NCBI RefSeq assembly: GCF_014635865.1
Contig: NZ_BMDQ01000004.1
Span: 1 to 64,000 of the forward strand
Reading direction: 5' to 3'
DNA length: 64,000 nucleotides
Origin: Winogradskyella haliclonae
GTDB taxonomy: Bacteria; Bacteroidota; Bacteroidia; Flavobacteriales; Flavobacteriaceae
Below the pieces are notes generated by a model. It was not told the origin of the DNA. It worked only from the letters and a program-made list of their open reading frames with translations, and searched no databases. Of the stretch, positions 1 through 64,000 are shown one piece after another. The translations under genes were made by a program, and so were the position numbers. The stretch's first letter is position 1. Each line of letters opens with the position of its first letter.

Positions 1-2264
1 GCGGCAAAACTACCTGGTTCTACATCTAAAACCACACCGCTTGCATCATCACTACACACAGTAGCGTCTAAACTCGTAGATAATACTGGCTCAGGACTAA
101 TCGTTACGGTAACGTCGACAGAAGTGCCAATACAATTAGATGTACCGCTCACCGGAACTATCGTATAGATGACATCTATTGGGCCAATACCCATATTAGT
201 ATAAGCATCATCTGCTATTTCATTGGCACCAAATCCTGTACCTACTGTTGGTACACCTGCACTTGCTACCAATCCATTGGTATTGATGGCTGTAATATTG
301 TAGGTAGTTGATGCAACATCACCTACATCTAAATCTAATATTATACCCGTTGGGTCGTCACTACACACGGTAGCATCTAATGTTGAAGACAACACTGGTG
401 TCTCAAAAAAGTTAATAACTATATTATCCGTACTTACACAATTCGTAACATCTTCTGTTACGATAACCGAGTAAACTCCAGAATTTGGTGAACTTATATT
501 AAGCATTGGGTTTGTCTGACCTGGTAGATCTGCTCCATCTAAAGCCCATTGGTATGTAACTGAACCTGCAACGGTAGCATCTAACATTACATCTGGATCA
601 CCAACACACAAATCTTGATCCGGCCCAAGGTCTACATCAAAAGGTCTATTTGTAGTAACTGTAACATCATCGGTTACTACCGTGACATCCCCATTGCAAT
701 TAGTATATGTTACTTGAGCTGTATAAGTTGTTGAAGGATCAGTTGGACAAACCTCAAAACTTGCATCAGTACTTAACACATTACCCATATCGTCTAGCCA
801 TACAAACTCTACAATACTTGGACCAGCAGGTGTAAAACGCCATGCTTCATCTTGTGCAGTCCAATCTTGAGTATTATTTCTTCCTGGCGGAACAAACGCT
901 TCAGTGCCAGCATTATTTTGGATACCTACTGCTTTATCATTGACCCCATTAAAACCATTGCAAAATGGAGCATTTTGTATATAAATATCTATGACATTAG
1001 TAGTTTCATATAAAACTGCCATATGGGTTGCAATTTCTGAAGAACAGCCAAACATTTCAACATTATAAAAACTAACCGCTAAAACTCTATTTGGAGCTGT
1101 TCCAATAATTTCCCATGCAATTTCCTCATTAACTGAAGCAGCCGGATCAATATCGTGTACAGGACTAAATATATTAGCCTCTCCAAAAGTAGGATTAGAA
1201 TTATTCGGAAGCATATTGTTTTGTAGATTCCAACCATTTGTAGTATCAGCTGCATTCACATCAAATCTAATTACCCCATTGGACCCTACCTGAAACTGAG
1301 TTTCAATGCCATTAAAAAAACAAAAATCAAAAGGTAAATCCTCTACATCATCCCATGCGTCATCAATATTTGTATTAACAGAATTAGTCAAACCTTGAAA
1401 AGGAAAGGGTGGAACAAATGGAATACTATTAACATTATATGTACTTGTATCTCCAATATCTAAAAAAGAAGCAGTTAAGGTTGTACATGTTTCATCACAA
1501 GGTATATCTATGTCTGCTCCTGCATCCACCGAAGGATTGCCAGGACTTGTAGAGCCTATTTGTGCTGTTAAATTAATATTGTTTGTACTGGAGCAACCAG
1601 CAGTATCAGTTATCATTAAAGTTACTTCGAATAGACCAGCCATTGTATAGGCATGAGTAACTGATTCTCCCATAGCCGTATTACCGTCGCCAAAATCCCA
1701 AAGGTATACTGCACCAGCACCACCTGTTGAAAATGTACCGCTACCATTAAATGTAATTACTTCATTTTCATCAGCAACTACAACATTGGCCGCAGTTGTT
1801 CCAGGTACAGTACTATCAAGATTAGCAATAATGTTTTGGCAGGGCGTAAAACAACTTATATCTGCGGCCCAACCAGTAGTATTACCAAATCCATTGGTAG
1901 CCCAAACAAAGGTTAAACAACCAGAAGTATTAGCAGAACTAGCCTCTACCAATCCTGGACTATTAGTGCCAGAAAAATCCCCTAGAGGTGGTGCCGTATT
2001 ATCTGCACCATCAAAAATAGATAAAATATCTACCCCATCTTGTGTATTGAACGACGTGAAGTTTATACTCACAGCGTCTCCTGGATTATCAGCACAAATA
2101 GTGATTGTAAAATTTTCATTACTTGAATAATTTCCAGAAGACCCGCCGGAATCTAAGAATGTACCCATACATTGATTAAATGTGCCATCTTGCATTAAAA
2201 GGTCTTGACTAAAACTCTTTATAGAAAAGATAAAAAACGTAAATAATAGTATTTTTTTTAACAT
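1..2264 (-). CDS. Giant secreted CUB/PKD repeat protein, 3' end outside window
   Basis: I translated an open frame with no stop from the ATG at 2264 to the left edge (about 754 residues, C-terminus missing). It starts with a Sec signal peptide ending in SFSQ. Next comes a CUB-like domain (roughly 25-130, with motifs such as SGNYSSNENFTI and DGVDILSIFDG), a PKD domain (around 150-225, with WDFGDGNT and HAYTMAG), a domain with DLPFDFCFFNG and VGSNGVIRFD, and then Ig/PKD-like modules with repeated VCSDDP / VCSDDA units about 100 residues apart. This architecture is typical of flavobacterial T9SS cargo and adhesins, so a type B C-terminal signal is expected beyond the edge, but it is not visible. 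The gene starts 13 bp after the stop of the small secreted protein at 2278-2730, so the two are probably cotranscribed. Ligand unknown. Confidence 0.85.
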   Translation of the reverse strand, partial: MLKKILLFTFFIFSIKSFSQDLLMQDGTFNQCMGTFLDSGGSSGNYSSNENFTITICADNPGDAVSINFTSFNTQDGVDILSIFDGADNTAPPLGDFSGTNSPGLVEASSANTSGCLTFVWATNGFGNTTGWAADISCFTPCQNIIANLDSTVPGTTAANVVVADENEVITFNGSGTFSTGGAGAVYLWDFGDGNTAMGESVTHAYTMAGLFEVTLMITDTAGCSSTNNINLTAQIGSTSPGNPSVDAGADIDIPCDETCTTLTASFLDIGDTSTYNVNSIPFVPPFPFQGLTNSVNTNIDDAWDDVEDLPFDFCFFNGIETQFQVGSNGVIRFDVNAADTTNGWNLQNNMLPNNSNPTFGEANIFSPVHDIDPAASVNEEIAWEIIGTAPNRVLAVSFYNVEMFGCSSEIATHMAVLYETTNVIDIYIQNAPFCNGFNGVNDKAVGIQNNAGTEAFVPPGRNNTQDWTAQDEAWRFTPAGPSIVEFVWLDDMGNVLSTDASFEVCPTDPSTTYTAQVTYTNCNGDVTVVTDDVTVTTNRPFDVDLGPDQDLCVGDPDVMLDATVAGSVTYQWALDGADLPGQTNPMLNISSPNSGVYSVIVTEDVTNCVSTDNIVINFFETPVLSSTLDATVCSDDPTGIILDLDVGDVASTTYNITAINTNGLVASAGVPTVGTGFGANEIADDAYTNMGIGPIDVIYTIVPVSGTSNCIGTSVDVTVTISPEPVLSTSLDATVCSDDASGVVLDVEPGSFA

Positions 2265-2277
2265 GCTAAAGTGGATA

Positions 2278-2730
2278 TTAGTGCTGTGAAAATATTGTTA
2301 TTACAAACTGAGTATTATCTACTCTGTAGGTCTGCGTTTTATTTTCAGAGAAAAAATTAAACGCATATTTTAAAGGATTAAAATTATCAGCGTCAAATGA
2401 AAAATCTCTAAGAAGGTTATGATTAATTGAATTAACAAGAGGAATTTGAGATAAACGTTTTAAAGAACTCAAATCTTTATTTTCATAAAAACCTATTTTT
2501 ACTCGATTTCTTAAAATCTGTTTGAATGTTTTTACTCTATGTGGTTTGTTGTAAATAAACTCATTAGCATAAGCCCCATAAACCTCATCAATAAAAGCGC
2601 GTTCTTTTGAAGATAATGGTTTACTTAAATTCTCGCCAAATTTTGCCAAAGGCAAAGTGTGCTTTTTGGATTGTCCATAAAGACTTAGTCCTAAACAAAT
2701 AAAAAGCAGTAATAAAATTCTCCTTGTCAT
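2278..2730 (-). CDS. Small secreted hypothetical protein (150 aa)
   Basis: The protein has a clear N-terminal signal peptide (hydrophobic ILLLLFICLGLSL, then YGQS), so it is periplasmic or secreted. The remainder is basic and lacks a domain I recognise; it contains several aromatic positions and ends in FVITIFSQH. It lies 13 bp upstream of the giant CUB/PKD protein on the same strand, suggesting cotranscription and perhaps a joint role at the cell surface. It has no lipobox cysteine and no T9SS C-terminal signal. The ATG at 2730 directly precedes the signal peptide and is the natural start. Confidence 0.7.
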   Translation of the reverse strand: MTRRILLLLFICLGLSLYGQSKKHTLPLAKFGENLSKPLSSKERAFIDEVYGAYANEFIYNKPHRVKTFKQILRNRVKIGFYENKDLSSLKRLSQIPLVNSINHNLLRDFSFDADNFNPLKYAFNFFSENKTQTYRVDNTQFVITIFSQH

Positions 2731-2865
2731 AATGAATACTTAAATAATCTCGGAATTTAATAAAATTTTAACTAAAAGATGCCGTTTCTAATAAGTTCTC
2801 GTTGTAACAACATATTTATATATGCGATTCGCAAGCTAACACTATTTTTCCTCCTCTCATGCAAA

Positions 2866-2905
2866 ATAAAAACGCCTCTGAAATTATTTCAAAGGCGTTT
2901 TTATT
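2866..2905. terminator. Long hairpin terminator, bidirectional
   Basis: The arms at 2866-2883 and 2888-2905 form an 18-bp stem with one mismatch and a 4-nt loop, flanked by A and T runs on both sides. It lies just past the stop of the 1447-residue repeat protein on the minus strand and would end that transcript. Confidence 0.85.
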
Positions 2906-2923
2906 AATCAATTTTAAAATACC

Positions 2924-5900
2924 TCAACGTTTCAGAGAAAAGTGTGCACTAAAGGTTCGAGATTCATTATTAGTAGGTTCTACATACTCTAAAGTAAACC
3001 AATAATCACTACTAGGCATTCTATTACCATTAAATGTGCCATCCCAACCAGGACTTGTAGGGCTTAATTGTTTTAATAGTTTCCCGTAGCGGTCATAAAT
3101 GTATATTGTTGCCGATGGTTGTGTATTAATGCCTTCAATATTCCAAGTATCGTTATTTCCATCACCATTAGGTGTAAAGAATTTAGGATAATCAATAACT
3201 GTTACAGTTCTGTATACAATGCCACAACCCAATATATCTCTCGCAGCTACAACATGATCACCTCCATTGACGTCTTCGAATTCGCCAACTAATTCCCATG
3301 GCCCATTATCTAGACTGTACTCATAGGTACTGTTTCCTGTTGCCGTAGCGATAATCATATTATTACCTGTAAAGGCTTGTGAGGTAACTTCGACATCAAA
3401 TGTATCAGGTATACCACTTTCAGTTACAACTGCAGAATCAAAATTTTGACACATCGTTACCATAGATGTAGAAATATCTGTAACCGTAACATCATAAACT
3501 CCGCCTTGAGTTGGTATTAAACTAGAGCTCGTTTGAGCTGGTAATACTGTTCCGTCAAGACGCCATTCGAATGCATAATCTGTATCTGATAATCCCGTAT
3601 CTAGAACTGGGGGCACATCGACCACTGCTTCATTATTACTTGTTAGACATAGAATATATTCATCATCTAAATCAAAAATTGGAAGTAGATTAACCTGTAA
3701 AGTCAACTCAGATATAGCAAAACATTCAGCAGGTCTTATAACATTACTTACTCTAGCATAAATAACCTGTGTATTTACAACAAAATTTTCATACAGTAAT
3801 GGTAAAGGGTCAACATCATTAAAAGCATCATCAAAACTAAAGTGATAAGAGATACTAAATGACATTGGGTCTTGACCATCTAAAACAATTGGACTTCGAG
3901 ATGATAAGTCAAATTGAGTAAAGCCATCATTATCACCTACGACATCACACTCTTCATAGAAATCATCAAGGGCTTGTACATCCTCATTAACTTCGATATT
4001 AAACGAAATTGTGCTGATTGAACATCCTGTGGTATTATTTGTTATAGCTACAAAGATTGGTTGTGGATTACTCGTATTTGTATACAAACTCGGTAATGGA
4101 TTTGTTAAATTATCTGCATCAAGTTGTGTCTCATGGTATGAGACTGTAAAATTCATTGGGTCTTGCCCATTGAGTATTTCATCTATTTTAGTATCTAAAT
4201 CAAAATCGAAAATAAAGTCTGTGTTGTTCTCACACTCAAAGAAATCTGCGACCACTACAGAATCATCTGGTAAAGGATTTACAAGAATTTCTAACTCAAC
4301 AATAGCATAACAAGTTGTAGAAATGTTAGTTACCCTTACGAAAATAGTTTCTGATGGATTTGTATTGTTATAAGCTGTTGGATCTGGAATAGAATTATCA
4401 CCTGCATTAGCACCGATAAAAGTGGTATGATAAGTTGCAGAAACATTAGGGTCTCCATTAAAAATAAAAGCTTCTCTAATTGTTAGATTAAACTCTTCTG
4501 ATAAATCGCCAACAGTAATATCATCACAAAGAACTATTGGGTCAGGATTTAAATTTGGTGTTGGATTAATTGTTCTCAAACGCACATGAACACCAAGTCC
4601 AACACAGGCGTTATCAACATCACTATCTACTCTAACATATATCTCCTGTTCAAAAGGAGATGCATCATTCCTATGATTTGAAATATCTGGAATAGCATTA
4701 ACTTCAGCCAATGCATCAGCTTCAGTTTCGTAATATGTAAATGTTAAGTTCTGCCCAACTGGTAATGCAGCTTGAGCTCTAATTTGAGCTTCAGCATCGC
4801 TAAAGTCAAAGGTAGTAATCCCATTTGTAATATCTGCATCTATACCGTCCACTACATCACACTCTTCATATAAAATTTCAACATTTGCTGGTATTTGAGT
4901 TGCAGATACAAATAAATCTAATTGGGCTACTCTAAAACAAAAATCATCATTCTCTACTCGTACAAATAAAATATCAGGATTAGAAGACGGATCTGTATTT
5001 GTATAAACTGTTGGATTTATAATTGCACTTGCTCCATTTGCTGCATCTGTAGCATTCATATGATACGTAAATGTTTCATTGGCAAAATTTGTAGAAATTA
5101 AAACTTCGGACTCTGTCAAATTAAAGTCTGATATGCCATCTGTATCATTATCACATTGTAATAACTCTACCATATCAGTAATTACAGGAAGTGCGTTAAC
5201 TTGCAAATCTACAATTACAGTTTCATAACATTCGATTCTATCATTATTCTCAACTCTAGCGATAATTTGTGTATCATCTGTATATAGATTGGCAATGGCC
5301 GCAGCACCATTATCGGCATCTAATTGGTTTAAATGATAACTTACTGTAAACTGCATTGGGTCTTGACCATTTAATATAAAACTATCTATATCAGCTGGTG
5401 TTAACGGAAAATCCACAAAACCATTGGTGTCGTCTCCATCAGTAGCGTCGTCACACAATTCATATACATAAGGTAAAGGTGTTGGGTCATCAAACACATC
5501 TATTATAAAACTTGAAGTAGCAAAACAATCCGTATTATCTACATTTTCTATTCTAATCCATATGGTATCTTCTTCATAAGCAACAAGATTAGTAAACGTG
5601 TCTGGTAATGGATTAGTTGTTGAACTGGTCATTGCGTCCATCTCGTCCAAATGAAAAGATACTTCAAATTGCATTGGGTCTTGCGTACCCAAAGCAATTG
5701 GTCGCAAACTAGCTAAATCAAAATCCCAGAAGCCATCATTATTATCATCACAAATCAATTGTGGTAAAACAGTGTTAGCAGTTGGGTCATCGAACACATC
5801 AATATTAAAACTAATTATTTCAAAACAATCATCTCGATTATCTATATTCTCTACTCTAACCCATATAGTATCCTCATCATAGGCCACAAGATTAGTAAAC

Positions 5901-7267
5901 GTATTTGGCAATGGATTTGTAGTTGAACTCATTATTGCATCTGATTGCTCTAAATGAAATGACACTTCAAATTGCATTGGGTCTTGTGTCCCTAATGCAA
6001 TAGACCTCAAGGCATCTAAATCAAAATCCCAAAAACCATCGTTGTTATCATCGCAAATCAATTGTGGAGGAATCGCATTAGCCACAGGAGAATCAAATAC
6101 ATCAATTTCAAAACTTCCAGTACTAGCGCAATCTGTATTGATTGTACTCTCTATTCTAATCCATATGGTATCTTCTTCATAAGCAACAAGATTAGTAAAC
6201 GTGTCTGGTAATGGATTAGTCGTTGAACTAGTCATTGCGTCCATCTCGTCCAGATGAAAAGACACTTCAAATTGCATTGGGTCTTGTGTACCCAAAACAA
6301 TTGGCCGCAAACTAGCTAAATCAAAATCCCATATACCATCATTATTATCATCACATCTAAATTGTGTAGCAACAGGGTTGACTGTAGGTATAACCGTAAC
6401 TATCACCTCTACAATATCACTATCAGACCCTCCTACGTTATCAGTAATTGTAACTTGATACTCTCCTGCATTAGAAACAGAAATCATTGACATTCCATCT
6501 GTTCCAGGAATTGGTGCAAAACCAGTACCATCATTAAATTCCCAAGCATAGTCTACAAAAGTAGGGTCGTTACCAGGGTTTGCATCTAGAGTAGTTGATG
6601 TCATTTCACAAATATTCTGATCAGGCCCTAATATTCCATCAACATTTATAATAGAGCAATCTGTAGAACCGCCACCTGGTATTCCAAAATTTGTCTGTAC
6701 AATTTCAATAGTACCATCACCGCCATCAAAGTTAGTGACTAGAAGTAAATAAAACTCACCAGAAACGGCATTAGGAATATTCATGTTTTCAATTGACTGA
6801 CCGGAATAACTACAGTCTACAATGTTTGTATTTGTATTTGGATAAGCACCAGGATTAACTGTGTTATTTGGGCAACCATTAGCTGGGCTATTAGGAAACT
6901 GTGGATCGCAAACTGTATCTATACTTCCACAGTTACCTATATCAGAAGAGAATGGCCCCCACAACACAAAATCAACATCTAAACCAACTCCAGTAGTACT
7001 TTCTTGGATAATTTGAAATGCTAAATCCCCTGTTTGATCTACCCTTAAAAAGAACCAAGCTGGTCTAGGACCATCTTGTAAACACGCAATTGAAGTATTA
7101 ATGTTTGTCGAGGCATCATTATTATTCTGAAAAATAAAGCTACCTGTATTATCTGCACAAATAGGTCCCGCATCACCACATGTTACTCCTCCAGGTGAAT
7201 TAATTTGAGAATAAGATGCCATTGATATAGCTATAAATAGTAAGCAGAACGTGTATTTTTTAAGCAT
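2924..7267 (-). CDS. T9SS type B sorted surface protein with nine repeats (1447 aa)
   Basis: Large secreted protein. The signal peptide ends in MASYSQ. An N-terminal domain follows (about 25-200, motifs GDAGPICADN and FVLWGPF), common in flavobacterial cargo proteins, then an Ig/PKD-like module (about 210-290, starting LGPDQNIC). Nine repeats of about 95-110 residues come next, pattern CDDxxDGxxxFDL - GQDPMxFxVSYH - NPLPxxYTN - IxVRVEN - C. Another Ig-like module leads into the C-terminal T9SS type B sorting/gliding-associated signal (FFTPNGDGNNDTWNIEG, YIYDRYGKLL, GWDGTFNG, DYWFTLEY). The family is exported through Sec and then T9SS; substrate or partner unknown. An in-frame TTG lies 12 bases upstream, but the ATG at 7267 directly precedes the signal peptide. 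Repeats 1 and 3 are nearly identical at DNA level (see repeat entries). Confidence 0.93.
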   Translation of the reverse strand: MLKKYTFCLLFIAISMASYSQINSPGGVTCGDAGPICADNTGSFIFQNNNDASTNINTSIACLQDGPRPAWFFLRVDQTGDLAFQIIQESTTGVGLDVDFVLWGPFSSDIGNCGSIDTVCDPQFPNSPANGCPNNTVNPGAYPNTNTNIVDCSYSGQSIENMNIPNAVSGEFYLLLVTNFDGGDGTIEIVQTNFGIPGGGSTDCSIINVDGILGPDQNICEMTSTTLDANPGNDPTFVDYAWEFNDGTGFAPIPGTDGMSMISVSNAGEYQVTITDNVGGSDSDIVEVIVTVIPTVNPVATQFRCDDNNDGIWDFDLASLRPIVLGTQDPMQFEVSFHLDEMDAMTSSTTNPLPDTFTNLVAYEEDTIWIRIESTINTDCASTGSFEIDVFDSPVANAIPPQLICDDNNDGFWDFDLDALRSIALGTQDPMQFEVSFHLEQSDAIMSSTTNPLPNTFTNLVAYDEDTIWVRVENIDNRDDCFEIISFNIDVFDDPTANTVLPQLICDDNNDGFWDFDLASLRPIALGTQDPMQFEVSFHLDEMDAMTSSTTNPLPDTFTNLVAYEEDTIWIRIENVDNTDCFATSSFIIDVFDDPTPLPYVYELCDDATDGDDTNGFVDFPLTPADIDSFILNGQDPMQFTVSYHLNQLDADNGAAAIANLYTDDTQIIARVENNDRIECYETVIVDLQVNALPVITDMVELLQCDNDTDGISDFNLTESEVLISTNFANETFTYHMNATDAANGASAIINPTVYTNTDPSSNPDILFVRVENDDFCFRVAQLDLFVSATQIPANVEILYEECDVVDGIDADITNGITTFDFSDAEAQIRAQAALPVGQNLTFTYYETEADALAEVNAIPDISNHRNDASPFEQEIYVRVDSDVDNACVGLGVHVRLRTINPTPNLNPDPIVLCDDITVGDLSEEFNLTIREAFIFNGDPNVSATYHTTFIGANAGDNSIPDPTAYNNTNPSETIFVRVTNISTTCYAIVELEILVNPLPDDSVVVADFFECENNTDFIFDFDLDTKIDEILNGQDPMNFTVSYHETQLDADNLTNPLPSLYTNTSNPQPIFVAITNNTTGCSISTISFNIEVNEDVQALDDFYEECDVVGDNDGFTQFDLSSRSPIVLDGQDPMSFSISYHFSFDDAFNDVDPLPLLYENFVVNTQVIYARVSNVIRPAECFAISELTLQVNLLPIFDLDDEYILCLTSNNEAVVDVPPVLDTGLSDTDYAFEWRLDGTVLPAQTSSSLIPTQGGVYDVTVTDISTSMVTMCQNFDSAVVTESGIPDTFDVEVTSQAFTGNNMIIATATGNSTYEYSLDNGPWELVGEFEDVNGGDHVVAARDILGCGIVYRTVTVIDYPKFFTPNGDGNNDTWNIEGINTQPSATIYIYDRYGKLLKQLSPTSPGWDGTFNGNRMPSSDYWFTLEYVEPTNNESRTFSAHFSLKR
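5547..5763. repeat. Copy of a ~215-bp intragenic direct repeat (repeat 3)
   Basis: This segment of the surface protein is nearly identical to 6150-6364. The stretch 5547-5617 matches 6150-6220 base for base over 71 bp; the rest differs at scattered positions. It encodes the third of nine protein repeats. Such identity, unlike the divergence of the other repeats, points to recent duplication or gene conversion. Confidence 0.85.
6150..6364. repeat. Copy of a ~215-bp intragenic direct repeat (repeat 1)
   Basis: Partner of 5547-5763, sharing a 71-bp perfect match at 6150-6220 and high identity beyond it. It encodes the first repeat. The intervening second repeat (roughly 5820-6060) is similar but more diverged, so the homogenisation skipped a unit. 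Confidence 0.85.
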
Positions 7268-7416
7268 AATTTCTTTCAAAATTTAAGTCACGAAAATTAA
7301 TAAATTCTTAATGAACAACTCACGAATTAATATAAGATGTCGTTATAAAAACGCATATATCTATATAACAAGTATATTTAAGAAATCCCTAACCTATTTA
7401 TACTATTTTATTTAGT

Positions 7417-7424
7417 TATCTTTG
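7417..7424 (+). promoter_or_regulatory. folE promoter -7 box (TATCTTTG)
   Basis: Exact match to the Bacteroidetes -7 consensus TAnnTTTG, 25 bp before the folE ATG. I see no TTG at the usual -33 distance. Confidence 0.55.
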
Positions 7425-7449
7425 CAATCTCATTTTACACACCATATAA

Positions 7450-8124
7450 ATGAAAATAGAAAACGATTTTGATATCGATGCCATTGGCGATGATCACATA
7501 AGTTCTTCGAGCGTAACACCTCTTAGAGACGATGCTTTTACATTAAGTAATTCTGAAAAGATTGAAAGCATAAAAGCAGATGTGAAACATATTATGGAAA
7601 CTTTGGGTCTTGACCTTACAGATGACAGTCTTAAAGGTACTCCAAAACGTGTTGCAAAAATGTTTGTTAACGAGATATTTGGCGGCTTACACCCTGATAA
7701 AAAACCTAAGGCTTCTACATTTGAAAATAAGTACAAGTACAATGAAATGCTTGTTGAGAAAAACATTACTGTATACTCTACCTGCGAGCATCATCTCTTA
7801 CCTATTGTAGGCAAAGCACATGTAGCATATATTTCTAACGGCACTGTTATTGGTTTATCCAAGATGAATCGCATCGTCGATTACTATGCAAAACGTCCTC
7901 AAGTACAAGAGCGTTTAACCATGCAAATTGTAAGAGAGCTACAAAAAGCTCTGGGCACAGAAGATGTCGCTTGCGTTATTGACGCTAAACACCTTTGCGT
8001 AAACTCAAGAGGCATCAAAGATGTTGCTAGTAGTACAGTGACTTCTGAATTTGGTGGAAAATTCAAAACCAAAGAAACTCGTCGAGAATTCCTAGATTAT
8101 ATTAAATTAGATACTGAATTTTAG
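7450..8124 (+). CDS. folE: GTP cyclohydrolase I
   Basis: Cytosolic enzyme converting GTP to 7,8-dihydroneopterin triphosphate, the first step of tetrahydrofolate/pterin synthesis. At 224 residues it matches the usual length. The zinc ligands line up with the E. coli enzyme: C112 and H115 in TCEHHLLP, and C183 in [29 protein letters not shown] and the C-terminal SRGIKD region are also present. The first ~35 residues are an acidic, variable extension typical of Bacteroidetes versions. A predicted TAnnTTTG promoter lies 25 bp upstream, and cysS follows 38 bp downstream on the same strand, so the two may share a transcript. Confidence 0.97.
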
Positions 8125-8162
8125 TTCACATTCTATTTTACAAACCGCATAACATTAGTATA

Positions 8163-9644
8163 ATGCCGCTATACGAAAATCAACATATAAAGATTTACAA
8201 TTCTCTTTCGGGCGAAAAAGAAACTTTTACGCCTATTAACCAAGGTTATGTAGGCATGTATGTTTGTGGCCCAACAGTTTACAGTAATGTACACTTAGGT
8301 AATGTAAGAACCTTTATGTCTTTTGACATGATTTTTAGGTACTTAAAGCATTTAGGTTATAAAGTACGTTATGTTCGTAATATTACTGATGCTGGGCATT
8401 TAGAAAATGATGCTGATTTAGGAGAAGACAAAATCACAAAAAAAGCACGTGTTGAAGAAATTGAACCTATGGAAGTGGTGCAACGCTACACCGTAGACTT
8501 TCATAATGTTTTACAAACACTAAACTTTTTACCGCCAAGTATAGAACCTACTGCAACAGGCCATATTATAGAACAGATAGAGCTTATTCAAACTATAATA
8601 GATAATGGCTTTGCTTATGTGGTTAATGGTTCCGTGTATTTTGATGTACATAAATACAATGAATCTAACGAATACGGTATTTTAAGTAAACGAAAACTCG
8701 AAGACCTTATACATAATACTAGAACTTTAGACGGACAAAGTGATAAAAAAAACCCACAAGATTTTGCGCTTTGGAAAAAAGCCGAGCCTACACACATTAT
8801 GCGTTGGCCTTCACCATGGAGTGATGGTTTTCCTGGTTGGCATTTAGAATGTACTGCTATGAGTACAAAATATTTAGGTGAGTTTTTTGATATCCATGGT
8901 GGAGGAATGGACCTTAAATTCCCACATCATGAGTGTGAGATTGCACAAAACCAAGCCGCTAAAGGTCAAGCTCCAGTAAAGTATTGGATGCATGCAAATA
9001 TGTTAGAGCTTAATGGTGCACGTATGAGTAAATCCTCTGGAAATTATATTAATCCTGCGGAATTATTTTCTGGTAAAAACGATAAAATGTCTAAAGGATT
9101 TTCTCCTGGTGTCATTCGTTTTTTTATGATGCAAGCGTCTTACAGAAGTGTTTTGGACTTAACTAATGATGGATTACTAGCTGCTGAAAAAGGATTTAAT
9201 AGGTTACTAGAAGCTCTTAGCAATCTTGATAATTTGAAAACGAGTAGTTCATCATCTTTTAATATTTCCGAATGGCAACAGAAGTGCTATGATGCCATGA
9301 ATGACGATTTTAATACACCTATTTTAATTGCTCATTTATTTGAAGCTGCAAAATTTATAAATCAGGTTAATGATAGTTCTGCATCAGTTTCTACTGAAGA
9401 CTTGGCAACTTTAAAAACAGTGCTGCATATATTTATATTTGATATTTTAGGATTAGTTGATAGCCAATCCTCAGATAGCGGAACCGAAAAGTTACATGCA
9501 GCTATTGAGTTATTAATAAAGCTCAGAAAAGAAGCACGCATAAATAAAGACTTTGCGCTGTCTGACCAAATTAGAGATGAATTAGCTGAAGCGGGAATCG
9601 AATTAAAGGATGGTCGAGAAGGCACTACGTTCTCCATTAAATAA
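8163..9644 (+). CDS. cysS: Cysteine--tRNA ligase
   Basis: Class I aminoacyl-tRNA synthetase charging tRNA-Cys, 493 residues. The HIGH motif is HLGN at 44-47 and the KMSKS motif is RMSKS at 287-291. The catalytic zinc ligands C35, C230, H255 and E259 keep the spacing of the E. coli enzyme. DALR-type and anticodon-binding helices make up the C-terminus. It is part of a plus-strand run, folE-cysS-yidD-lgt-DUF192. The TAA stop is immediately followed by the TTG start of yidD in the same reading frame. Confidence 0.98.
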
Positions 9645-9884
9645 TTGATTATTAGAAAACTTCTGACATATCCGTTTTTGTTTTTAATTAAGATATACCA
9701 GACGTTAATATCTCCATTTACACCGGCCAGTTGTAGATACCAACCCACGTGTTCTCAGTACACAAAAGAAGCTTTAGAAACACACGGTTTTTTTAAAGGT
9801 GGACGATTGGCTATAAAACGAATTTTTAGTTGTCATCCTTGGGGTGGAAAAGGTTACGACCCAGTGCCTCCTAAAGAAGATTAA
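9645..9884 (+). CDS. yidD: Membrane protein insertion efficiency factor YidD
   Basis: Small (79 aa) inner-membrane-associated protein that assists YidC-dependent insertion. Family signature: [11 protein letters not shown] amphipathic N-terminal helix, [17 protein letters not shown] with its conserved cysteines, and [14 protein letters not shown] near the end. The start is notable. The cysS stop TAA is in frame directly before it, so only the TTG at 9645 (or the ATT codons after it) can initiate, and no in-frame ATG precedes the conserved region. Translation is presumably coupled to cysS termination. Together with lgt and secDF nearby it forms a membrane-biogenesis neighbourhood. Confidence 0.93.
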
Positions 9885-9952
9885 TATTGCGTTAATACTA
9901 TTTCCGTTACTATTGAAAATACTATATTTACCACTTAAACAATAATCAATTT

Positions 9953-10777
9953 ATGCACGCTTTAGAAATAGTTTGGGACCCAATTAAATTTTTGGATTTA
10001 GGTTTTTTTAAACTTCACTTTTATAGTGTCATGTGGATAGTTGCTTTTATTCTAGGATTTTATGTCACAAAACGCATATACAGAAACGAAAATCAGTCGG
10101 ATGAATCTTTAGACTCAATATTTATCTACTCGGTTATAGGGATTATGCTAGGAGCACGCCTTGGACATGTTATTTTTTATCAACCAGAATTAATTACTGA
10201 AGATTTTTTCAGCATATTTCTTCCATTTAAATTTAAAGGAGGTTTTGAATTTACTGGATTCCAAGGTTTGGCTAGTCATGGCGCAGCCATAGCGATGATA
10301 ATCTCTATGTACCTATACAACAAAAAAGTACTCAAGAAAACTGTATTGTGGATTTTAGACCGTGTAGTTGTTGCTGTTGCCTTAGGTGCTGTATTTGTTA
10401 GAATTGGAAATTTTATAAATTCAGAAATTATAGGAAAATACACGGGAACAGATTTTGGTGTAGTATTCAAGCAATTAGGAGAAACCGCTCCGCGACATCC
10501 TTCTCAATTATATGAAGCCTTCTTTTATGTTTTTGTGTTTTTGATTTTATTTTTCACCTATTGGAGAACTAAAAAATCTCAACAGCAAGGCTTTTTATTT
10601 GGTTTATTTTTAGTTCTCTTATGGACTGTTAGATTCTTCGTTGAATTCTCAAAAGAAGCTCAAGTTGAAGAACGTGCAGATTGGTTATTAAACACTGGAC
10701 AATTATTAAGTATACCATTTATACTTATAGGCTTATACTTTATGTTTATATACAAGCCTAAGACTAAAGAAGCATAA
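9953..10777 (+). CDS. lgt: Prolipoprotein diacylglyceryl transferase
   Basis: Inner-membrane enzyme moving diacylglycerol from phosphatidylglycerol to the lipobox cysteine of prolipoproteins, the first step of lipoprotein maturation. It has 274 residues with about seven membrane segments. Signature RIGNFINSEIIG is present, along with the conserved GLASHGA histidine region and RHPSQLYEA. Its product would be needed for the many lipobox proteins in this window. The stop overlaps the next start as TAATG, showing translational coupling to the DUF192 lipoprotein. Confidence 0.97.
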   Translation: MHALEIVWDPIKFLDLGFFKLHFYSVMWIVAFILGFYVTKRIYRNENQSDESLDSIFIYSVIGIMLGARLGHVIFYQPELITEDFFSIFLPFKFKGGFEFTGFQGLASHGAAIAMIISMYLYNKKVLKKTVLWILDRVVVAVALGAVFVRIGNFINSEIIGKYTGTDFGVVFKQLGETAPRHPSQLYEAFFYVFVFLILFFTYWRTKKSQQQGFLFGLFLVLLWTVRFFVEFSKEAQVEERADWLLNTGQLLSIPFILIGLYFMFIYKPKTKEA

Positions 10778-11262
10778 TGATTAATCGTAAGTTTAGGTTA
10801 CTGTTTTGTATATATATAGTTGCTTTTAGTTTTACAGCTTGTAACAATTCTAAAAAGAACATCTCTAAATCTTCTGAAATTACCTTTACAAAAGAAGGAA
10901 CACTTCAACTAAAAAAAGCGTCGAACGATTCGGTTATAAAAACTTTAGATATCGAGATTGCTGATGACGAATACCAGACCCAAACGGGATTGATGTATCG
11001 CAATAGTATGAAAGAGTCTCAAGGCATGTTATTTATATTTCCTAATGAAATATCTCGTAGTTTCTATATGAAGAATACACGTATTCCGCTAGATATCATA
11101 TATATCTCTGCAGATAGTACAATTGTAAGTTTTCAAAAAAATGCTAAGCCATTTGATGAAACGTCATTGCCATCAAATGCACCAGCTAAATATGTCTTAG
11201 AAATTAACGCAGGACTTTCTGATGCATGGAATATTGAAATAGGAGACAAGATTAAGTTTTAA
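10777..11262 (+). CDS. DUF192 family lipoprotein
   Basis: 161 residues. A lipobox (SFTAC, C22) marks it as a lipoprotein. The rest is a DUF192 domain (about 45-160), with MLFIFPNE, FYMKNTRIPLDIIYI and the C-terminal KYVLEINAG. The biochemical role of DUF192 is not established. Its ATG overlaps the lgt stop by one base, so translation is coupled to the enzyme that would lipidate it. The transcript ends at the palindromic terminator at 11275-11316. Confidence 0.9.
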   Translation: MINRKFRLLFCIYIVAFSFTACNNSKKNISKSSEITFTKEGTLQLKKASNDSVIKTLDIEIADDEYQTQTGLMYRNSMKESQGMLFIFPNEISRSFYMKNTRIPLDIIYISADSTIVSFQKNAKPFDETSLPSNAPAKYVLEINAGLSDAWNIEIGDKIKF

Positions 11263-11274
11263 TTAAATTTTACT

Positions 11275-11316
11275 AATAATAAAAAAGACTGCCAATTGGC
11301 AGTCTTTTTTATTATT
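11275..11316. terminator. 42-bp perfect palindrome, bidirectional terminator
   Basis: Perfectly self-complementary stretch with core GACTGCCAATTGGCAGTC flanked by A6 and T6 runs. It sits between the convergent DUF192 gene and secDF, and can terminate both. Confidence 0.93.
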
Positions 11317-11329
11317 ATAAGATTAGAGA

Positions 11330-14300
11330 TTAGGCTTCTTCTTCCTCATTTTCTTTTACCTTTTTCTTTAAAGACTCTGCTGCATCACCTTTCTTAGCTG
11401 TATCGTACATTATTGGAGTTGCAATAAATACCGATGAATATGTACCAACTAATACACCCACTATTAAAGCAAATAAGAATCCTCTTAACGAATCTGCTCC
11501 TAAGAAGAACATCGCTAATAGTACGACTAAGGTTGTTAAAGATGTATTTAATGTTCTACTCAATGTACTATTTACAGAAGCATTAATCGTTTTTCCTAAG
11601 CTCCAGCCCGAATGTTCATTAAGATATTCTCTAATTCTATCGAATACAACCACGGTATCATTAAGCGAGTATCCAATTACGGTCAAAATTGCCGCAATAA
11701 ATGCTTGGTCAATTTCCATACTAAAAGGCATCCATTTCCATGCGATTGAGAATATACCTAATACAATTAATACATCATGGAAAACCGCTGCAACAGCTCC
11801 AAGTGAGAATTGCCATTTCTTAAAACGAATTAAGATATAAAGGAATACAACTACTAAAGAACCGAGTATTGCCCAGAAAGATGATTTTTTAATATCATCG
11901 GCAATTGTTGGACTTACTTTACTAGATAGCATTTTACCAATCTTCTTATCTCCAGAACCCTCTAAAAATTCATCATAAGTGATTCCGTCCGGTAAGTATG
12001 TTTTTAAAGCTTCAAATAATTTAGACTGTACTTCTTCATCGGCATCAGTAGAGTTATCTTCAACTAAGTATTTTGTTGAAATTTTTAATTGGTTATCGGC
12101 ACCAATAGTCTTTACCTCTGCACTACCAAAAACAGCCGGATCATTTAATGTCTTAGAGACTTCTTCTGTACTTAAGGATTGTGCAAAACGTACTTGATAT
12201 GTTCTACCACCAACAAAGTCTATACCTTGATCCAAATTGTTTGTAAATAAAGACGCTACACCTGCAGTAATTAATAATCCAGAAATTACATATGCAATCT
12301 TACGTTTTCCTAAGAAATTAATATTTACATTCTTTAGGAAACCTTTAGTTATAGCTGTAGAGAAATCTAATTTTCCACCACGATTTACATACCAGTCAAT
12401 AAGTAATCTTGTAATAAAAATTGCTGTAAATAATGATGTTAAAATACCAATGATTAATGTTGTCGCAAAACCTTTAATTGGTCCTGTTCCAAAAATAAAT
12501 AAGATTAATGCTGTTAGACCTGTGGTTATATTGGCATCTAAGATTGAAGATAATGCATTCGCAAAACCATCTTTAATGGCCATTTTCTGATCTTTTCCTT
12601 TAGCTAATTCTTCACGGATACGCTCAAAGATAAGTACGTTAGCATCAACCGAAATACCAATAGTTAATACGATACCAGCGATACCAGGTAATGTTAATAC
12701 TGCCCCTAATCCAGACAATACGCCGAAGATTAAAAGGATGTTAAATAATAAAGCAATATCTGCAAATCCACCTGCTTTACCATAATAAAAAATCATCCAT
12801 AGTAAAACAAATATTAATGCTAAACCAAAAGAAATTATACCAGAATCAATAGCTTCTTGACCTAAAGATGGCCCAACCTCATCAGCCTGGACAATCTCAG
12901 CAGATGCTGGTAATTTACCAGCTCTTAAAACATTCGCTAAATCTGTAGCCTCTTCTACAGTAAATGTTCCTGAAATCTGAGAATTACCTCCAGCAATTGG
13001 CCCAGTACTTACTCCAGGTGCAGAATACACAATATTATCTAAGACTATAGCAATATTACCTCTTGTTTCATAAGCAACTTTGGTCATATCCTCCCAAATC
13101 TTAGCACCTTTTGCATTCATCTGCATGCTAACTGCCGGGCGGTTAACTTGGTCATAATCTTGTCTTGCATCTGTAATAACAGCACCACTTAGCTGAGGCT
13201 CATCATCTCTGTTACTCTTTAGACCATATAGCTCTACAAATTCTGAGTCTTTATCTGCAGGTTTACCCCATGCAAAACGTGCATAACGTTGCTCTACAGG
13301 TAATAAATCACGGTTAGCATTAAGCTTCTTAAGAACATCATCCTTATCCTTAGCTAAGAAAATACCTATCACTGGACCTCCAGAACCTAAATTCTGAATT
13401 CCTAATGGGTTTGTATTTTCCTGTACAGCAGTAGAATCGTTTTCTATCTGACCTGTTAAGTCATCAATAACGCTTGATGTAGAATCTACATCTTCAGTAG
13501 CTTCAGTTTGTTCAGTTGTATCTTCTGTAGTTTCAGTAGCTGCTTTTTGAGCCTCAAGTAAACGCTGGTTAACTTGTAATAAGTAACCCGCTAAATCTTG
13601 AGTTGTATAAGTTTCCCAGAATTGTAACTGGGCTGTTTTAGTAATAATATCTACTACACGTTTCTTATCTTTAGCTCCTGGTAATTCTATTAATATACGA
13701 CCACCATTACCTAATCGTTGAATATTTGGAGATGTTACACCAAACCCATCGATACGATTACGTAATACCTCGAAAGCAGAAACAATAGATTCATCAACCT
13801 TTCTTGAAATAATACTTTGTACCTCTCCATCAGTCATATTAAACGTAATATCATCGCTCAATGTACGGTTAGCAAAAATATCTGGAGACGCAAGTTTGGT
13901 ATCGCCTTTAATAGCATCAAACGCCGTGTAAAATGATTCTAAGTAAGAATCCTGAGAGTCTTTCTGTAACTCATCAGCATCTAAAAGTGCTTGATTAAAA
14001 ATTGGGTCTTTACTATTATTGGCAAGTCCTTTTAAAATATCTTTTACAGAAATTTCTATAATAGCATTAATACCACCTTTAAGGTCAAGACCTAAGTTCA
14101 TGGCATTATCTTTCACATCGCTGTAGGTATACTTACTTATACCTAAGTTATAGACTTCTTGGTTATTTAATGAATCTAAGTAACGTAACTCTGCAGTACT
14201 GATATCGTTGTTCTCTGTATACTTAGATTGTGCAAATTGCTTTGCTTCTTTTTCAAGCTGATTGGCTTTAAACGTAAATGATAACTGGTAGATACTTACC

Positions 14301-14347
14301 AATCCAAATAGTACGGCAAACAGCTTTACTAATCCTTTGTTTTGCAT
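11330..14347 (-). CDS. secDF: SecD-SecF fusion protein translocase subunit
   Basis: Proton-driven auxiliary component of the Sec translocon. It pulls preproteins across the inner membrane and supports export of the secreted proteins in this window. At 1005 residues it is a single-chain SecDF, the normal form in Bacteroidetes. The SecD half has LGLDLKGGINAIIE near residue 85, the P1-head domain and ISVDANVLIFERIREE in TM4. The SecF half starts near residue 680 with GIDFVGGRTYQVRF and has YSLNDTVVVFDRIREY. A T/E/D-rich low-complexity insertion lies around residues 265-310. The C-terminus is highly acidic (ENEEEEA). Its promoter is well defined at 14382-14412. Confidence 0.97.
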   Translation of the reverse strand: MQNKGLVKLFAVLFGLVSIYQLSFTFKANQLEKEAKQFAQSKYTENNDISTAELRYLDSLNNQEVYNLGISKYTYSDVKDNAMNLGLDLKGGINAIIEISVKDILKGLANNSKDPIFNQALLDADELQKDSQDSYLESFYTAFDAIKGDTKLASPDIFANRTLSDDITFNMTDGEVQSIISRKVDESIVSAFEVLRNRIDGFGVTSPNIQRLGNGGRILIELPGAKDKKRVVDIITKTAQLQFWETYTTQDLAGYLLQVNQRLLEAQKAATETTEDTTEQTEATEDVDSTSSVIDDLTGQIENDSTAVQENTNPLGIQNLGSGGPVIGIFLAKDKDDVLKKLNANRDLLPVEQRYARFAWGKPADKDSEFVELYGLKSNRDDEPQLSGAVITDARQDYDQVNRPAVSMQMNAKGAKIWEDMTKVAYETRGNIAIVLDNIVYSAPGVSTGPIAGGNSQISGTFTVEEATDLANVLRAGKLPASAEIVQADEVGPSLGQEAIDSGIISFGLALIFVLLWMIFYYGKAGGFADIALLFNILLIFGVLSGLGAVLTLPGIAGIVLTIGISVDANVLIFERIREELAKGKDQKMAIKDGFANALSSILDANITTGLTALILFIFGTGPIKGFATTLIIGILTSLFTAIFITRLLIDWYVNRGGKLDFSTAITKGFLKNVNINFLGKRKIAYVISGLLITAGVASLFTNNLDQGIDFVGGRTYQVRFAQSLSTEEVSKTLNDPAVFGSAEVKTIGADNQLKISTKYLVEDNSTDADEEVQSKLFEALKTYLPDGITYDEFLEGSGDKKIGKMLSSKVSPTIADDIKKSSFWAILGSLVVVFLYILIRFKKWQFSLGAVAAVFHDVLIVLGIFSIAWKWMPFSMEIDQAFIAAILTVIGYSLNDTVVVFDRIREYLNEHSGWSLGKTINASVNSTLSRTLNTSLTTLVVLLAMFFLGADSLRGFLFALIVGVLVGTYSSVFIATPIMYDTAKKGDAAESLKKKVKENEEEEA

Positions 14348-14381
14348 TGTTTTTGGTTTTATGTCGAATTTTACAAATGAG

Positions 14382-14412
14382 CAAATATAATTTTCGCCTA
14401 TCTATCCGACAA
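14382..14412 (-). promoter_or_regulatory. secDF promoter (TTG - 20 nt - TATATTTG)
   Basis: On the minus strand a TTG at 14410-14412 precedes an exact TAnnTTTG box (14382-14389) by 20 nt, the full Bacteroidetes -33/-7 arrangement. The ATG lies 35 nt downstream. This is the most complete promoter seen in the window. Confidence 0.75.
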
Positions 14413-14499
14413 TTAATTTGTTATAAAAATTGAGTTGAAATTGAATGAGAATAGATATTCTCAATTAGTACTCAGCAGTATTTACTGAATAAATTTTGG

Positions 14500-15096
14500 T
14501 TAAGCTAATGGTCCTGCTCTAACTTCTGGTATGTTATGAGATGTATTATCTGATACAAATACTACCAACTGGTTAGCATTGTAAGCAACTTTTAAATTAA
14601 AATAGGTTTTGGAAGTCTCAACTAAAACAGGAAACCTAAGCACATCAGGATTAAAAGAGCGGTCACTCTTTAAATTAAAGGTATAAACTTGCTGACCTTC
14701 AAAGTCCCATGGTGTATTATCCCCTATTTCAATTTGAAAAATATCAAGAATGTAGTCTTTAGCTTCTTTTTGTATCGGCAGTTTTGATTCGCTATCAAAA
14801 GTAATTTCTGCTTCTTCAGAAAGCATCTGTTTTACATTACTGACAGCTTTATCGCTATGATAAGAAATACGAACAAATCCATTATCACTTGACGTAATTT
14901 CAATACTATCTGCTCCAATTAGCTCAAGTGCATTTGAAATTTGTACTAAAGAATCTTCTGCCTGCGAATCTGTAAGCTGCTCATCTGCAAAGTGAATTAC
15001 AATTTCTTGATTGGCAGAAGGTTTCTGGTACTGCTGCACTACACCTAACAATGTTAGGCTTAATACAAAGCTAAATAAGTACCATTTTATTTTCAT
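14500..15096 (-). CDS. Exported hypothetical protein (198 aa)
   Basis: The N-terminal hydrophobic segment (WYLFSFVLSLTLLGVV) is a signal anchor or signal peptide, and the rest is soluble and acidic. Motifs such as IVIHFADEQ, VRISYHSDKAV and TPWDFEGQQVYTFNLK are visible, but I recognise no family. It sits directly upstream of secDF on the same strand with about 150 bp between. That gap holds the secDF promoter, so they are separate units. A companion of Sec export is possible but rests only on position. Confidence 0.65.
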   Translation of the reverse strand: MKIKWYLFSFVLSLTLLGVVQQYQKPSANQEIVIHFADEQLTDSQAEDSLVQISNALELIGADSIEITSSDNGFVRISYHSDKAVSNVKQMLSEEAEITFDSESKLPIQKEAKDYILDIFQIEIGDNTPWDFEGQQVYTFNLKSDRSFNPDVLRFPVLVETSKTYFNLKVAYNANQLVVFVSDNTSHNIPEVRAGPLA

Positions 15097-15114
15097 GCGC
15101 CAAATATAAAAAAT

Positions 15115-15138
15115 AAAGACTGCTTTTTTGCAGTCTTT
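15115..15138 (-). terminator. Hairpin terminator after the DUF4412-like gene
   Basis: A 9-bp stem AAAGACTGC / GCAGTCTTT with a 6-nt loop, followed on the minus strand by a T-rich tract. It lies between the DUF4412-like gene and the 198-residue hypothetical. Confidence 0.85.
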
Positions 15139-15165
15139 ACCATAGAATTATATAAGTCCTCTAAT

Positions 15166-15816
15166 TTACATTTTTGTATATCCTTCAGGAGGCGTTAAAT
15201 TAAATTTATTGTCATCAACAGGTTTAGCTTCCATCTTAGTCACCTCAGATTTAATAATAATTTCTGATCCCATCTGATTCATTTTAATCACCATATACAA
15301 AGGATAACCATTTACCTTGTCACCTAACATAGCTGTTTGCTGTGTTTTTACTCCCTGAATTTTATCAGTAATAAACATTTCCATAGTCATTTCTGCACCA
15401 TTTTGGTTAATGCTTATTATATATTGTTTTAAATCATAACCAAGGACATTCTTAGTTTCGGTCCCTTCAGTTACAGTTATGTTTTTTAACATTTCTTCAG
15501 TAACCTCAACCTTTTGAGATGCATATTTTTTTCCTAATCCCGGCATATCCATAAGCTGCAATAACTCATTTGATTCAGCATCAATAATGATAGTTACATC
15601 TCCTGACATTGGATTTGAAGATTCAGTCCTAGACTTAGCACCATCTACATAAGTTGTTGTTATCATTTCACCTATTGCAGATAAGCTTGCGTTGACTTGT
15701 TCATTTGGAGATGTCATGTTTTGTTTCATGGTAATAACACCTTCAGTAAATTTTTCCTGAGCTATTGCAGAAAATGAAATCCCCACAGCTAGGAGAAATA
15801 ATAAAATATTTTTCAT
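15166..15816 (-). CDS. Secreted DUF4412-like protein
   Basis: 216 residues from the chosen start. The signal peptide is NILLFLLAVGISFSAIAQ, followed by a beta-rich domain with FTEGVITMKQNM, DAESNELLQLMDMPG, YDLKQYIISI and the terminal FNLTPPEGYTKM. This resembles DUF4412/LolA-like outer-membrane-associated proteins, and I hold the family call loosely. Another in-frame ATG exists at 15840, but it lies inside the mdh terminator hairpin (15831-15862). The ATG at 15816, which directly precedes the signal peptide, is therefore preferred. It is flanked on both sides by terminators and so appears monocistronic. Confidence 0.7.
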   Translation of the reverse strand: MKNILLFLLAVGISFSAIAQEKFTEGVITMKQNMTSPNEQVNASLSAIGEMITTTYVDGAKSRTESSNPMSGDVTIIIDAESNELLQLMDMPGLGKKYASQKVEVTEEMLKNITVTEGTETKNVLGYDLKQYIISINQNGAEMTMEMFITDKIQGVKTQQTAMLGDKVNGYPLYMVIKMNQMGSEIIIKSEVTKMEAKPVDDNKFNLTPPEGYTKM

Positions 15817-15830
15817 AATTTTTAAAATAT

Positions 15831-15862
15831 AAAGCCTCATTAGTGATAACTAATAAGGCTTT
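15831..15862 (-). terminator. mdh terminator hairpin
   Basis: AAAGCCT and AGGCTTT form the base of the stem and ATTAGT / ACTAAT its upper part, with one mismatch between. It lies 28 bp past the mdh stop. Confidence 0.75.
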
Positions 15863-15889
15863 GTTAATAGTTATTTAATTTATTGTGAA

Positions 15890-16816
15890 CTAAAGTTCTA
15901 AAAGACCATTCGTCTTTTTTACACCTTCAGCACTTGCTTTCATATGCTCTTTTTCAGCATCACTTAAAGACACATCAACAATTCTTTCGATTCCATTTCT
16001 ACCTAGTACCACTGGTACACCGATACATAGGTCACTTAAACCATATTCGCCATCTAATAATGTAGAGCATGGATAAACTTTCTTTTGGTCACAAGCAATA
16101 GCTTGCACTAATCCAGATACAGCAGCTCCAGGTGCATACCACGCAGAAGTTCCTAATAATCCTGTTAAAGTAGCACCACCTACTTTGGTATCAGCAGCAA
16201 CTTGGTTCAGTCTTTCTTCAGATAAAAACTCAGAAACCTTTATACTATTTCTTGTTGCATGTGATGTTAATGGCACCATACCTTTATCACTATGTCCGCC
16301 AATTACCATACCATCTACATCACTAATTGGAGCTTCTAAAGCTTCTGCTAATCGATACTTAAAACGTGCAGAATCTAATGCACCACCCATACCAATAATT
16401 CTATGCTTTGGTAAGTCTGTAATTTTGTGTACCAAATATGTCATCGTGTCCATTGGATTACTTACTACAATTAAAATTGTATTAGGAGAATGCTCTACCA
16501 AACTTGCAGAAACTGTCTTTACAATACCAGCATTGATACCGATAAGCTCTTCACGAGTCATTCCAGGTTTACGAGGAATACCAGAAGTAATTACACAAAT
16601 ATCGCTATTTGCAGTTTTAGAGTAATCACTTGTACTTCCTGTGATTTTAGTATCAAAACCGTTAAGAGATGCTGTTTGCATTAAGTCCATTGCTTTTCCT
16701 TCAGCATAGCCTTCTTTGATGTCTAACAAAACAACTTCTGAAGCAAAGTTTTTAATCGCAATATATTCTGCACAACTTGCACCTACTGCTCCTGCTCCAA
16801 CTACTGTTACTTTCAT
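15890..16816 (-). CDS. mdh: Malate dehydrogenase
   Basis: NAD-dependent oxidation of malate to oxaloacetate in the TCA cycle, cytosolic. 308 residues, LDH-like type. The N-terminal Rossmann motif is GAGAVGASCAEY. The substrate/catalytic region has VVSNPMDTMTYL, GMGGALDSARFKYRL and GGHSDKGMVPL with the catalytic histidine. Active-site-loop arginines lie near IPRKPGMTREEL. The usual GGHGD is GGHSD here, a common variant in this phylum. An exact TAnnTTTG promoter box lies 38 bp upstream, and a hairpin follows the stop, so it is likely monocistronic. Confidence 0.97.
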   Translation of the reverse strand: MKVTVVGAGAVGASCAEYIAIKNFASEVVLLDIKEGYAEGKAMDLMQTASLNGFDTKITGSTSDYSKTANSDICVITSGIPRKPGMTREELIGINAGIVKTVSASLVEHSPNTILIVVSNPMDTMTYLVHKITDLPKHRIIGMGGALDSARFKYRLAEALEAPISDVDGMVIGGHSDKGMVPLTSHATRNSIKVSEFLSEERLNQVAADTKVGGATLTGLLGTSAWYAPGAAVSGLVQAIACDQKKVYPCSTLLDGEYGLSDLCIGVPVVLGRNGIERIVDVSLSDAEKEHMKASAEGVKKTNGLLEL

Positions 16817-16853
16817 ATTTATGGTATTTATTAGTGTTATTAAAATGTGATTG

Positions 16854-16861
16854 CAAAATTA
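16854..16861 (-). promoter_or_regulatory. mdh promoter -7 box (TAATTTTG)
   Basis: Exact TAnnTTTG on the minus strand, 37 nt before the mdh ATG. Confidence 0.55.
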
Positions 16862-16908
16862 AGGCTTTACACCTTAAATTCCATGAATAATATCATAGTA
16901 TTAACAAA

Positions 16909-16938
16909 AAAAAGAGCTGCGTTTCTGCAGCTCTTTTT
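16909..16938 (-). terminator. gyrB terminator hairpin
   Basis: A 12-bp perfect stem (AAAAAGAGCTGC / GCAGCTCTTTTT) with a 6-nt loop, 13 bp past the gyrB stop on the minus strand. Confidence 0.9.
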
Positions 16939-16951
16939 AAACTCTTTTAGT

Positions 16952-18919
<1,968 letters not shown>

Positions 18920-18930
18920 TTATACACATA

Positions 18931-18957
18931 AAAAAAGACGCTTTTTGCGTCTCTTTT
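18931..18957 (-). terminator. Terminator-like hairpin in the gyrB leader
   Basis: On the minus strand, GAGACGC - AAAAA - GCGTC followed by a T run, the form of an intrinsic terminator. It lies about 40 bp before the gyrB ATG and directly after the predicted gyrB start site (box at 18967-18974). It could be a 5'-end stabiliser or attenuator of gyrB, or the distant terminator of the CPBP gene ending at 19183. Confidence 0.6.
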
Positions 18958-18966
18958 GAGTACCAT

Positions 18967-18974
18967 CAAAGATA
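18967..18974 (-). promoter_or_regulatory. Putative gyrB promoter -7 box (TATCTTTG)
   Basis: Exact TAnnTTTG match on the minus strand, 78 nt before the gyrB ATG. The predicted RNA would start within a few bases of the 18931-18957 hairpin. Confidence 0.5.
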
Positions 18975-19046
18975 AGAAATAACAAGCCTATTTTAAAGCT
19001 TTTTGTAAGTTTTACGCAATAATTATCAACATTTGTTAATTACCTG

Positions 19047-19081
19047 AAAGTGTCTTAAATCGCTTAAAAAGTGTCTTAAAT
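19047..19081. repeat. 14-bp direct repeat spaced 21 bp, upstream of gyrB
   Basis: AAAGTGTCTTAAAT occurs at 19047-19060 and again at 19068-19081, exactly two helical turns apart. This places both copies on the same DNA face, as expected of a protein operator. It lies about 75-110 bp upstream of the predicted gyrB box. Confidence 0.6.
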
Positions 19082-19182
19082 TAGATTTTGGCGATTTTTA
19101 TTATCACTTAAGAATTTAATTTAATAAAAATGGCTTAGACGTCAAATTCTGAAATTTTGGTTTGGTTAGAATTTGAATAAAA

Positions 19183-20010
19183 TCATGTTGATTTACGCTT
19201 CTTCATAAATGGAAAGTCATTCCATTTCCAAATTACGTATGTAAGTAACAAATAAAATACATTCCATATAACAATAACTATAATAAATGGTGTCCACGTT
19301 TCGAAAGTGATGTGTTCTGGAATATAAAAAACACTATCTCCATTATTATAGTTAGTAAGCAAATGACGTGTTGCCCAATTATTTCCTAAATGTATACCAA
19401 TAGGAAAAAACAACGTTTTTGATTTTAATAATGCTGTCGCAAATAATAGATGACCTATAGGAATTGTAATCGCTAGAAAAAGAACCATTGCTTTATTTTG
19501 AATTACTTCTCTATCTAAAATATGAACTAGCATAAATAATGTTCCAAAAATGAGATTTGCTTTGACGACATTACTTACTTCAATTGTTTTTTTAAAAGCA
19601 TAGCCTCTAAATAATAATTCTTCTATAGCTACTTGTGGCAGAATACTATAAAATCCATATAGAATGACACTATAGTTTATATCCGAAGTTGTGATTTCAA
19701 ATGTCGCACCTGTATATAATCCTCTAAAGTATTTAGCCAATAAAAAAGCAACAGCTCCAATAATTATTCCTATGGGCAAAAAAGAGAGGTTACGAAACGA
19801 TACATTTAACCCAATATGTTTTAATGACTTTTTATCTATTTTGAATAGAAACCAAGTTACTACAATTAGCAATATTACAGATGTAAACGGAAAATAACGT
19901 TTTAAGAAAGGTGTTTCAATCAAGCCACTAACAAAAAGCGCTAACCCATAGAGAACAATTATTACTATAAATCGGCAAATAATAGGATATTTTGATATTA
20001 GTGTTTTCAT
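19183..20010 (-). CDS. CPBP family intramembrane metalloprotease
   Basis: Predicted polytopic membrane protein of 275 residues with about eight hydrophobic segments. The CPBP/Abi (Rce1-like) motifs are in place: EELLFR with E130, E131 and R135; H163 in the FGTLFMLVH helix; and H207 with N210/N211 in GIHLGNNW. These are the residues that form the glutamate/histidine active site in the family. Bacterial members process or modify membrane peptides, and some confer bacteriocin immunity; the substrate here is unknown. It follows the XRE-DUF4870 regulator on the same strand with about 70 bp between, so the two could form a regulator/membrane-protease pair. Confidence 0.88.
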   Translation of the reverse strand: MKTLISKYPIICRFIVIIVLYGLALFVSGLIETPFLKRYFPFTSVILLIVVTWFLFKIDKKSLKHIGLNVSFRNLSFLPIGIIIGAVAFLLAKYFRGLYTGATFEITTSDINYSVILYGFYSILPQVAIEELLFRGYAFKKTIEVSNVVKANLIFGTLFMLVHILDREVIQNKAMVLFLAITIPIGHLLFATALLKSKTLFFPIGIHLGNNWATRHLLTNYNNGDSVFYIPEHITFETWTPFIIVIVIWNVFYLLLTYVIWKWNDFPFMKKRKST

Positions 20011-20079
20011 ACTATTTAGGTATTAGTCATTTTAGCCACTATTTAATTGGCTATAAAAAAAGATTAGAAAAAATAACGA

Positions 20080-20646
20080 TTAAGACTTCGTCTTTAGAAA
20101 TGGTATAGATAGTGGATAATTACAAACTCCTGAACTCAAAGCTAACATCAAATTTTTAACGCTAAAAATGATACCAAAAAGTGCTACTGCTGCTGTACCA
20201 AAAAAGTTAAACCCCGGAAACGGAAAAAATAACAACAGCGATATAATTAACAAGAGATTAATAGTGCAATGAAAATTAATCACAGCTCTACCATGCGAAT
20301 CGTAAATTTTATTATCCTCAGCTTTACTTATCCATATAAATAGTGGGAACAGCACATTTGCAAAAGGAATTATTAAACCAAAGAAAGGCGAACCATGTAT
20401 CAATAACATCCACTTACGTTTTATAGTTTCTTCTTTTGGATTATCTAATACAATGAGATCGTCTACTTCTACATCTAAACCAACTGCTAATAACTTTATG
20501 GTTTGCAAATGTGGTTGTACCTCACCTTTCTCTATACGTTGAATTGTACGTACACCTACAGTTGTTTTATCTGCAAGCTCTTCTTGAGTAAGCCCTTTAA
20601 GTTTACGCTGGTATACTAAATTATCTTTTAATGTTTGCTGTTTCAT
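20080..20646 (-). CDS. XRE helix-turn-helix regulator fused to DUF4870 membrane domain
   Basis: 188 residues. The N-terminal 65 residues are an XRE/Cro-type HTH with LTQEELADKTTVGVRTIQRI. The C-terminal part from about residue 80 is a DUF4870-like membrane domain with three to four hydrophobic segments (GLIIPFANVLFPLFIW, HCTINLLLIISLLLFF, VALFGIIFSV). This makes it a membrane-anchored DNA-binding protein. An exact TAnnTTTG box lies 22 bp upstream. Signal and targets are unknown; the adjacent CPBP protease on the same strand is one candidate partner. Confidence 0.88.
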   Translation of the reverse strand: MKQQTLKDNLVYQRKLKGLTQEELADKTTVGVRTIQRIEKGEVQPHLQTIKLLAVGLDVEVDDLIVLDNPKEETIKRKWMLLIHGSPFFGLIIPFANVLFPLFIWISKAEDNKIYDSHGRAVINFHCTINLLLIISLLLFFPFPGFNFFGTAAVALFGIIFSVKNLMLALSSGVCNYPLSIPFLKTKS

Positions 20647-20667
20647 TACTACATCATTTTGTCAATA

Positions 20668-20675
20668 CAAATCTA
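20668..20675 (-). promoter_or_regulatory. Promoter -7 box (TAGATTTG) of the XRE-DUF4870 gene
   Basis: Exact TAnnTTTG on the minus strand, 21 nt before the ATG. Confidence 0.45.
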
Positions 20676-20762
20676 TGATGCTATTTCTGTTTTTCTCACG
20701 CCATTTATGTGTCACCTATCTGTCATGTATAAGTAATACAGGTAGTTCTACAATCATAGTAG

Positions 20763-22175
20763 TTAATTTAACCCTACTTGACCTTTTACAGAATCAAAGA
20801 GTCTTTTAGAGTCAAAGCCCACTCCGTCTTTAAAAACTATCTCCATATTTCTAATATTTTTAATATCGAAATTTAAGTCTCCATTGATTAGAATTATATC
20901 AGCTTGTTTACCAACTTCTAAGGTTCCTAAAAGCTTTTCTTGCTCTAAGAATATTGCACCATTAAGCGTGCAAATTTTAATAGCTTCTTCTACGGTAAAT
21001 CCTGCTTCTACTAAAATCTCTACTGTACGCTGATTTGCATAACCAGCAACGGTGCGTCCTGCTCCTGTTGGGTCAGTTCCCGCTACTAAAAAACCACCTT
21101 TGTCATAAAAACGCTTAACCCAAGTTAAATTTTTATTGAATCTAGCTAAACTTGCTGCATCTCGTCCTTGAGCTCTTTTATAGTCCTCTTTTATACGTTC
21201 TTGAATCTGAGGTGCCAATGCATCTAAACCATTGCCAGGAACAATTTCTCTATCTGTATAAGGTTCAAAAACATTTGGTGTTGTTGTAATTACTGTTTTG
21301 TTTTTAATAAGTAAATCAATGAGATTATTTATAGTCTCACCATCCACAGGCTCATTCGTAAGACCTTGTCTAGCCTCAAATGGATCACATATATTTTCTT
21401 CCTTATTCTTTACAAAATCACTTGCAGCCATAAAACCATGCTCTAAATTGTCAATACCAATATTTGAAGCTTCCTCATAAGTTAAGGAACATAAATGCCC
21501 TGTAACTTTAAGACCTCTTTTATGGGCTTCTTCTACGCATATCTTTAAATCTTCTTTAGTAATGTTATTATATACTTTAAATGAGGTCACGCCTTTATCT
21601 GCCCAATAATTGACAATTTTTGAGACTTCTCCAGGGCTATCTATAAATCCTAATTCTGGCACTTTTGGCCCTTCGCGCTCTATAAAAGGTCCAGTTACAT
21701 GCATTTTAGGTCCTGTCATTCTGCCTTCGTTAATCCATTTTTTGACATTTAAATCTGTTTGAGGCTGAATACTTCCTCCCGTTCTCATAGATGTAACACC
21801 ACCAGCTAAATACAATCTTGGAAAAGTAAATGTCATTTGACCAACACTAAACCAATTTTCGAAAGGTTTTGTATAAAACATATGCTCATGTAACATTACC
21901 AATCCCGGAATTATAGTTTTCCCTGTTCCATCTATGGTGGTAGTACCATTAGGGATTTCTAAATCATTTCCAATGGCTTTAATTTTTCCATTGGAAATTA
22001 TTATAGTTTGGTTTGTCTTTGAAGCACTCCCTGTACCATCAATGACAGTCACATCAGTAATAGCATATTCAGTATCATCAACAGTTATAAATCGTTTCAC
22101 CTGAGATGAGAATTCTTGGGCATAGATTTTAAAAACGAATAAGACAATAATAGCTATGGATATTTTTTTCTTCAT
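20763..22175 (-). CDS. Exported amidohydrolase family protein
   Basis: 470 residues with an N-terminal signal peptide (ISIAIIVLFVFKIYAQ), so it acts outside the cytoplasm. The amidohydrolase superfamily fold is evident: TDVTVIDGTG at the start of the beta sandwich, the metal-binding HxH in GLVMLHEHMF, further metal histidines in TGHLCS and LEHGFMA, and the catalytic aspartate in AGTDPTG. The C-terminus has LGTLEVGKQADIILINGD. The closest general class is imidazolonepropionase-like or Xaa-Pro dipeptidase-like amidohydrolases. The substrate, possibly a peptide or cyclic amide, cannot be told from sequence. Confidence 0.88.
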   Translation of the reverse strand: MKKKISIAIIVLFVFKIYAQEFSSQVKRFITVDDTEYAITDVTVIDGTGSASKTNQTIIISNGKIKAIGNDLEIPNGTTTIDGTGKTIIPGLVMLHEHMFYTKPFENWFSVGQMTFTFPRLYLAGGVTSMRTGGSIQPQTDLNVKKWINEGRMTGPKMHVTGPFIEREGPKVPELGFIDSPGEVSKIVNYWADKGVTSFKVYNNITKEDLKICVEEAHKRGLKVTGHLCSLTYEEASNIGIDNLEHGFMAASDFVKNKEENICDPFEARQGLTNEPVDGETINNLIDLLIKNKTVITTTPNVFEPYTDREIVPGNGLDALAPQIQERIKEDYKRAQGRDAASLARFNKNLTWVKRFYDKGGFLVAGTDPTGAGRTVAGYANQRTVEILVEAGFTVEEAIKICTLNGAIFLEQEKLLGTLEVGKQADIILINGDLNFDIKNIRNMEIVFKDGVGFDSKRLFDSVKGQVGLN

Positions 22176-22334
22176 TTTTAATTATGGTTTAGTCTAAAAA
22201 AACGCTTATGTTAATCCTAATCTTTAGAAAAGACAAAATCCCGCAGAAGCGAGATTTTGAATTTACATTAATTAATATATATAGAAAAATTCTATCGATA
22301 TTCTTTTCAATATTTGAGAGCTTACTTAACTATT

Positions 22335-23996
22335 CTAGTAAGAATCATCATGGACACTGGCAATAGCTCTTCCAGAAGGCTCGTTCATGTTTTTAAAAGC
22401 TTCATCCCACTCTAAAGCAGTTGCTGTACTACAAGCTACACTTGCCTCTTGAGGCACGCTATGCGCTGCAGTATCACTTGGAAAGTGCTCTTCAAAAATT
22501 GAGCGATAATAAAATTCTTCTTTGTTTAGAGGTGTATTGATTGGAAATCTAAACTTAGCATTTGCTAATTGCTCATCTGTCACTTCTTTTTCAACAATGT
22601 CTTTTAGTGTATCTATCCAACTATATCCCACACCATCACTAAATTGTTCTTTCTGTCTCCAAGCTACGCTCTCTGGTAACATATCTTCAAAGGCTTTACG
22701 AATAACCCACTTCTCCATACGCTCACCGTTAATCATTTTATCCTTTGGATTGATACGCATCGCAACATCAATAAATTCTTTGTCTAAAAATGGAACACGA
22801 CCTTCAATACCCCAAGCCATTAAACTCTTATTTGCACGTAAACAATCGTACATGTGTAACTTATCTAATTTACGCACTGTTTCTTCATGAAACTCTTGGG
22901 CACTTGGTGCTTTGTGGAAATACAAATAGCCTCCAAAAATTTCATCTGCACCTTCACCAGACAACACCATTTTAATACCCATAGACTTAATAACACGAGC
23001 CATTAAATACATCGGTGTCGACGAACGAATTGTTGTAATATCATAAGTTTCTATATTATAAATTACATCCTTAATTGCATCTAATCCTTCTTGAATCGTA
23101 AACTTAATTTCGTGGTGTACTGTACCGATATGATCTGCTACTTTTTGTGCTGCAGCTAAATCTGGTGAACCTTCTAATCCTACAGAAAAACTGTGTAGTT
23201 GTGGCCACCATGCTTTTTCCTTATCATCTGCTTCGATACGTCTTTCAGAGTATTTTTTTGCAATAGCAGAGGTTACTGAAGAATCTAATCCTCCCGATAA
23301 TAAAACACCATAAGGCACATCACTCATTAATTGTCTATGCACAGCGTCTTCAAGGGCTTGGCGCACTTCTGCAATACTTGTTTCATTATCTTTTACAGCT
23401 TCATACGCTTCCCAATCGCGCTTGTACCATTCCACCAATTTACCATCTTTACTACTCATGTAATGACCTGGAGGAAACAACTCAATTTTAGAGCAAACGC
23501 CTTCTAAAGCTTTTAGCTCTGATGCCACGTAAAATGTCCCTTCTTTATCCCAGCCCATATATAGTGGAATAATACCCATATGGTCACGTGCTATAAAGTA
23601 TTCGTCTTTTTCTGCATCATAAATGGCAAAGCCAAAAATACCATTCATATCATCAACAAAATCATGACCTTTCTCTTGATATAATGCTAAAATAACTTCG
23701 CAATCACTTTCAGTCTGAAAGTCGTAATCAGGAAATTTAGAACGCAACTCTCTATGGTTGTAGATTTCACCATTTGCAGCTAAAATCAACTTTTTATCAG
23801 CACTAAATAAGGGTTGTTTTCCTGAAGCTGGATCAACAATCGCTAAACGCTCATGCGCCATAATTACTTTATCATCACTATAAATACCGCTCCAATCTGG
23901 ACCACGATGCCTTATATTTTTAGACATTTCTAAAACTTGTGGTCTTAGAGTTTCTGATTTTTGCTTTATATCAAACGCACATACAATACCGCACAT
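22335..23996 (-). CDS. asnB: Asparagine synthase B (glutamine-hydrolysing)
   Basis: ATP-dependent amidation of aspartate using glutamine. 553 residues, the normal AsnB length. The class II glutamine amidotransferase nucleophile is Cys2 (MCGIVCAFD), with RHRGPD and the NGEIYNHREL loop. The synthetase domain has the PP-loop LLSGGLDSSVTSAIAKK and SGEGADEIFGGY. Read from 23996 it is a single intact frame. A near-consensus CATATTTG box lies about 30 bp upstream. It is divergent from the DUF2911 gene across a 238-bp A+T-rich gap in which I see nothing else. Confidence 0.97.
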   Translation of the reverse strand: MCGIVCAFDIKQKSETLRPQVLEMSKNIRHRGPDWSGIYSDDKVIMAHERLAIVDPASGKQPLFSADKKLILAANGEIYNHRELRSKFPDYDFQTESDCEVILALYQEKGHDFVDDMNGIFGFAIYDAEKDEYFIARDHMGIIPLYMGWDKEGTFYVASELKALEGVCSKIELFPPGHYMSSKDGKLVEWYKRDWEAYEAVKDNETSIAEVRQALEDAVHRQLMSDVPYGVLLSGGLDSSVTSAIAKKYSERRIEADDKEKAWWPQLHSFSVGLEGSPDLAAAQKVADHIGTVHHEIKFTIQEGLDAIKDVIYNIETYDITTIRSSTPMYLMARVIKSMGIKMVLSGEGADEIFGGYLYFHKAPSAQEFHEETVRKLDKLHMYDCLRANKSLMAWGIEGRVPFLDKEFIDVAMRINPKDKMINGERMEKWVIRKAFEDMLPESVAWRQKEQFSDGVGYSWIDTLKDIVEKEVTDEQLANAKFRFPINTPLNKEEFYYRSIFEEHFPSDTAAHSVPQEASVACSTATALEWDEAFKNMNEPSGRAIASVHDDSY

Positions 23997-24234
23997 AATG
24001 TTTACTTTTTTATATTATTATGAAGCAAATATGAAATTAAACTTTCAATTATTAAACATTAAAACAATTATTGATTTCAATATGTAATTTTTAATTAATT
24101 AATTCAATAAATTTAAAACTTAACTTAATCGATTTCACACTATTTGCTATCAATCTGTAAATTTTAATAATTCTTTACGACAGAAGCCTTCAATTACTAA
24201 CTAATTTTAAACCATAAAACTCAATAATTCACTT

Positions 24235-24774
24235 ATGAAAAATTTTAGACTACTTACAACTGTTGCTTTTGCTTTTTTGATGTTAGTATCATTTAATGCT
24301 GAAGCTCAAAAATTTAGAGGCTTAGACAAAAGCCCTATGGACGCAGCATCAATAGGACGTGGAAACAAACAATTAGCTAAAGTTTATTACAGTAGACCTC
24401 AACTTAAAGGAAGAACTGTTGGTAAAGACTTAGCACCACATGGAAAAGTTTGGAGAACTGGAGCAAACGAAGCTACTCAACTAATATTGAATGTTGACAT
24501 GAATCTAAACGGAACAAAGATTAAAGCGGGGACATACTCTTTATTTACTATTCCAGGTGAAAAAGAATGGGAAGTTATTGTCAGTTCTGACCTTAATAAT
24601 TGGGGTGCTTCTGGTTATAGGAAAGATAATACAGTTGCTAGTATTAAAGTACCTGTAACTATGGGAGACGAATCTTTAGAAGCATTTTCTATGGCATTTG
24701 CACCATCTGATGATGGCGTACATCTACATATGGGCTGGGATAAGGTAAGAGTTGCTGTACCTTTTACAAAATAA
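24235..24774 (+). CDS. Secreted DUF2911 family protein
   Basis: 179 residues with a signal peptide (VAFAFLMLVSFNAEAQ). DUF2911 spans the mature protein: KVYYSRPQLKGRTV, LAPHGKVWRTGANEATQL, GTYSLFTIPGEKEWEVI and the C-terminal MGWDKVRVAVPF. The family is widespread in Bacteroidetes as secreted/periplasmic proteins of unknown role. It ends at the strong palindromic terminator shared with queE. Confidence 0.93.
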   Translation: MKNFRLLTTVAFAFLMLVSFNAEAQKFRGLDKSPMDAASIGRGNKQLAKVYYSRPQLKGRTVGKDLAPHGKVWRTGANEATQLILNVDMNLNGTKIKAGTYSLFTIPGEKEWEVIVSSDLNNWGASGYRKDNTVASIKVPVTMGDESLEAFSMAFAPSDDGVHLHMGWDKVRVAVPFTK

Positions 24775-24790
24775 GAATCGCTTACTTATT

Positions 24791-24828
24791 AAATAAAAAA
24801 GCCTTGATTTCTCAAGGCTTTTTTATTT
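24791..24828. terminator. Bidirectional hairpin between DUF2911 gene and queE
   Basis: A 17-bp perfect stem (arms 24791-24807 and 24812-24828) with a 4-nt loop and A/T flanks. Its right arm overlaps the queE stop codon. Confidence 0.92.
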
Positions 24829-25459
24829 AAGGTATATTCAAATATTTATGGGTCTGTAAGCTGACTTTCCACTTCGGATTTGCCATTACATAATCTACAA
24901 TTTGAGGCATCATTTTATCTCGTTTAGACCATTCTGGCTGTAAGTACAAAATACAATCTTTATTGACTTGGACAGCTTGTTCCTCCGCGAATCTAAAATC
25001 ATCTTTATTATGGATGATACATTTTAGCTCATGGGCCTTGGCAAAAACTTCTTCTGTCGGTAATTTATTTTTCTTAGGTGATAAACAAATCCAATCCCAT
25101 TCACCACTTAATTTATAAGCACCTGAAGTTTCGATATGTGTCTGTACACCTTTGGCTTTTAATTGTGACGTTAAAGGATTCATGTCCCACATCAATGGTT
25201 CTCCACCAGTAACAACAATAGTGTTACTATACTTTACCGCATTCTCAACAATCTTTTCGGTTTCTGTTGGCGGATGCAATTCTGCTAACCAGCTTTCTTT
25301 TACATCACACCAATGACAGCCAACATCACAGCCTCCAATACGCACAAAATACGCAGCAGTTCCCTTATGATAACCTTCACCCTGAATCGTATAAAACTCT
25401 TCCATTAAAGGCAAAAGCAGTCCTTTATCTATCAATTCTTGTCGTTCTCGTCTTGTCAT
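24827..25459 (-). CDS. queE: 7-carboxy-7-deazaguanine synthase
   Basis: Radical SAM enzyme converting 6-carboxytetrahydropterin to 7-carboxy-7-deazaguanine in queuosine/preQ0 synthesis. 210 residues. The cluster motif is CDVGCHWC (C44, C48, C51), with MEEFYTIQGEGYHKG upstream and VVTGGEPLMW for SAM binding. A TTG at 25468 could extend the frame by three residues. However, that TTG is the TTTG of an exact promoter box (25466-25473), so the ATG at 25459 is preferred and the leader would be very short. folE at 7450 supplies an early step of the same deazaguanine pathway. Confidence 0.96.
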   Translation of the reverse strand: MTRRERQELIDKGLLLPLMEEFYTIQGEGYHKGTAAYFVRIGGCDVGCHWCDVKESWLAELHPPTETEKIVENAVKYSNTIVVTGGEPLMWDMNPLTSQLKAKGVQTHIETSGAYKLSGEWDWICLSPKKNKLPTEEVFAKAHELKCIIHNKDDFRFAEEQAVQVNKDCILYLQPEWSKRDKMMPQIVDYVMANPKWKVSLQTHKYLNIP

Positions 25460-25465
25460 AGCTGG

Positions 25466-25473
25466 CAAAGATA
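25466..25473 (-). promoter_or_regulatory. queE promoter -7 box (TATCTTTG)
   Basis: Exact TAnnTTTG on the minus strand, 6 nt before the queE ATG, predicting a leaderless or nearly leaderless mRNA. Confidence 0.5.
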
Positions 25474-25509
25474 ATTTAAAAGTTGGAAGTTACAGCTCAA
25501 CTTAATAAG

Positions 25510-25956
25510 TTACTTCGCCGCAATGACATCAATCTCTATACTTGCACCACCAGCTAATCCTGCAGCAGCAAAAGTTGTTCGGGCTGGTTTTTTTGTAAAG
25601 TATTGCGTATAAACCGAGTTGAAGGCTTTAAAGTCATTAATATCGCGCAAAATAACAGTGCATTTCACCACATTATCTAATGATAAATTATGATGCTTTA
25701 AAACATCTTCAATATTTTTTATTACTTGTCTAGTTTCAGCTTCAATACCGCCTTCAACTAAATTTCCAGCTTTATGATCTTTACCTATTTGCCCCGTTAA
25801 AAACAACAAATTATCAGTTTCTACTGCATCACTAAAAGGCACATTGGCTCGACTAGGTTCATGCGATTTATGAAATTTAATTTCTGAGGTAGAATTAGTA
25901 CAAGACAGAAATGCAAAACTTAAAAAAAGACAGAAAATTAAAAGATACTTTGTCAT
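25510..25956 (-). CDS. RidA family protein with lipoprotein signal
   Basis: 148 residues. Most RidA/YjgF proteins are cytosolic enamine/imine deaminases, but this one has a lipoprotein signal peptide with lipobox LSFAFLSC (C19). The RidA domain follows (about 25-148): LLFLTGQIG, IEDVLKHHNLSLDNVVKCTV and PARTTFAAAGLAGGASIEIDV. The substrate-binding arginine (R126) is conserved, so it may be active in the periplasm or at the outer membrane. It is divergent from the HerA-like ATPase across about 57 bp. Confidence 0.9.
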   Translation of the reverse strand: MTKYLLIFCLFLSFAFLSCTNSTSEIKFHKSHEPSRANVPFSDAVETDNLLFLTGQIGKDHKAGNLVEGGIEAETRQVIKNIEDVLKHHNLSLDNVVKCTVILRDINDFKAFNSVYTQYFTKKPARTTFAAAGLAGGASIEIDVIAAK

Positions 25957-26013
25957 AATATTGATTTTTATTCTTGACTAAAATTACACTATTTTTATAC
26001 AAATTTTGATGAG

Positions 26014-27549
26014 ATGAAGAATAAAGAGGCTTTCTTTAAACATATAACAGAAGGAAACACTTTTAAAGGCGATTCTATAACCCTTGGAGCCGCAATGTTA
26101 GAAGGCAAAACCATTACAGATGCTTACGTTAAAGTACCTTTAAAGACAATGAACCGACATGGTTTAATTGCTGGTGCTACTGGTACAGGAAAAACAAAAA
26201 CACTACAAGTTTTAGCAGAAAATTTATCTGAAAAAGGCATACCAGTTTTACTGATGGATATCAAAGGTGATTTAAGTGGATTAGCCCAGCCTAGTCCTGG
26301 ACATCCTAAAATTGATGAACGTCACCAAAAAATAGGTCTGCCATTTGATGCCAAAGCGTTTCCAGTAGAAATCATGACGCTATCTGAGCAGGATGGTGTT
26401 CGATTAAGAGCTACTATTAGTGAATTTGGCCCTGTACTTATCTCGAGAATTTTAGATGTTACCGAAACGCAAGCGGGTATTATTTCTGTAATCTTTAAAT
26501 ATTGTGATGACAATCAATTACCACTTTTAGATATTAAGGATTTTAAAAAAATACTTCATTATGCTACAGGAGATGGTAAAAAAGAATTTGAAGAAGCCTA
26601 CGGTCGAATTTCTACTGCGTCTACTGGTGCTATTTTAAGAAAGTTAATTGAAATTGAGCAACAAGGTGGCGATTTGTTCTTTGGCGAAACCTCTTTTGAG
26701 ACTCAGGATTTGTTACGCATAGATGAGAATGGTAGAGGATACATCAATATCATTAGATTAACGGACATACAAGACAAGCCAAAATTATTTTCAACTTTTA
26801 TGTTGAGTTTATTGGCCGAAATATATTCGACATTTCCAGAACAAGGCGATAGTGGAAGACCAGAGTTAATTCTATTTATTGATGAGGCGCATCTCATTTT
26901 TAATGAAGCTTCTGATGCACTTCTAAGTCAAATAGAAAGCATTGTAAAACTAATTCGTAGTAAAGGTGTTGGCTTATATTTTGTAACTCAAAACCCTACA
27001 GATGTTCCAGAAGAAGTTCTTGGTCAGCTTGGACTCAAAGTTCAGCATGCATTAAGAGCGTTTACTGCAAAAGATAGAAAAGCTATAAAACTCACCGCAC
27101 AAAACTATCCAGACACGGCCTATTATGATACTGCAGAGGTATTAACCTCTTTGGGTATTGGTGAAGCCTTAGTTTCTGCACTAGATGAAAAAGGAAAACC
27201 TACGCCATTAGCAGCCACTATGATGCGTGCACCTATGAGTCGTATGGATATTTTAACGAAGTCTGAGCTTAGTAAATTATTATCTGATTCTCAGTTAGCA
27301 AAAAAATATAATAAAGAAATTGACCGCGAAAGTGCTTATGAGATGCTTAATGAAAAAATTAAGCAAGCCGAAGCTGAAGAAGCAAAAGCAAAGGCTGCGG
27401 AAGAAAAAGAAAAACTCAAAAAAGCAGAATCAAAACGTAAAACATCTACCAGACGAAGAAGCTCTAGACAAAATCCATTATTAAAGGTTCTTACGAGTCC
27501 AACAGTAATCCGAAGCGTGCTTGGTATTTTGACTAAAATGATTCGCTAA
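26014..27549 (+). CDS. HerA-like ATPase (DUF853 family)
   Basis: 511 residues. The Walker A is GATGTGKT at 54-61 and the Walker B is ELILFIDEAH, with the downstream sensor FVTQNPTDVPEEV. This matches the DUF853/YjgR branch of HerA/FtsK-like ATPases, which use ATP to move DNA or a protein partner; the in vivo role is not settled. Near the C-terminus is a charged, Lys/Glu/Ala-rich segment (about 445-490) and a basic end (KSKRKTSTRRRSSRQ-like). No NurA nuclease gene, the usual partner of archaeal HerA, is adjacent. It heads a plus-strand run of closely spaced genes. Confidence 0.92.
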   Translation: MKNKEAFFKHITEGNTFKGDSITLGAAMLEGKTITDAYVKVPLKTMNRHGLIAGATGTGKTKTLQVLAENLSEKGIPVLLMDIKGDLSGLAQPSPGHPKIDERHQKIGLPFDAKAFPVEIMTLSEQDGVRLRATISEFGPVLISRILDVTETQAGIISVIFKYCDDNQLPLLDIKDFKKILHYATGDGKKEFEEAYGRISTASTGAILRKLIEIEQQGGDLFFGETSFETQDLLRIDENGRGYINIIRLTDIQDKPKLFSTFMLSLLAEIYSTFPEQGDSGRPELILFIDEAHLIFNEASDALLSQIESIVKLIRSKGVGLYFVTQNPTDVPEEVLGQLGLKVQHALRAFTAKDRKAIKLTAQNYPDTAYYDTAEVLTSLGIGEALVSALDEKGKPTPLAATMMRAPMSRMDILTKSELSKLLSDSQLAKKYNKEIDRESAYEMLNEKIKQAEAEEAKAKAAEEKEKLKKAESKRKTSTRRRSSRQNPLLKVLTSPTVIRSVLGILTKMIR

Positions 27550-27575
27550 TTTTATTACCATCAATTATACATTAA

Positions 27576-28133
27576 ATGAAAAATTACATTGCTCCAATTT
27601 TAATCTTACTTGTTCTTGTATCAAGCTGTAAAAAAGAAGACAAAATCAATCCGTTTGCTGTGTCTAAGCATCAAGTAGGTTTTTTAAATGATTCTACTCA
27701 AGTAAAAGACATAAAGGTACTTTTTGCCAACGATTCTATTGTCAATTTTAAAGAAGATGACAGTTTTGCTGGCGGCATAAATACTATTGATATTTATGAA
27801 AAAGGTGGCAATCAATTATTAAGTATTTCACCTACAGAAGCATTAGATTCCACAGCGACAATTAGTTCAATTAGACTTCTAGACCCAAGATACATTACAG
27901 ATAAAAACATATCTAGTATTAGTACTTTTAAAGACATTAACGATAATTATAAGATTTCTAAAATCTCAAACCTCATTAACTCTGTTGTTGTTAAGGTTAA
28001 TGAACTTGATGCTACTTTTACTATTGATAAAAAGGAGTTACCAACAAATATGCGTTTTGATATGGCTATGAAAATTGACCCTATCCAAATTCCTGATGAC
28101 GCTAAGGTGAAGTTTTTCATCGTTCATTTTTAG
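27576..28133 (+). CDS. Lipoprotein of unknown function (185 aa)
   Basis: The N-terminus is a lipoprotein signal with lipobox LVLVSSC (C18). The mature part is beta-rich and contains KHQVGFLNDSTQVKDI near residue 32 and an acidic FKEDDSFAGGINTIDIYEKGG region. I do not recognise a family. It begins 26 bp after the HerA-like gene and ends 10 bp before the cupin gene, so cotranscription is likely. Confidence 0.75.
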   Translation: MKNYIAPILILLVLVSSCKKEDKINPFAVSKHQVGFLNDSTQVKDIKVLFANDSIVNFKEDDSFAGGINTIDIYEKGGNQLLSISPTEALDSTATISSIRLLDPRYITDKNISSISTFKDINDNYKISKISNLINSVVVKVNELDATFTIDKKELPTNMRFDMAMKIDPIQIPDDAKVKFFIVHF

Positions 28134-28143
28134 TCTATAATTG

Positions 28144-28512
28144 ATGAGTAAAAAATATAAAATCCAGAATTCCCCTTTTGTTGTCCCAACGACTGATGGC
28201 AAAATTATAAAAGAACATTTTGGAAATGCCACAGATGGTAATTCTGAAATAAGCATTGCACATATGGTGGCGCCTCCAGGTTGGTCAGAGCCTTTTCAAA
28301 CCCCAGAATTTGATGAGTATACCTTTATTATAAAAGGTAAAAAGCAATTTATTATCGAAGGTGAAACTTTAGTTTTAGAAGCGGGACAATCTATTAAAGT
28401 GGAAAAGAATACAAGATTACAATACTCTAATCCGTTTTCAGAAGCTTGTGAATATATTGCCATTTGCTTACCAGCTTTTTCGATAGATGCTGTAAATAGA
28501 GAAGCTGAATAG
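28144..28512 (+). CDS. Cupin domain protein
   Basis: 122 residues with a single cupin_2 beta barrel: SIAHMVAPPGWSEPFQTPEF, FDEYTFIIKGKKQFII and LEAGQSIKVEKNTRLQYSN. Metal-ligand spacing is only partly canonical. The first motif has few histidines, so it may be a non-catalytic or sensing cupin. A TTG at 28141 directly precedes the ATG at 28144; the ATG is preferred. Its TAG is one base from the ATG of the alpha/beta hydrolase, implying translational coupling. Confidence 0.8.
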   Translation: MSKKYKIQNSPFVVPTTDGKIIKEHFGNATDGNSEISIAHMVAPPGWSEPFQTPEFDEYTFIIKGKKQFIIEGETLVLEAGQSIKVEKNTRLQYSNPFSEACEYIAICLPAFSIDAVNREAE

Positions 28513-28513
28513 T

Positions 28514-29341
28514 ATGAGTAGTTTTGTTATAAAATCTATCGGAAACGCTCTAAACACGGCTAGCTATATTTCCTCCAAATACGCTTCTGATAAAGCACTT
28601 AAACTCTTTGCTACTCCTAGAAAAGGCCGTTATAATGATGAACAATCTCAAATAGTCTCTTCAGCAGAAAAGCATGTTCTCTCATATAACAATCAAGATA
28701 TTGCAGTTTATAATTGGAAAGGTAAAGGACAAACAATATTACTATCCCATGGTTGGGAAAGCAATGCATCTCGATGGAGTTACATTCTAGACAATCTAAA
28801 AGCAAAAGATTATAATATTATTGCGTTAGACGCTCCTGCACATGGCAAATCTGGTAGCAAGCTATTCAACGCAATATTATATTCAGAATTTATAAATGTT
28901 GTGACTGAAGCATTTCAACCAGAAGTACTTATTGGACATTCAGTTGGTGGTATGGCTAGTGTTTTTTGTTTGCATAATCACGAGGTACAAAGCGTGAAAA
29001 AGCTCATTATTTTGGGAGCTCCAGCGCATTTTACTGGTGTTTTTCATAGGTATAAACAGATGATGGGTTATAACAGAAGAATATCTAATGGTTTGGACAG
29101 TATTGTTTTAGAACGATTTGGAAAAACTGTAGATTATTTCTCAGCTGCTAATTTTACAAAAGACTTTAGTGCAAAAGGTCTGATCATTCATGACAAGAAA
29201 GATAAAATTATACCTTATGAGGATGCTTTACTATTTGCCAACCGTTATAAAAATGCCGAATTGATAACGACTGAAGGTTTTGGTCACGGCCTAAAAGACA
29301 AATCTATTACTCCAAAGATTATTGAGTTTATAAATGGGTAA
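28514..29341 (+). CDS. Alpha/beta hydrolase
   Basis: 275 residues without a signal peptide. The hydrolase fold shows ILLSHGWESNASRW (oxyanion-hole region), IALDAPAHGKS, the nucleophile elbow GHSVGG, an acid in LIIHDKKDKIIPYED and the catalytic histidine in GFGHGLKD. It is probably an esterase or peptidase-like hydrolase, substrate unknown. It starts one base after the cupin stop. The final stop lies about 20 bp before rluF, which has its own promoter box. Confidence 0.9.
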   Translation: MSSFVIKSIGNALNTASYISSKYASDKALKLFATPRKGRYNDEQSQIVSSAEKHVLSYNNQDIAVYNWKGKGQTILLSHGWESNASRWSYILDNLKAKDYNIIALDAPAHGKSGSKLFNAILYSEFINVVTEAFQPEVLIGHSVGGMASVFCLHNHEVQSVKKLIILGAPAHFTGVFHRYKQMMGYNRRISNGLDSIVLERFGKTVDYFSAANFTKDFSAKGLIIHDKKDKIIPYEDALLFANRYKNAELITTEGFGHGLKDKSITPKIIEFING

Positions 29342-29350
29342 TCTTTATCG

Positions 29351-29358
29351 TATTTTTG
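29351..29358 (+). promoter_or_regulatory. rluF promoter -7 box (TATTTTTG)
   Basis: Exact TAnnTTTG, 4 nt before the rluF ATG at 29363; a transcript from it would be leaderless. Confidence 0.45.
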
Positions 29359-29362
29359 TCCC

Positions 29363-30130
29363 ATGTTAGAGGATTTAAAAAGACTTAACAAATTTTTGAG
29401 TGAAGCTGGTTACTGTTCACGTCGTGAAGCGGACCGCTTAATAGATGCTGGTCGTGTAACCATAAACGATGTTGTTCCAGAAATGGGCACCAAAGTTGCA
29501 CCGGGAGATACTGTAAAAGTAGATGGAGAAATTATTGGTGAGCGTAAAAAAGAGTTTGTTTATCTGGCATTTAATAAACCTGTTGGTATTGTCTGCACAA
29601 CAGACACACGTGTAGAAAAAGATAATATTATTGATTTTATTGGCTACCACAAACGTATTTTTCCTATAGGCAGATTAGATAAACCTAGTGAAGGTCTTAT
29701 TCTTTTAACGGATGATGGCGATATCGTCAATAAGATTCTTCGCGCTAGCAATAATCATGAAAAAGAATATATCGTTACAGTTGATAAACCTATTTCGCAA
29801 ACCTTCATTGAACGCATGGCAGGAGGCATCTATATAGAAGAGCTAGGTAAACGCACCAAAAAATGCAAAGTTAAACGGATAGATAAATTCACCTTTAGTA
29901 TTATTCTTACTCAAGGCTTAAATAGACAGATACGCCGAATGTGTGATTATTTAAACTATGATGTGGAAACTTTGAAGCGTGTCCGTATTATGAATATAGA
30001 ACTAGATACACCATTAGGAAAATATCGAGAACTCACGAAAGAAGAATTTAAAACTCTAAGTGATTTAATTAGTGATTCTAAAAAAACTTTTGAAGCCAAA
30101 CAAAGTTATCAAAGAAAAAGCAGACGCTAA
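29363..30130 (+). CDS. rluF: 23S rRNA pseudouridine synthase, RluF type
   Basis: 255 residues. The N-terminal S4 RNA-binding domain (about 7-60) has LNKFLSEAGYCSRREADRLI. The pseudouridine synthase domain follows, with the catalytic aspartate in GRLDKPSEGLILLTDDG, KEYIVTVDKP and LTQGLNRQIRRMC. The RluF branch is favoured by GRLDKPSEGL and the overall similarity; RluB-like specificity cannot be excluded. The basic tail KQSYQRKSRR is common in this group. The next gene starts 2 bp after the stop. Confidence 0.9.
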   Translation: MLEDLKRLNKFLSEAGYCSRREADRLIDAGRVTINDVVPEMGTKVAPGDTVKVDGEIIGERKKEFVYLAFNKPVGIVCTTDTRVEKDNIIDFIGYHKRIFPIGRLDKPSEGLILLTDDGDIVNKILRASNNHEKEYIVTVDKPISQTFIERMAGGIYIEELGKRTKKCKVKRIDKFTFSIILTQGLNRQIRRMCDYLNYDVETLKRVRIMNIELDTPLGKYRELTKEEFKTLSDLISDSKKTFEAKQSYQRKSRR

Positions 30131-30132
30131 GA

Positions 30133-31011
30133 ATGTATCTTCTTAATTACATAAAGACTCATAAACGCATCTTAATACTTATAGTTTCTGTATTATTACT
30201 AACGATAACTTTTGAAACGTCTCAGCAACTGTATTACATTAAGAGGTTTAATTTGGGTGGTGATGCTACATTCTTCATTTTATTAAAAAATCAAGCGTTT
30301 AGATGGTTTGTTTGGGTTGTATTATCAGCTGTGATTTTCTATTACATTCAATCTACAAAAATTAAAAAAGACTTAACGTTTACGCATGTCTTAAAATACG
30401 CTAGTTTAATATTAGGCTTGGTCATACTAAATGTAGTTATCATTTCTATTAACCAAATGCTTACCTATGACGATACATTTACCATAAGCAATTTAACCAA
30501 TGAGTATCTGCCTTTTTTTATGTTTCAAAAGGCACCCATGTATACGCTAGGTTATATTGCGATTACCATAATAATGCATTTGTATTTTGCTAATGAGCAG
30601 CTTCAGATTAAAGTCCAAGATTTATCAGAGCTTAAGCTAACAAATGCACGTTTATATACTCAATTAAAAGACAGAGTAGACGATCGTACTTCTGTATTAA
30701 ATATTAAAATTGGGAATAAGCGAAAGATAATCCCTGTAAATGAGGTATTATGGATAGAAGCAGATGATTATTGTGTTAAGGTGCATACTGTCGATAAAAA
30801 TTGTTATACCATGAGAAGTAGTCTTAAAGCTTTATTACCAAAGTTAGATACCAATTTTTTGCGTGTACATAGAAAAGCGATAGCGAATATGACCATGATT
30901 AAAGAGCTAAGCATGTCTAATACGCCTAATCTCATCTTAAATGACAATACCGAAATTCCTGTTTCTAAAAGTCATTTAAAAACAGTCAAAGATTTTTTAT
31001 CGGATCATTAA
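30133..31011 (+). CDS. Membrane-bound LytTR family regulator
   Basis: 292 residues. The first ~170 residues hold four or five hydrophobic segments, followed by a possible linker helix (LQIKVQDLSELKLTN). The C-terminal ~100 residues are a LytTR DNA-binding domain with VNEVLWIEADDYCVKVHT, SLKALLPKL, FLRVHRKAIANM and IPVSKSHLKTVKDFL. There is no receiver domain, so this is a one-component membrane-anchored regulator. A cytosolic DNA-binding domain is expected. Targets unknown; the secreted protein gene at 31116 lies 104 bp downstream. Confidence 0.9.
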   Translation: MYLLNYIKTHKRILILIVSVLLLTITFETSQQLYYIKRFNLGGDATFFILLKNQAFRWFVWVVLSAVIFYYIQSTKIKKDLTFTHVLKYASLILGLVILNVVIISINQMLTYDDTFTISNLTNEYLPFFMFQKAPMYTLGYIAITIIMHLYFANEQLQIKVQDLSELKLTNARLYTQLKDRVDDRTSVLNIKIGNKRKIIPVNEVLWIEADDYCVKVHTVDKNCYTMRSSLKALLPKLDTNFLRVHRKAIANMTMIKELSMSNTPNLILNDNTEIPVSKSHLKTVKDFLSDH

Positions 31012-31115
31012 GAGTTTTTTAACTCGCTTTACTGCAAATAACAACTGTTTCTCTGCAAAACTCTATGCGCTTTAATTCTTTTCATGTTGATTTGGTGTGA
31101 ACTAAATTTTATATC

Positions 31116-31691
31116 ATGAAAAAAATCATACTCCTTTTTGCATTAATAACCTCAACTAGTTTTGTATTTGCTCAATATGAAAATGAAGCCTCACAAGAGT
31201 TTCCTTATGGAAAGCCACACCCTGATTCACCTGAGCAAATTAAAGATTTTCAGCCTCTAATAGGAAAAAGCAAATGCAAATCTACTTCAAGAAAACAAGA
31301 TGGTAGTTGGAATGAAACTATAGACATGAATTGGGTTTTTAAATACATAATGAATGGTAAAGCTGTGCAAGATGAAACCTTAAAATCTGATGGTGGTCAT
31401 TCTGGAAGTATTAGACAATTTATAGCAGATAGTAGCAAATGGTATGTGCACTACTATTCCTCAAAAGGACCAACAACGACGCTTTCTACCTGGGTTGGTA
31501 ATAAAACCAAAGCAGATAAAATTGTATTATACCGAGACCAAGTGGCACCTAATGGCATGGAAGGATTTTACAGGCTTACATTCTATGATATAAAAAATGA
31601 TAGCTACAAATGGATAGGCGAATGGGTTGATAAAACTGAAAAAATAATTTACCCTACTTGGAAAATAGAATGCAGAAAAGAAGAAGAATAG
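31116..31691 (+). CDS. Secreted protein, DUF1579-like
   Basis: 191 residues with a signal peptide (IILLFALITSTSFVFAQ). The mature part contains a lipocalin-like series: FQPLIGKSKCKS, WNETIDMNWVFKYIMNGKAVQDET, WYVHYYSS and YKWIGEWVDKTEKI. This resembles the DUF1579/THAP4-type ligand-binding barrel; the family call is tentative. The gene stands alone after the LytTR regulator. Confidence 0.7.
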   Translation: MKKIILLFALITSTSFVFAQYENEASQEFPYGKPHPDSPEQIKDFQPLIGKSKCKSTSRKQDGSWNETIDMNWVFKYIMNGKAVQDETLKSDGGHSGSIRQFIADSSKWYVHYYSSKGPTTTLSTWVGNKTKADKIVLYRDQVAPNGMEGFYRLTFYDIKNDSYKWIGEWVDKTEKIIYPTWKIECRKEEE

Positions 31692-31744
31692 AATGGTTAA
31701 ACTTCATGTTTAATATTTCTTTATTCATTTGATGAAATAAACAC

Positions 31745-31752
31745 TAATTTTG
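31745..31752 (+). promoter_or_regulatory. Promoter -7 box (TAATTTTG) of the VOC gene
   Basis: Exact TAnnTTTG, 21 nt before the ATG at 31774. Confidence 0.45.
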
Positions 31753-31773
31753 GATGTATAAATTATAACTAAT

Positions 31774-32196
31774 ATGTCCAAAATTTCTCCTTTTCACTTA
31801 GCTATTCCTGTTCATGATTTAGAACTTTGTCGCAATTTTTACACCAACAGTTTAAATTTTGAAGAAGGCAGAAGTAGTGACCATTGGGTAGATTATAACT
31901 TTTTTGGACATCAATTGGTCATTCATCTTAACAATAAAAAAATCAAAGAGGCTCCAACCAATGCTGTAGATGGTAAAGATGTTCCAGTGCCTCATTTTGG
32001 CGTAGTTTTACCTTGGGATACTTTCCATGAATTTGCTGAGCTCATAAAATCTAAAAGCATAGAGTTTATCATAGAGCCTTACATTCGTTTTGAAGGTTTG
32101 GTTGGCGAGCAGGCCACTATGTTTTTTAAAGACCCTTCAGGAAATGCATTAGAGTTTAAAGCATTTAAAGACATAAGCCAGTTGTTTGCAAAGTAA
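31774..32196 (+). CDS. VOC family (glyoxalase/dioxygenase fold) protein
   Basis: 140 residues with two beta-alpha-beta-beta-beta modules. Metal-site motifs: [21 protein letters not shown] at the first strand (divided over several short motifs), PHFGVV, and the typical [14 protein letters not shown] with a conserved glutamate at the C-terminal end. It could be a glyoxalase-, fosfomycin-resistance- or dioxygenase-like enzyme; the reaction is unknown. It has its own -7 box and no close downstream plus-strand partner. Confidence 0.88.
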
Positions 32197-32206
32197 ATAT
32201 TAAGCA

Positions 32207-32629
32207 CTATATAGAACCAAAAAAGAATTCATAACCAAATATAGTAGAAAACCAAGCAAACAGAAATAAAGCAAAAGAAAAGGCAATATCAGAAAACTTG
32301 ATATGTGGATTCTTGCCAAAAATTGAATTATCAATTTCGTCAGAGTGTGTTAAGTATAAGTAGAAGTCTCTTCCATGAATATAATAACTAAATCTTTTAA
32401 AAATCTCATCTATTATTAAAGTTAAAAAAGGAATTGTTAGATGATAGCTAAAGATAAGTTTCATTTTATCTAACTTATTGAAATACAAAAGCCCTATTAA
32501 ACCTACAATGAAAACTACCGAAGCTAAACCCCATTTAATCGTTGAATTCAACCACGCTTTCTTTCTTCCATAAATAAAAACAGTTGAAACTGTCAATGCA
32601 ATAGAAAAGCCAAGCATGTAGATATTCAT
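32207..32629 (-). CDS. Hypothetical membrane protein (140 aa)
   Basis: Four predicted hydrophobic segments (about 3-21, 32-51, 58-75 and 112-135). Between the third and fourth lies a soluble loop with YYIHGRDFYLYL and HSDEIDNSIFGK. No family recognised. It starts 6 bp after the folD stop on the same strand, so it is probably cotranscribed with folD and ffh. It converges with the VOC gene 10 bp away with no terminator between. Confidence 0.65.
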   Translation of the reverse strand: MNIYMLGFSIALTVSTVFIYGRKKAWLNSTIKWGLASVVFIVGLIGLLYFNKLDKMKLIFSYHLTIPFLTLIIDEIFKRFSYYIHGRDFYLYLTHSDEIDNSIFGKNPHIKFSDIAFSFALFLFAWFSTIFGYEFFFGSI

Positions 32630-32634
32630 AAAGC

Positions 32635-33510
32635 TTACTTTCTATGCTGCTCTCTAGCTAATAAGGTATTTTTTAGTAGCATAGCTATGGTCATAGGACC
32701 AACACCTCCCGGAACTGGTGTAATATAACTTGCCTTTTTGCTTACGTTTTCAAAATCTACATCACCTGTAATATAATACCCTTTTTCAGAATCGTCGGCT
32801 ACCCTTGTAATTCCGACATCGATAATTATGGCATCATCTTTAACCATTTCTGCTTTCAAAAAATTAGGGACTCCTAATGCCGAAATAATAATATCTGCTT
32901 GAGATGTAATTTGAGTGATATTTTTGGTATGGCTATGAGTTAAGGTTACTGTTGAGTTCCCCGGAAACCCTTTACGTCCCATAAGAATACTCATTGGGCG
33001 ACCAACAATATGAGAACGTCCAATAACTACGGTATGCTTTCCTTTTGTCTCAACGCCATAACGGTCTAATAATTCTAAAATACCAAAAGGTGTTGCTGGG
33101 ATAAATGTTGACATATCTAATGCCATTTTCCCAAAATTAGTTGGATGAAAACCATCTACATCTTTATCAGGATTTACAGCCATTAATATTTTCTGAGTAT
33201 TAATTTGTGGCGGTAATGGCAATTGAATGATAAAACCATCAATATCATCGTCTTGATTTAACTCTTCAATTTTATCTAAAAGTTCTATCTCGCTAGTGGT
33301 ATTAGACATGCGTACCATGGTAGACTCAAAACCAACACGCTCACAAGCTCTAACTTTACTACCAACATAAGTTAAACTCGCACCATCATTACCAACAATT
33401 ACTGCTGCTAAGTGTGGTACTTTTTCACCATCGGCTTTCATTTTATCAACTTCTGCCTTGATTTCGTTTTTTATGTCGTTACTGGTTTTTCTACCGTCTA
33501 AGATTGTCAT
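32635..33510 (-). CDS. folD: Methylenetetrahydrofolate dehydrogenase / cyclohydrolase
   Basis: Bifunctional enzyme interconverting 5,10-methylene-THF, methenyl-THF and 10-formyl-THF. 291 residues, full length. Signature motifs: YVGSKVRACERVGFES near residue 50 with the active-site lysine, PLPPQINTQKIL, DGFHPTNFG, GRSHIVGRPMSILM and PGGVGPMTIAMLL. It lies 26 bp downstream of ffh, so the two likely form one transcript. The pairing with folE at the left of the window reflects pathway, not position. Confidence 0.97.
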   Translation of the reverse strand: MTILDGRKTSNDIKNEIKAEVDKMKADGEKVPHLAAVIVGNDGASLTYVGSKVRACERVGFESTMVRMSNTTSEIELLDKIEELNQDDDIDGFIIQLPLPPQINTQKILMAVNPDKDVDGFHPTNFGKMALDMSTFIPATPFGILELLDRYGVETKGKHTVVIGRSHIVGRPMSILMGRKGFPGNSTVTLTHSHTKNITQITSQADIIISALGVPNFLKAEMVKDDAIIIDVGITRVADDSEKGYYITGDVDFENVSKKASYITPVPGGVGPMTIAMLLKNTLLAREQHRK

Positions 33511-33536
33511 GTTGTTGTGTGGTTGTTAGAGTTATA

Positions 33537-34868
33537 TTAACGTGGCATATTTTTCATCATTTGCATCATACGTTTTCCGCCGCCGCCTTGCATCATCTTC
33601 ATCATTTTGCTCATTTGCGTAAACTGCTTTAGCAACTGGTTGACTTCTTGTACAGAGGTACCTGAACCTTTTGCAATTCGTTTTTTACGGCTTGCATTCA
33701 TTAATCCTGGGTTGGAACGTTCTGTTGGTGTCATAGAATGAATAATAGCTTCAATACCTTTAAAAGCATCATCATCAATATCTACGTCTTTCATCATTTT
33801 TCCTGCACCCGGTATCATACCTATTAAATCTTTCATGTTACCCATTTTCTTGATTTGCTGAATCTGCTTTAAGAAATCATCAAATCCAAATTGGTTTTTG
33901 GCAATCTTCTTCTGAAGTTTTCTTGCCTCTTGCTCATCAAACTGCTCTTGAGCACGTTCAACAAGAGAAACAACATCTCCCATTCCTAAAATACGATCTG
34001 CCATACGTGATGGATAGAAGACATCGATAGCTTCCATCTTCTCGCCAGTACCAATAAATTTAATCGGTTTATTGACTACAGATTTAATAGAAATTGCAGC
34101 ACCACCTCGAGTATCACCATCAAGCTTAGTAAGAATAACACCATCAAAATTTAAGATATCATTAAAGGCTTTTGCTGTATTTACAGCATCTTGACCTGTC
34201 ATCGAATCTACTACAAACAATGTTTCTTGTGGAGTAATTGCTTTATGAATATTAGATATCTCAGTCATCATAGCTTCATCAACAGCCAAACGACCTGCGG
34301 TATCTATAATAACCACATTATGTCCATTAGCCTTTGCATGAGCAATACCAGCCTGAGAAATGGCTACTGGATCATTATTATCTCTATCACTGTATACCTC
34401 AACACCAATTTGCTCACCAACTACATGCAACTGGTCAATCGCTGCAGGACGATAAACATCACAAGCGACTAATAAAGGTTTCTTAGTTTTTTTGTTTTTT
34501 AGATAATTAGCAAGTTTACCGGAAAAGGTGGTCTTACCAGAACCTTGTAGTCCTGACATTAAAATAACGCTTGGAGTACCAGAAAGATTAAGACCTTCTG
34601 CATCACCACCCATAAGTTCAGTTAGCTCGTCCTTAACAATTTTAACCATTAATTGCCCTGGCTGAAGCGTTGTCAATACATTTTGACCTAAGGCTTTTTC
34701 CTTAACAGTATTGGTGAATTGTTTAGCTATTTTAAAGTTAACATCGGCATCTAAAAGCGCACGTCTTACTTCTTTAAGCGTCTCAGCAACATTTACTTCT
34801 GTAATGCTACCATGACCTTTTAATACATGTAGCGCTTTATCTAACTTATCACTTAAATTATTGAACAT
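33537..34868 (-). CDS. ffh: Signal recognition particle protein Ffh
   Basis: GTPase that binds signal sequences and 4.5S RNA and delivers ribosomes to FtsY and the Sec translocon. 443 residues. The N domain (about 1-90) is followed by the G domain with GLQGSGKTTFSGKLA, DVYRPAAIDQL, DTAGR and TKLDGDTRGGAA. The methionine-rich M domain ends in MMKMMQGGGGKRMMQMM. An exact TAnnTTTG box lies about 27 bp upstream of the ATG. Confidence 0.98.
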   Translation of the reverse strand: MFNNLSDKLDKALHVLKGHGSITEVNVAETLKEVRRALLDADVNFKIAKQFTNTVKEKALGQNVLTTLQPGQLMVKIVKDELTELMGGDAEGLNLSGTPSVILMSGLQGSGKTTFSGKLANYLKNKKTKKPLLVACDVYRPAAIDQLHVVGEQIGVEVYSDRDNNDPVAISQAGIAHAKANGHNVVIIDTAGRLAVDEAMMTEISNIHKAITPQETLFVVDSMTGQDAVNTAKAFNDILNFDGVILTKLDGDTRGGAAISIKSVVNKPIKFIGTGEKMEAIDVFYPSRMADRILGMGDVVSLVERAQEQFDEQEARKLQKKIAKNQFGFDDFLKQIQQIKKMGNMKDLIGMIPGAGKMMKDVDIDDDAFKGIEAIIHSMTPTERSNPGLMNASRKKRIAKGSGTSVQEVNQLLKQFTQMSKMMKMMQGGGGKRMMQMMKNMPR

Positions 34869-34894
34869 AATCTTTATTGGTATTTAACAAGTGG

Positions 34895-34902
34895 CAAATT
34901 TA
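34895..34902 (-). promoter_or_regulatory. ffh promoter -7 box (TAAATTTG)
   Basis: Exact TAnnTTTG on the minus strand, 26 nt before the ffh ATG. Confidence 0.5.
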
Positions 34903-35007
34903 AGAATTTACAAGCGATAAATGAAGTTGTTACTGATACAATTTTTCAACTTAAAAAAAGTAAAAAAATCATATATAACACGGTAAAACTAGAAGATATC
35001 AAAACTA

Positions 35008-35038
35008 GAAAAGAGTCACTTTTAAAGTGACTCTTTTC
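35008..35038 (-). terminator. Hairpin terminator after the repeat lipoprotein
   Basis: A 15-bp perfect stem (GAAAAGAGTCACTTT and its complement) around a single base, about 40 bp after the stop of the gene at 35079. Confidence 0.88.
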
Positions 35039-35078
35039 AACTACTAACTAAATAAACCGTAAGCGGATGTTTATCAGT

Positions 35079-37355
35079 TTAATCACATATTTTATCTAAT
35101 GTCATTTGGTTATCTCCCATATGGAAAATCAATTGTTCTCCTGTACATTCAACAACAGTCCACACACCTGAAATAGCTTGAATATCTGGTGCAGAAATCC
35201 CATCGAAAGTAACATCTACTCCTCCACTATTATTTGTTTCAGTTAACCAAGTTCCAGTAACCGTTTCGTTTGTTGTTACATTTGTAATCAACAATTCTTG
35301 AGCATCTAAAAACGTTAATCTATAATCTATTAAATTATCATCTCCATTTAATTCTGTGACTTTCCACTCACAGTTCATTAAGATACCATCTACATCACCT
35401 TCTGTACAATCTCCAGGATTAGTACAATCTTCTAACTTTAATTGCAATTCAAAAACTTCATAAGTATCTCCAACCTCAACTCTAACATAAATTGTTTGAG
35501 GTGCACTCGTGTTTACAAAATACTCTGGGTCTGCAATAGGATTTGTATCTGCATCGGCATCAGCTAATGACGTATGATAGGTTACGACATCTACAAATGG
35601 TGTACAATTTGAATATGCAATGGTTAAGTCAAAGGTTTCGTAACCATCATTACCTTCATCACAAAGCTCAATTACAGCATCGAAACTTGCAAAACATTCA
35701 AACGGATTTGGCGCATTACAGTCTTCGACAATTAACTCTACCGGATAAATTAATTTTTGTTCAGGATTGTTTACTAATGCCACTTTTACGTATACGGTTT
35801 GAGGGTTTGAGACATTGGTATATGCTGTAGCGCCTTCTAAGAAATCTGAATTATTTTCTGCACCTTCAAAAGTGGTATGGAATGTAATTGCAACTGACGC
35901 TCCTGGATTATCACAAGCTGGTACAGCTTCATAGATATTAAATTGCGCATATCCATCATTATCATCATCGCATTTTACTAATTCTACACCTTCTTCTGGA
36001 TAACATTCAAAAGGATTGTCATTAAAACATTCTTGTTCTAAATGAAGAATATTATCGCCATTAGAGAGACCATAAAACCCTTCATGACACTCGATAACTT
36101 CCCATACTCCAGAAAGCACATCATAATTTCCTGTGAGATTTAACACTAAAGTCAATGTATCAGAATCTACACCTACATTCCAAGTTCCAACCTCAACAAA
36201 CTCATTGTTTACATAAACTTTTACGGTTCCGTCTTCAGTAAATACAAACTTATTAGCCAAGTCATTGACAAGATTACTTCCTGCAAACCAGTAACATTCT
36301 ATTAAGTCCTGAGATAAATCATCAGCTGAACAGTTTAAATCTGTCTCGCAGTACTGCTCAATCAACATAGTTTGGTCGTTCTTTGTAAGATACAACTCGT
36401 CATTATCGCATTCTACAATTTTCCAATCTCCTCCAAAATCTTCAAACTCTGTTGCTAATACTAAATAAACTTCCTCTCCTTCTTCAACAACTTCCCAAGT
36501 ATTGCCTTCAGAAGACACCTGATTATCATCTATGATGATATCGAAAGTGAAATCCTCGTTAAACACAAACTCAAAATCTTCGAACTCAGGAAAACTAGAA
36601 TAGGCTTCTATTACCCATTTACATTCTTTTAATGAAGCTTTAATTTCATCAACATCACAGTTTTCATAATCGTCATCATCGCAATCGTCTCCAACTGCTT
36701 CTATAGCGTTAGACAATTCTTCGTTAGTGTTTACAGTAATCGTATTGCCATCAGCATACTCTAACGTGACAGGGAAATTCAGGGCTACAAGATTAGCTTG
36801 GTCATCATCTAAGCCTTCTAAAAAGTCATGAAGCGCTTCATTACTTTCTATAGTTACTGTATCAATAATAACAAAATCTGAGTTAAGTACAGAAAATGAT
36901 ATTGGATAAACAAAATCCACACATTCTATAGCGTCATTATCCTCAATACAATCTTCTAATAAAGCTTCAAGTTGATCTTGATTTTCGATGACTGTTTCAG
37001 TATAATCTGCAGAAATAATTGTTATAGGAAAAACAAATTCAGGAATTTCGCCTTCTAGCTCTTCTAACAAGTCTTCTAATTCATCTAACCCTTCTTCGTT
37101 CTGTATAGTAATGGTAATATTGCCAACAATAACTGTAACAGGCAATTCCACCGAAAAACAGCTTGAATTATCTAAAACATTATCATCAGAAACTGCATTT
37201 GCTGAAGTTCTGAGCATAAGATTAGACAAGGTAGAATTTGGTATTATAGCTTCTTGTTCATCTGGATTAATTATTTCTACAGATTCATCTTGACATGAGG
37301 CAAAAAAGAGTGCTATCAAGAACAATAAAACGTAGGATTTAAAGTAGGATTTCAT
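35079..37355 (-). CDS. Modular repeat surface lipoprotein (758 aa)
   Basis: Strongly acidic lipoprotein: signal peptide with lipobox FFASC (C21), then three kinds of repeats. A: four short units at about 70-100, 109-136, 150-181 and 194-224, pattern (L/F/Y)P(V/I)T followed by an Asn-Glu/Gln-x-x-L helix. B: three lipocalin-like units at about 237-336, 347-443 and 655-757, starting with ECxW-like and containing W(K/E/T)(I/V)VEC-like ends. C: two units at 460-546 and 562-644, starting CDDDNDGYAQFNI and CDEGNDGYETFDL, with FHTTF/YHTSL and TVYVKV. Unit C is the same type as the nine repeats in the protein at 2924-7267. There is no T9SS signal. The upstream TTG at 37394 is rejected since the ATG precedes the signal peptide. 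It is divergent from the ECF sigma gene across 98 bp. Ligand unknown. Confidence 0.92.
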   Translation of the reverse strand: MKSYFKSYVLLFLIALFFASCQDESVEIINPDEQEAIIPNSTLSNLMLRTSANAVSDDNVLDNSSCFSVELPVTVIVGNITITIQNEEGLDELEDLLEELEGEIPEFVFPITIISADYTETVIENQDQLEALLEDCIEDNDAIECVDFVYPISFSVLNSDFVIIDTVTIESNEALHDFLEGLDDDQANLVALNFPVTLEYADGNTITVNTNEELSNAIEAVGDDCDDDDYENCDVDEIKASLKECKWVIEAYSSFPEFEDFEFVFNEDFTFDIIIDDNQVSSEGNTWEVVEEGEEVYLVLATEFEDFGGDWKIVECDNDELYLTKNDQTMLIEQYCETDLNCSADDLSQDLIECYWFAGSNLVNDLANKFVFTEDGTVKVYVNNEFVEVGTWNVGVDSDTLTLVLNLTGNYDVLSGVWEVIECHEGFYGLSNGDNILHLEQECFNDNPFECYPEEGVELVKCDDDNDGYAQFNIYEAVPACDNPGASVAITFHTTFEGAENNSDFLEGATAYTNVSNPQTVYVKVALVNNPEQKLIYPVELIVEDCNAPNPFECFASFDAVIELCDEGNDGYETFDLTIAYSNCTPFVDVVTYHTSLADADADTNPIADPEYFVNTSAPQTIYVRVEVGDTYEVFELQLKLEDCTNPGDCTEGDVDGILMNCEWKVTELNGDDNLIDYRLTFLDAQELLITNVTTNETVTGTWLTETNNSGGVDVTFDGISAPDIQAISGVWTVVECTGEQLIFHMGDNQMTLDKICD

Positions 37356-37453
37356 GATAAATTGGTTTTTATGATTTCTTATAAAACAAGTCAATCTTAT
37401 TTATTCCTACCTTAAGTTTTAATTTTTTTAAATTTACTGCAATAGAAAACCCT

Positions 37454-37969
37454 ATGTCTAAACCATTACACCAAAATAGTTGTGAAGAACATATTTATTC
37501 TGCGCTCTTTAAAAAGCACTCAAAAAATTTACATGACTTCTTATATTACAAATTTGGTTCTTATCTAAATCCTAAAGATAAAGTGCAAGATGCCTTTATA
37601 AAATTATGGGATAATTGTGCAAAAGTCCCTCCAGAAAAGGCCAAGAGTTTTTTATTTACTACAGCAAACAATTTGATGCTTAATGCTGTTGCACACCAAA
37701 AAGTTGTGCTAAAACATCATCAAAAGCCTCAAAAAAGTAGTACTAACGAATCGCCAGAATTTGTATTAGAAGAAAAGCAATACAGCGAAAAACTACAAAA
37801 TGCATTAGAAAAATTAACTGAAGCTCAACGCGTGGCTTTTATGATGAATCGTGTTGAAGGTAAACGCTTTAAAGAAATTGCAGAACTGCTAGACATATCT
37901 GTAAAAGCTGTTGAAAAACGAATTTATGGTGCACTAAAAAAACTTAGAGAAGATATAAAAGAATTATAA
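37454..37969 (+). CDS. ECF-type RNA polymerase sigma factor
   Basis: 171 residues, FecI-like. Region 2 has FKKHSKNLHDFLYYKF and KVQDAFIKLWDN. Region 4 has ALEKLTEAQRVAFMMNRVEG, FKEIAELLDISVKAVEKRI and LKKLREDIKEL, a helix-turn-helix for -35 recognition. It heads the cassette ECF sigma - FecR - receptor, with the anti-sigma beginning about 50 bp downstream. The family directs transcription of its own receptor locus on extracellular signals. No exact TAnnTTTG box is evident upstream, which may mean autoregulation from an ECF-type promoter. Confidence 0.95.
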   Translation: MSKPLHQNSCEEHIYSALFKKHSKNLHDFLYYKFGSYLNPKDKVQDAFIKLWDNCAKVPPEKAKSFLFTTANNLMLNAVAHQKVVLKHHQKPQKSSTNESPEFVLEEKQYSEKLQNALEKLTEAQRVAFMMNRVEGKRFKEIAELLDISVKAVEKRIYGALKKLREDIKEL

Positions 37970-38020
37970 TGTAGGTAGGGATTTTTAAAACTTGCATGTT
38001 ATATAAGTAGAAAAGATAAA

Positions 38021-38908
38021 ATGGAAAGAGAAGAACTCATAAAAAAATGGCTTGACCATAATCTTAACTCTGAGGAACAGAAAGCCTTTGAAGAGTTAGA
38101 TGATTATGCCGATTTACTTAAGCTTTCTAAATCACTAGAAGATTTTAAATCGCCTGATTATAGTATAGATTATGAGTACGACAATGTTAAATCTCGCTTA
38201 AAACCTAAGGCTTCTAACAATTGGGTACGACCATTACTTAAAATTGCAGCAGTATTGCTTATTAGCTTTAGTATCTTCTATTACAACTCTACTCTAGATA
38301 CCGAGGTAAAAACACTCGTAGCAGAAGATATAACAATTAGTTTACCAGATGCTTCTACCGTTAACCTCAATGCCCAATCTACTATAGTATATAATAAAAA
38401 TTCATGGACAGATAAACGTGAAGTCTCTCTTGATGGGGAAGCCTTCTTTAGTGTCGCCGAAGGTTCAAAATTTGATGTTATTACATCTGATGGAAAAATT
38501 AGTGTTTTAGGTACTCAATTTAATGTTATACAGCGTCTAAACTATTTTGAAGTGACATGCTTTGAAGGTTTAGTTGCTGTTAACTACAAATCAAAATCGC
38601 TAAAGCTTAACCCCGGAAATCGCTTTGTAGTTATTGACGGTATTATTAAAAATGAAAAAGAAAATAGAACGCAACCTAGTTGGTTATCTAATGAAACTTC
38701 ATTTGCAAGTGCACCTTTAAAATATGTATTGGATGAATTAGAAAGACAATATGATATTTCTGTAGATGCAAGTAAATTAGATGGCCAACAGTTGTTTTCT
38801 GGTAGCTTTACTCATGATAACTTAGATTTGGCATTAAAATCAATAACCTTACCTTTAGGTATAACTTACACTAAAAGTAATTCTGTTATTGTTTTAAATG
38901 GTGAATAA
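38021..38908 (+). CDS. FecR-type anti-sigma factor
   Basis: 295 residues in three parts. A short cytosolic N-terminus (about 1-65, sigma-binding) is followed by one membrane segment (LLKIAAVLLISFSIFYY, about 70-88). The periplasmic FecR domain (about 95-190) has ISLPDASTVNLNAQSTI, VSLDGEAFFSVAEG and VLGTQFNVI. The end is a DUF4974 domain (about 220-295), with APLKYVLDELERQYDISV and LDLALKSITLPLGI, which has an STN-like fold. It overlaps the receptor gene by 11 bp. It would transduce a signal from the outer-membrane receptor to the sigma factor at 37454. Confidence 0.95.
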   Translation: MEREELIKKWLDHNLNSEEQKAFEELDDYADLLKLSKSLEDFKSPDYSIDYEYDNVKSRLKPKASNNWVRPLLKIAAVLLISFSIFYYNSTLDTEVKTLVAEDITISLPDASTVNLNAQSTIVYNKNSWTDKREVSLDGEAFFSVAEGSKFDVITSDGKISVLGTQFNVIQRLNYFEVTCFEGLVAVNYKSKSLKLNPGNRFVVIDGIIKNEKENRTQPSWLSNETSFASAPLKYVLDELERQYDISVDASKLDGQQLFSGSFTHDNLDLALKSITLPLGITYTKSNSVIVLNGE

Positions 38909-41201
38909 TTTCAAAAGTTTTTTACTCATCCTTCTATTTGGAGTCTCTTTGCATGGTTATGCCCAAACAGATAACCAGAAGAAACCCCTTTCAGAAATAT
39001 TAAAACAACTTGAAGCCAAATTTGACATCAGATTTTCTTATGCTGATGAAACTGTAAAGACAATTAATCTATCGTTTAATGATGATTTAAGTTTAGAGGA
39101 GGCATTACTATACCTAGAAGAAAAAACAGACTTAACATTCAATAGACTAAATAGTCGATTTATTTCTGTAGAACAGCGAAAGCCAAATTACAATTCGAGT
39201 CATAACAATTTGCAGCAGCTCGACGAAGTCTTTATACAAAACTATCTTACTAAAGGTTTAGCAAAGACTATTAATGGTAAGATTGAAATCACGCCGCAAA
39301 AATTTGGGATACTTCCTGGCTTAAGTGAGCCAGATATCCTACAAACTATACAAACGCTTCCAGGAATTATTAGCGTTGATGAGCGCATATCTAATATTAA
39401 TATTAGAGGTGGCACTAACGACCAAAACCTTATCCTATACGAAGGGATCAGAATGTATCAGACTGGTCATTTTTTTGGCCTTATTTCGGCATTTAATCCT
39501 TATCTCACCGAAAAGGTTGATGTCACCATTAATGGCACAAGAGCCAAATACGGATCTGGGGTGTCAAGTGCTATTAGCATAGAGAACTCTAACGAAATTG
39601 GAGATAAATCTGAATCCGGCGCTGGATTTAACTTATTAAGTGTTGATGGTTTCTCTAAATTTCAACTATCAAAAAAAACTGAATTGCAGTTATCTGCTCG
39701 ACGCTCATATACTGATGCCCTATTAACACCAACTTATGACACGTATTTAGAACGTATTTTTAATACTACTCAATTAGAGAATCTATACGCAACTCCAGGT
39801 TCTGATTTACAACAAAATGAGCGTTTCTTTTTTTACGATGCAAGTCTTAAATTTTTATATGATATTAATAAAAACTCATCAATAAGAGCAAACCTACTCA
39901 CTATTTTTAATCGTCTAGACTACGACATTATTTCCCCTAATGATAGTTTAGTAACAACTGAAAGCCAGCTAAGTCAAAGAAGTTATGCCGGTAACATAAA
40001 TTATAATTATAAGTGGTCAGAGTCTACAAATATGTCTGCCCAATTAAGCTATTCTAACTACCGTTTATTTGGTGAAAACGCTTTAACAACTCAAGAGTTG
40101 ACCCAAGAAAATGAAGTTGTTGATGTAGGCGCACGCGTAGATTTTTTAAGTGTCGTTGATAAAAATCTTAATCTTAATTTTGGTTACCAGTTTAATGAAG
40201 TTGGTGTATCTAATCTCGAGGATGTTTCCAATCCTCGTTTTAGAAGTTTTGTAAAAGAAGTCATAAGAACTCAAGGCATATATACTGAGGCAGAATTTAC
40301 TTCTAATTCAAAAAATACTTATGGAAGAATTGGATTAAGAGGTAATTATCTTGATAAGTTTAGTACTGTTTTATTTGAGCCTAGGTTTGTTTTCTCACAA
40401 AAATTCTTGAATTATTTTAGACTAGAGCTCCTAGGCGAAGTAAAAAATCAATCTATCAATCAAATTATAGATTTACAGCAAGATTTTTTCGGTATTGAAA
40501 AACGTAGATGGCAATTAGCTAATACCAGTGATGTTCCTATTTTAAAAAGTAATCAATTTTCTGTTGGATTAAATTACAAAAAGAAAGGCTGGTTGATTAG
40601 CGCTGAAGGTTATATTAAAAATGTTGATGGTGTAAGTACGCGCTCTCAGGGTTTTCAAAATCAATTTCAATTGGCAAGAGCTATTGGAGATTATAGTATA
40701 AAAGGTATAGATATCTTATTTAACAAACAGTTTAAAAACTTTGGAGCTTGGCTAAGCTATTCCTATAGTAAAAATGATTACGAGTTTGAATTTTTAAATA
40801 ATAACCAAGCCTTCCCTAATAATCTAGACATAACTCATATTCTTAATTTCTCTACCACATACGAAATTGAAAATTTAAAACTCTCGGCAGGTGTAAATTG
40901 GCATTCTGGTAGGCCTTATACGGTGCCATCCATGAGTCAACCAAATAAAGATACCATAGCATTCGACACCCCAAATGCTGAACGTTTACCCAGCTATTTA
41001 AGAGCAGATGTCTCAGCACGTTATAGTTTTCAGGTTGCTGATGATGTGTTCGGAGAAGTGGGTGCATCTGTATTGAATTTGCTCGACAGAGAAAATGTTA
41101 TCAATAGATTCTACACTTTAAACTCTAACAGTCAGATTATTGAGAATAATGAACTTGCTTTAGGGTTAACCCCTAATTTTAGCCTTAGATTAAAATTTTA
41201 A
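38898..41201 (+). CDS. STN-containing TonB-dependent outer-membrane receptor
   Basis: 767 residues. The signal peptide (LLILLFGVSLHGYAQ) is followed by a secretin/TonB N-terminal (STN) domain (about 28-95, LSEILKQLEAKFDIRFSYAD, SLEEALLYLEEKT), which contacts the FecR protein in this family. The plug (about 120-235) has LPGLSEPDILQTIQTLPGI, ISNINIRGGTNDQNLILYEG and GTRAKYGSGVSS. The rest is a beta barrel ending in the terminal phenylalanine of LRLKF. No CarboxypepD_reg domain lies between STN and plug. There is no SusD-like gene beside it, so a siderophore, heme, vitamin or peptide ligand is as likely as a glycan. The start overlaps the FecR end by 11 bp, so translation is coupled. Confidence 0.95.
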   Translation: MVNNFKSFLLILLFGVSLHGYAQTDNQKKPLSEILKQLEAKFDIRFSYADETVKTINLSFNDDLSLEEALLYLEEKTDLTFNRLNSRFISVEQRKPNYNSSHNNLQQLDEVFIQNYLTKGLAKTINGKIEITPQKFGILPGLSEPDILQTIQTLPGIISVDERISNINIRGGTNDQNLILYEGIRMYQTGHFFGLISAFNPYLTEKVDVTINGTRAKYGSGVSSAISIENSNEIGDKSESGAGFNLLSVDGFSKFQLSKKTELQLSARRSYTDALLTPTYDTYLERIFNTTQLENLYATPGSDLQQNERFFFYDASLKFLYDINKNSSIRANLLTIFNRLDYDIISPNDSLVTTESQLSQRSYAGNINYNYKWSESTNMSAQLSYSNYRLFGENALTTQELTQENEVVDVGARVDFLSVVDKNLNLNFGYQFNEVGVSNLEDVSNPRFRSFVKEVIRTQGIYTEAEFTSNSKNTYGRIGLRGNYLDKFSTVLFEPRFVFSQKFLNYFRLELLGEVKNQSINQIIDLQQDFFGIEKRRWQLANTSDVPILKSNQFSVGLNYKKKGWLISAEGYIKNVDGVSTRSQGFQNQFQLARAIGDYSIKGIDILFNKQFKNFGAWLSYSYSKNDYEFEFLNNNQAFPNNLDITHILNFSTTYEIENLKLSAGVNWHSGRPYTVPSMSQPNKDTIAFDTPNAERLPSYLRADVSARYSFQVADDVFGEVGASVLNLLDRENVINRFYTLNSNSQIIENNELALGLTPNFSLRLKF

Positions 41202-41264
41202 TGATAGAGGTTTTTAATACTCTCTTAAATAATTAACTTTTAAAAATTCATTTTTGAGTAGGTC

Positions 41265-41294
41265 ATAAAAGACCGTCAATTGACGGTCTTTTAT
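41265..41294 (+). terminator. Terminator of the sigma-FecR-receptor unit
   Basis: Perfect 30-bp palindrome with core GACCGTCAATTGACGGTC flanked by A/T runs, 63 bp after the receptor stop. Confidence 0.92.
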
Positions 41295-41360
41295 TTTGTA
41301 TACAATTACAACTAAAAATCATACTTTTATAATAGAATTTTTAATCCAAACACTACTATT

Positions 41361-41903
41361 ATGCTTCCTACAGAATTGCAAAAATTAAAATACCCTATTG
41401 GCAAATTTCAACCACCGGAAATTATCTCAAAAGGTCAAAAAGAAAAATGGATAATGGATATCGAAAATTTTCCAGATTCAGTAGAGGACACAACCAAAAA
41501 TCTATCTAATGCAGAGTTAAACTACAGATATAGGCCAGATGGATGGACCATTAAACAAGTGGTACATCATTGTGCTGACAGCCATATAAATAGCATTATA
41601 AGGTTCAAATTAGCATTAACAGAAGATACACCAACCATAAGACCCTATTTTGAAAATCACTGGGCTGAACTTGTAGATTACGAGCATGATATTAAAACAG
41701 CATTATCCATTTTAAAGGGCATACACGCTAAGTTAGGTATATTGCTCAGAGGCTTGTCTGATGAAGACCTAAAACTAAAATTTATTCATCCAGAACATGG
41801 CAAAAGTTTTACTCTAGAAGAAACCATTGGAACGTATGCATGGCATAGCAACCATCATTTGGCACACATAAAACAAGCCTTAAAATACAAGGGAGAATTC
41901 TAA
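41361..41903 (+). CDS. YfiT/DinB-like bacillithiol transferase family protein
   Basis: 180 residues, four-helix DinB-like fold. Metal-binding histidines stand in VVHHCADSH and in HSNHHLAHI. N-terminal motifs YPIGKFQPPE and the central DGWTIKQ are those of the YfiT (bacillithiol/thiol transferase) family. Members conjugate or transfer thiols to xenobiotics; the thiol used here is not shown. It converges with argS 4 bp away with no terminator between, so read-through is possible. Confidence 0.9.
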   Translation: MLPTELQKLKYPIGKFQPPEIISKGQKEKWIMDIENFPDSVEDTTKNLSNAELNYRYRPDGWTIKQVVHHCADSHINSIIRFKLALTEDTPTIRPYFENHWAELVDYEHDIKTALSILKGIHAKLGILLRGLSDEDLKLKFIHPEHGKSFTLEETIGTYAWHSNHHLAHIKQALKYKGEF

Positions 41904-41907
41904 TACC

Positions 41908-43680
41908 TTACATACGATTAGGAACTTCAATACCAAGCACATTAAATGCACTCTTAATCGTCTCTCCTACTTTTCTAGATAAGGCCACTCTAAACGATTT
42001 TTCATTATCAGAATCAGCGCCAAGTATAGATACATTCTGATAGAAAGAATTAAAATCTTTCACCAAATCGTAAGTATAATTTGCAATTAAAGCAGGGCTA
42101 TGATGTGCTGCAGCATTTTGAATGACTTCAGGAAATTGTTCCAACTGTTTTAACAACTGCTTTTCTTTTTCATGAAGAGATATATCTGATATTTTAAAAT
42201 CTTCAGATGAGGATTTTCTTAAAATAGACTGAATTCTAGCATAGGTATATTGTATAAACGGCCCTGTATTTCCTTGAAAATCGATAGACTCTTTTGGATC
42301 AAACAATATTCTCTTTTTAGGATCGACCTTTAATATGTAATATTTTAATGCTCCTAATCCAATGGTTTTATAAAGCGATTTCTTTTCATCTTCAGAATAG
42401 TCATCTAACTTTCCTAATTCTTTAGAAATCTCCTCGGCTGTGTTTGCCATTTCTTCAATTAAATCATCGGCATCTACAACGGTGCCTTCTCTACTTTTCA
42501 TTTTACCACTTGGTAGATCTACCATACCGTAGCTTAGATGAAATAGGTTTTTGGCCCAATCAAAACCAAGCTTTTTCAGTATTAAAAACAATACTTTAAA
42601 ATGATAATCTTGCTCATTACCAACAGTATACACCATACCACCTACATCTGGATAATCCTTGATACGCTGTATAGCCGTTCCTATATCTTGCGTCATGTAA
42701 ACCGCTGTGCCATCAGCACGAAGTACAATCTTTCTATCCAAACCATCTTCAGTTAAGTCACACCAAACCGAACCATCTTCATCCTTTTCAAAAACACCAG
42801 ATTTTAAGCCTTCTGCAATAAACTCTTTTCCTAATAAGTAGGTCTGACTTTCATAATAATACTTATCAAAGTCTACACCTATGTTTTTATAAGTGGCATC
42901 AAAACCTTCATAAACCCATCCATTCATTTTCTTCCAAAGTGCAACAACATCTTCATCTCCTGCTTCCCATTTACGCAGCATCTCTTGTGCTTCAAGTAAA
43001 ATAGGCGCATTCTTCTTAGCATCTTCTTCAGATTGACCGCTTGCAATTAATGTCTTTATGTCTTCTTTATAGGCTTTATCAAACTTCACATAATAATTAC
43101 CCACCAACTTATCACCTTTTAGACCAGTAGATTCGGGAGTTTCATTATTACCAAAACGTTGCCAAGCCAACATACTTTTGCAAATGTGTATGCCTCTATC
43201 GTTGATAATTTGGGTTTTATAAACCTTTTTACCTGAAGCTTTTAAAATCTCAGCAACACTATAACCTAAAAGCACGTTACGCACATGACCTAAATGCAAA
43301 GGTTTGTTTGTGTTTGGTGAAGAATACTCTACCATCACTGCTTTATCATCTTTGACTTCAGAAATGCCATAATCACCATTATGCTTTATAGAATTAAAGA
43401 ATTCTAGATAATAGGCATCTTCAATTTCAATGTTCAAAAATCCTTTTACAACATTAAAAGCTTTAACTAAAGACACATTATCTACTAAATACTGTCCTAT
43501 TTGCTCACCAATAATTGCAGGATTTCCTTTTACGACACGTAACATCGGAAAAACCACAACAGTAATATCTCCAGCAAACTCTTTCCTTGTTGCTTGAAAT
43601 TCAACAGATTGCAAATCAGCTTCAAATAAAGATTTTACAGCAGCTTTTACATTTAATTCTAATGTATCTTGAAGATTCAT
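41908..43680 (-). CDS. argS: Arginine--tRNA ligase
   Basis: 590 residues, class I synthetase charging tRNA-Arg. N-terminal Add-1 domain, HIGH motif HLGH in NKPLHLGHVRN, the typical ArgRS lack of a lysine-containing KMSKS (here GKMKSREGTVV), and the DALR C-terminal domain with YTYARIQSILRK and YTYDLVKDFNSFYQ. An in-frame TTG at 43713 would add 11 residues, but this TTG is part of an exact TAnnTTTG promoter box at 43711-43718. The ATG at 43680 is therefore used. Confidence 0.97.
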   Translation of the reverse strand: MNLQDTLELNVKAAVKSLFEADLQSVEFQATRKEFAGDITVVVFPMLRVVKGNPAIIGEQIGQYLVDNVSLVKAFNVVKGFLNIEIEDAYYLEFFNSIKHNGDYGISEVKDDKAVMVEYSSPNTNKPLHLGHVRNVLLGYSVAEILKASGKKVYKTQIINDRGIHICKSMLAWQRFGNNETPESTGLKGDKLVGNYYVKFDKAYKEDIKTLIASGQSEEDAKKNAPILLEAQEMLRKWEAGDEDVVALWKKMNGWVYEGFDATYKNIGVDFDKYYYESQTYLLGKEFIAEGLKSGVFEKDEDGSVWCDLTEDGLDRKIVLRADGTAVYMTQDIGTAIQRIKDYPDVGGMVYTVGNEQDYHFKVLFLILKKLGFDWAKNLFHLSYGMVDLPSGKMKSREGTVVDADDLIEEMANTAEEISKELGKLDDYSEDEKKSLYKTIGLGALKYYILKVDPKKRILFDPKESIDFQGNTGPFIQYTYARIQSILRKSSSEDFKISDISLHEKEKQLLKQLEQFPEVIQNAAAHHSPALIANYTYDLVKDFNSFYQNVSILGADSDNEKSFRVALSRKVGETIKSAFNVLGIEVPNRM

Positions 43681-44138
43681 AAAATGGCTTTTTACTTCTT
43701 TAAACGCCAGCAAAGGTAGACCTTTTTATTATTTTATAATAAATCAAAGTGCGGTTTAATTTTTATACTTAAACAACCAATGAAATGCAATTAAATTTAG
43801 TAATGAAGTAGGATTGCAAATTTCAAATTATTAAATTAACATTTTGGTAATCAGTAATTTATATTAAAAGTGCATTTCATCGATAAAAGTGTAGTTCTAC
43901 CAAGAATTTTACCTTTAATCGATTGGTCTGTTTTTTTGAAAATTTCAACGTTCACTTTGTCTGATTTTTTGGTCGTAAAACTTAAAAATTAGCAAATCCA
44001 ATTGCATTTGACCATTTTTGGGCTGCTATTAATTGAATTGTTAGAAGCATTGCAAAATGCGTGATAACACATCTTTCCTATCCCTCTCAGAAAGTTGGCA
44101 AACCACAATATAAAACTGTGCCCTAAAGTTAATGCTTT
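43681..44138. other. 458-bp gap before the TPR kinase; possible gene relic
   Basis: Apart from the argS promoter the region has no long frame. On the plus strand at about 43995-44060, a short frame reads HLTIFGLLLIELLEALQNA before a TGA, like a hydrophobic gene tail with no upstream body. ATGAAATGCA at 43780-43789 is matched in reverse by TGCATTTCAT at 43871-43880. The stretch may hold regulatory DNA of the kinase, the end of a decayed gene, or both. Confidence 0.4.
43711..43718 (-). promoter_or_regulatory. argS promoter -7 box (TACCTTTG)
   Basis: Exact TAnnTTTG on the minus strand, 30 nt before the ATG at 43680. Confidence 0.55.
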
Positions 44139-46181
44139 ATGAAGCAATTATTGATGACATTCGCCATCTGCCTGTGTGCCTTTACTAGCTTTGCTCAGAA
44201 TGCAAAGATAGATAGCCTTACTGTGCGTTTAGCGTATCAAAATCAAGACTCTACAAAAGTGGAGACTTCGTTGTTGCTTATCAATGAACTATATGCTATC
44301 GAAGATTATACGAAAGCATTACTATTTATAGACCAGACTTCTGAGCTTTCAAAAACGCTTAACTATGAAAAAGGCCTAGCAGAAACTAATTATATAAAAG
44401 CACTTATTTTTAATAACCAAAATGACCAAAACAATGCTGTTGCAAATTTTGAAAGTGCACGCAGCTATTTTATGGCAATTAAGGATACCCTCGGTATTGC
44501 AAAAGTGAATAACAATCTTGGTGTTATAGAAATACAAAGAGGCAATTACAAAAAGGGATTACAAAATTCACTATCGGCCATATCCATTTTTGAAGAAAAA
44601 GACTTAAAAGACGACTTAAGCAAAGCCTACAATAATCTAGCTGAAGCGTATTACAACACAAATAAATTAGACAAAGCCTTACAATACAACAAAAAAGCGC
44701 TCAGTGTCAGAGAAGAACTAGATGATTTGGAAGGCATGAAATATTCCTTAAAAAATCTAGGCTTACTTTATGCGCTAAAAAATGATTACAGACGCTCTAT
44801 AGACAATTACGAAAGAATGTTAACGCTTCTCGACCCTCAAGAAGACCAAGACATTCGTGGCGAAATAATGCCAAGTCTAGGAAAGTCTTACTTAGCTATT
44901 GAAGACACAGACAAAGCTGCTGACTATTTAAGAGAAGGTTTGCGATACAGCAGAAGGCAAAAAGATGATTTAGGTATTTTAAAATCTCTAAATGCTTTTG
45001 GTGAGTTAAACACAAAAAATCGAAACCTAAAACTTGCCGAAAACCAATTACTCGAAGCGCTTAAAATTGCAAGAAGATTGGGTAACGATGAAGAGCTACT
45101 TTACAATCTTAAGCTTAATAGAGATTTAGATTCTAGAAGAGGTTTTTATGAAGATGCTTTTAACTGGCAAAACCAGTATTACGAATTAAAAGAGAAGCTT
45201 GATAAAGAAAAGCTTGCTGCGATTCCTGTACCAGATAATTCTACAGAGGAAGCACAAATAGAAACACCTCCGCTTATTGAAAGTACTAAAACTGAAGAGC
45301 CAGAAAAAGCAGTTATAACAAGTGAGAAAAAGCAAGATATCCTTCTAGTATATGGTCTAATTGCTGGTCTGGTTTTTATTACGGCATTACTTATTTTTAG
45401 TTATTTAAAAGGCTCAAAAGATAGCAAAGCCGCAAAAACACTTACAAAAAGCAATAAAGAGTTATCACTTAAAAACCTTCAACTAGAAGAAGTTAATCAA
45501 GTTAAAGACAAACTGTTTTCAATTGTATCACATGATTTAAAAGATTCCATCTCTTCCATTAAAGCCTTTTTAGATTTACTCAAAGATGGTGGGATTAGTA
45601 AAGATGAGTTTAATGACCTCATTCCCGAGCTTAGTGAAAATGCAAATAATGCCTCTTCACTTTTATTCAATTTACTGAATTGGTCTAAATCACAGATGCA
45701 AAACCTCCAACCTAAGCCAGAATTATTTAATATTCAGGAGGTTTTTCAGATTAAGATGTCTTTAATTGAGAAAAAGGTAAATGATAAAGGCATCATTCTT
45801 ATTGATGAATCTAGACGTGAGTTTGTTTATGCAGATCGTAGCATGCTAGAAATTGTTATCCAGAACTTAATCACCAATGCTGTTAAGTTTACCGGTAAAG
45901 GCGATGTCATTACAGTATCTAACCAGGATTATAACGGTAAAGTTTTAATCTGTGTTGAAGATACAGGTATTGGTATTTCTGAAGAAAATCAGAAAAAACT
46001 ATTTAATGCCAAAAAGAACTTTACCACTATTGGCACTGAAAACGAGAAAGGTACTGGTCTTGGCCTTACCATTTGCAAAGATTTAGTAGAGCTGAATAAC
46101 GGTCGTATTTGGGTTGAGAGTACACCAAACATTGGTAGCAAATTCTTTATCGAATTACCAAAGGCCGCACTTTCTGAATAA
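44139..46181 (+). CDS. TPR-containing sensor histidine kinase
   Basis: 680 residues. Signal peptide (LLMTFAICLCAFTSFAQ), then a periplasmic region of tetratricopeptide repeats (about 60-350, e.g. NNLAEAYYNTNKLDKALQYN and LKNLGLLYALKNDYRRSI). One membrane segment follows (about 402-424, LVYGLIAGLVFITALLIF), a coiled linker, and a HisKA domain with the phospho-acceptor H465 in VSHDLKDSI. The HATPase_c domain has NLITNAVKF, EDTGIGIS and GTGLGLTICKDLV. The catalytic set looks complete. There is no response regulator nearby, so it is orphan within this window. The ligand may be a peptide or protein bound by the TPRs. The CpcT-like lipoprotein follows 40 bp downstream. Confidence 0.95.
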   Translation: MKQLLMTFAICLCAFTSFAQNAKIDSLTVRLAYQNQDSTKVETSLLLINELYAIEDYTKALLFIDQTSELSKTLNYEKGLAETNYIKALIFNNQNDQNNAVANFESARSYFMAIKDTLGIAKVNNNLGVIEIQRGNYKKGLQNSLSAISIFEEKDLKDDLSKAYNNLAEAYYNTNKLDKALQYNKKALSVREELDDLEGMKYSLKNLGLLYALKNDYRRSIDNYERMLTLLDPQEDQDIRGEIMPSLGKSYLAIEDTDKAADYLREGLRYSRRQKDDLGILKSLNAFGELNTKNRNLKLAENQLLEALKIARRLGNDEELLYNLKLNRDLDSRRGFYEDAFNWQNQYYELKEKLDKEKLAAIPVPDNSTEEAQIETPPLIESTKTEEPEKAVITSEKKQDILLVYGLIAGLVFITALLIFSYLKGSKDSKAAKTLTKSNKELSLKNLQLEEVNQVKDKLFSIVSHDLKDSISSIKAFLDLLKDGGISKDEFNDLIPELSENANNASSLLFNLLNWSKSQMQNLQPKPELFNIQEVFQIKMSLIEKKVNDKGIILIDESRREFVYADRSMLEIVIQNLITNAVKFTGKGDVITVSNQDYNGKVLICVEDTGIGISEENQKKLFNAKKNFTTIGTENEKGTGLGLTICKDLVELNNGRIWVESTPNIGSKFFIELPKAALSE

Positions 46182-46221
46182 TTTTTCTATATATTTAAGG
46201 CCAATTATCTTAAGTCTTAAA

Positions 46222-46863
46222 ATGAAAAAAATCACCATACTTTTAGGCGTCTTTGCATTGTACTTCTCTTGTAAAGACAAGTCCGAATCACATACTGAAA
46301 CTACTGTAACTACAGAAAATCATTTGGATGAATTATATGCTGTAATGCAAGGTTCTTATAATTCTGAAGTACAAGCGCAAGTAGACTCAACATACTATAA
46401 CATTTCATTACACATGTACCCAATTTGGGAAGGCAAAGGCCATTATCTCTATGTAGAGCAAGCACTAAATAGTATGCAAAACAAGCCGTACAGACAACGC
46501 ATTTATAAACTAAATAAACTAACAGATAGCACCTATACTTCAGAAATTTACACCTTACCAACTGCGGACTCTCTATGGATTGGCAAATGGAAGACCCCAA
46601 AAGCATTTGATGCGATATCGCCAGAAGATATTAGCTTAAAATCTGGCTGTGAGGTGGTTTTAAAACGTCTAGCTAAAAATCATTATCAAGGAAAAACTGG
46701 TGATACAACTTGTGTAAGCACAATGCGAGGTGCATCATTTGCCCGAAGTGAAGTAGAGGTTTTAGAGGATAAAATTATCTCTTGGGATCGCGGTTTTGAT
46801 GCTGAGGGAAACTATGTCTGGGGTGCCGAAAAAGCGGGTTATATTTTTAATAAGCTAGATTAA
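46222..46863 (+). CDS. CpcT/CpeT-like lipoprotein
   Basis: 213 residues from the ATG at 46222. A longer frame from 46114 overlaps the kinase and is rejected, as this ATG directly precedes a lipoprotein signal with lipobox LYFSC (C17). The mature part matches the CpcT/CpeT chromophore-lyase barrel: ELYAVMQGSYNSEVQAQVD, YPIWEGKGHYLYVEQA, YRQRIYKL, WIGKWKTPKAF, GCEVVLKRL and WDRGFDAEGNYVWGAE. In cyanobacteria the family attaches bilins to phycobiliproteins. No phycobiliproteins are visible here, so the role is unknown (perhaps ligand binding in the periplasm). Its stop overlaps the ctlX stop by 4 bp. Confidence 0.88.
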   Translation: MKKITILLGVFALYFSCKDKSESHTETTVTTENHLDELYAVMQGSYNSEVQAQVDSTYYNISLHMYPIWEGKGHYLYVEQALNSMQNKPYRQRIYKLNKLTDSTYTSEIYTLPTADSLWIGKWKTPKAFDAISPEDISLKSGCEVVLKRLAKNHYQGKTGDTTCVSTMRGASFARSEVEVLEDKIISWDRGFDAEGNYVWGAEKAGYIFNKLD

Positions 46864-47792
46864 GCTTTAGGCAAAAACACCTCAGCCATCATACAACGTG
46901 CACTGCCACCACCACAAGTTTCAATAGTTTCTAGAGAACTTGATATAATTGGGCAATACTTTTCTATGGCTTTTATCTGTTGCGGAGTAAGACTATCGTA
47001 AGCGGCTTGACTCATAATCAAATAACGTTGATTATTACGACCTCTTAACTGAAGCATATTTCCAGCAAATTGATGCATCTGTGCTTCAGATATAGAAATA
47101 ATTTCTTTACCATCTTGCTTGAGATGTTTCACGACATTTTTTCGCTCTTTTTTGTCATCGATACTATCTAAACAAATGACAGCAAAATTTTCTGCCAAAC
47201 ACATCATCACATTGGTATGGTATATTTCTAAGCGCTTACCATCAACCGTTTGGTTGGCGGTAAATACAACTGGTGTGTATTCAAAATCTTCACAAAACTC
47301 TATAAACAAGTCTTCATCTGCACGAGGAGATAGTGCGCAATAGGCTTTACTATTTACTCTATCTAATAGCAAACTTCCAGTGCCTTCTAAAAATATACCT
47401 TCGTCTTCTGCAGATGTATAATCAACAATGTTTTCAATATTAAAACCCTCTTCTTCTAACCTTAAAAGAACATCTTCTCGTCGTTCTCGTCTTCTATTTT
47501 CAGCAAACATTGGGTATAGCGCTACATCGCCACTTTTATGAAAACTCACCCAATTATTAGGAAATATTGAGTCTGGTGTATCTTGTGAAACGATATCATC
47601 AATAACAATAACATGAATACCAACAGCTCTCAACTTTTCTACAAATACATCAAACTCTTGCTGCGCTTTGCTATTAATTTCAGTGTTTTTTATGTCTAAT
47701 TCTTCCTGAAAGTAATTGTTCACGGCTGTTTGCTCATTCATCCTAAAATTTACTGGACGAATCATTACTATAGTATCTGTAGTTTGCTGCAT
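46860..47792 (-). CDS. ctlX: Citrulline utilization hydrolase, amidinotransferase family
   Basis: 310 residues, guanidine-modifying enzyme superfamily (arginine deiminase fold). The catalytic cysteine is in GGGSARCMMAEVFLP close to the C-terminus, the histidine in YHTNVMM, and acidic residues in EGTGSLLLDR. The start of the domain has IVMIRPVNFRMNEQ. In Bacteroidetes the CtlX group is linked to citrulline use; the exact reaction is unproven. The upstream TTG at 47816 is part of an exact TAnnTTTG box and is rejected in favour of the ATG at 47792. A second superfamily member is at 57439. Confidence 0.9.
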   Translation of the reverse strand: MQQTTDTIVMIRPVNFRMNEQTAVNNYFQEELDIKNTEINSKAQQEFDVFVEKLRAVGIHVIVIDDIVSQDTPDSIFPNNWVSFHKSGDVALYPMFAENRRRERREDVLLRLEEEGFNIENIVDYTSAEDEGIFLEGTGSLLLDRVNSKAYCALSPRADEDLFIEFCEDFEYTPVVFTANQTVDGKRLEIYHTNVMMCLAENFAVICLDSIDDKKERKNVVKHLKQDGKEIISISEAQMHQFAGNMLQLRGRNNQRYLIMSQAAYDSLTPQQIKAIEKYCPIISSSLETIETCGGGSARCMMAEVFLPKA

Positions 47793-47813
47793 ATCTAGAT
47801 GTATAAAGTGATG

Positions 47814-47821
47814 CAAAATTA
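47814..47821 (-). promoter_or_regulatory. ctlX promoter -7 box (TAATTTTG)
   Basis: Exact TAnnTTTG on the minus strand, 21 nt before the ATG at 47792. Confidence 0.5.
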
Positions 47822-47904
47822 GTCATTTTTATAATCTGATATTTAGTAGCAGAACTATTTTTCTGCATTAAAATGCCTAAGTTTGACTGTCAATAATTTA
47901 CACT

Positions 47905-49641
47905 ATGAAAAAACTTCTACTTCTTCTACTTATAATCGTCTCTTGTAAAGAGAATTCTAATACATCGGACTTTGATTTTACTACAGTTTTTGAAAAAAGT
48001 GAAGGCCTTGAAACGGCAACATATCAGGAAACTATTGCCTATTACACAGAATTAGCTAACACATATTCTGAAATTTCGATTGAAGCTATTGGACAAACTG
48101 ACTCAGGCAAACCATTACATATGGTTACGCTTAACCCAAATGCTTCGGGAAGTGATTATGAAACACTTAGAAAAGAAAACAGAATTATTCTTATAAACAA
48201 TGGCATCCATCCTGGAGAATCTGATGGTATTGATGCCACCATGATGCTCTTTAGAGATTTGGTCAATGGCAAGATAGAGGCTCCAAAAAATACGGTTTTA
48301 GTTACTATTCCTATTTATAATGTTGGAGGAAGCCTTAATAGAAATACTGGAACTAGAACAAATCAGAATGGTCCAAAAGCTTATGGGTTTAGAGGTAATG
48401 CTAGAAACTATGATTTGAATCGTGATTTCATAAAAACAGATACTAAAAATGCAAAAACATTTGCTCAAATCTTTCATAGAGTTCAGCCAGATGTTTTTAT
48501 AGACAATCATGTGAGTAATGGTGCTGATTACCAATATACACTGACTCACTTATTTACGCAACACAACAAACTAGGTGGAGAATTAGGCAGCTATTTACAT
48601 ACTGAAATGATGCCACAACTTGAAGAAAAACTAGAAGCCAAAGATTGGGATATCACACCTTATGTCAATGTGTTTAACCGTACACCAGAGTCTGGTTTTT
48701 CACAATTTAAAGACTCACCAAGATATTCAACGGGTTACACAACCTTATTCAATACATTAGGTATGATGGTAGAAACCCATATGCTTAAACCATACAAACA
48801 ACGTGTAGAAGGCACCTACGAACTTATGAAAAGCATGATTGAAATTACAGAAAATGATGGGCATAAAATTTCAGAATTACGGAATGCTCAAGACAAAACT
48901 TGGTCTACTGGAGACCAATATCCAATTGCTTGGCAGATTGATACGTCTAAGTTTTCTACACTACAATTTAAAGGGTTTGAAGGCCATAGAATTGAAAGCC
49001 AACTAACTGGTGCTAAACGCTTAAAATATGATGCTTCAAAGCCATTTACTAAAGATGTAAAATATCAGAACTATTTTAAGCCTACTAAGGAAATTAGTAT
49101 CCCAAAAGCCTATATTATCCCTCAAGGCATGCACCCAATTATTGAGCGATTAAAACTTAACAATATTGAGATGACTCAGCTAACAAAAGATACTATAATC
49201 AAAGTTCAATCCTATAAAATTAAGGATTACAAAACACGTCAATCACCTTATGAAGGTCATTATTTACATTACAACACTACTATTAGTGCTACTGAAGAAG
49301 CGTTGAGTTTTACTGCCGGAGATTATTTGGTAGAGACCAATCAAAAAGGCATGCGTTATGTATTAGAAACACTTGAGCCAGAAGCACCTGACTCATTTTT
49401 TAACTGGAATTTCTTCGATACTATTTTACAACAAAAAGAAGGCTTCTCACCATACGTATGGGAAGATAAAGCACAAAAAATACTTGAGAACGACAGTGTA
49501 TTAAAATTACAATTTGAACATAGAAAAAAAGATATCACAGGATTTGCTAATAACTGGTTCGCACAATTAGACTGGCTGCACAAGCAATCTGAGCATTACG
49601 AAAAAGCACATATGCAATACCCAATTTATCGATTACGATAA
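47905..49641 (+). CDS. M14 family zinc carboxypeptidase lipoprotein
   Basis: 578 residues with a lipoprotein signal (LLIIVSC, C14). The M14 catalytic domain covers about 35-330: the HxxE pair H102 and E105 in NNGIHPGESDG, the third zinc ligand H202 in IDNHVSNGADYQYT, and a substrate-binding arginine in NARNYDLNRDF. A catalytic glutamate is expected near VETHMLKPYKQR. The C-terminal ~250 residues are an extra beta-rich domain. It would be a periplasmic or surface peptidase. It is divergent from ctlX across 112 bp. Confidence 0.92.
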   Translation: MKKLLLLLLIIVSCKENSNTSDFDFTTVFEKSEGLETATYQETIAYYTELANTYSEISIEAIGQTDSGKPLHMVTLNPNASGSDYETLRKENRIILINNGIHPGESDGIDATMMLFRDLVNGKIEAPKNTVLVTIPIYNVGGSLNRNTGTRTNQNGPKAYGFRGNARNYDLNRDFIKTDTKNAKTFAQIFHRVQPDVFIDNHVSNGADYQYTLTHLFTQHNKLGGELGSYLHTEMMPQLEEKLEAKDWDITPYVNVFNRTPESGFSQFKDSPRYSTGYTTLFNTLGMMVETHMLKPYKQRVEGTYELMKSMIEITENDGHKISELRNAQDKTWSTGDQYPIAWQIDTSKFSTLQFKGFEGHRIESQLTGAKRLKYDASKPFTKDVKYQNYFKPTKEISIPKAYIIPQGMHPIIERLKLNNIEMTQLTKDTIIKVQSYKIKDYKTRQSPYEGHYLHYNTTISATEEALSFTAGDYLVETNQKGMRYVLETLEPEAPDSFFNWNFFDTILQQKEGFSPYVWEDKAQKILENDSVLKLQFEHRKKDITGFANNWFAQLDWLHKQSEHYEKAHMQYPIYRLR

Positions 49642-49650
49642 TCTTTAAAT

Positions 49651-50232
49651 CTAAACCAACAGCTTAATATTGGCATAGCTATTTGTCATGGCTTTTTTTA
49701 TCTTTTTCTTACCTAACCACTTTACTTTTGTGATGCCTTCTTTTTCTTGCGGAATTAATTCTCCAGAGTAGTTAGTCTTCATCTCAAACCAATAGGTAAT
49801 TTTTATTCTATAGCGACCACGGCGTTTAAATATATGATATGTGGTTTGTAATGCTTTGGTAATTTTCAACCCATCAACACCAGTTTCTTCTTCAACTTCA
49901 CGGATTGATGTTTCTTCGATAGACTCCTTACCTTCTACTTTTCCTTTTGGTAAATCCCATTTATCATTCCTGTAAATAAATAAGACTTTACCCTCATCAT
50001 TATAGACTTTACCACCGCCAGCAATAACGTTAGGTAATTTCTTTAAAAACTGTTTTAGTAATTTTTCTTCCTTTTTACCAACAAGGTAGACCGCTTGTAA
50101 ATTTGTACGATTTAGCATTCTTATGACTTTCGCTAAATCTACTGACTTGAGTAAAAAAACTTTAAAGTCCGTTTCCTTATCAACCTTTGTGGTTAAGTAA
50201 ATGGGTTTGTCACCTACATAAATAGTATGCAT
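49651..50232 (-). CDS. Nudix hydrolase
   Basis: 193 residues. The Nudix box is complete: GKVEGKESIEETSIREVEEE then TGV, matching GX5EX7REUXEEXGU. The N-terminal ~65 residues are an extra domain ahead of the fold. It hydrolyses a nucleoside diphosphate linked to another moiety, substrate unknown. A TTG at 50235 precedes the ATG at 50232; the ATG is preferred. It is divergent from pyrE. Confidence 0.92.
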   Translation of the reverse strand: MHTIYVGDKPIYLTTKVDKETDFKVFLLKSVDLAKVIRMLNRTNLQAVYLVGKKEEKLLKQFLKKLPNVIAGGGKVYNDEGKVLFIYRNDKWDLPKGKVEGKESIEETSIREVEEETGVDGLKITKALQTTYHIFKRRGRYRIKITYWFEMKTNYSGELIPQEKEGITKVKWLGKKKIKKAMTNSYANIKLLV

Positions 50233-50338
50233 CAATCAGATAACTTATATTTTGTTTCGTAAATGTATTCTTTTTTACAATACAGAATTTGAATTAAAAA
50301 TTATTTTAATTTAAAATTTTCATCGTATCAAAATTCAT

Positions 50339-50346
50339 TAATTTTG
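50339..50346 (+). promoter_or_regulatory. pyrE promoter -7 box (TAATTTTG)
   Basis: Exact TAnnTTTG, 4 nt before the pyrE ATG at 50351, predicting a leaderless mRNA. Confidence 0.5.
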
Positions 50347-50350
50347 CGAC

Positions 50351-50995
50351 ATGATTTTTAACAAAGACATCGCCAAAAAAACTGCAGAAGTATTACTTCA
50401 AATTAATGCTATAAAATTGCAGCCTAATGACCCTTTTACATGGGCTTCTGGATGGAAATCTCCGATTTATTGTGACAATCGTATTGTGCTATCTTTTCCT
50501 CCGATTAGAAATTATATTAGAGAAACTATGGCTAACCAAATCGAAGCGCTTTATGGTAAGCCAGATGTTATAGCTGGTGTAGCTACCGGAGCTATTGGCA
50601 TTGGTGCCTTAGTTGCAGAATACCTAAACCTTCCTTTTGTGTACGTAAGACCTGAAGCAAAAAAACACGGCAGGCAAAACCAAGTTGAAGGCTATATAGA
50701 AAAAGGGCAAACCGTAGTCGTTGTAGAAGATTTAATAAGCACAGGAAAAAGTAGCCTTAATGCAGTGAAAGCCCTAAATGCTGCTGAAGTGAAGGTCAAA
50801 GGTATGGTTGCTATTTTTTCTTATGACTTTGATATTGCAACTCAAAACTTCTCTGAAGCTAACATAGAATTGCATACACTAGGCAACTATGAAAACTTAC
50901 TAGAACAAGCCCTAGAAACAAAATACATAACTAAAGAACAACAAGACATTTTAGCACTCTGGAATGCTAATCCGAGCAATTGGAACGCTAATTGA
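50351..50995 (+). CDS. pyrE: Orotate phosphoribosyltransferase
   Basis: Pyrimidine synthesis enzyme joining orotate and PRPP to give OMP. 214 residues, full length. Motifs: WASGWKSPIYCDNR for substrate, GVATGAIGIGALVAEYL, RPEAKKHGRQNQVEG (flexible catalytic loop) and the PRPP loop VVVVEDLISTGKSSLNAV. carA at 61329 provides the carbamoyl phosphate that starts the pathway. The promoter box is immediately upstream. The SRPBCC gene follows 56 bp downstream. Confidence 0.97.
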   Translation: MIFNKDIAKKTAEVLLQINAIKLQPNDPFTWASGWKSPIYCDNRIVLSFPPIRNYIRETMANQIEALYGKPDVIAGVATGAIGIGALVAEYLNLPFVYVRPEAKKHGRQNQVEGYIEKGQTVVVVEDLISTGKSSLNAVKALNAAEVKVKGMVAIFSYDFDIATQNFSEANIELHTLGNYENLLEQALETKYITKEQQDILALWNANPSNWNAN

Positions 50996-51051
50996 TATAT
51001 TCAATAACAAATTATAATGTTATTCAATAAAGAATACTCAAAACAATAAAA

Positions 51052-51447
51052 ATGAACTTAGAATCTCCAAAAGTAACTCTAGATAAATCTGCAGAAGACA
51101 CTTTTAATTTTTTATCTGATGTAAAGAATTTTGAAAAACTAATGCCAGAAAACATTAGCAAATTTGAAGTTTTAGATGCTGATAAATTTTTGTTTGCTTT
51201 AAAAGGCATGCCAGAAATTGTATTAAAAAAGAAAGAAGCTATACCAAATAGTAAAATTGTACTTGGTGCAGCGGGCGGAAAATTAGATTTTTCTCTTACA
51301 GCAGATATCACAGAAGTAGACGCTACAAAAAGTGATGTAAAACTAACATTTGCTGGCGAATTTAACGCTATGATGGCCATGATGATTAAAGGCCCAATAA
51401 GTAAGTTTATTGAAACTTTATCTACAAATATGTCATCTGCTTTTTAG
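51052..51447 (+). CDS. SRPBCC family protein
   Basis: 131 residues with no signal peptide. The START-like fold is suggested by the N-terminal strand/helix FLSDVKNFEKLMPENIS, followed by GGKLDFSLTADITEV and the long C-terminal amphipathic helix from MMIKGPISKFIETL. It would be a small ligand-binding or ligand-carrying protein; ligand unknown. It follows pyrE. Its TAG overlaps the birA stop, so the two genes converge with 4 bp shared. Confidence 0.85.
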   Translation: MNLESPKVTLDKSAEDTFNFLSDVKNFEKLMPENISKFEVLDADKFLFALKGMPEIVLKKKEAIPNSKIVLGAAGGKLDFSLTADITEVDATKSDVKLTFAGEFNAMMAMMIKGPISKFIETLSTNMSSAF

Positions 51448-52175
51448 TATAGCAATTGCACTTCTTTAAGGTCGTAGGCTTCGCGTATATTATCTTCTAG
51501 AAGTAATTTTAATTTACCATCATCTGTTACACCTTCAATAAAACCAGAAAACGTCTGGTTATCAGGAGTTTTAAAAGTTGATGGTTTTTTTATGCGAAAT
51601 AATATGGCTTCGTATTCCTTTTTAAGTGCATCCAAATCCCCTGTTTCTAAAAGTTCAAGCTGACGTTCTATATGTTTTAACAAACGGTGAAAAATTTCGT
51701 CTTTACTATATACTATTCCAGTGAGTAAATGTAAGGATGATGCATGAGGTAGGTTATCAAAAAATTTCTGATTTACATTTAAGCCAACTCCAATTATAGA
51801 GCCTTCTATTTTGTTGTTTTTTATGACATTTTCTATCAGTATTCCTGCAATTTTCTTATTCTCTGACAAAATGTCGTTAGGCCATTTGATCTTTATTTTA
51901 GGCACTCGCAATTCATTTAATGCTTTAGTGATACCCAAAGCAACCGCCATACTTATATAAAACTGTTCTGATACTTTTAAAAACGAAACGTCTTTAAAGA
52001 CACTAAACGTAAGGTTTTTTGAGGCTTCACCTTGCCATGTGGTACCCATTTGACCTCGTCCATTGGTCTGCTCATCAGCAATGACAACTGTAAAATCCTT
52101 AGGCATCTTTTTAAGACTTAAGGTCTTTAGATACGTGTTGGTAGAGTCGATGGCATCAAGTTTGATTATATACAT
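51444..52175 (-). CDS. birA: Biotin--[acetyl-CoA-carboxylase] ligase
   Basis: 243 residues. It attaches biotin to the carrier protein through biotinyl-5'-AMP. Motifs: GRGQMGTTWQGEASKN (biotin/ATP loop), KWPNDIL with the active-site lysine, and GVGLNVN. There is no N-terminal DNA-binding domain, so it is the monofunctional type and cannot repress the biotin operon. The C-terminal SH3-like domain contains FSGFIEGVTDDGKLKL. Divergent from rsfS. Confidence 0.96.
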   Translation of the reverse strand: MYIIKLDAIDSTNTYLKTLSLKKMPKDFTVVIADEQTNGRGQMGTTWQGEASKNLTFSVFKDVSFLKVSEQFYISMAVALGITKALNELRVPKIKIKWPNDILSENKKIAGILIENVIKNNKIEGSIIGVGLNVNQKFFDNLPHASSLHLLTGIVYSKDEIFHRLLKHIERQLELLETGDLDALKKEYEAILFRIKKPSTFKTPDNQTFSGFIEGVTDDGKLKLLLEDNIREAYDLKEVQLLY

Positions 52176-52241
52176 TGTAACTAGCAGGTTATTTTATAGA
52201 TTTCTTATGACAATTTGGGTTATCAAGAACTAAAAAAATAA

Positions 52242-52249
52242 TAACTTTG
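52242..52249 (+). promoter_or_regulatory. rsfS promoter -7 box (TAACTTTG)
   Basis: Exact TAnnTTTG, 20 nt before the ATG at 52270. A TTG at 52215-52217 is 24 nt upstream, slightly longer than the usual spacing. Confidence 0.5.
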
Positions 52250-52269
52250 TATAAATTTAAAACATTTTA

Positions 52270-52641
52270 ATGACGGAAAGAAATAGCAATGCCGACCAAC
52301 TCATTACTACGATAATAAGCGGAATCGAAGAGGTTAAAGGAAAAGAGATTACACTTTTAGATTTAAGAGAAATAGAAAATACAGTTTGCGATTACTTTAT
52401 CATTTGCGAAGGTACTTCAAACACCCAAGTCAACGCCATTGTAAATTCCATACAAAAACAAGTTAGTAAAAACACTAAAGACAAGCCTTGGCACGTTGAA
52501 GGTTCTGAAAATGCCGAGTGGGTGTTAATGGACTATGTTAATGTTGTTGTGCATGTTTTCCAAAAGCACATCAGAGAATATTATGATATTGAGAGCTTAT
52601 GGGGCGATGCAGTAACTACGCAAATAGAAACAAGTATTTAA
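52270..52641 (+). CDS. rsfS: Ribosomal silencing factor RsfS
   Basis: 123 residues, the DUF143/Iojap family. It binds uL14 on the large subunit and blocks joining in starvation. Motifs: KGKEITLLDLREIENTVCDY, FIICEGTSNTQVNAI, WHVEGSENAEWVLMDY and YYDIESLWGDA. It heads the run rsfS-ftsH with 16 bp between, a common pairing in flavobacteria. Confidence 0.96.
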   Translation: MTERNSNADQLITTIISGIEEVKGKEITLLDLREIENTVCDYFIICEGTSNTQVNAIVNSIQKQVSKNTKDKPWHVEGSENAEWVLMDYVNVVVHVFQKHIREYYDIESLWGDAVTTQIETSI

Positions 52642-52657
52642 AAAAGAAAAGCTAAGA

Positions 52658-54595
52658 ATGGCAAAAGAAAATAAAAATTTAAACAAAAAACCTAAAGTAA
52701 GCCCGTATTGGATTTACGGAATTATTATTGCAGTTTTTCTAGGGTTACAGTTGTTTGGCGGTAGCGCTTTTCAGAATTCTAAAGAGATAAAAACGTCTGA
52801 GTTTATCAAATATCTGGAAGATGGTGATGTTAAAGAGGTTGTAATCATAAGTAACACAAAAACAGCTAAAGTTTTTCTGACTGAAGATGCCCTAAAAAAG
52901 AGCGTACACGAAAAAGCACGTTCTAAAGGCTTTATGCCAACGGGCAATGTCCCAAATTATACTTTAAAATTTGGAGATCTTGGAAATTTTGAAGATCGTA
53001 TAGACGATATTATCACTAAGAATAATCTTCCCACATCAAGAAATGCAGATATAGAAAGTAATGCCTTTGGAGATTTCTTAATCTCCTTATTGCCTTTTAT
53101 TTTAATTATTGGTGTTTGGATTTTTATCATGAGACGTATGTCTGCTGGTGGCGGTGGCGGTGCTGGTGGTCAGATATTTAATATCGGAAAATCCAAAGCC
53201 AAGCTTTTTGACGAAAAAACAGATACCAAAACATCATTTAAAGATGTGGCTGGTCTTGAAGGTGCCAAAGAAGAAGTACAAGAAATTGTAGACTTTTTAA
53301 AGTTCCCTGAAAAATACACCTCTCTTGGTGGTAAAATACCAAAAGGTGCTTTACTTGTAGGACCTCCAGGTACTGGTAAAACCTTATTAGCCAAAGCTGT
53401 TGCGGGTGAAGCCAAAGTGCCATTCTTCTCATTATCAGGTTCTGATTTTGTGGAGATGTTTGTAGGTGTTGGTGCATCTCGTGTAAGAGACCTATTTAAA
53501 CAAGCTAAAGAAAAATCGCCTTCAATTATATTTATTGATGAGATTGATGCTATTGGACGTGCAAGAGGAAAAAACAACTTCTCTGGTTCTAATGACGAGC
53601 GTGAGAATACGCTAAATCAGTTATTGACTGAAATGGATGGTTTTGGTACAAATACAAACGTTATTGTATTAGCTGCTACCAACCGTGCAGATGTTTTAGA
53701 TAGCGCATTAATGCGTGCTGGACGTTTTGACAGACAGATTTATGTAGACTTACCAGACGTTCGTGAGCGTAAAGAAATTTTTGAAGTCCACTTGCGTCCT
53801 CTAAAAAAAGAAGAGACCTTAGATATCGATTTCTTGGCCAAGCAAACACCAGGTTTCTCTGGTGCAGATATTGCCAATGTATGCAATGAATCTGCACTTA
53901 TTGCAGCACGTAAAGGCAAAAAAGCAGTAAACAAACAAGACTTTTTAGATGCCGTTGACCGTATCGTTGGTGGTCTAGAGAAGAAAAACAAAATCATAAC
54001 ACCAGAAGAAAAGAAAGCGATTGCTATTCACGAAGCTGGTCATGCAACCGTGAGTTGGATGCTTGAGCATGCAGCGCCATTGGTAAAAGTGACTATTGTT
54101 CCTAGAGGGCAATCTCTAGGTGCGGCTTGGTATTTACCAGAGGAACGACTAATCGTAAGACCAGAACAAATGTTGGACGAGATGTGTGCAACCATGGGTG
54201 GTCGTGCTGCTGAGAAAGTGATTTTCAATAAAATATCTACTGGTGCTTTAAGTGACTTAGAAAAAGTAACAAAGCAAGCTAGAGGTATGGTTACTGTTTA
54301 TGGCTTAAGTGATAAGGTTGGTAATTTAACCTATTACGACTCTTCTGGTCAACAAAGTGGTTTTACGAAGCCATATAGTGAAGAAACAGCAGTATTAATT
54401 GATAAAGAAATCTCTACAATCATAGAAGAACAGTACCAACGTGCTATTAAAATCTTAGAAGATAATAAGGATAAATTAACGGAGCTTGCGGATGTACTTT
54501 TAGAAAAAGAAGTCATCTTTAAAGATAATCTCGAAAAGATTTTTGGTAAACGTCCTTATGACAAAGATGAAGTAATCTCTGAAGAAGAGGAATAA
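52658..54595 (+). CDS. ftsH: ATP-dependent zinc metalloprotease FtsH
   Basis: Membrane-anchored AAA+ protease that extracts and degrades membrane and some cytosolic proteins. 645 residues. Two membrane segments: about 17-34 and 145-163. Walker A is GPPGTGKT at 235-242, Walker [12 protein letters not shown], and [23 protein letters not shown]. The zinc motif is HEAGH at 458-462. The C-terminus is acidic (VISEEEE). A glycine-rich linker [11 protein letters not shown] connects TM2 to the AAA domain, typical of Bacteroidetes. Downstream genes on the same strand concern membrane lipids. Confidence 0.98.
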
Positions 54596-54699
54596 AAAGG
54601 GCTCCACTTGACGAAAAAACTTAAATTAACCCAGAGTTAGTTTAAGTTTTTTTATATTTGGGTAATTGACTAAAAAAGCGCCTTAATCGAGATCTCTAA

Positions 54700-55308
54700 A
54701 TGAGTTTATTCAGAAAAATTTTTGGAGGAAAATCCCCTGGTTCCGAAGAAAAAGTTCCTAATGAAGAACGCAGCAAATACATGCCCGATATTAAACTCCC
54801 TGTAGATGAGCGTTTTACAATAAATTTTAAGGCTAATGGCGGTAAATTCTTATACTGCGAAAATATTGAAGAAGTCTACAATAGCTTAGAAAACATTATA
54901 TCAGAAAACAATTGGAGTGACAAAAAAGTATTTTTGTTAGACGACAGGCTACAAGACTTATTCAAAGGCTTTGAATTGGATGGCACTAAAAAGACTTCTG
55001 AAAGCACTTATTTTTTCACGACCTGTGAGTATTTAATTTCTGATGATGGCTCGTTGCTGATTTCATCAAATCAAATTGCAGAAAAAAAGCTTAAAGAATT
55101 GCCTACAAATTTTGTGGTATATGCCACAACGAGTCAATTGGTCGAAAATATAGGCGAAGGGCTTAAAGGCATTAAAAACAAAAACCAATCCAAGATCCCA
55201 ACAAATATTACCACGATAAAGCACTTTAAAACCACAGAAGACAAAAACTTCTTAAGCTATGGAAGCAGTGCTAAAAACCTATACCTACTGCTCTTAGAAG
55301 ACTTATAA
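54700..55308 (+). CDS. LUD domain protein
   Basis: 202 residues. N-terminal MSLFRKIFGGK is amphipathic. The LUD (LutC/YkgG-like) fold is suggested by FYCENIEEVYNSLENII-like spacing, TYFFTTCEYLISDDGSLLISS, and ELPTNFVVYATTSQLVEN. LUD proteins in other bacteria belong to lactate-use operons with iron-sulfur partners LutA/LutB. Neither is here, so the cellular role differs or is unknown. It starts 104 bp after ftsH and abuts cdsA with zero gap. Confidence 0.85.
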   Translation: MSLFRKIFGGKSPGSEEKVPNEERSKYMPDIKLPVDERFTINFKANGGKFLYCENIEEVYNSLENIISENNWSDKKVFLLDDRLQDLFKGFELDGTKKTSESTYFFTTCEYLISDDGSLLISSNQIAEKKLKELPTNFVVYATTSQLVENIGEGLKGIKNKNQSKIPTNITTIKHFKTTEDKNFLSYGSSAKNLYLLLLEDL

Positions 55309-56133
55309 ATGAAGGAACTTTTAACGCGTGCCATTTCTGGACTTCTCTATGTCGCTTTACTTATTGGCTCCATGTATTGGGAAAACGCCTTACTCGCTGT
55401 ACTTTATATTTTTGGTTTGGTCTCTCTCGCCGAGTTTAACAAACTGATAAAGCTCAATGCCTTTTTAATCACAGCGTCCATCTTTACCGTTTTATACTTT
55501 GGATTTTGGTACTGGTGCATGATACACACCTCATCAACAGGGACTAACGAAGCCATACAGATACTTTTGGTCATTACCAGTTTTGTAAATCTATTTTTAA
55601 TCAAAGACTTATTTACCGAAAAGAAGATGCCCTTGTTTGAGTCCAAGCGCTATATCGCGACGACCTTCTATCTCTCTAGTGGTTTTGTTTTTATGCTGCT
55701 TATTGCCAATTATTTAAATTCGTTTACACCTTTTTTATTATTAGGTAGTTTTATTCTGGTTTGGGTGAATGATAGCTTTGCCTATTTGGTTGGTAAAAAT
55801 TTTGGGCGTCAAAAATTATTTCCAAGTGTGTCTCCAAAGAAAACGGTTGAAGGCTTTTTAGGCGGCCTCTTCTTTGCCTGTGTGTCTAGTTATTTTATTG
55901 CAACCTATACCGGAACATTAGGTTTTACAAGCTGGTTAATTTTAGCTATCATTGTGAGTGTGTTTGGTACTTTGGGTGATTTAATAGAATCTAAATTTAA
56001 ACGTCAGGCCGAAGTAAAAGATAGTGGTGTTATCATGCCTGGTCATGGCGGACTGCTAGACCGCTTAGATAGTATTATCTTTGCAGCACCATTTATATAT
56101 TTATTCTTAAGAATTTTAAGTTATGTTTCATAA
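55309..56133 (+). CDS. cdsA: Phosphatidate cytidylyltransferase
   Basis: Inner-membrane enzyme making CDP-diacylglycerol from phosphatidate and CTP, the branch point to all phospholipids. 274 residues with about eight membrane segments. The C-terminal signature is VNDSFAYLVGKNFGRQKLFP, SVSPKKTVEGFLGG and GDLIESKFKRQ with KDSGVIMPGHGGLLDRLDS. It begins directly after the LUD gene stop and overlaps psd by 11 bp, so it forms an operon with psd, the next enzyme to phosphatidylethanolamine. Confidence 0.97.
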   Translation: MKELLTRAISGLLYVALLIGSMYWENALLAVLYIFGLVSLAEFNKLIKLNAFLITASIFTVLYFGFWYWCMIHTSSTGTNEAIQILLVITSFVNLFLIKDLFTEKKMPLFESKRYIATTFYLSSGFVFMLLIANYLNSFTPFLLLGSFILVWVNDSFAYLVGKNFGRQKLFPSVSPKKTVEGFLGGLFFACVSSYFIATYTGTLGFTSWLILAIIVSVFGTLGDLIESKFKRQAEVKDSGVIMPGHGGLLDRLDSIIFAAPFIYLFLRILSYVS

Positions 56134-56776
56134 AGAAGGTCATAAAATTATACTCATTACCCTATTTATAGTGGTTGCAGCCATATTTGCAATTGATGCC
56201 TTTGTCTCTATAGAATGGTTACGCAAAGTCTTAATGCTAGTGGTTTTGGTATTTTTTGTATTGATACTGCAATTTTTTAGAAATCCTAAGCGTCACACAC
56301 ACGCTAACGAGAAACAGGCCTTGTCTCCTGTAGATGGTAAAGTGGTCGTGATAGAAGAAGTGTTTGAAAAAGAAGTCTTTAACGACAAGCGCATACAAGT
56401 CTCTGTATTTATGTCACCGCTTAATGTACATGTCACGCGTTACCCTATAGCTGGTAAGGTGAGTTTTAGCAAATACCATCCTGGTAAATATTTAGTGGCT
56501 TGGCATCCAAAAGCCAGTGAAGAAAACGAGCGTACGACGGTTGTTGTAGAAAATGAAAGCTTCGGAAAAGTATTATACAGACAAATTGCAGGTGCATTGG
56601 CAAAACGTATTGTCAACTATGCTAAGGTCGATGATACCGCACAGCAAGGTGCTGATTCTGGGTTTATAAAATTTGGCTCAAGAGTTGATTTATTTTTACC
56701 TTTAGATGCAGATATTAAAGTAGCCCTCAACCAAAAAGTAAAAGGTGGTGAGTCTGTGATTGCAGAAATGAAATGA
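56123..56776 (+). CDS. psd: Phosphatidylserine decarboxylase family protein
   Basis: 217 residues, the short PSD-related type that self-cleaves to give a pyruvoyl enzyme. N-terminal hydrophobic segments at about 10-50, then LSPVDGKVVVIEE, FMSPLNVHVTRYPIAG and the cleavage region FIKFGSRVDLFLP, where Gly-Ser is the processing site in the family. It converts phosphatidylserine to phosphatidylethanolamine. It overlaps cdsA by 11 bp, and its TGA overlaps the acyl-CoA-binding protein ATG, showing strong coupling. A phosphatidylserine synthase is not seen in the window. Confidence 0.95.
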   Translation: MFHKEGHKIILITLFIVVAAIFAIDAFVSIEWLRKVLMLVVLVFFVLILQFFRNPKRHTHANEKQALSPVDGKVVVIEEVFEKEVFNDKRIQVSVFMSPLNVHVTRYPIAGKVSFSKYHPGKYLVAWHPKASEENERTTVVVENESFGKVLYRQIAGALAKRIVNYAKVDDTAQQGADSGFIKFGSRVDLFLPLDADIKVALNQKVKGGESVIAEMK

Positions 56777-57039
56777 GCCAAAGCGAGTTAGATATAGAAT
56801 TTGAAACCGCCGTAAAACGGGTTAACGACCATACGGACCCATTTCCTGCAGATTTTTTATTACGCCTCTACGCTTACTACAAAAAAGCCACTAACGATTA
56901 CGGCAGACCAAGCAGCCGAAAGCAAATCATCAACGCATTTAAAACCAATGCGCTCTTTCAAGTGCAGGACATCTCAGAAGAGGAAGCCAAACAACATTAT
57001 ATAGATTTGGTAAATCACTACTTTTTGTACGGGAAATGA
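56773..57039 (+). CDS. Acyl-CoA-binding protein
   Basis: 88 residues, all-helical ACBP fold: LDIEFETAVKRVN, the LRLYAYYKKATNDYG core motif with the tyrosine/lysine pair that contacts CoA, and EEEAKQHYIDLVNHYF at the end. ACBPs are rare in bacteria outside some Bacteroidetes; here it is translationally coupled (ATGA) to psd, suggesting it supplies or buffers acyl-CoA for membrane lipid synthesis. The central segment is more diverged than in eukaryotes (RPSSRKQIINAFKTNALF). Confidence 0.88.
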   Translation: MSQSELDIEFETAVKRVNDHTDPFPADFLLRLYAYYKKATNDYGRPSSRKQIINAFKTNALFQVQDISEEEAKQHYIDLVNHYFLYGK

Positions 57040-57449
57040 GAATTATAATATCGATAGTCTTATTGTTTTACTGTCTAAATAGTTTTTCTCAAAATGAAGA
57101 ACAAATTTACGGATGTTGGAAAGTAATAGTGAATGCCGAACATAATTTTGAAAAAAGCATAGTTTATAGCCCATGCAATTCAGAAAGAAAAGAGCAAGAA
57201 CAGGGTTGGTACAGCCGAAAAGTTTACTTCTACAATGATGGGAATTTTAGTTATTCCGTACCTGGAGTAACAGACATTCCTAAAAGAAAAATTGCTAAAT
57301 GGAAATATTATAAGGAATCCGAAACAATTTACATTTTCAATAAAAATATGGATACTATACAAATGTATCGTTTTAATACACGATTTTTAAAAGATGAATA
57401 TTTAATCCGAGATTCGTTATTGAAAAACTTTAAAAAAACTACTCCCTAA
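57036..57449 (+). CDS. Secreted hypothetical protein (137 aa)
   Basis: Signal peptide (IIISIVLLFYCLNSFSQ). The mature part resembles a small lipocalin-like barrel with YGCWKVIVNAE, the WYSRKVYFYNDGNFSYS strand and KWKYYKESETIYIFN. Two cysteines (in GCW and SPCNS) may pair. It overlaps the preceding acyl-CoA-binding protein gene as ATGA, and its 3' end overlaps the convergent gene at 57439 by 11 bp. Function unknown. Confidence 0.7.
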   Translation: MRIIISIVLLFYCLNSFSQNEEQIYGCWKVIVNAEHNFEKSIVYSPCNSERKEQEQGWYSRKVYFYNDGNFSYSVPGVTDIPKRKIAKWKYYKESETIYIFNKNMDTIQMYRFNTRFLKDEYLIRDSLLKNFKKTTP

Positions 57450-58350
57450 TCAAAGGCATGGTGCTACAACGTAGCAAGCCTTCTTGTTTGGCAATTTCGG
57501 CATAAGGGACTTCTTCAACGGTAAACCCTTGCTCACGTAACCAGGTATTTAAACGCGTAAAGTTTTGCTCAGAGATAATCACCTCTTCAGAAATGGAGAA
57601 GATATTACTGTTCATATCATACATCTCGTCTTTGGTAATTTCAAACACATTGTCCTTACCAAAATAATCGACCAACCATTGGTATTCTTCCTCAATTAAA
57701 AAGCCGTTTTTATGGATAATGGCTTTATCCTTACCAATCGGTTGAAAACAACAGTCTAAATGTAAAGCATTCTCTTTTGGGTCGGTATTAGATTTACGCA
57801 GTTCAAAAGCTTTTACTTTTTTATTTGGGAATAATTCTGCCAAGGCATTAACCGCTTCAATATTCGTGCGTGCTGTGATATAATCTGGGTAATCTTCGCC
57901 AGTATAGGTCCCAATAAAAATATAATCGTTCCAAGGCATCACATCGCCACCTTCGACATGGCATTCTTCTGGCAGTTTAATAATGTTCTCATTACCAACA
58001 GTAGACCACACGTATTCCGTAGCATGTATCTCCTGATCACGGTCTGGTAAAATATTAGAAATGATCAGCTTATCCTCTATGACAAAAGAGATATCACGGG
58101 CAAAAATCTGGTTGTAATCCTTTATAATTTCAGGGCGATACACCGTAACATCATATTTTCTCAACACCTTAGCCACGGCCTCCATTTCTGGTATCATATC
58201 TTTTTCCTTAGGATAGGTACCTGCCAATACGTGTTGCTTACTCTTTGGATCGTAACAATCTTCGGCTTTTGGTGTTGGGCCATTACTTTTGGCTGTCCCT
58301 AAAATAACGGCTTTGAGTCTTGAAGTTTCGTTTTGTATGTTGAGTTTCAT
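57439..58350 (-). CDS. DDAH-like amidinohydrolase
   Basis: 303 residues, guanidine-modifying superfamily. Active-site cysteine C295 is in LLRCSTMPL, the histidine in ALHLDCCFQP, acid residues in FARDISFVI and CHVEGGDVM. It is nearer to dimethylarginine dimethylaminohydrolase/amidinotransferase enzymes than to classical arginine deiminase; the substrate is not fixed by sequence. It may join CtlX (46860) in arginine/citrulline handling. It lies 70 bp from gltA, with a hairpin between, on the same strand. Confidence 0.9.
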   Translation of the reverse strand: MKLNIQNETSRLKAVILGTAKSNGPTPKAEDCYDPKSKQHVLAGTYPKEKDMIPEMEAVAKVLRKYDVTVYRPEIIKDYNQIFARDISFVIEDKLIISNILPDRDQEIHATEYVWSTVGNENIIKLPEECHVEGGDVMPWNDYIFIGTYTGEDYPDYITARTNIEAVNALAELFPNKKVKAFELRKSNTDPKENALHLDCCFQPIGKDKAIIHKNGFLIEEEYQWLVDYFGKDNVFEITKDEMYDMNSNIFSISEEVIISEQNFTRLNTWLREQGFTVEEVPYAEIAKQEGLLRCSTMPLIRE

Positions 58351-58380
58351 GCTGGTGCTAATGTTGACTACAAGGCATAA

Positions 58381-58412
58381 AAAAGCTTCATAATGTCTTA
58401 TGAAGCTCTTTT
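58381..58412 (-). terminator. gltA terminator hairpin
   Basis: A 10-bp perfect stem AGCTTCATAA / TTATGAAGCT with a 4-nt loop and a T-rich tail on the minus strand, just after the gltA stop. Confidence 0.85.
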
Positions 58413-58419
58413 GTTGCTT

Positions 58420-59706
58420 TTATCTGTTTTCTATTGACGTAAACGGTCTTAGTGTTTCGCCAGTGTATAATTGACGTGGACGACCAATTGGTTCTTTGCG
58501 CATGCGCATTTCTTTCCATTGTGCAATCCAACCTGGTAAGCGTCCTAAGGCAAACATTACCGTAAACATCTCCACAGGAATACCCATAGCACGGTAAATA
58601 ATTCCAGAATAGAAATCTACATTTGGATATAATTTACGGTCTACAAAGTATGGATCTTCTAAGGCTTCTTTTTCTAAACCTTTAGCAATATCTAAAATTG
58701 GATCTTCAACACCTAAATCACCGAGGACTTCATCGGCTGCTACCTTTATGATTTTAGCTCTTGGGTCAAAGTTTTTATAAACACGGTGACCAAAGCCCAT
58801 TAAACGGAAAGGATCGCTCTTATCTTTGGCCTTAGCCATATATTTTTTGGTATCGCCACCATCTTCTTTAATCGCTTCAAGCATTTCTAATACGGCTTGG
58901 TTGGCACCTCCATGTAATGGTCCCCAAAGTGCAGAAATACCTGCAGATAAGGATACAAATAATCCCGCGTGCGAAGACCCTGTGATTCTTACCGTAGATG
59001 TCGAACAGTTTTGCTCATGATCGGCGTGTAAGATGAGTAACTTATCTAAAGCGTTTACAAGAATGTCGTTCTGCTCGTAGTCTTTGTTAGGACTCTTAAA
59101 CATCATCTTTAGAACATTCTCTACATAACCTAAACTGTCATCGCCATACTCTAATGGTAAACCATGCTTTTTGCGCATTGTCCATGCCACCAATACTGGG
59201 AACTTCCCTAAAATACGTACAATAGCATTGTACATGTCTTCTTCAGAATCTACATTGACCGAGGATGGGTTAAATGCTGTCAGTGCACTAGTCAAAGACG
59301 ATAAGACACCCATTGGATGTGCCGCTTTTGGAAAGGCATCCAAAATTTTCTTTACATCGTCATCTACAATTGAATGCGATTTGATATCTGCATGAAACTT
59401 ATCTAATTGTTCTTGATTAGGTAGCTCACCAAAAATCAACAAGTACGCCACCTCAAGGAAGTCTGCTTTTTCAGCTAACTCCTCAATAGAATACCCACGA
59501 TATCTTAAAATGCCTTTTTCGCCATCTAAAAAAGTAATAGCACTCTCGCAACTTCCTGTGTTTTTATAACCTGGATCTAGCGTAATCACGCCTTTTGTGC
59601 TTCCTCTAAGGGCTTTAACATCTATAGCAACTTCATTTTCTGTTCCGGTAATTAATGGAAACTCATGTTTCTCTCCATTGACCTCCAATATCGCTTTGTC
59701 TGACAT
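58420..59706 (-). CDS. gltA: Citrate synthase
   Basis: TCA cycle entry, condensing acetyl-CoA and oxaloacetate. 428 residues, the long NADH-sensitive type length. Motifs: ILRYRGYSIEELAE, HADHEQNCSTSTVRI, ALWGPLHGGANQAVLEML with the catalytic histidine, and GFGHRVYKNFDPRAKII with the second histidine. C-terminal MFALGRLPGWIAQWKE and RPRQLYTG are typical. mdh is 42 kb away in the window. A near-consensus promoter box (TAATTTCG) lies about 40 bp upstream. Confidence 0.98.
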   Translation of the reverse strand: MSDKAILEVNGEKHEFPLITGTENEVAIDVKALRGSTKGVITLDPGYKNTGSCESAITFLDGEKGILRYRGYSIEELAEKADFLEVAYLLIFGELPNQEQLDKFHADIKSHSIVDDDVKKILDAFPKAAHPMGVLSSLTSALTAFNPSSVNVDSEEDMYNAIVRILGKFPVLVAWTMRKKHGLPLEYGDDSLGYVENVLKMMFKSPNKDYEQNDILVNALDKLLILHADHEQNCSTSTVRITGSSHAGLFVSLSAGISALWGPLHGGANQAVLEMLEAIKEDGGDTKKYMAKAKDKSDPFRLMGFGHRVYKNFDPRAKIIKVAADEVLGDLGVEDPILDIAKGLEKEALEDPYFVDRKLYPNVDFYSGIIYRAMGIPVEMFTVMFALGRLPGWIAQWKEMRMRKEPIGRPRQLYTGETLRPFTSIENR

Positions 59707-59826
59707 ATCTAATGTTGGTTTTTACTTGATTTTTTAAGGATTACGAAATTACGAAAACTACATCGATTTCGAAAGTGTATTTACAATCGTTTTAACAATT
59801 GTGATATTCTTATTTTCTATTGAAAA

Positions 59827-59860
59827 TAAAAGCGATTACCTTAATTGGGCAATCGCTTTA
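59827..59860 (-). terminator. eno terminator hairpin
   Basis: AAAGCGATT and AATCGCTTT form the stem with a T-rich tail, 26 bp after the enolase stop. Confidence 0.78.
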
Positions 59861-59885
59861 ACTAGTCGTTATGTAAATTAAAAAC

Positions 59886-61223
<1,338 letters not shown>

Positions 61224-61283
61224 CTATAACTATTGCCGTGGTTTATTATTACGATTAATAATTACGAAAATGTTTTCGCAACT

Positions 61284-61323
61284 AAAAAATGGCAACAAAA
61301 TTTTGGTTTTGTTGCCATTTTTT
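61284..61323 (-). terminator. carA terminator hairpin
   Basis: A 17-bp perfect stem (AAAAAATGGCAACAAAA and its complement) with a 6-nt loop, 5 bp after the carA stop. Confidence 0.93.
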
Positions 61324-61328
61324 CATGA

Positions 61329-62429
61329 TTATTTTTTTAGGTTTTCGATAAACTCATCGAAAAGATATGTTGAGTCGTTTGGACCAGGACTTGCTTCTGG
61401 ATGGTATTGCACCGAAAAGCAATTTTTATCCTTAACACGAATTCCCGCTACAGTATTATCGTTAAGATGTACGTGCGTGATTTCTATATTAGTATTGGCT
61501 TCCGTTTCTTCTCTATTAATGGCAAAACCATGATTTTGAGAAGTGATTTCTCCTTTACCAGTTAATAGGTTTTTTACCGGATGATTGATCCCTCGATGTC
61601 CATTATGCATTTTATAAGTAGAAATACCGTTTGCCAACGCAATCACTTGATGTCCTAAACAGATACCAAATAAAGGTTTGTTTTTAGCCATGATTTCTTT
61701 TGCTACTTCCTGTGCTTCTACCAAAGGTTCTGGATCGCCAGGTCCGTTTGATAAGAAATAACCATCAGGATTGAATGCTTCTAATTCTTCGAATTTTGCG
61801 TTATAAGGAAACACTTTGATATAAGCATCGCGTTGTGCTAAATTGCGTAAAATATTTTTTTTAATACCTATATCTAAGGCAGCAATCTTATAGGTTGCAT
61901 TTTCATCACCATAGAAATAAGGTTCTTTTGTAGATACCTTTGAAGCCAACTCTAAACCATGCATGCTTGGTTGCTCTGCGAGTTGTTTCTTTAAGCCTTC
62001 AATATTATCTACTTCGGTAGAAATCACTGCATTCATAGCACCGTTATCTCTAATATAACTTACCAAACCTCTGGTATCTACATCAGAAATGGCTAAGGTA
62101 TTATTGTCTTCAAAGAACGCTTCTAAGGATCTATCTGCTCCTGGACGAGAATACTCAAAACTGAAATTTTTACAAATCAATCCTGCAATTTTTACAGAGT
62201 CTGATTCTACCTCAGAATCTTTAGTTCCGTAATTACCAATATGCGCATTGGTCGTCACCATTAATTGTCCAAAATAAGATGGGTCTGTGAAAATTTCTTG
62301 GTAACCTGTTGTACCAGTGTTAAAACAAACCTCACCAAATGCAGTACCTTCTTTACCAATTGACTTTCCGTAAAAGATAGTGCCGTCTGCAAGTAGAATA
62401 AGTGCTTTTTTTCTTTGTTTGTACTTCAT
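61329..62429 (-). CDS. carA: Carbamoyl-phosphate synthase small subunit
   Basis: Glutaminase subunit passing ammonia to CarB for carbamoyl phosphate, feeding pyrimidine and arginine synthesis. 366 residues. N-terminal domain motifs FGEVCFNTGTTGYQEI and RDNGAMNAVIST. The class I glutamine amidotransferase domain has FLSNGPGDPEP, the nucleophile cysteine in GICLGHQVIALA and the catalytic histidine in QYHPEASPGPNDS. carB is not adjacent in this window, since eno follows after a terminator. A near-consensus GAATTTTG box lies about 33 bp upstream. Confidence 0.97.
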   Translation of the reverse strand: MKYKQRKKALILLADGTIFYGKSIGKEGTAFGEVCFNTGTTGYQEIFTDPSYFGQLMVTTNAHIGNYGTKDSEVESDSVKIAGLICKNFSFEYSRPGADRSLEAFFEDNNTLAISDVDTRGLVSYIRDNGAMNAVISTEVDNIEGLKKQLAEQPSMHGLELASKVSTKEPYFYGDENATYKIAALDIGIKKNILRNLAQRDAYIKVFPYNAKFEELEAFNPDGYFLSNGPGDPEPLVEAQEVAKEIMAKNKPLFGICLGHQVIALANGISTYKMHNGHRGINHPVKNLLTGKGEITSQNHGFAINREETEANTNIEITHVHLNDNTVAGIRVKDKNCFSVQYHPEASPGPNDSTYLFDEFIENLKK

Positions 62430-62477
62430 GCGTTGTGTTGTGTTAGTCTCTTTTTAGTTTTACAAAATTCCAAAAAA

Positions 62478-62506
62478 AAAGGATAAACTGAAACAGTTTA
62501 TCCTTT
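62478..62506 (-). terminator. Terminator of the rpoA-rplQ transcript
   Basis: A 13-bp stem AAAGGATAAACTG / CAGTTTATCCTTT with a 3-nt loop, followed by T/A on the minus strand. It lies about 115 bp after rplQ and upstream of carA. Confidence 0.85.
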
Positions 62507-62620
62507 ATAGTTATCAATGCTTATTAACACTCGATAATCGAGGTTTGTAAAATGAAGAAAGCCGAATAGAAGTTATATCAATATTGAACTTACAATCTAT
62601 TTGCTTTCTTGCTTGCATTT

Positions 62621-63094
62621 TTATTCTTCTTCGTTAGTAGCTTTAGTTTCTACTGGTGGTGTCGCAACAGCTTTCTTACCACCTCTTCTACTTCTACGAG
62701 TTGTTTTCTTAGCAGTCTTACCTGCATTGTAAAGCTCGTTGTAATCTACTAACTCAATCATTGCCATATCAGCATTATCACCAAGTCTATTACCTAGTTT
62801 GATGATTCTTGTGTAACCACCTGGACGATCACCTACCTTAGCAGCAACATCTCTAAATAATTCTGTTACAGCTTCTTTTTGTCTTAACTTAGAAAACACT
62901 AAACGTCTGTTGTGCGTTGTATCTTCTTTTGACTTCGTAATCATTGGCTCAACATACTGCTTTAAAGCTTTTGCTTTTGCAACAGTTGTGTTAATACGCT
63001 TGTGCTCTATTAAAGAACAAGCCATATTAGCTAACATTGCTTTTCTGTGCGCCGTTTTACGACCTAAATGATTGAATTTTTTTCCGTGTCTCAT
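62621..63094 (-). CDS. rplQ: 50S ribosomal protein bL17
   Basis: 157 residues, with the bL17 core [39 protein letters not shown] and [20 protein letters not shown]. It continues with a lysine/arginine- and threonine-rich tail of about 35 residues ([15 protein letters not shown], then an acidic end), longer than in E. coli but usual in Bacteroidetes. It follows rpoA by about 60 bp, the conserved end of the alpha operon. Confidence 0.97.
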
Positions 63095-63156
63095 GACTTT
63101 TGTTTTATCATCTTGCTACCAAACCACTATTACACGTGGGAGCAAAATATGATTAA

Positions 63157-64000
63157 TTAATCTTTATCTAATTTGTATTTACTTAAATCCATACCAAAGT
63201 TAAGACCCTTAACATTTACAAGCTCTTCAAGCTCTGTTAAAGACTTCTTACCAAAGTTTCTGAATTTCATTAAATCGTTTTTATTGAACGATACTAAGTC
63301 TCCCAAAGTATCTACTTCTGCAGCTTTTAAACAGTTAAGTGCACGTACAGAAAGATCCATATCAACTAACTTCGTTTTCAATAGTTGTCTCATGTGAAGT
63401 GACTCTTCATCATAAGTCTCAGTCTGTGCAATTTCATCAGCTTCTAATGTAATACGCTCATCAGAGAATAACATGAAGTGGTGAATTAATATTTTTGCTG
63501 CTTCAGTTAATGCATCTTTTGGATGAATTGAACCGTCTGTTTGAATTTCGAAAACTAATTTTTCGTAATCCGTTTTTTGCTCCACACGGAAGTTTTCGAT
63601 TCCGTATTTTACATTTTTTATTGGTGTGTAAATTGAATCTGTAAAGATGGTACCAATTGGCGCAGATGCTTTTTTGTTTTCTTCTGCTGGCACATAACCT
63701 CTACCTTTTTCAATTGTAATTTCCATATTAATGTTAACCTTTGGATCTAAGTTACAGATGACTAAATCTGTATTTAATACTTGGAAACCAGAGATAAACT
63801 TTTGAAAATCTCCTGCAGTAATTTGCTCTTGACCAGAAATAGAAATTGTAACAGTTTCGTTATCAACTTCATCAATTTGACGCTTAAAGTTTACTTGCTT
63901 TAAGTTCAAAATCATTTCAGTAACATCTTCAACGACACCTGAAATTGTAGAAAACTCGTGATCTACACCTTCAATTCTTACCGATGTTATTGCAAAGCCT
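63157..64000 (-). CDS. rpoA: RNA polymerase subunit alpha, N-terminus outside window
   Basis: The frame stays open to the right edge; I read it back past the first internal ATG (63915) as [19 protein letters not shown], a conserved part of the alpha N-terminal domain, so the true start is beyond 64000. Visible parts: the rest of the NTD ([34 protein letters not shown]) and the CTD with [35 protein letters not shown] and [15 protein letters not shown], which binds DNA and activators. Adjacent to rplQ as in the standard alpha operon. Confidence 0.97.

Follow-up and report, generated by a model that had tools for sequence, protein, structure and literature searches.

A divergent surface-lipoprotein gene as a candidate fourth member of FecI/FecR/FecA-type signalling units in Flavobacteriaceae

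The window analysed here is the whole 64,000-nt stretch of Winogradskyella haliclonae DNA (contig NZ_BMDQ01000004.1, positions 1 to 64,000). Within it, four genes form a unit, with ffh/folD at one end and a DinB-like gene plus argS at the other (Table 1). A lipoprotein gene is separated by 98 bp (37356–37453) from the divergently transcribed gene for an ECF sigma factor, which is followed by fecR and by a TonB-dependent receptor/transducer gene that overlaps fecR by 11 bp (38898–38908); these coordinates, the overlap and the divergent gap are as the initial annotation gave them. If translation began instead at the TTG at 37394, the lipoprotein would be 13 aa longer. Hairpins resembling intrinsic terminators lie 3' of the lipoprotein and receptor genes, and the scan for such structures gave 4 sites in the stretch versus 2.5 in shuffles. 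No SusD match was found by Pfam in the eight genes of 32635 to 43713, as had been stated initially, and no glycan enzyme or iron gene occurs among the adjacent genes examined. Rfam gave no match at E 0.1 in 34800–38100.

Table 1. Features of the four-gene unit and of related loci; residue numbers refer to the window lipoprotein
Feature	Location	Strand	Details
Lipoprotein gene	35079..37355	-	ATG at 37355, stop codon ends 35079; 758 aa
ECF sigma gene	37454..37969	+	171 aa
fecR	38021..38908	+	295 aa, FecR-type anti-sigma/regulator
TonB-dependent receptor/transducer gene	38898..41201	+	767 aa
Predicted ECF-sigma site, lipoprotein gene	37379..37413	-	GTAGG-N17-TGTTTTATA, score 33.0, class-1 matrix
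Predicted ECF-sigma site, fecR and receptor	37972..38006	+	GTAGG-N17-TGTTATATA, score 35.6, in training set
Intrinsic-terminator-like hairpin 3' of lipoprotein gene	35038-35008	-	
Intrinsic-terminator-like hairpin 3' of receptor gene	41265-41294	+	
Signal peptide and lipobox	C21		then Q-D-E
A repeats (4)	about residues 62-225		
B modules (3)	residues 236-338, 343-443, 652-758		lipocalin-like (predicted models)
C modules (2)	residues 446-549, 550-645		between second and third B; Ig-like (predicted models)
Retained site and downstream stretch, lipoprotein-less loci	L184:7289-7487		equivalents in L085, L088, L190, L191, L195, L196, L207, L209, L216, L219, L234, L240
Second small lipoprotein, examples	L295:6084-6563, L136:3290-3760, L130:3836-4318		

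The cassette proteins have recognizable domains. The sigma factor matches Sigma70_r2 (7.8e-9) and Sigma70_r4_2 (9.5e-17) in Pfam, and the FecR protein matches FecR (4.2e-17) and, C-terminally, FecR_C (2.7e-9), with a hydrophobic stretch near residues 71–88 as read from the sequence. The receptor has an N-terminal FecR_C/STN-like domain (5.3e-8), a Plug and a barrel. Among 13 receptors of class 1 (classes are defined below), FecR_C and Plug were each found in 13, PF07660 STN in 7 and the barrel model in 7; none has a CarboxypepD_reg domain at E 0.01, which bears out the earlier description of a receptor with an STN-like domain and without CarboxypepD_reg. One receptor of class c3x matches CarbopepD_reg_2 at 2.2e-7, 1 bit under the cut-off. 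Judged by these domains, the cassette is of the FecI/FecR/FecA-type cell-surface signalling kind and is ordinary in kind. Profile comparison of the receptor with the PDB gave no relative at E 0.001, the closest receptor among named genomes is that of a Winogradskyella MAG (70%), and a plasmid search returned 10 records with distant receptors, each at <60% identity. A second, distant receptor occurs in the window's own genome (G000:C1:45449-47773; 32% identity over nearly its full length). At 18 class-1 loci (e.g., L071:9292-10572) a gene family begins at a median of 42 nt 3' of the receptor gene, and the L071 member, the only one examined, matches PagL, a lipid A deacylase.

The lipoprotein is the less familiar component. 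It matches no Pfam family over the cut-off, nothing in NCBIfam at E 1 and no PDB sequence at E 1, and none of 29 lipoproteins, the window's included, has a SusD match in Pfam, by which measure it is not SusD-like. The three repeat families described in the initial annotation are real by profile comparison across 29 relatives, with four A repeats (A2 versus A4, E 7e-9), three B modules (to 3e-32) and two C modules (to 3e-29). Cross-matches also occur, of B profiles with segments in the C positions (to 8e-36) and, weakly, of C1 with B (to 4e-5), and they are probably due to other modules that occupy the same columns in relatives. Structure prediction for families B and C had been proposed as a check. 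The model of B residues 657–756 aligns with 4qrl (Z 11.8, rmsd 1.9, 92 aligned) and that of residues 234–337 with 4nw4 (Z 10.8, rmsd 2.9, 100 aligned), so that on the predicted models the B modules have a lipocalin-like beta-barrel fold; Pfam matches of B-type relatives are weak (DUF4923 at 1.8e-4 in one member, GH43_C at 6.8e-4 in one small lipoprotein). Single C modules give Ig-like structural matches of modest Z (about 5–6). Each A repeat is βββα in the predicted model. For the A domain, Foldseek gave nothing at E 0.001 and the best VIA-align Z was 4.6 over 47 residues; this lack of a relative is no proof of a new fold because the mean pLDDT of the A domain modelled alone is 67.9. Foldseek matches of the whole lipoprotein model are of low TM-score. 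A set of 25 diverse A domains shows no variation at four cysteines (C21, C66, C136 and C145), and a search of the window's own genome gave a single match to the A-domain lipoprotein.

A putative export signal points to the cell surface. Surface-export signals listed for Bacteroidetes in PMC5080379 include QKDDE, SDDFE and SDDDD, and the C-Q-D-E that begins at the lipobox cysteine of the window lipoprotein, a polar residue followed by two acidic ones, is close to these signals and supports the surface location initially proposed. At least two acidic residues occur at +3 to +6 in 142/176 relatives, a count made with a script that miscalled some lipoboxes. On this basis the lipoprotein is very likely surface-exposed.

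To place the unit in a wider context, 209 loci were assembled, of which L305 was dropped for having no receptor, which left 208 loci with 195 distinct receptors. These were classed by tree distance and receptor length (c1, 128; c2, 33; c3, 9; c3x, 24; c4, 1). All c1 loci were picked by receptor, as were 18 c2, 3 c3 and 23 c3x loci; the other 15 c2, 6 c3 and 1 c3x loci were picked by lipoprotein. A divergent lipoprotein gene adjoins the sigma gene in 110/124 c1 loci (after four without a sigma gene in the examined stretch were set aside) and in 24/24 c3x loci, and it does so in 33/33 c2 and 9/9 c3 loci, counts that are biased by the partial picking by lipoprotein. From the side of the lipoprotein, sigma, FecR and receptor adjoin in 20/20 loci, 19 of them divergent and 1 (L336, from another family) collinear; in this sample, 9 came as best matches in class-level genomes and 11 were picked by hand from the family list. 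The genome search suggested at the outset thus finds the lipoprotein in the company of this receptor clade from both directions.

The initial annotation had held that its case would fail if close relatives carried the cassette without the lipoprotein or if the lipoprotein occurred in unrelated contexts. The former was seen at 14/124 class-1 loci; the latter was hardly seen, with sigma, FecR and receptor present at 42/43 loci with a strong lipoprotein match. The exception, L305, comes from an 83% complete genome and has only the divergent lipoprotein and sigma genes, the 4.3 kb examined beyond sigma containing neither FecR nor receptor. By eye, an integrase-like ORF occupies the expected fecR/receptor position there (G001:C1:287225-295429), as if a mobile element had arrived 3' of sigma. 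Seven further lipoproteins of about 350 aa (L273–L279) match the A domain partially, and the cassette is absent in 7/7 of the stretches examined; their host genomes are seven of the group whose class-1 cassette is without a lipoprotein.

Co-inheritance is also evident at the genome level. Among 299 Flavobacteriaceae genomes, 208 have the receptor (E 1e-60) and 190 the A-domain lipoprotein (E 1e-30), with both in 188, the receptor only in 20, the lipoprotein only in 2 and neither in 89; the counts are uncorrected for common descent, and receptors of other classes also pass the threshold used. In 19/20 receptor-only genomes the best receptor E is weaker than 1e-152, and some lipoprotein-bearing genomes also have receptors weaker than this value. 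Across 295 Bacteroidia genomes, an A-domain match at E 1e-8 was found in 10 (the window's own, 7 of the same family and 2 of other families). The A-domain tree tracks receptor class, with 110/110 c1 members in one clade (support 0.935), 32/33 c2 members and 7/9 c3 members together; c3x is not a single clade. The single c4 locus has no A-domain match. The divergent position is taken there by an ORF of 558 aa that matches the last B module weakly, and GTAGGG-type elements precede both this ORF and fecR. Relatives of the collinear L336 type gave 10 further weak matches in the 295 Bacteroidia genomes, 2/10 of them beside a cassette. Another lipoprotein type, with the motif DYGDGTCD, lies collinearly before sigma-FecR-receptor in the distant Bacteroidota loci L350 and L353, and the L336 lipoprotein joins a DYGDGTCD-like motif with A-like repeats. 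An A-domain lipoprotein gene divergent from an ECF sigma-FecR-STN/TonB receptor cassette is a conserved four-gene unit of Flavobacteriaceae.

Such conservation could arise if the genes were mere neighbours, held in synteny by ffh, folD and argS without common regulation, and the ffh neighbourhood is found in 53/110 lipoprotein-bearing class-1 loci and argS in 57 class-1 loci. Class c2, however, has different neighbours yet retains the pairing, the cassette accompanies the lipoprotein in the 20/20 lipoprotein-centred loci, including the collinear one from another family, and both genes have class-specific promoter sites in common, all of which make this explanation very improbable.

The promoter evidence concerns a bipartite element, GTAGG-N17-TGTT, that precedes the lipoprotein gene as well as fecR. 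A regular expression applied to 61 class-1 loci found it before fecR in 60/61 and before the lipoprotein gene in 57/61. Among the misses, a contig end truncates L066, L122 has CTAGG for GTAGG, and L082 and L111 have a lipoprotein-strand site just past the limits, with the sigma start called too early. Weight matrices were then built for classes c1, c2 and c3 from fecR upstream regions alone (110 loci for class 1, the window's fecR site included) and applied to lipoprotein upstream regions. The same-class matrix beats all 40 shuffles at the lipoprotein gene in 110/110 c1, 33/33 c2 and 9/9 c3 loci, with mean best scores of 29.3, 19.5 and 27.6 versus opposite-strand means of -26.1, -10.1 and -1.1, respectively. 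Wrong-class matrices give lower means (2.3 and 3.9 for c1, 2.2 and 12.6 for c2, -17.4 and -1.4 for c3). They nevertheless often score above shuffles, since all classes share the TGTT half: c1 regions do so with the c2 matrix in 61/110 and the c3 matrix in 31/110, c2 regions with the c1 matrix in 27/33 and the c3 matrix in 25/33, and c3 regions with the c2 matrix in 3/9 and the c1 matrix in 0/9. The c2 lipoprotein site is weaker (median 15.8) than the fecR training sites (40.2). At both promoters the first half-site switches with class (c1, GTAGGA; c2, CAGGAG; c3, TGGGAC), and we infer that this half-site is the −35 box. Nine loci have a sigma-fecR distance of 427–1107 bp, with an inserted ORF in eight, and the site still lies close before fecR.

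The sigma gene itself appears to be controlled differently. No copy of the ECF site lies upstream of the window sigma gene on its own strand, and c1 sigma upstream regions have no site (median score -23.9, maximum -7.1). A TAnnTTTG box before sigma is modestly enriched (c1, 18/110 versus 10.5 shuffled; c3x, 16/24 versus 2.3), and the housekeeping two-box form shows no enrichment over shuffles. On this site map, active sigma would make FecR and receptor together with the lipoprotein, and not sigma itself. Conserved adjacency and the class-changing promoter element strongly support, in silico, the initial proposal that the lipoprotein is a target of the system, and we consider with high confidence that it is a direct target of the neighbouring sigma factor.

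A genome-wide regulon sought with the strict pattern was rejected, as the window's own genome has 9 matches versus 4 for the backwards control and many arise by chance. Some intergenic pattern matches in this genome precede other lipoprotein or secreted-protein genes, and one site copy (G000:C1:1692707-1692735, at L162) lies 13 nt before a lipoprotein gene with a Fib_succ_major domain. A search for a common 3'UTR element gave two patterns found in just 3 and 7 of 107 c1 loci, which is not general.

The 14 class-1 loci without an adjacent lipoprotein gene comprise a clade of twelve, with named members mainly from Psychroserpens, together with an Olleya MAG (L240) and another MAG (L236). The promoter site is retained in 13/14 of them, with matrix scores of 13.8–35.2, and ends 164–202 nt before the ffh start in 10/13 and 269–296 nt before it in the other three (Table 1). 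Between the retained site and ffh there is no ORF of ≥15 codons in 11/13 loci and one of 26–27 codons in the other two. A conserved stretch and a terminator-like hairpin lie 3' of the site and are followed by a separate conserved block before ffh, and a sigma-driven short RNA made from the retained site is possible; Rfam gave no match at E 0.1 for L184 7200–7600. A search of 12 genomes of this group, with that of L191 left out, found full A-domain lipoproteins elsewhere in 9/12, and the eight such loci that were examined all lie in c2 or c3 cassettes. The remaining 3/12 (G361, G364 and G366) have only partial, weaker A-domain matches and no strong one, and some genomes of the group may be incomplete assemblies. 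The receptors remain conserved, with 2/184 conserved columns lost in the 12-member clade versus 0–1 in six lipoprotein-bearing clades, which are partly nested; this gives no clear indication that an interaction surface was lost. Lipoprotein-less cassettes thus persist, and the lipoprotein is no obligate partner. This observation bears on a possible regulatory or signalling role of the lipoprotein, in which the receptor would read its surface amount or export and so act as a sensor of the lipoprotein or of surface status. A predicted sigma site that is the same as that of fecR and the receptor would close such a feedback loop, but lipoprotein-less loci retain sigma, FecR and receptor, and we consider this role unlikely.

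Modules are also reused within the unit. At 29 loci (10 c2, 8 c3, 8 c3x and 3 c1) a second small lipoprotein gene lies 3' of the main one, at a median gap of 28 nt. All 23 small lipoproteins that pass the motif filter match B-module profiles and none of the shuffled controls does, and a B module occurs in 60/60 c2, c3 and c3x lipoprotein tails, six proteins of ≤300 aa having been left out. The presence of B modules both fused and free within one unit supports a joint function.

The lipoprotein could also be purely an output of the system, an adhesin or coat protein at the surface, under sigma control, that never touches the receptor and works independently of its transport. Its distal part varies among relatives, with a Laminin_G_3 match in 6/29, segments of open frames of 1000–2500 aa elsewhere match the C-module region, and the gene is lost in some loci where the receptor is still conserved. 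Against this, the variation spares the A domain and at least one B module, and a free adhesin need not stay by one receptor class as the A-domain tree indicates. We regard a pure output role as a credible but less probable explanation.

The reading that we prefer, and consider reasonably likely, is that of a FecI/FecR/FecA-type unit with a dedicated, sigma-driven surface ligand-capture lipoprotein as its fourth gene. Gene order, co-inheritance and the common promoter site were obtained in silico; in what follows we infer that sigma recognises the sites and that the lipoprotein is surface-exposed, captures ligand and contacts the receptor. The sigma gene would be transcribed from another kind of promoter, and FecR would retain the sigma factor until the periplasmic STN-like domain of the receptor reports an extracellular ligand. 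The freed sigma factor would then fire two divergent promoters that bear the same class-specific site, of which one would yield FecR and more receptor as feedback and the other the surface lipoprotein. Once exported to the outer face of the outer membrane, the lipoprotein would most likely capture ligand for the receptor by means of lipocalin-like, Ig-like or lectin-like modules on a constant A domain. The lipocalin-like modules may bind a small ligand, which by analogy may be handed to the receptor as in BtuB-BtuG. We put at about even the chance that the lipoprotein contacts the receptor or captures ligand for it; the partner in place of SusD suggested initially would be such a protein. A broader proposition, which we put forward tentatively and which is rather doubtful when taken as a whole, is that A-domain lipoprotein and receptor would form a new class of pair, of TonB receptor and surface lipoprotein, that has no relation to SusCD. 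It would have an unseen A-repeat fold, interchangeable ligand modules, an own ECF sigma factor and −35 box for each class, several orthogonal copies that can share one cell and, in the Psychroserpens clade, a promoter whose lipoprotein gene is gone and whose only product now is a short terminated RNA.

These results provide a regulatory context for an unnamed lipoprotein family that is found in 190/299 of the sampled Flavobacteriaceae genomes, and target promoters are predicted for three paralogous groups of ECF sigma factors with matched half-sites. Sigma specificity, ligand and lipoprotein function become testable in culturable marine bacteria. The searches made found no paper that describes the locus and no experiment on the lipoprotein, and the surface lipoprotein as a fourth member is, as far as found, new. 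The unit also suggests a wider output of FecIRA-type signalling in Bacteroidota, one that can take in a surface lipoprotein besides the receptor.

Several known systems resemble the unit in part. In the Bacteroidetes glycan loci with SusC/SusD or under ECF/anti-sigma control, too, a surface lipoprotein accompanies the TonB receptor, and sigma/anti-sigma control is found in some; these are the points of likeness. Unlike them, the present unit has no SusD domain, its class-1 receptors are without CarboxypepD_reg and no glycan enzyme is found among the adjacent genes examined. Lid lipoproteins of the BtuG type have a beta-propeller fold; the models here show lipocalin-like and Ig-like modules together with A repeats that gave no convincing fold match, and the present pair has its own ECF system alongside. 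In the BtuB-BtuG pair of Bacteroides, a vitamin B12 receptor works with a lid lipoprotein, as summarised in PMC10404256, and the likeness lies in the suggested role of a surface lipoprotein that would pass ligand to a TonB receptor. As in the P. aeruginosa Fox system outlined in PMC11637429, the signalling domain of the transducer would act on the C-terminal domain of a FecR-type anti-sigma factor and the receptor gene is sigma-dependent, here by prediction; a surface lipoprotein target is present here and is unmentioned in the abstract of that paper. With E. coli FecI/FecR/FecA the unit shares an ECF sigma factor, a FecR-type regulator and a TonB receptor with an N-terminal signalling domain. 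In FecIRA systems this receptor domain acts on the C-terminal domain of FecR and ligand leads to active sigma (as summarised in PMC9249621 and PMC11637429). In E. coli, sigma-70 controls fecIR according to the summary in PMC9249621, and in both systems the sigma gene is not under its own sigma factor, here as judged from predicted sites. Unlike E. coli Fec, a predicted ECF site also lies before fecR, which would place sigma and FecR in separate transcription units, no iron gene occurs among the adjacent genes examined, and a surface lipoprotein is the divergent target.
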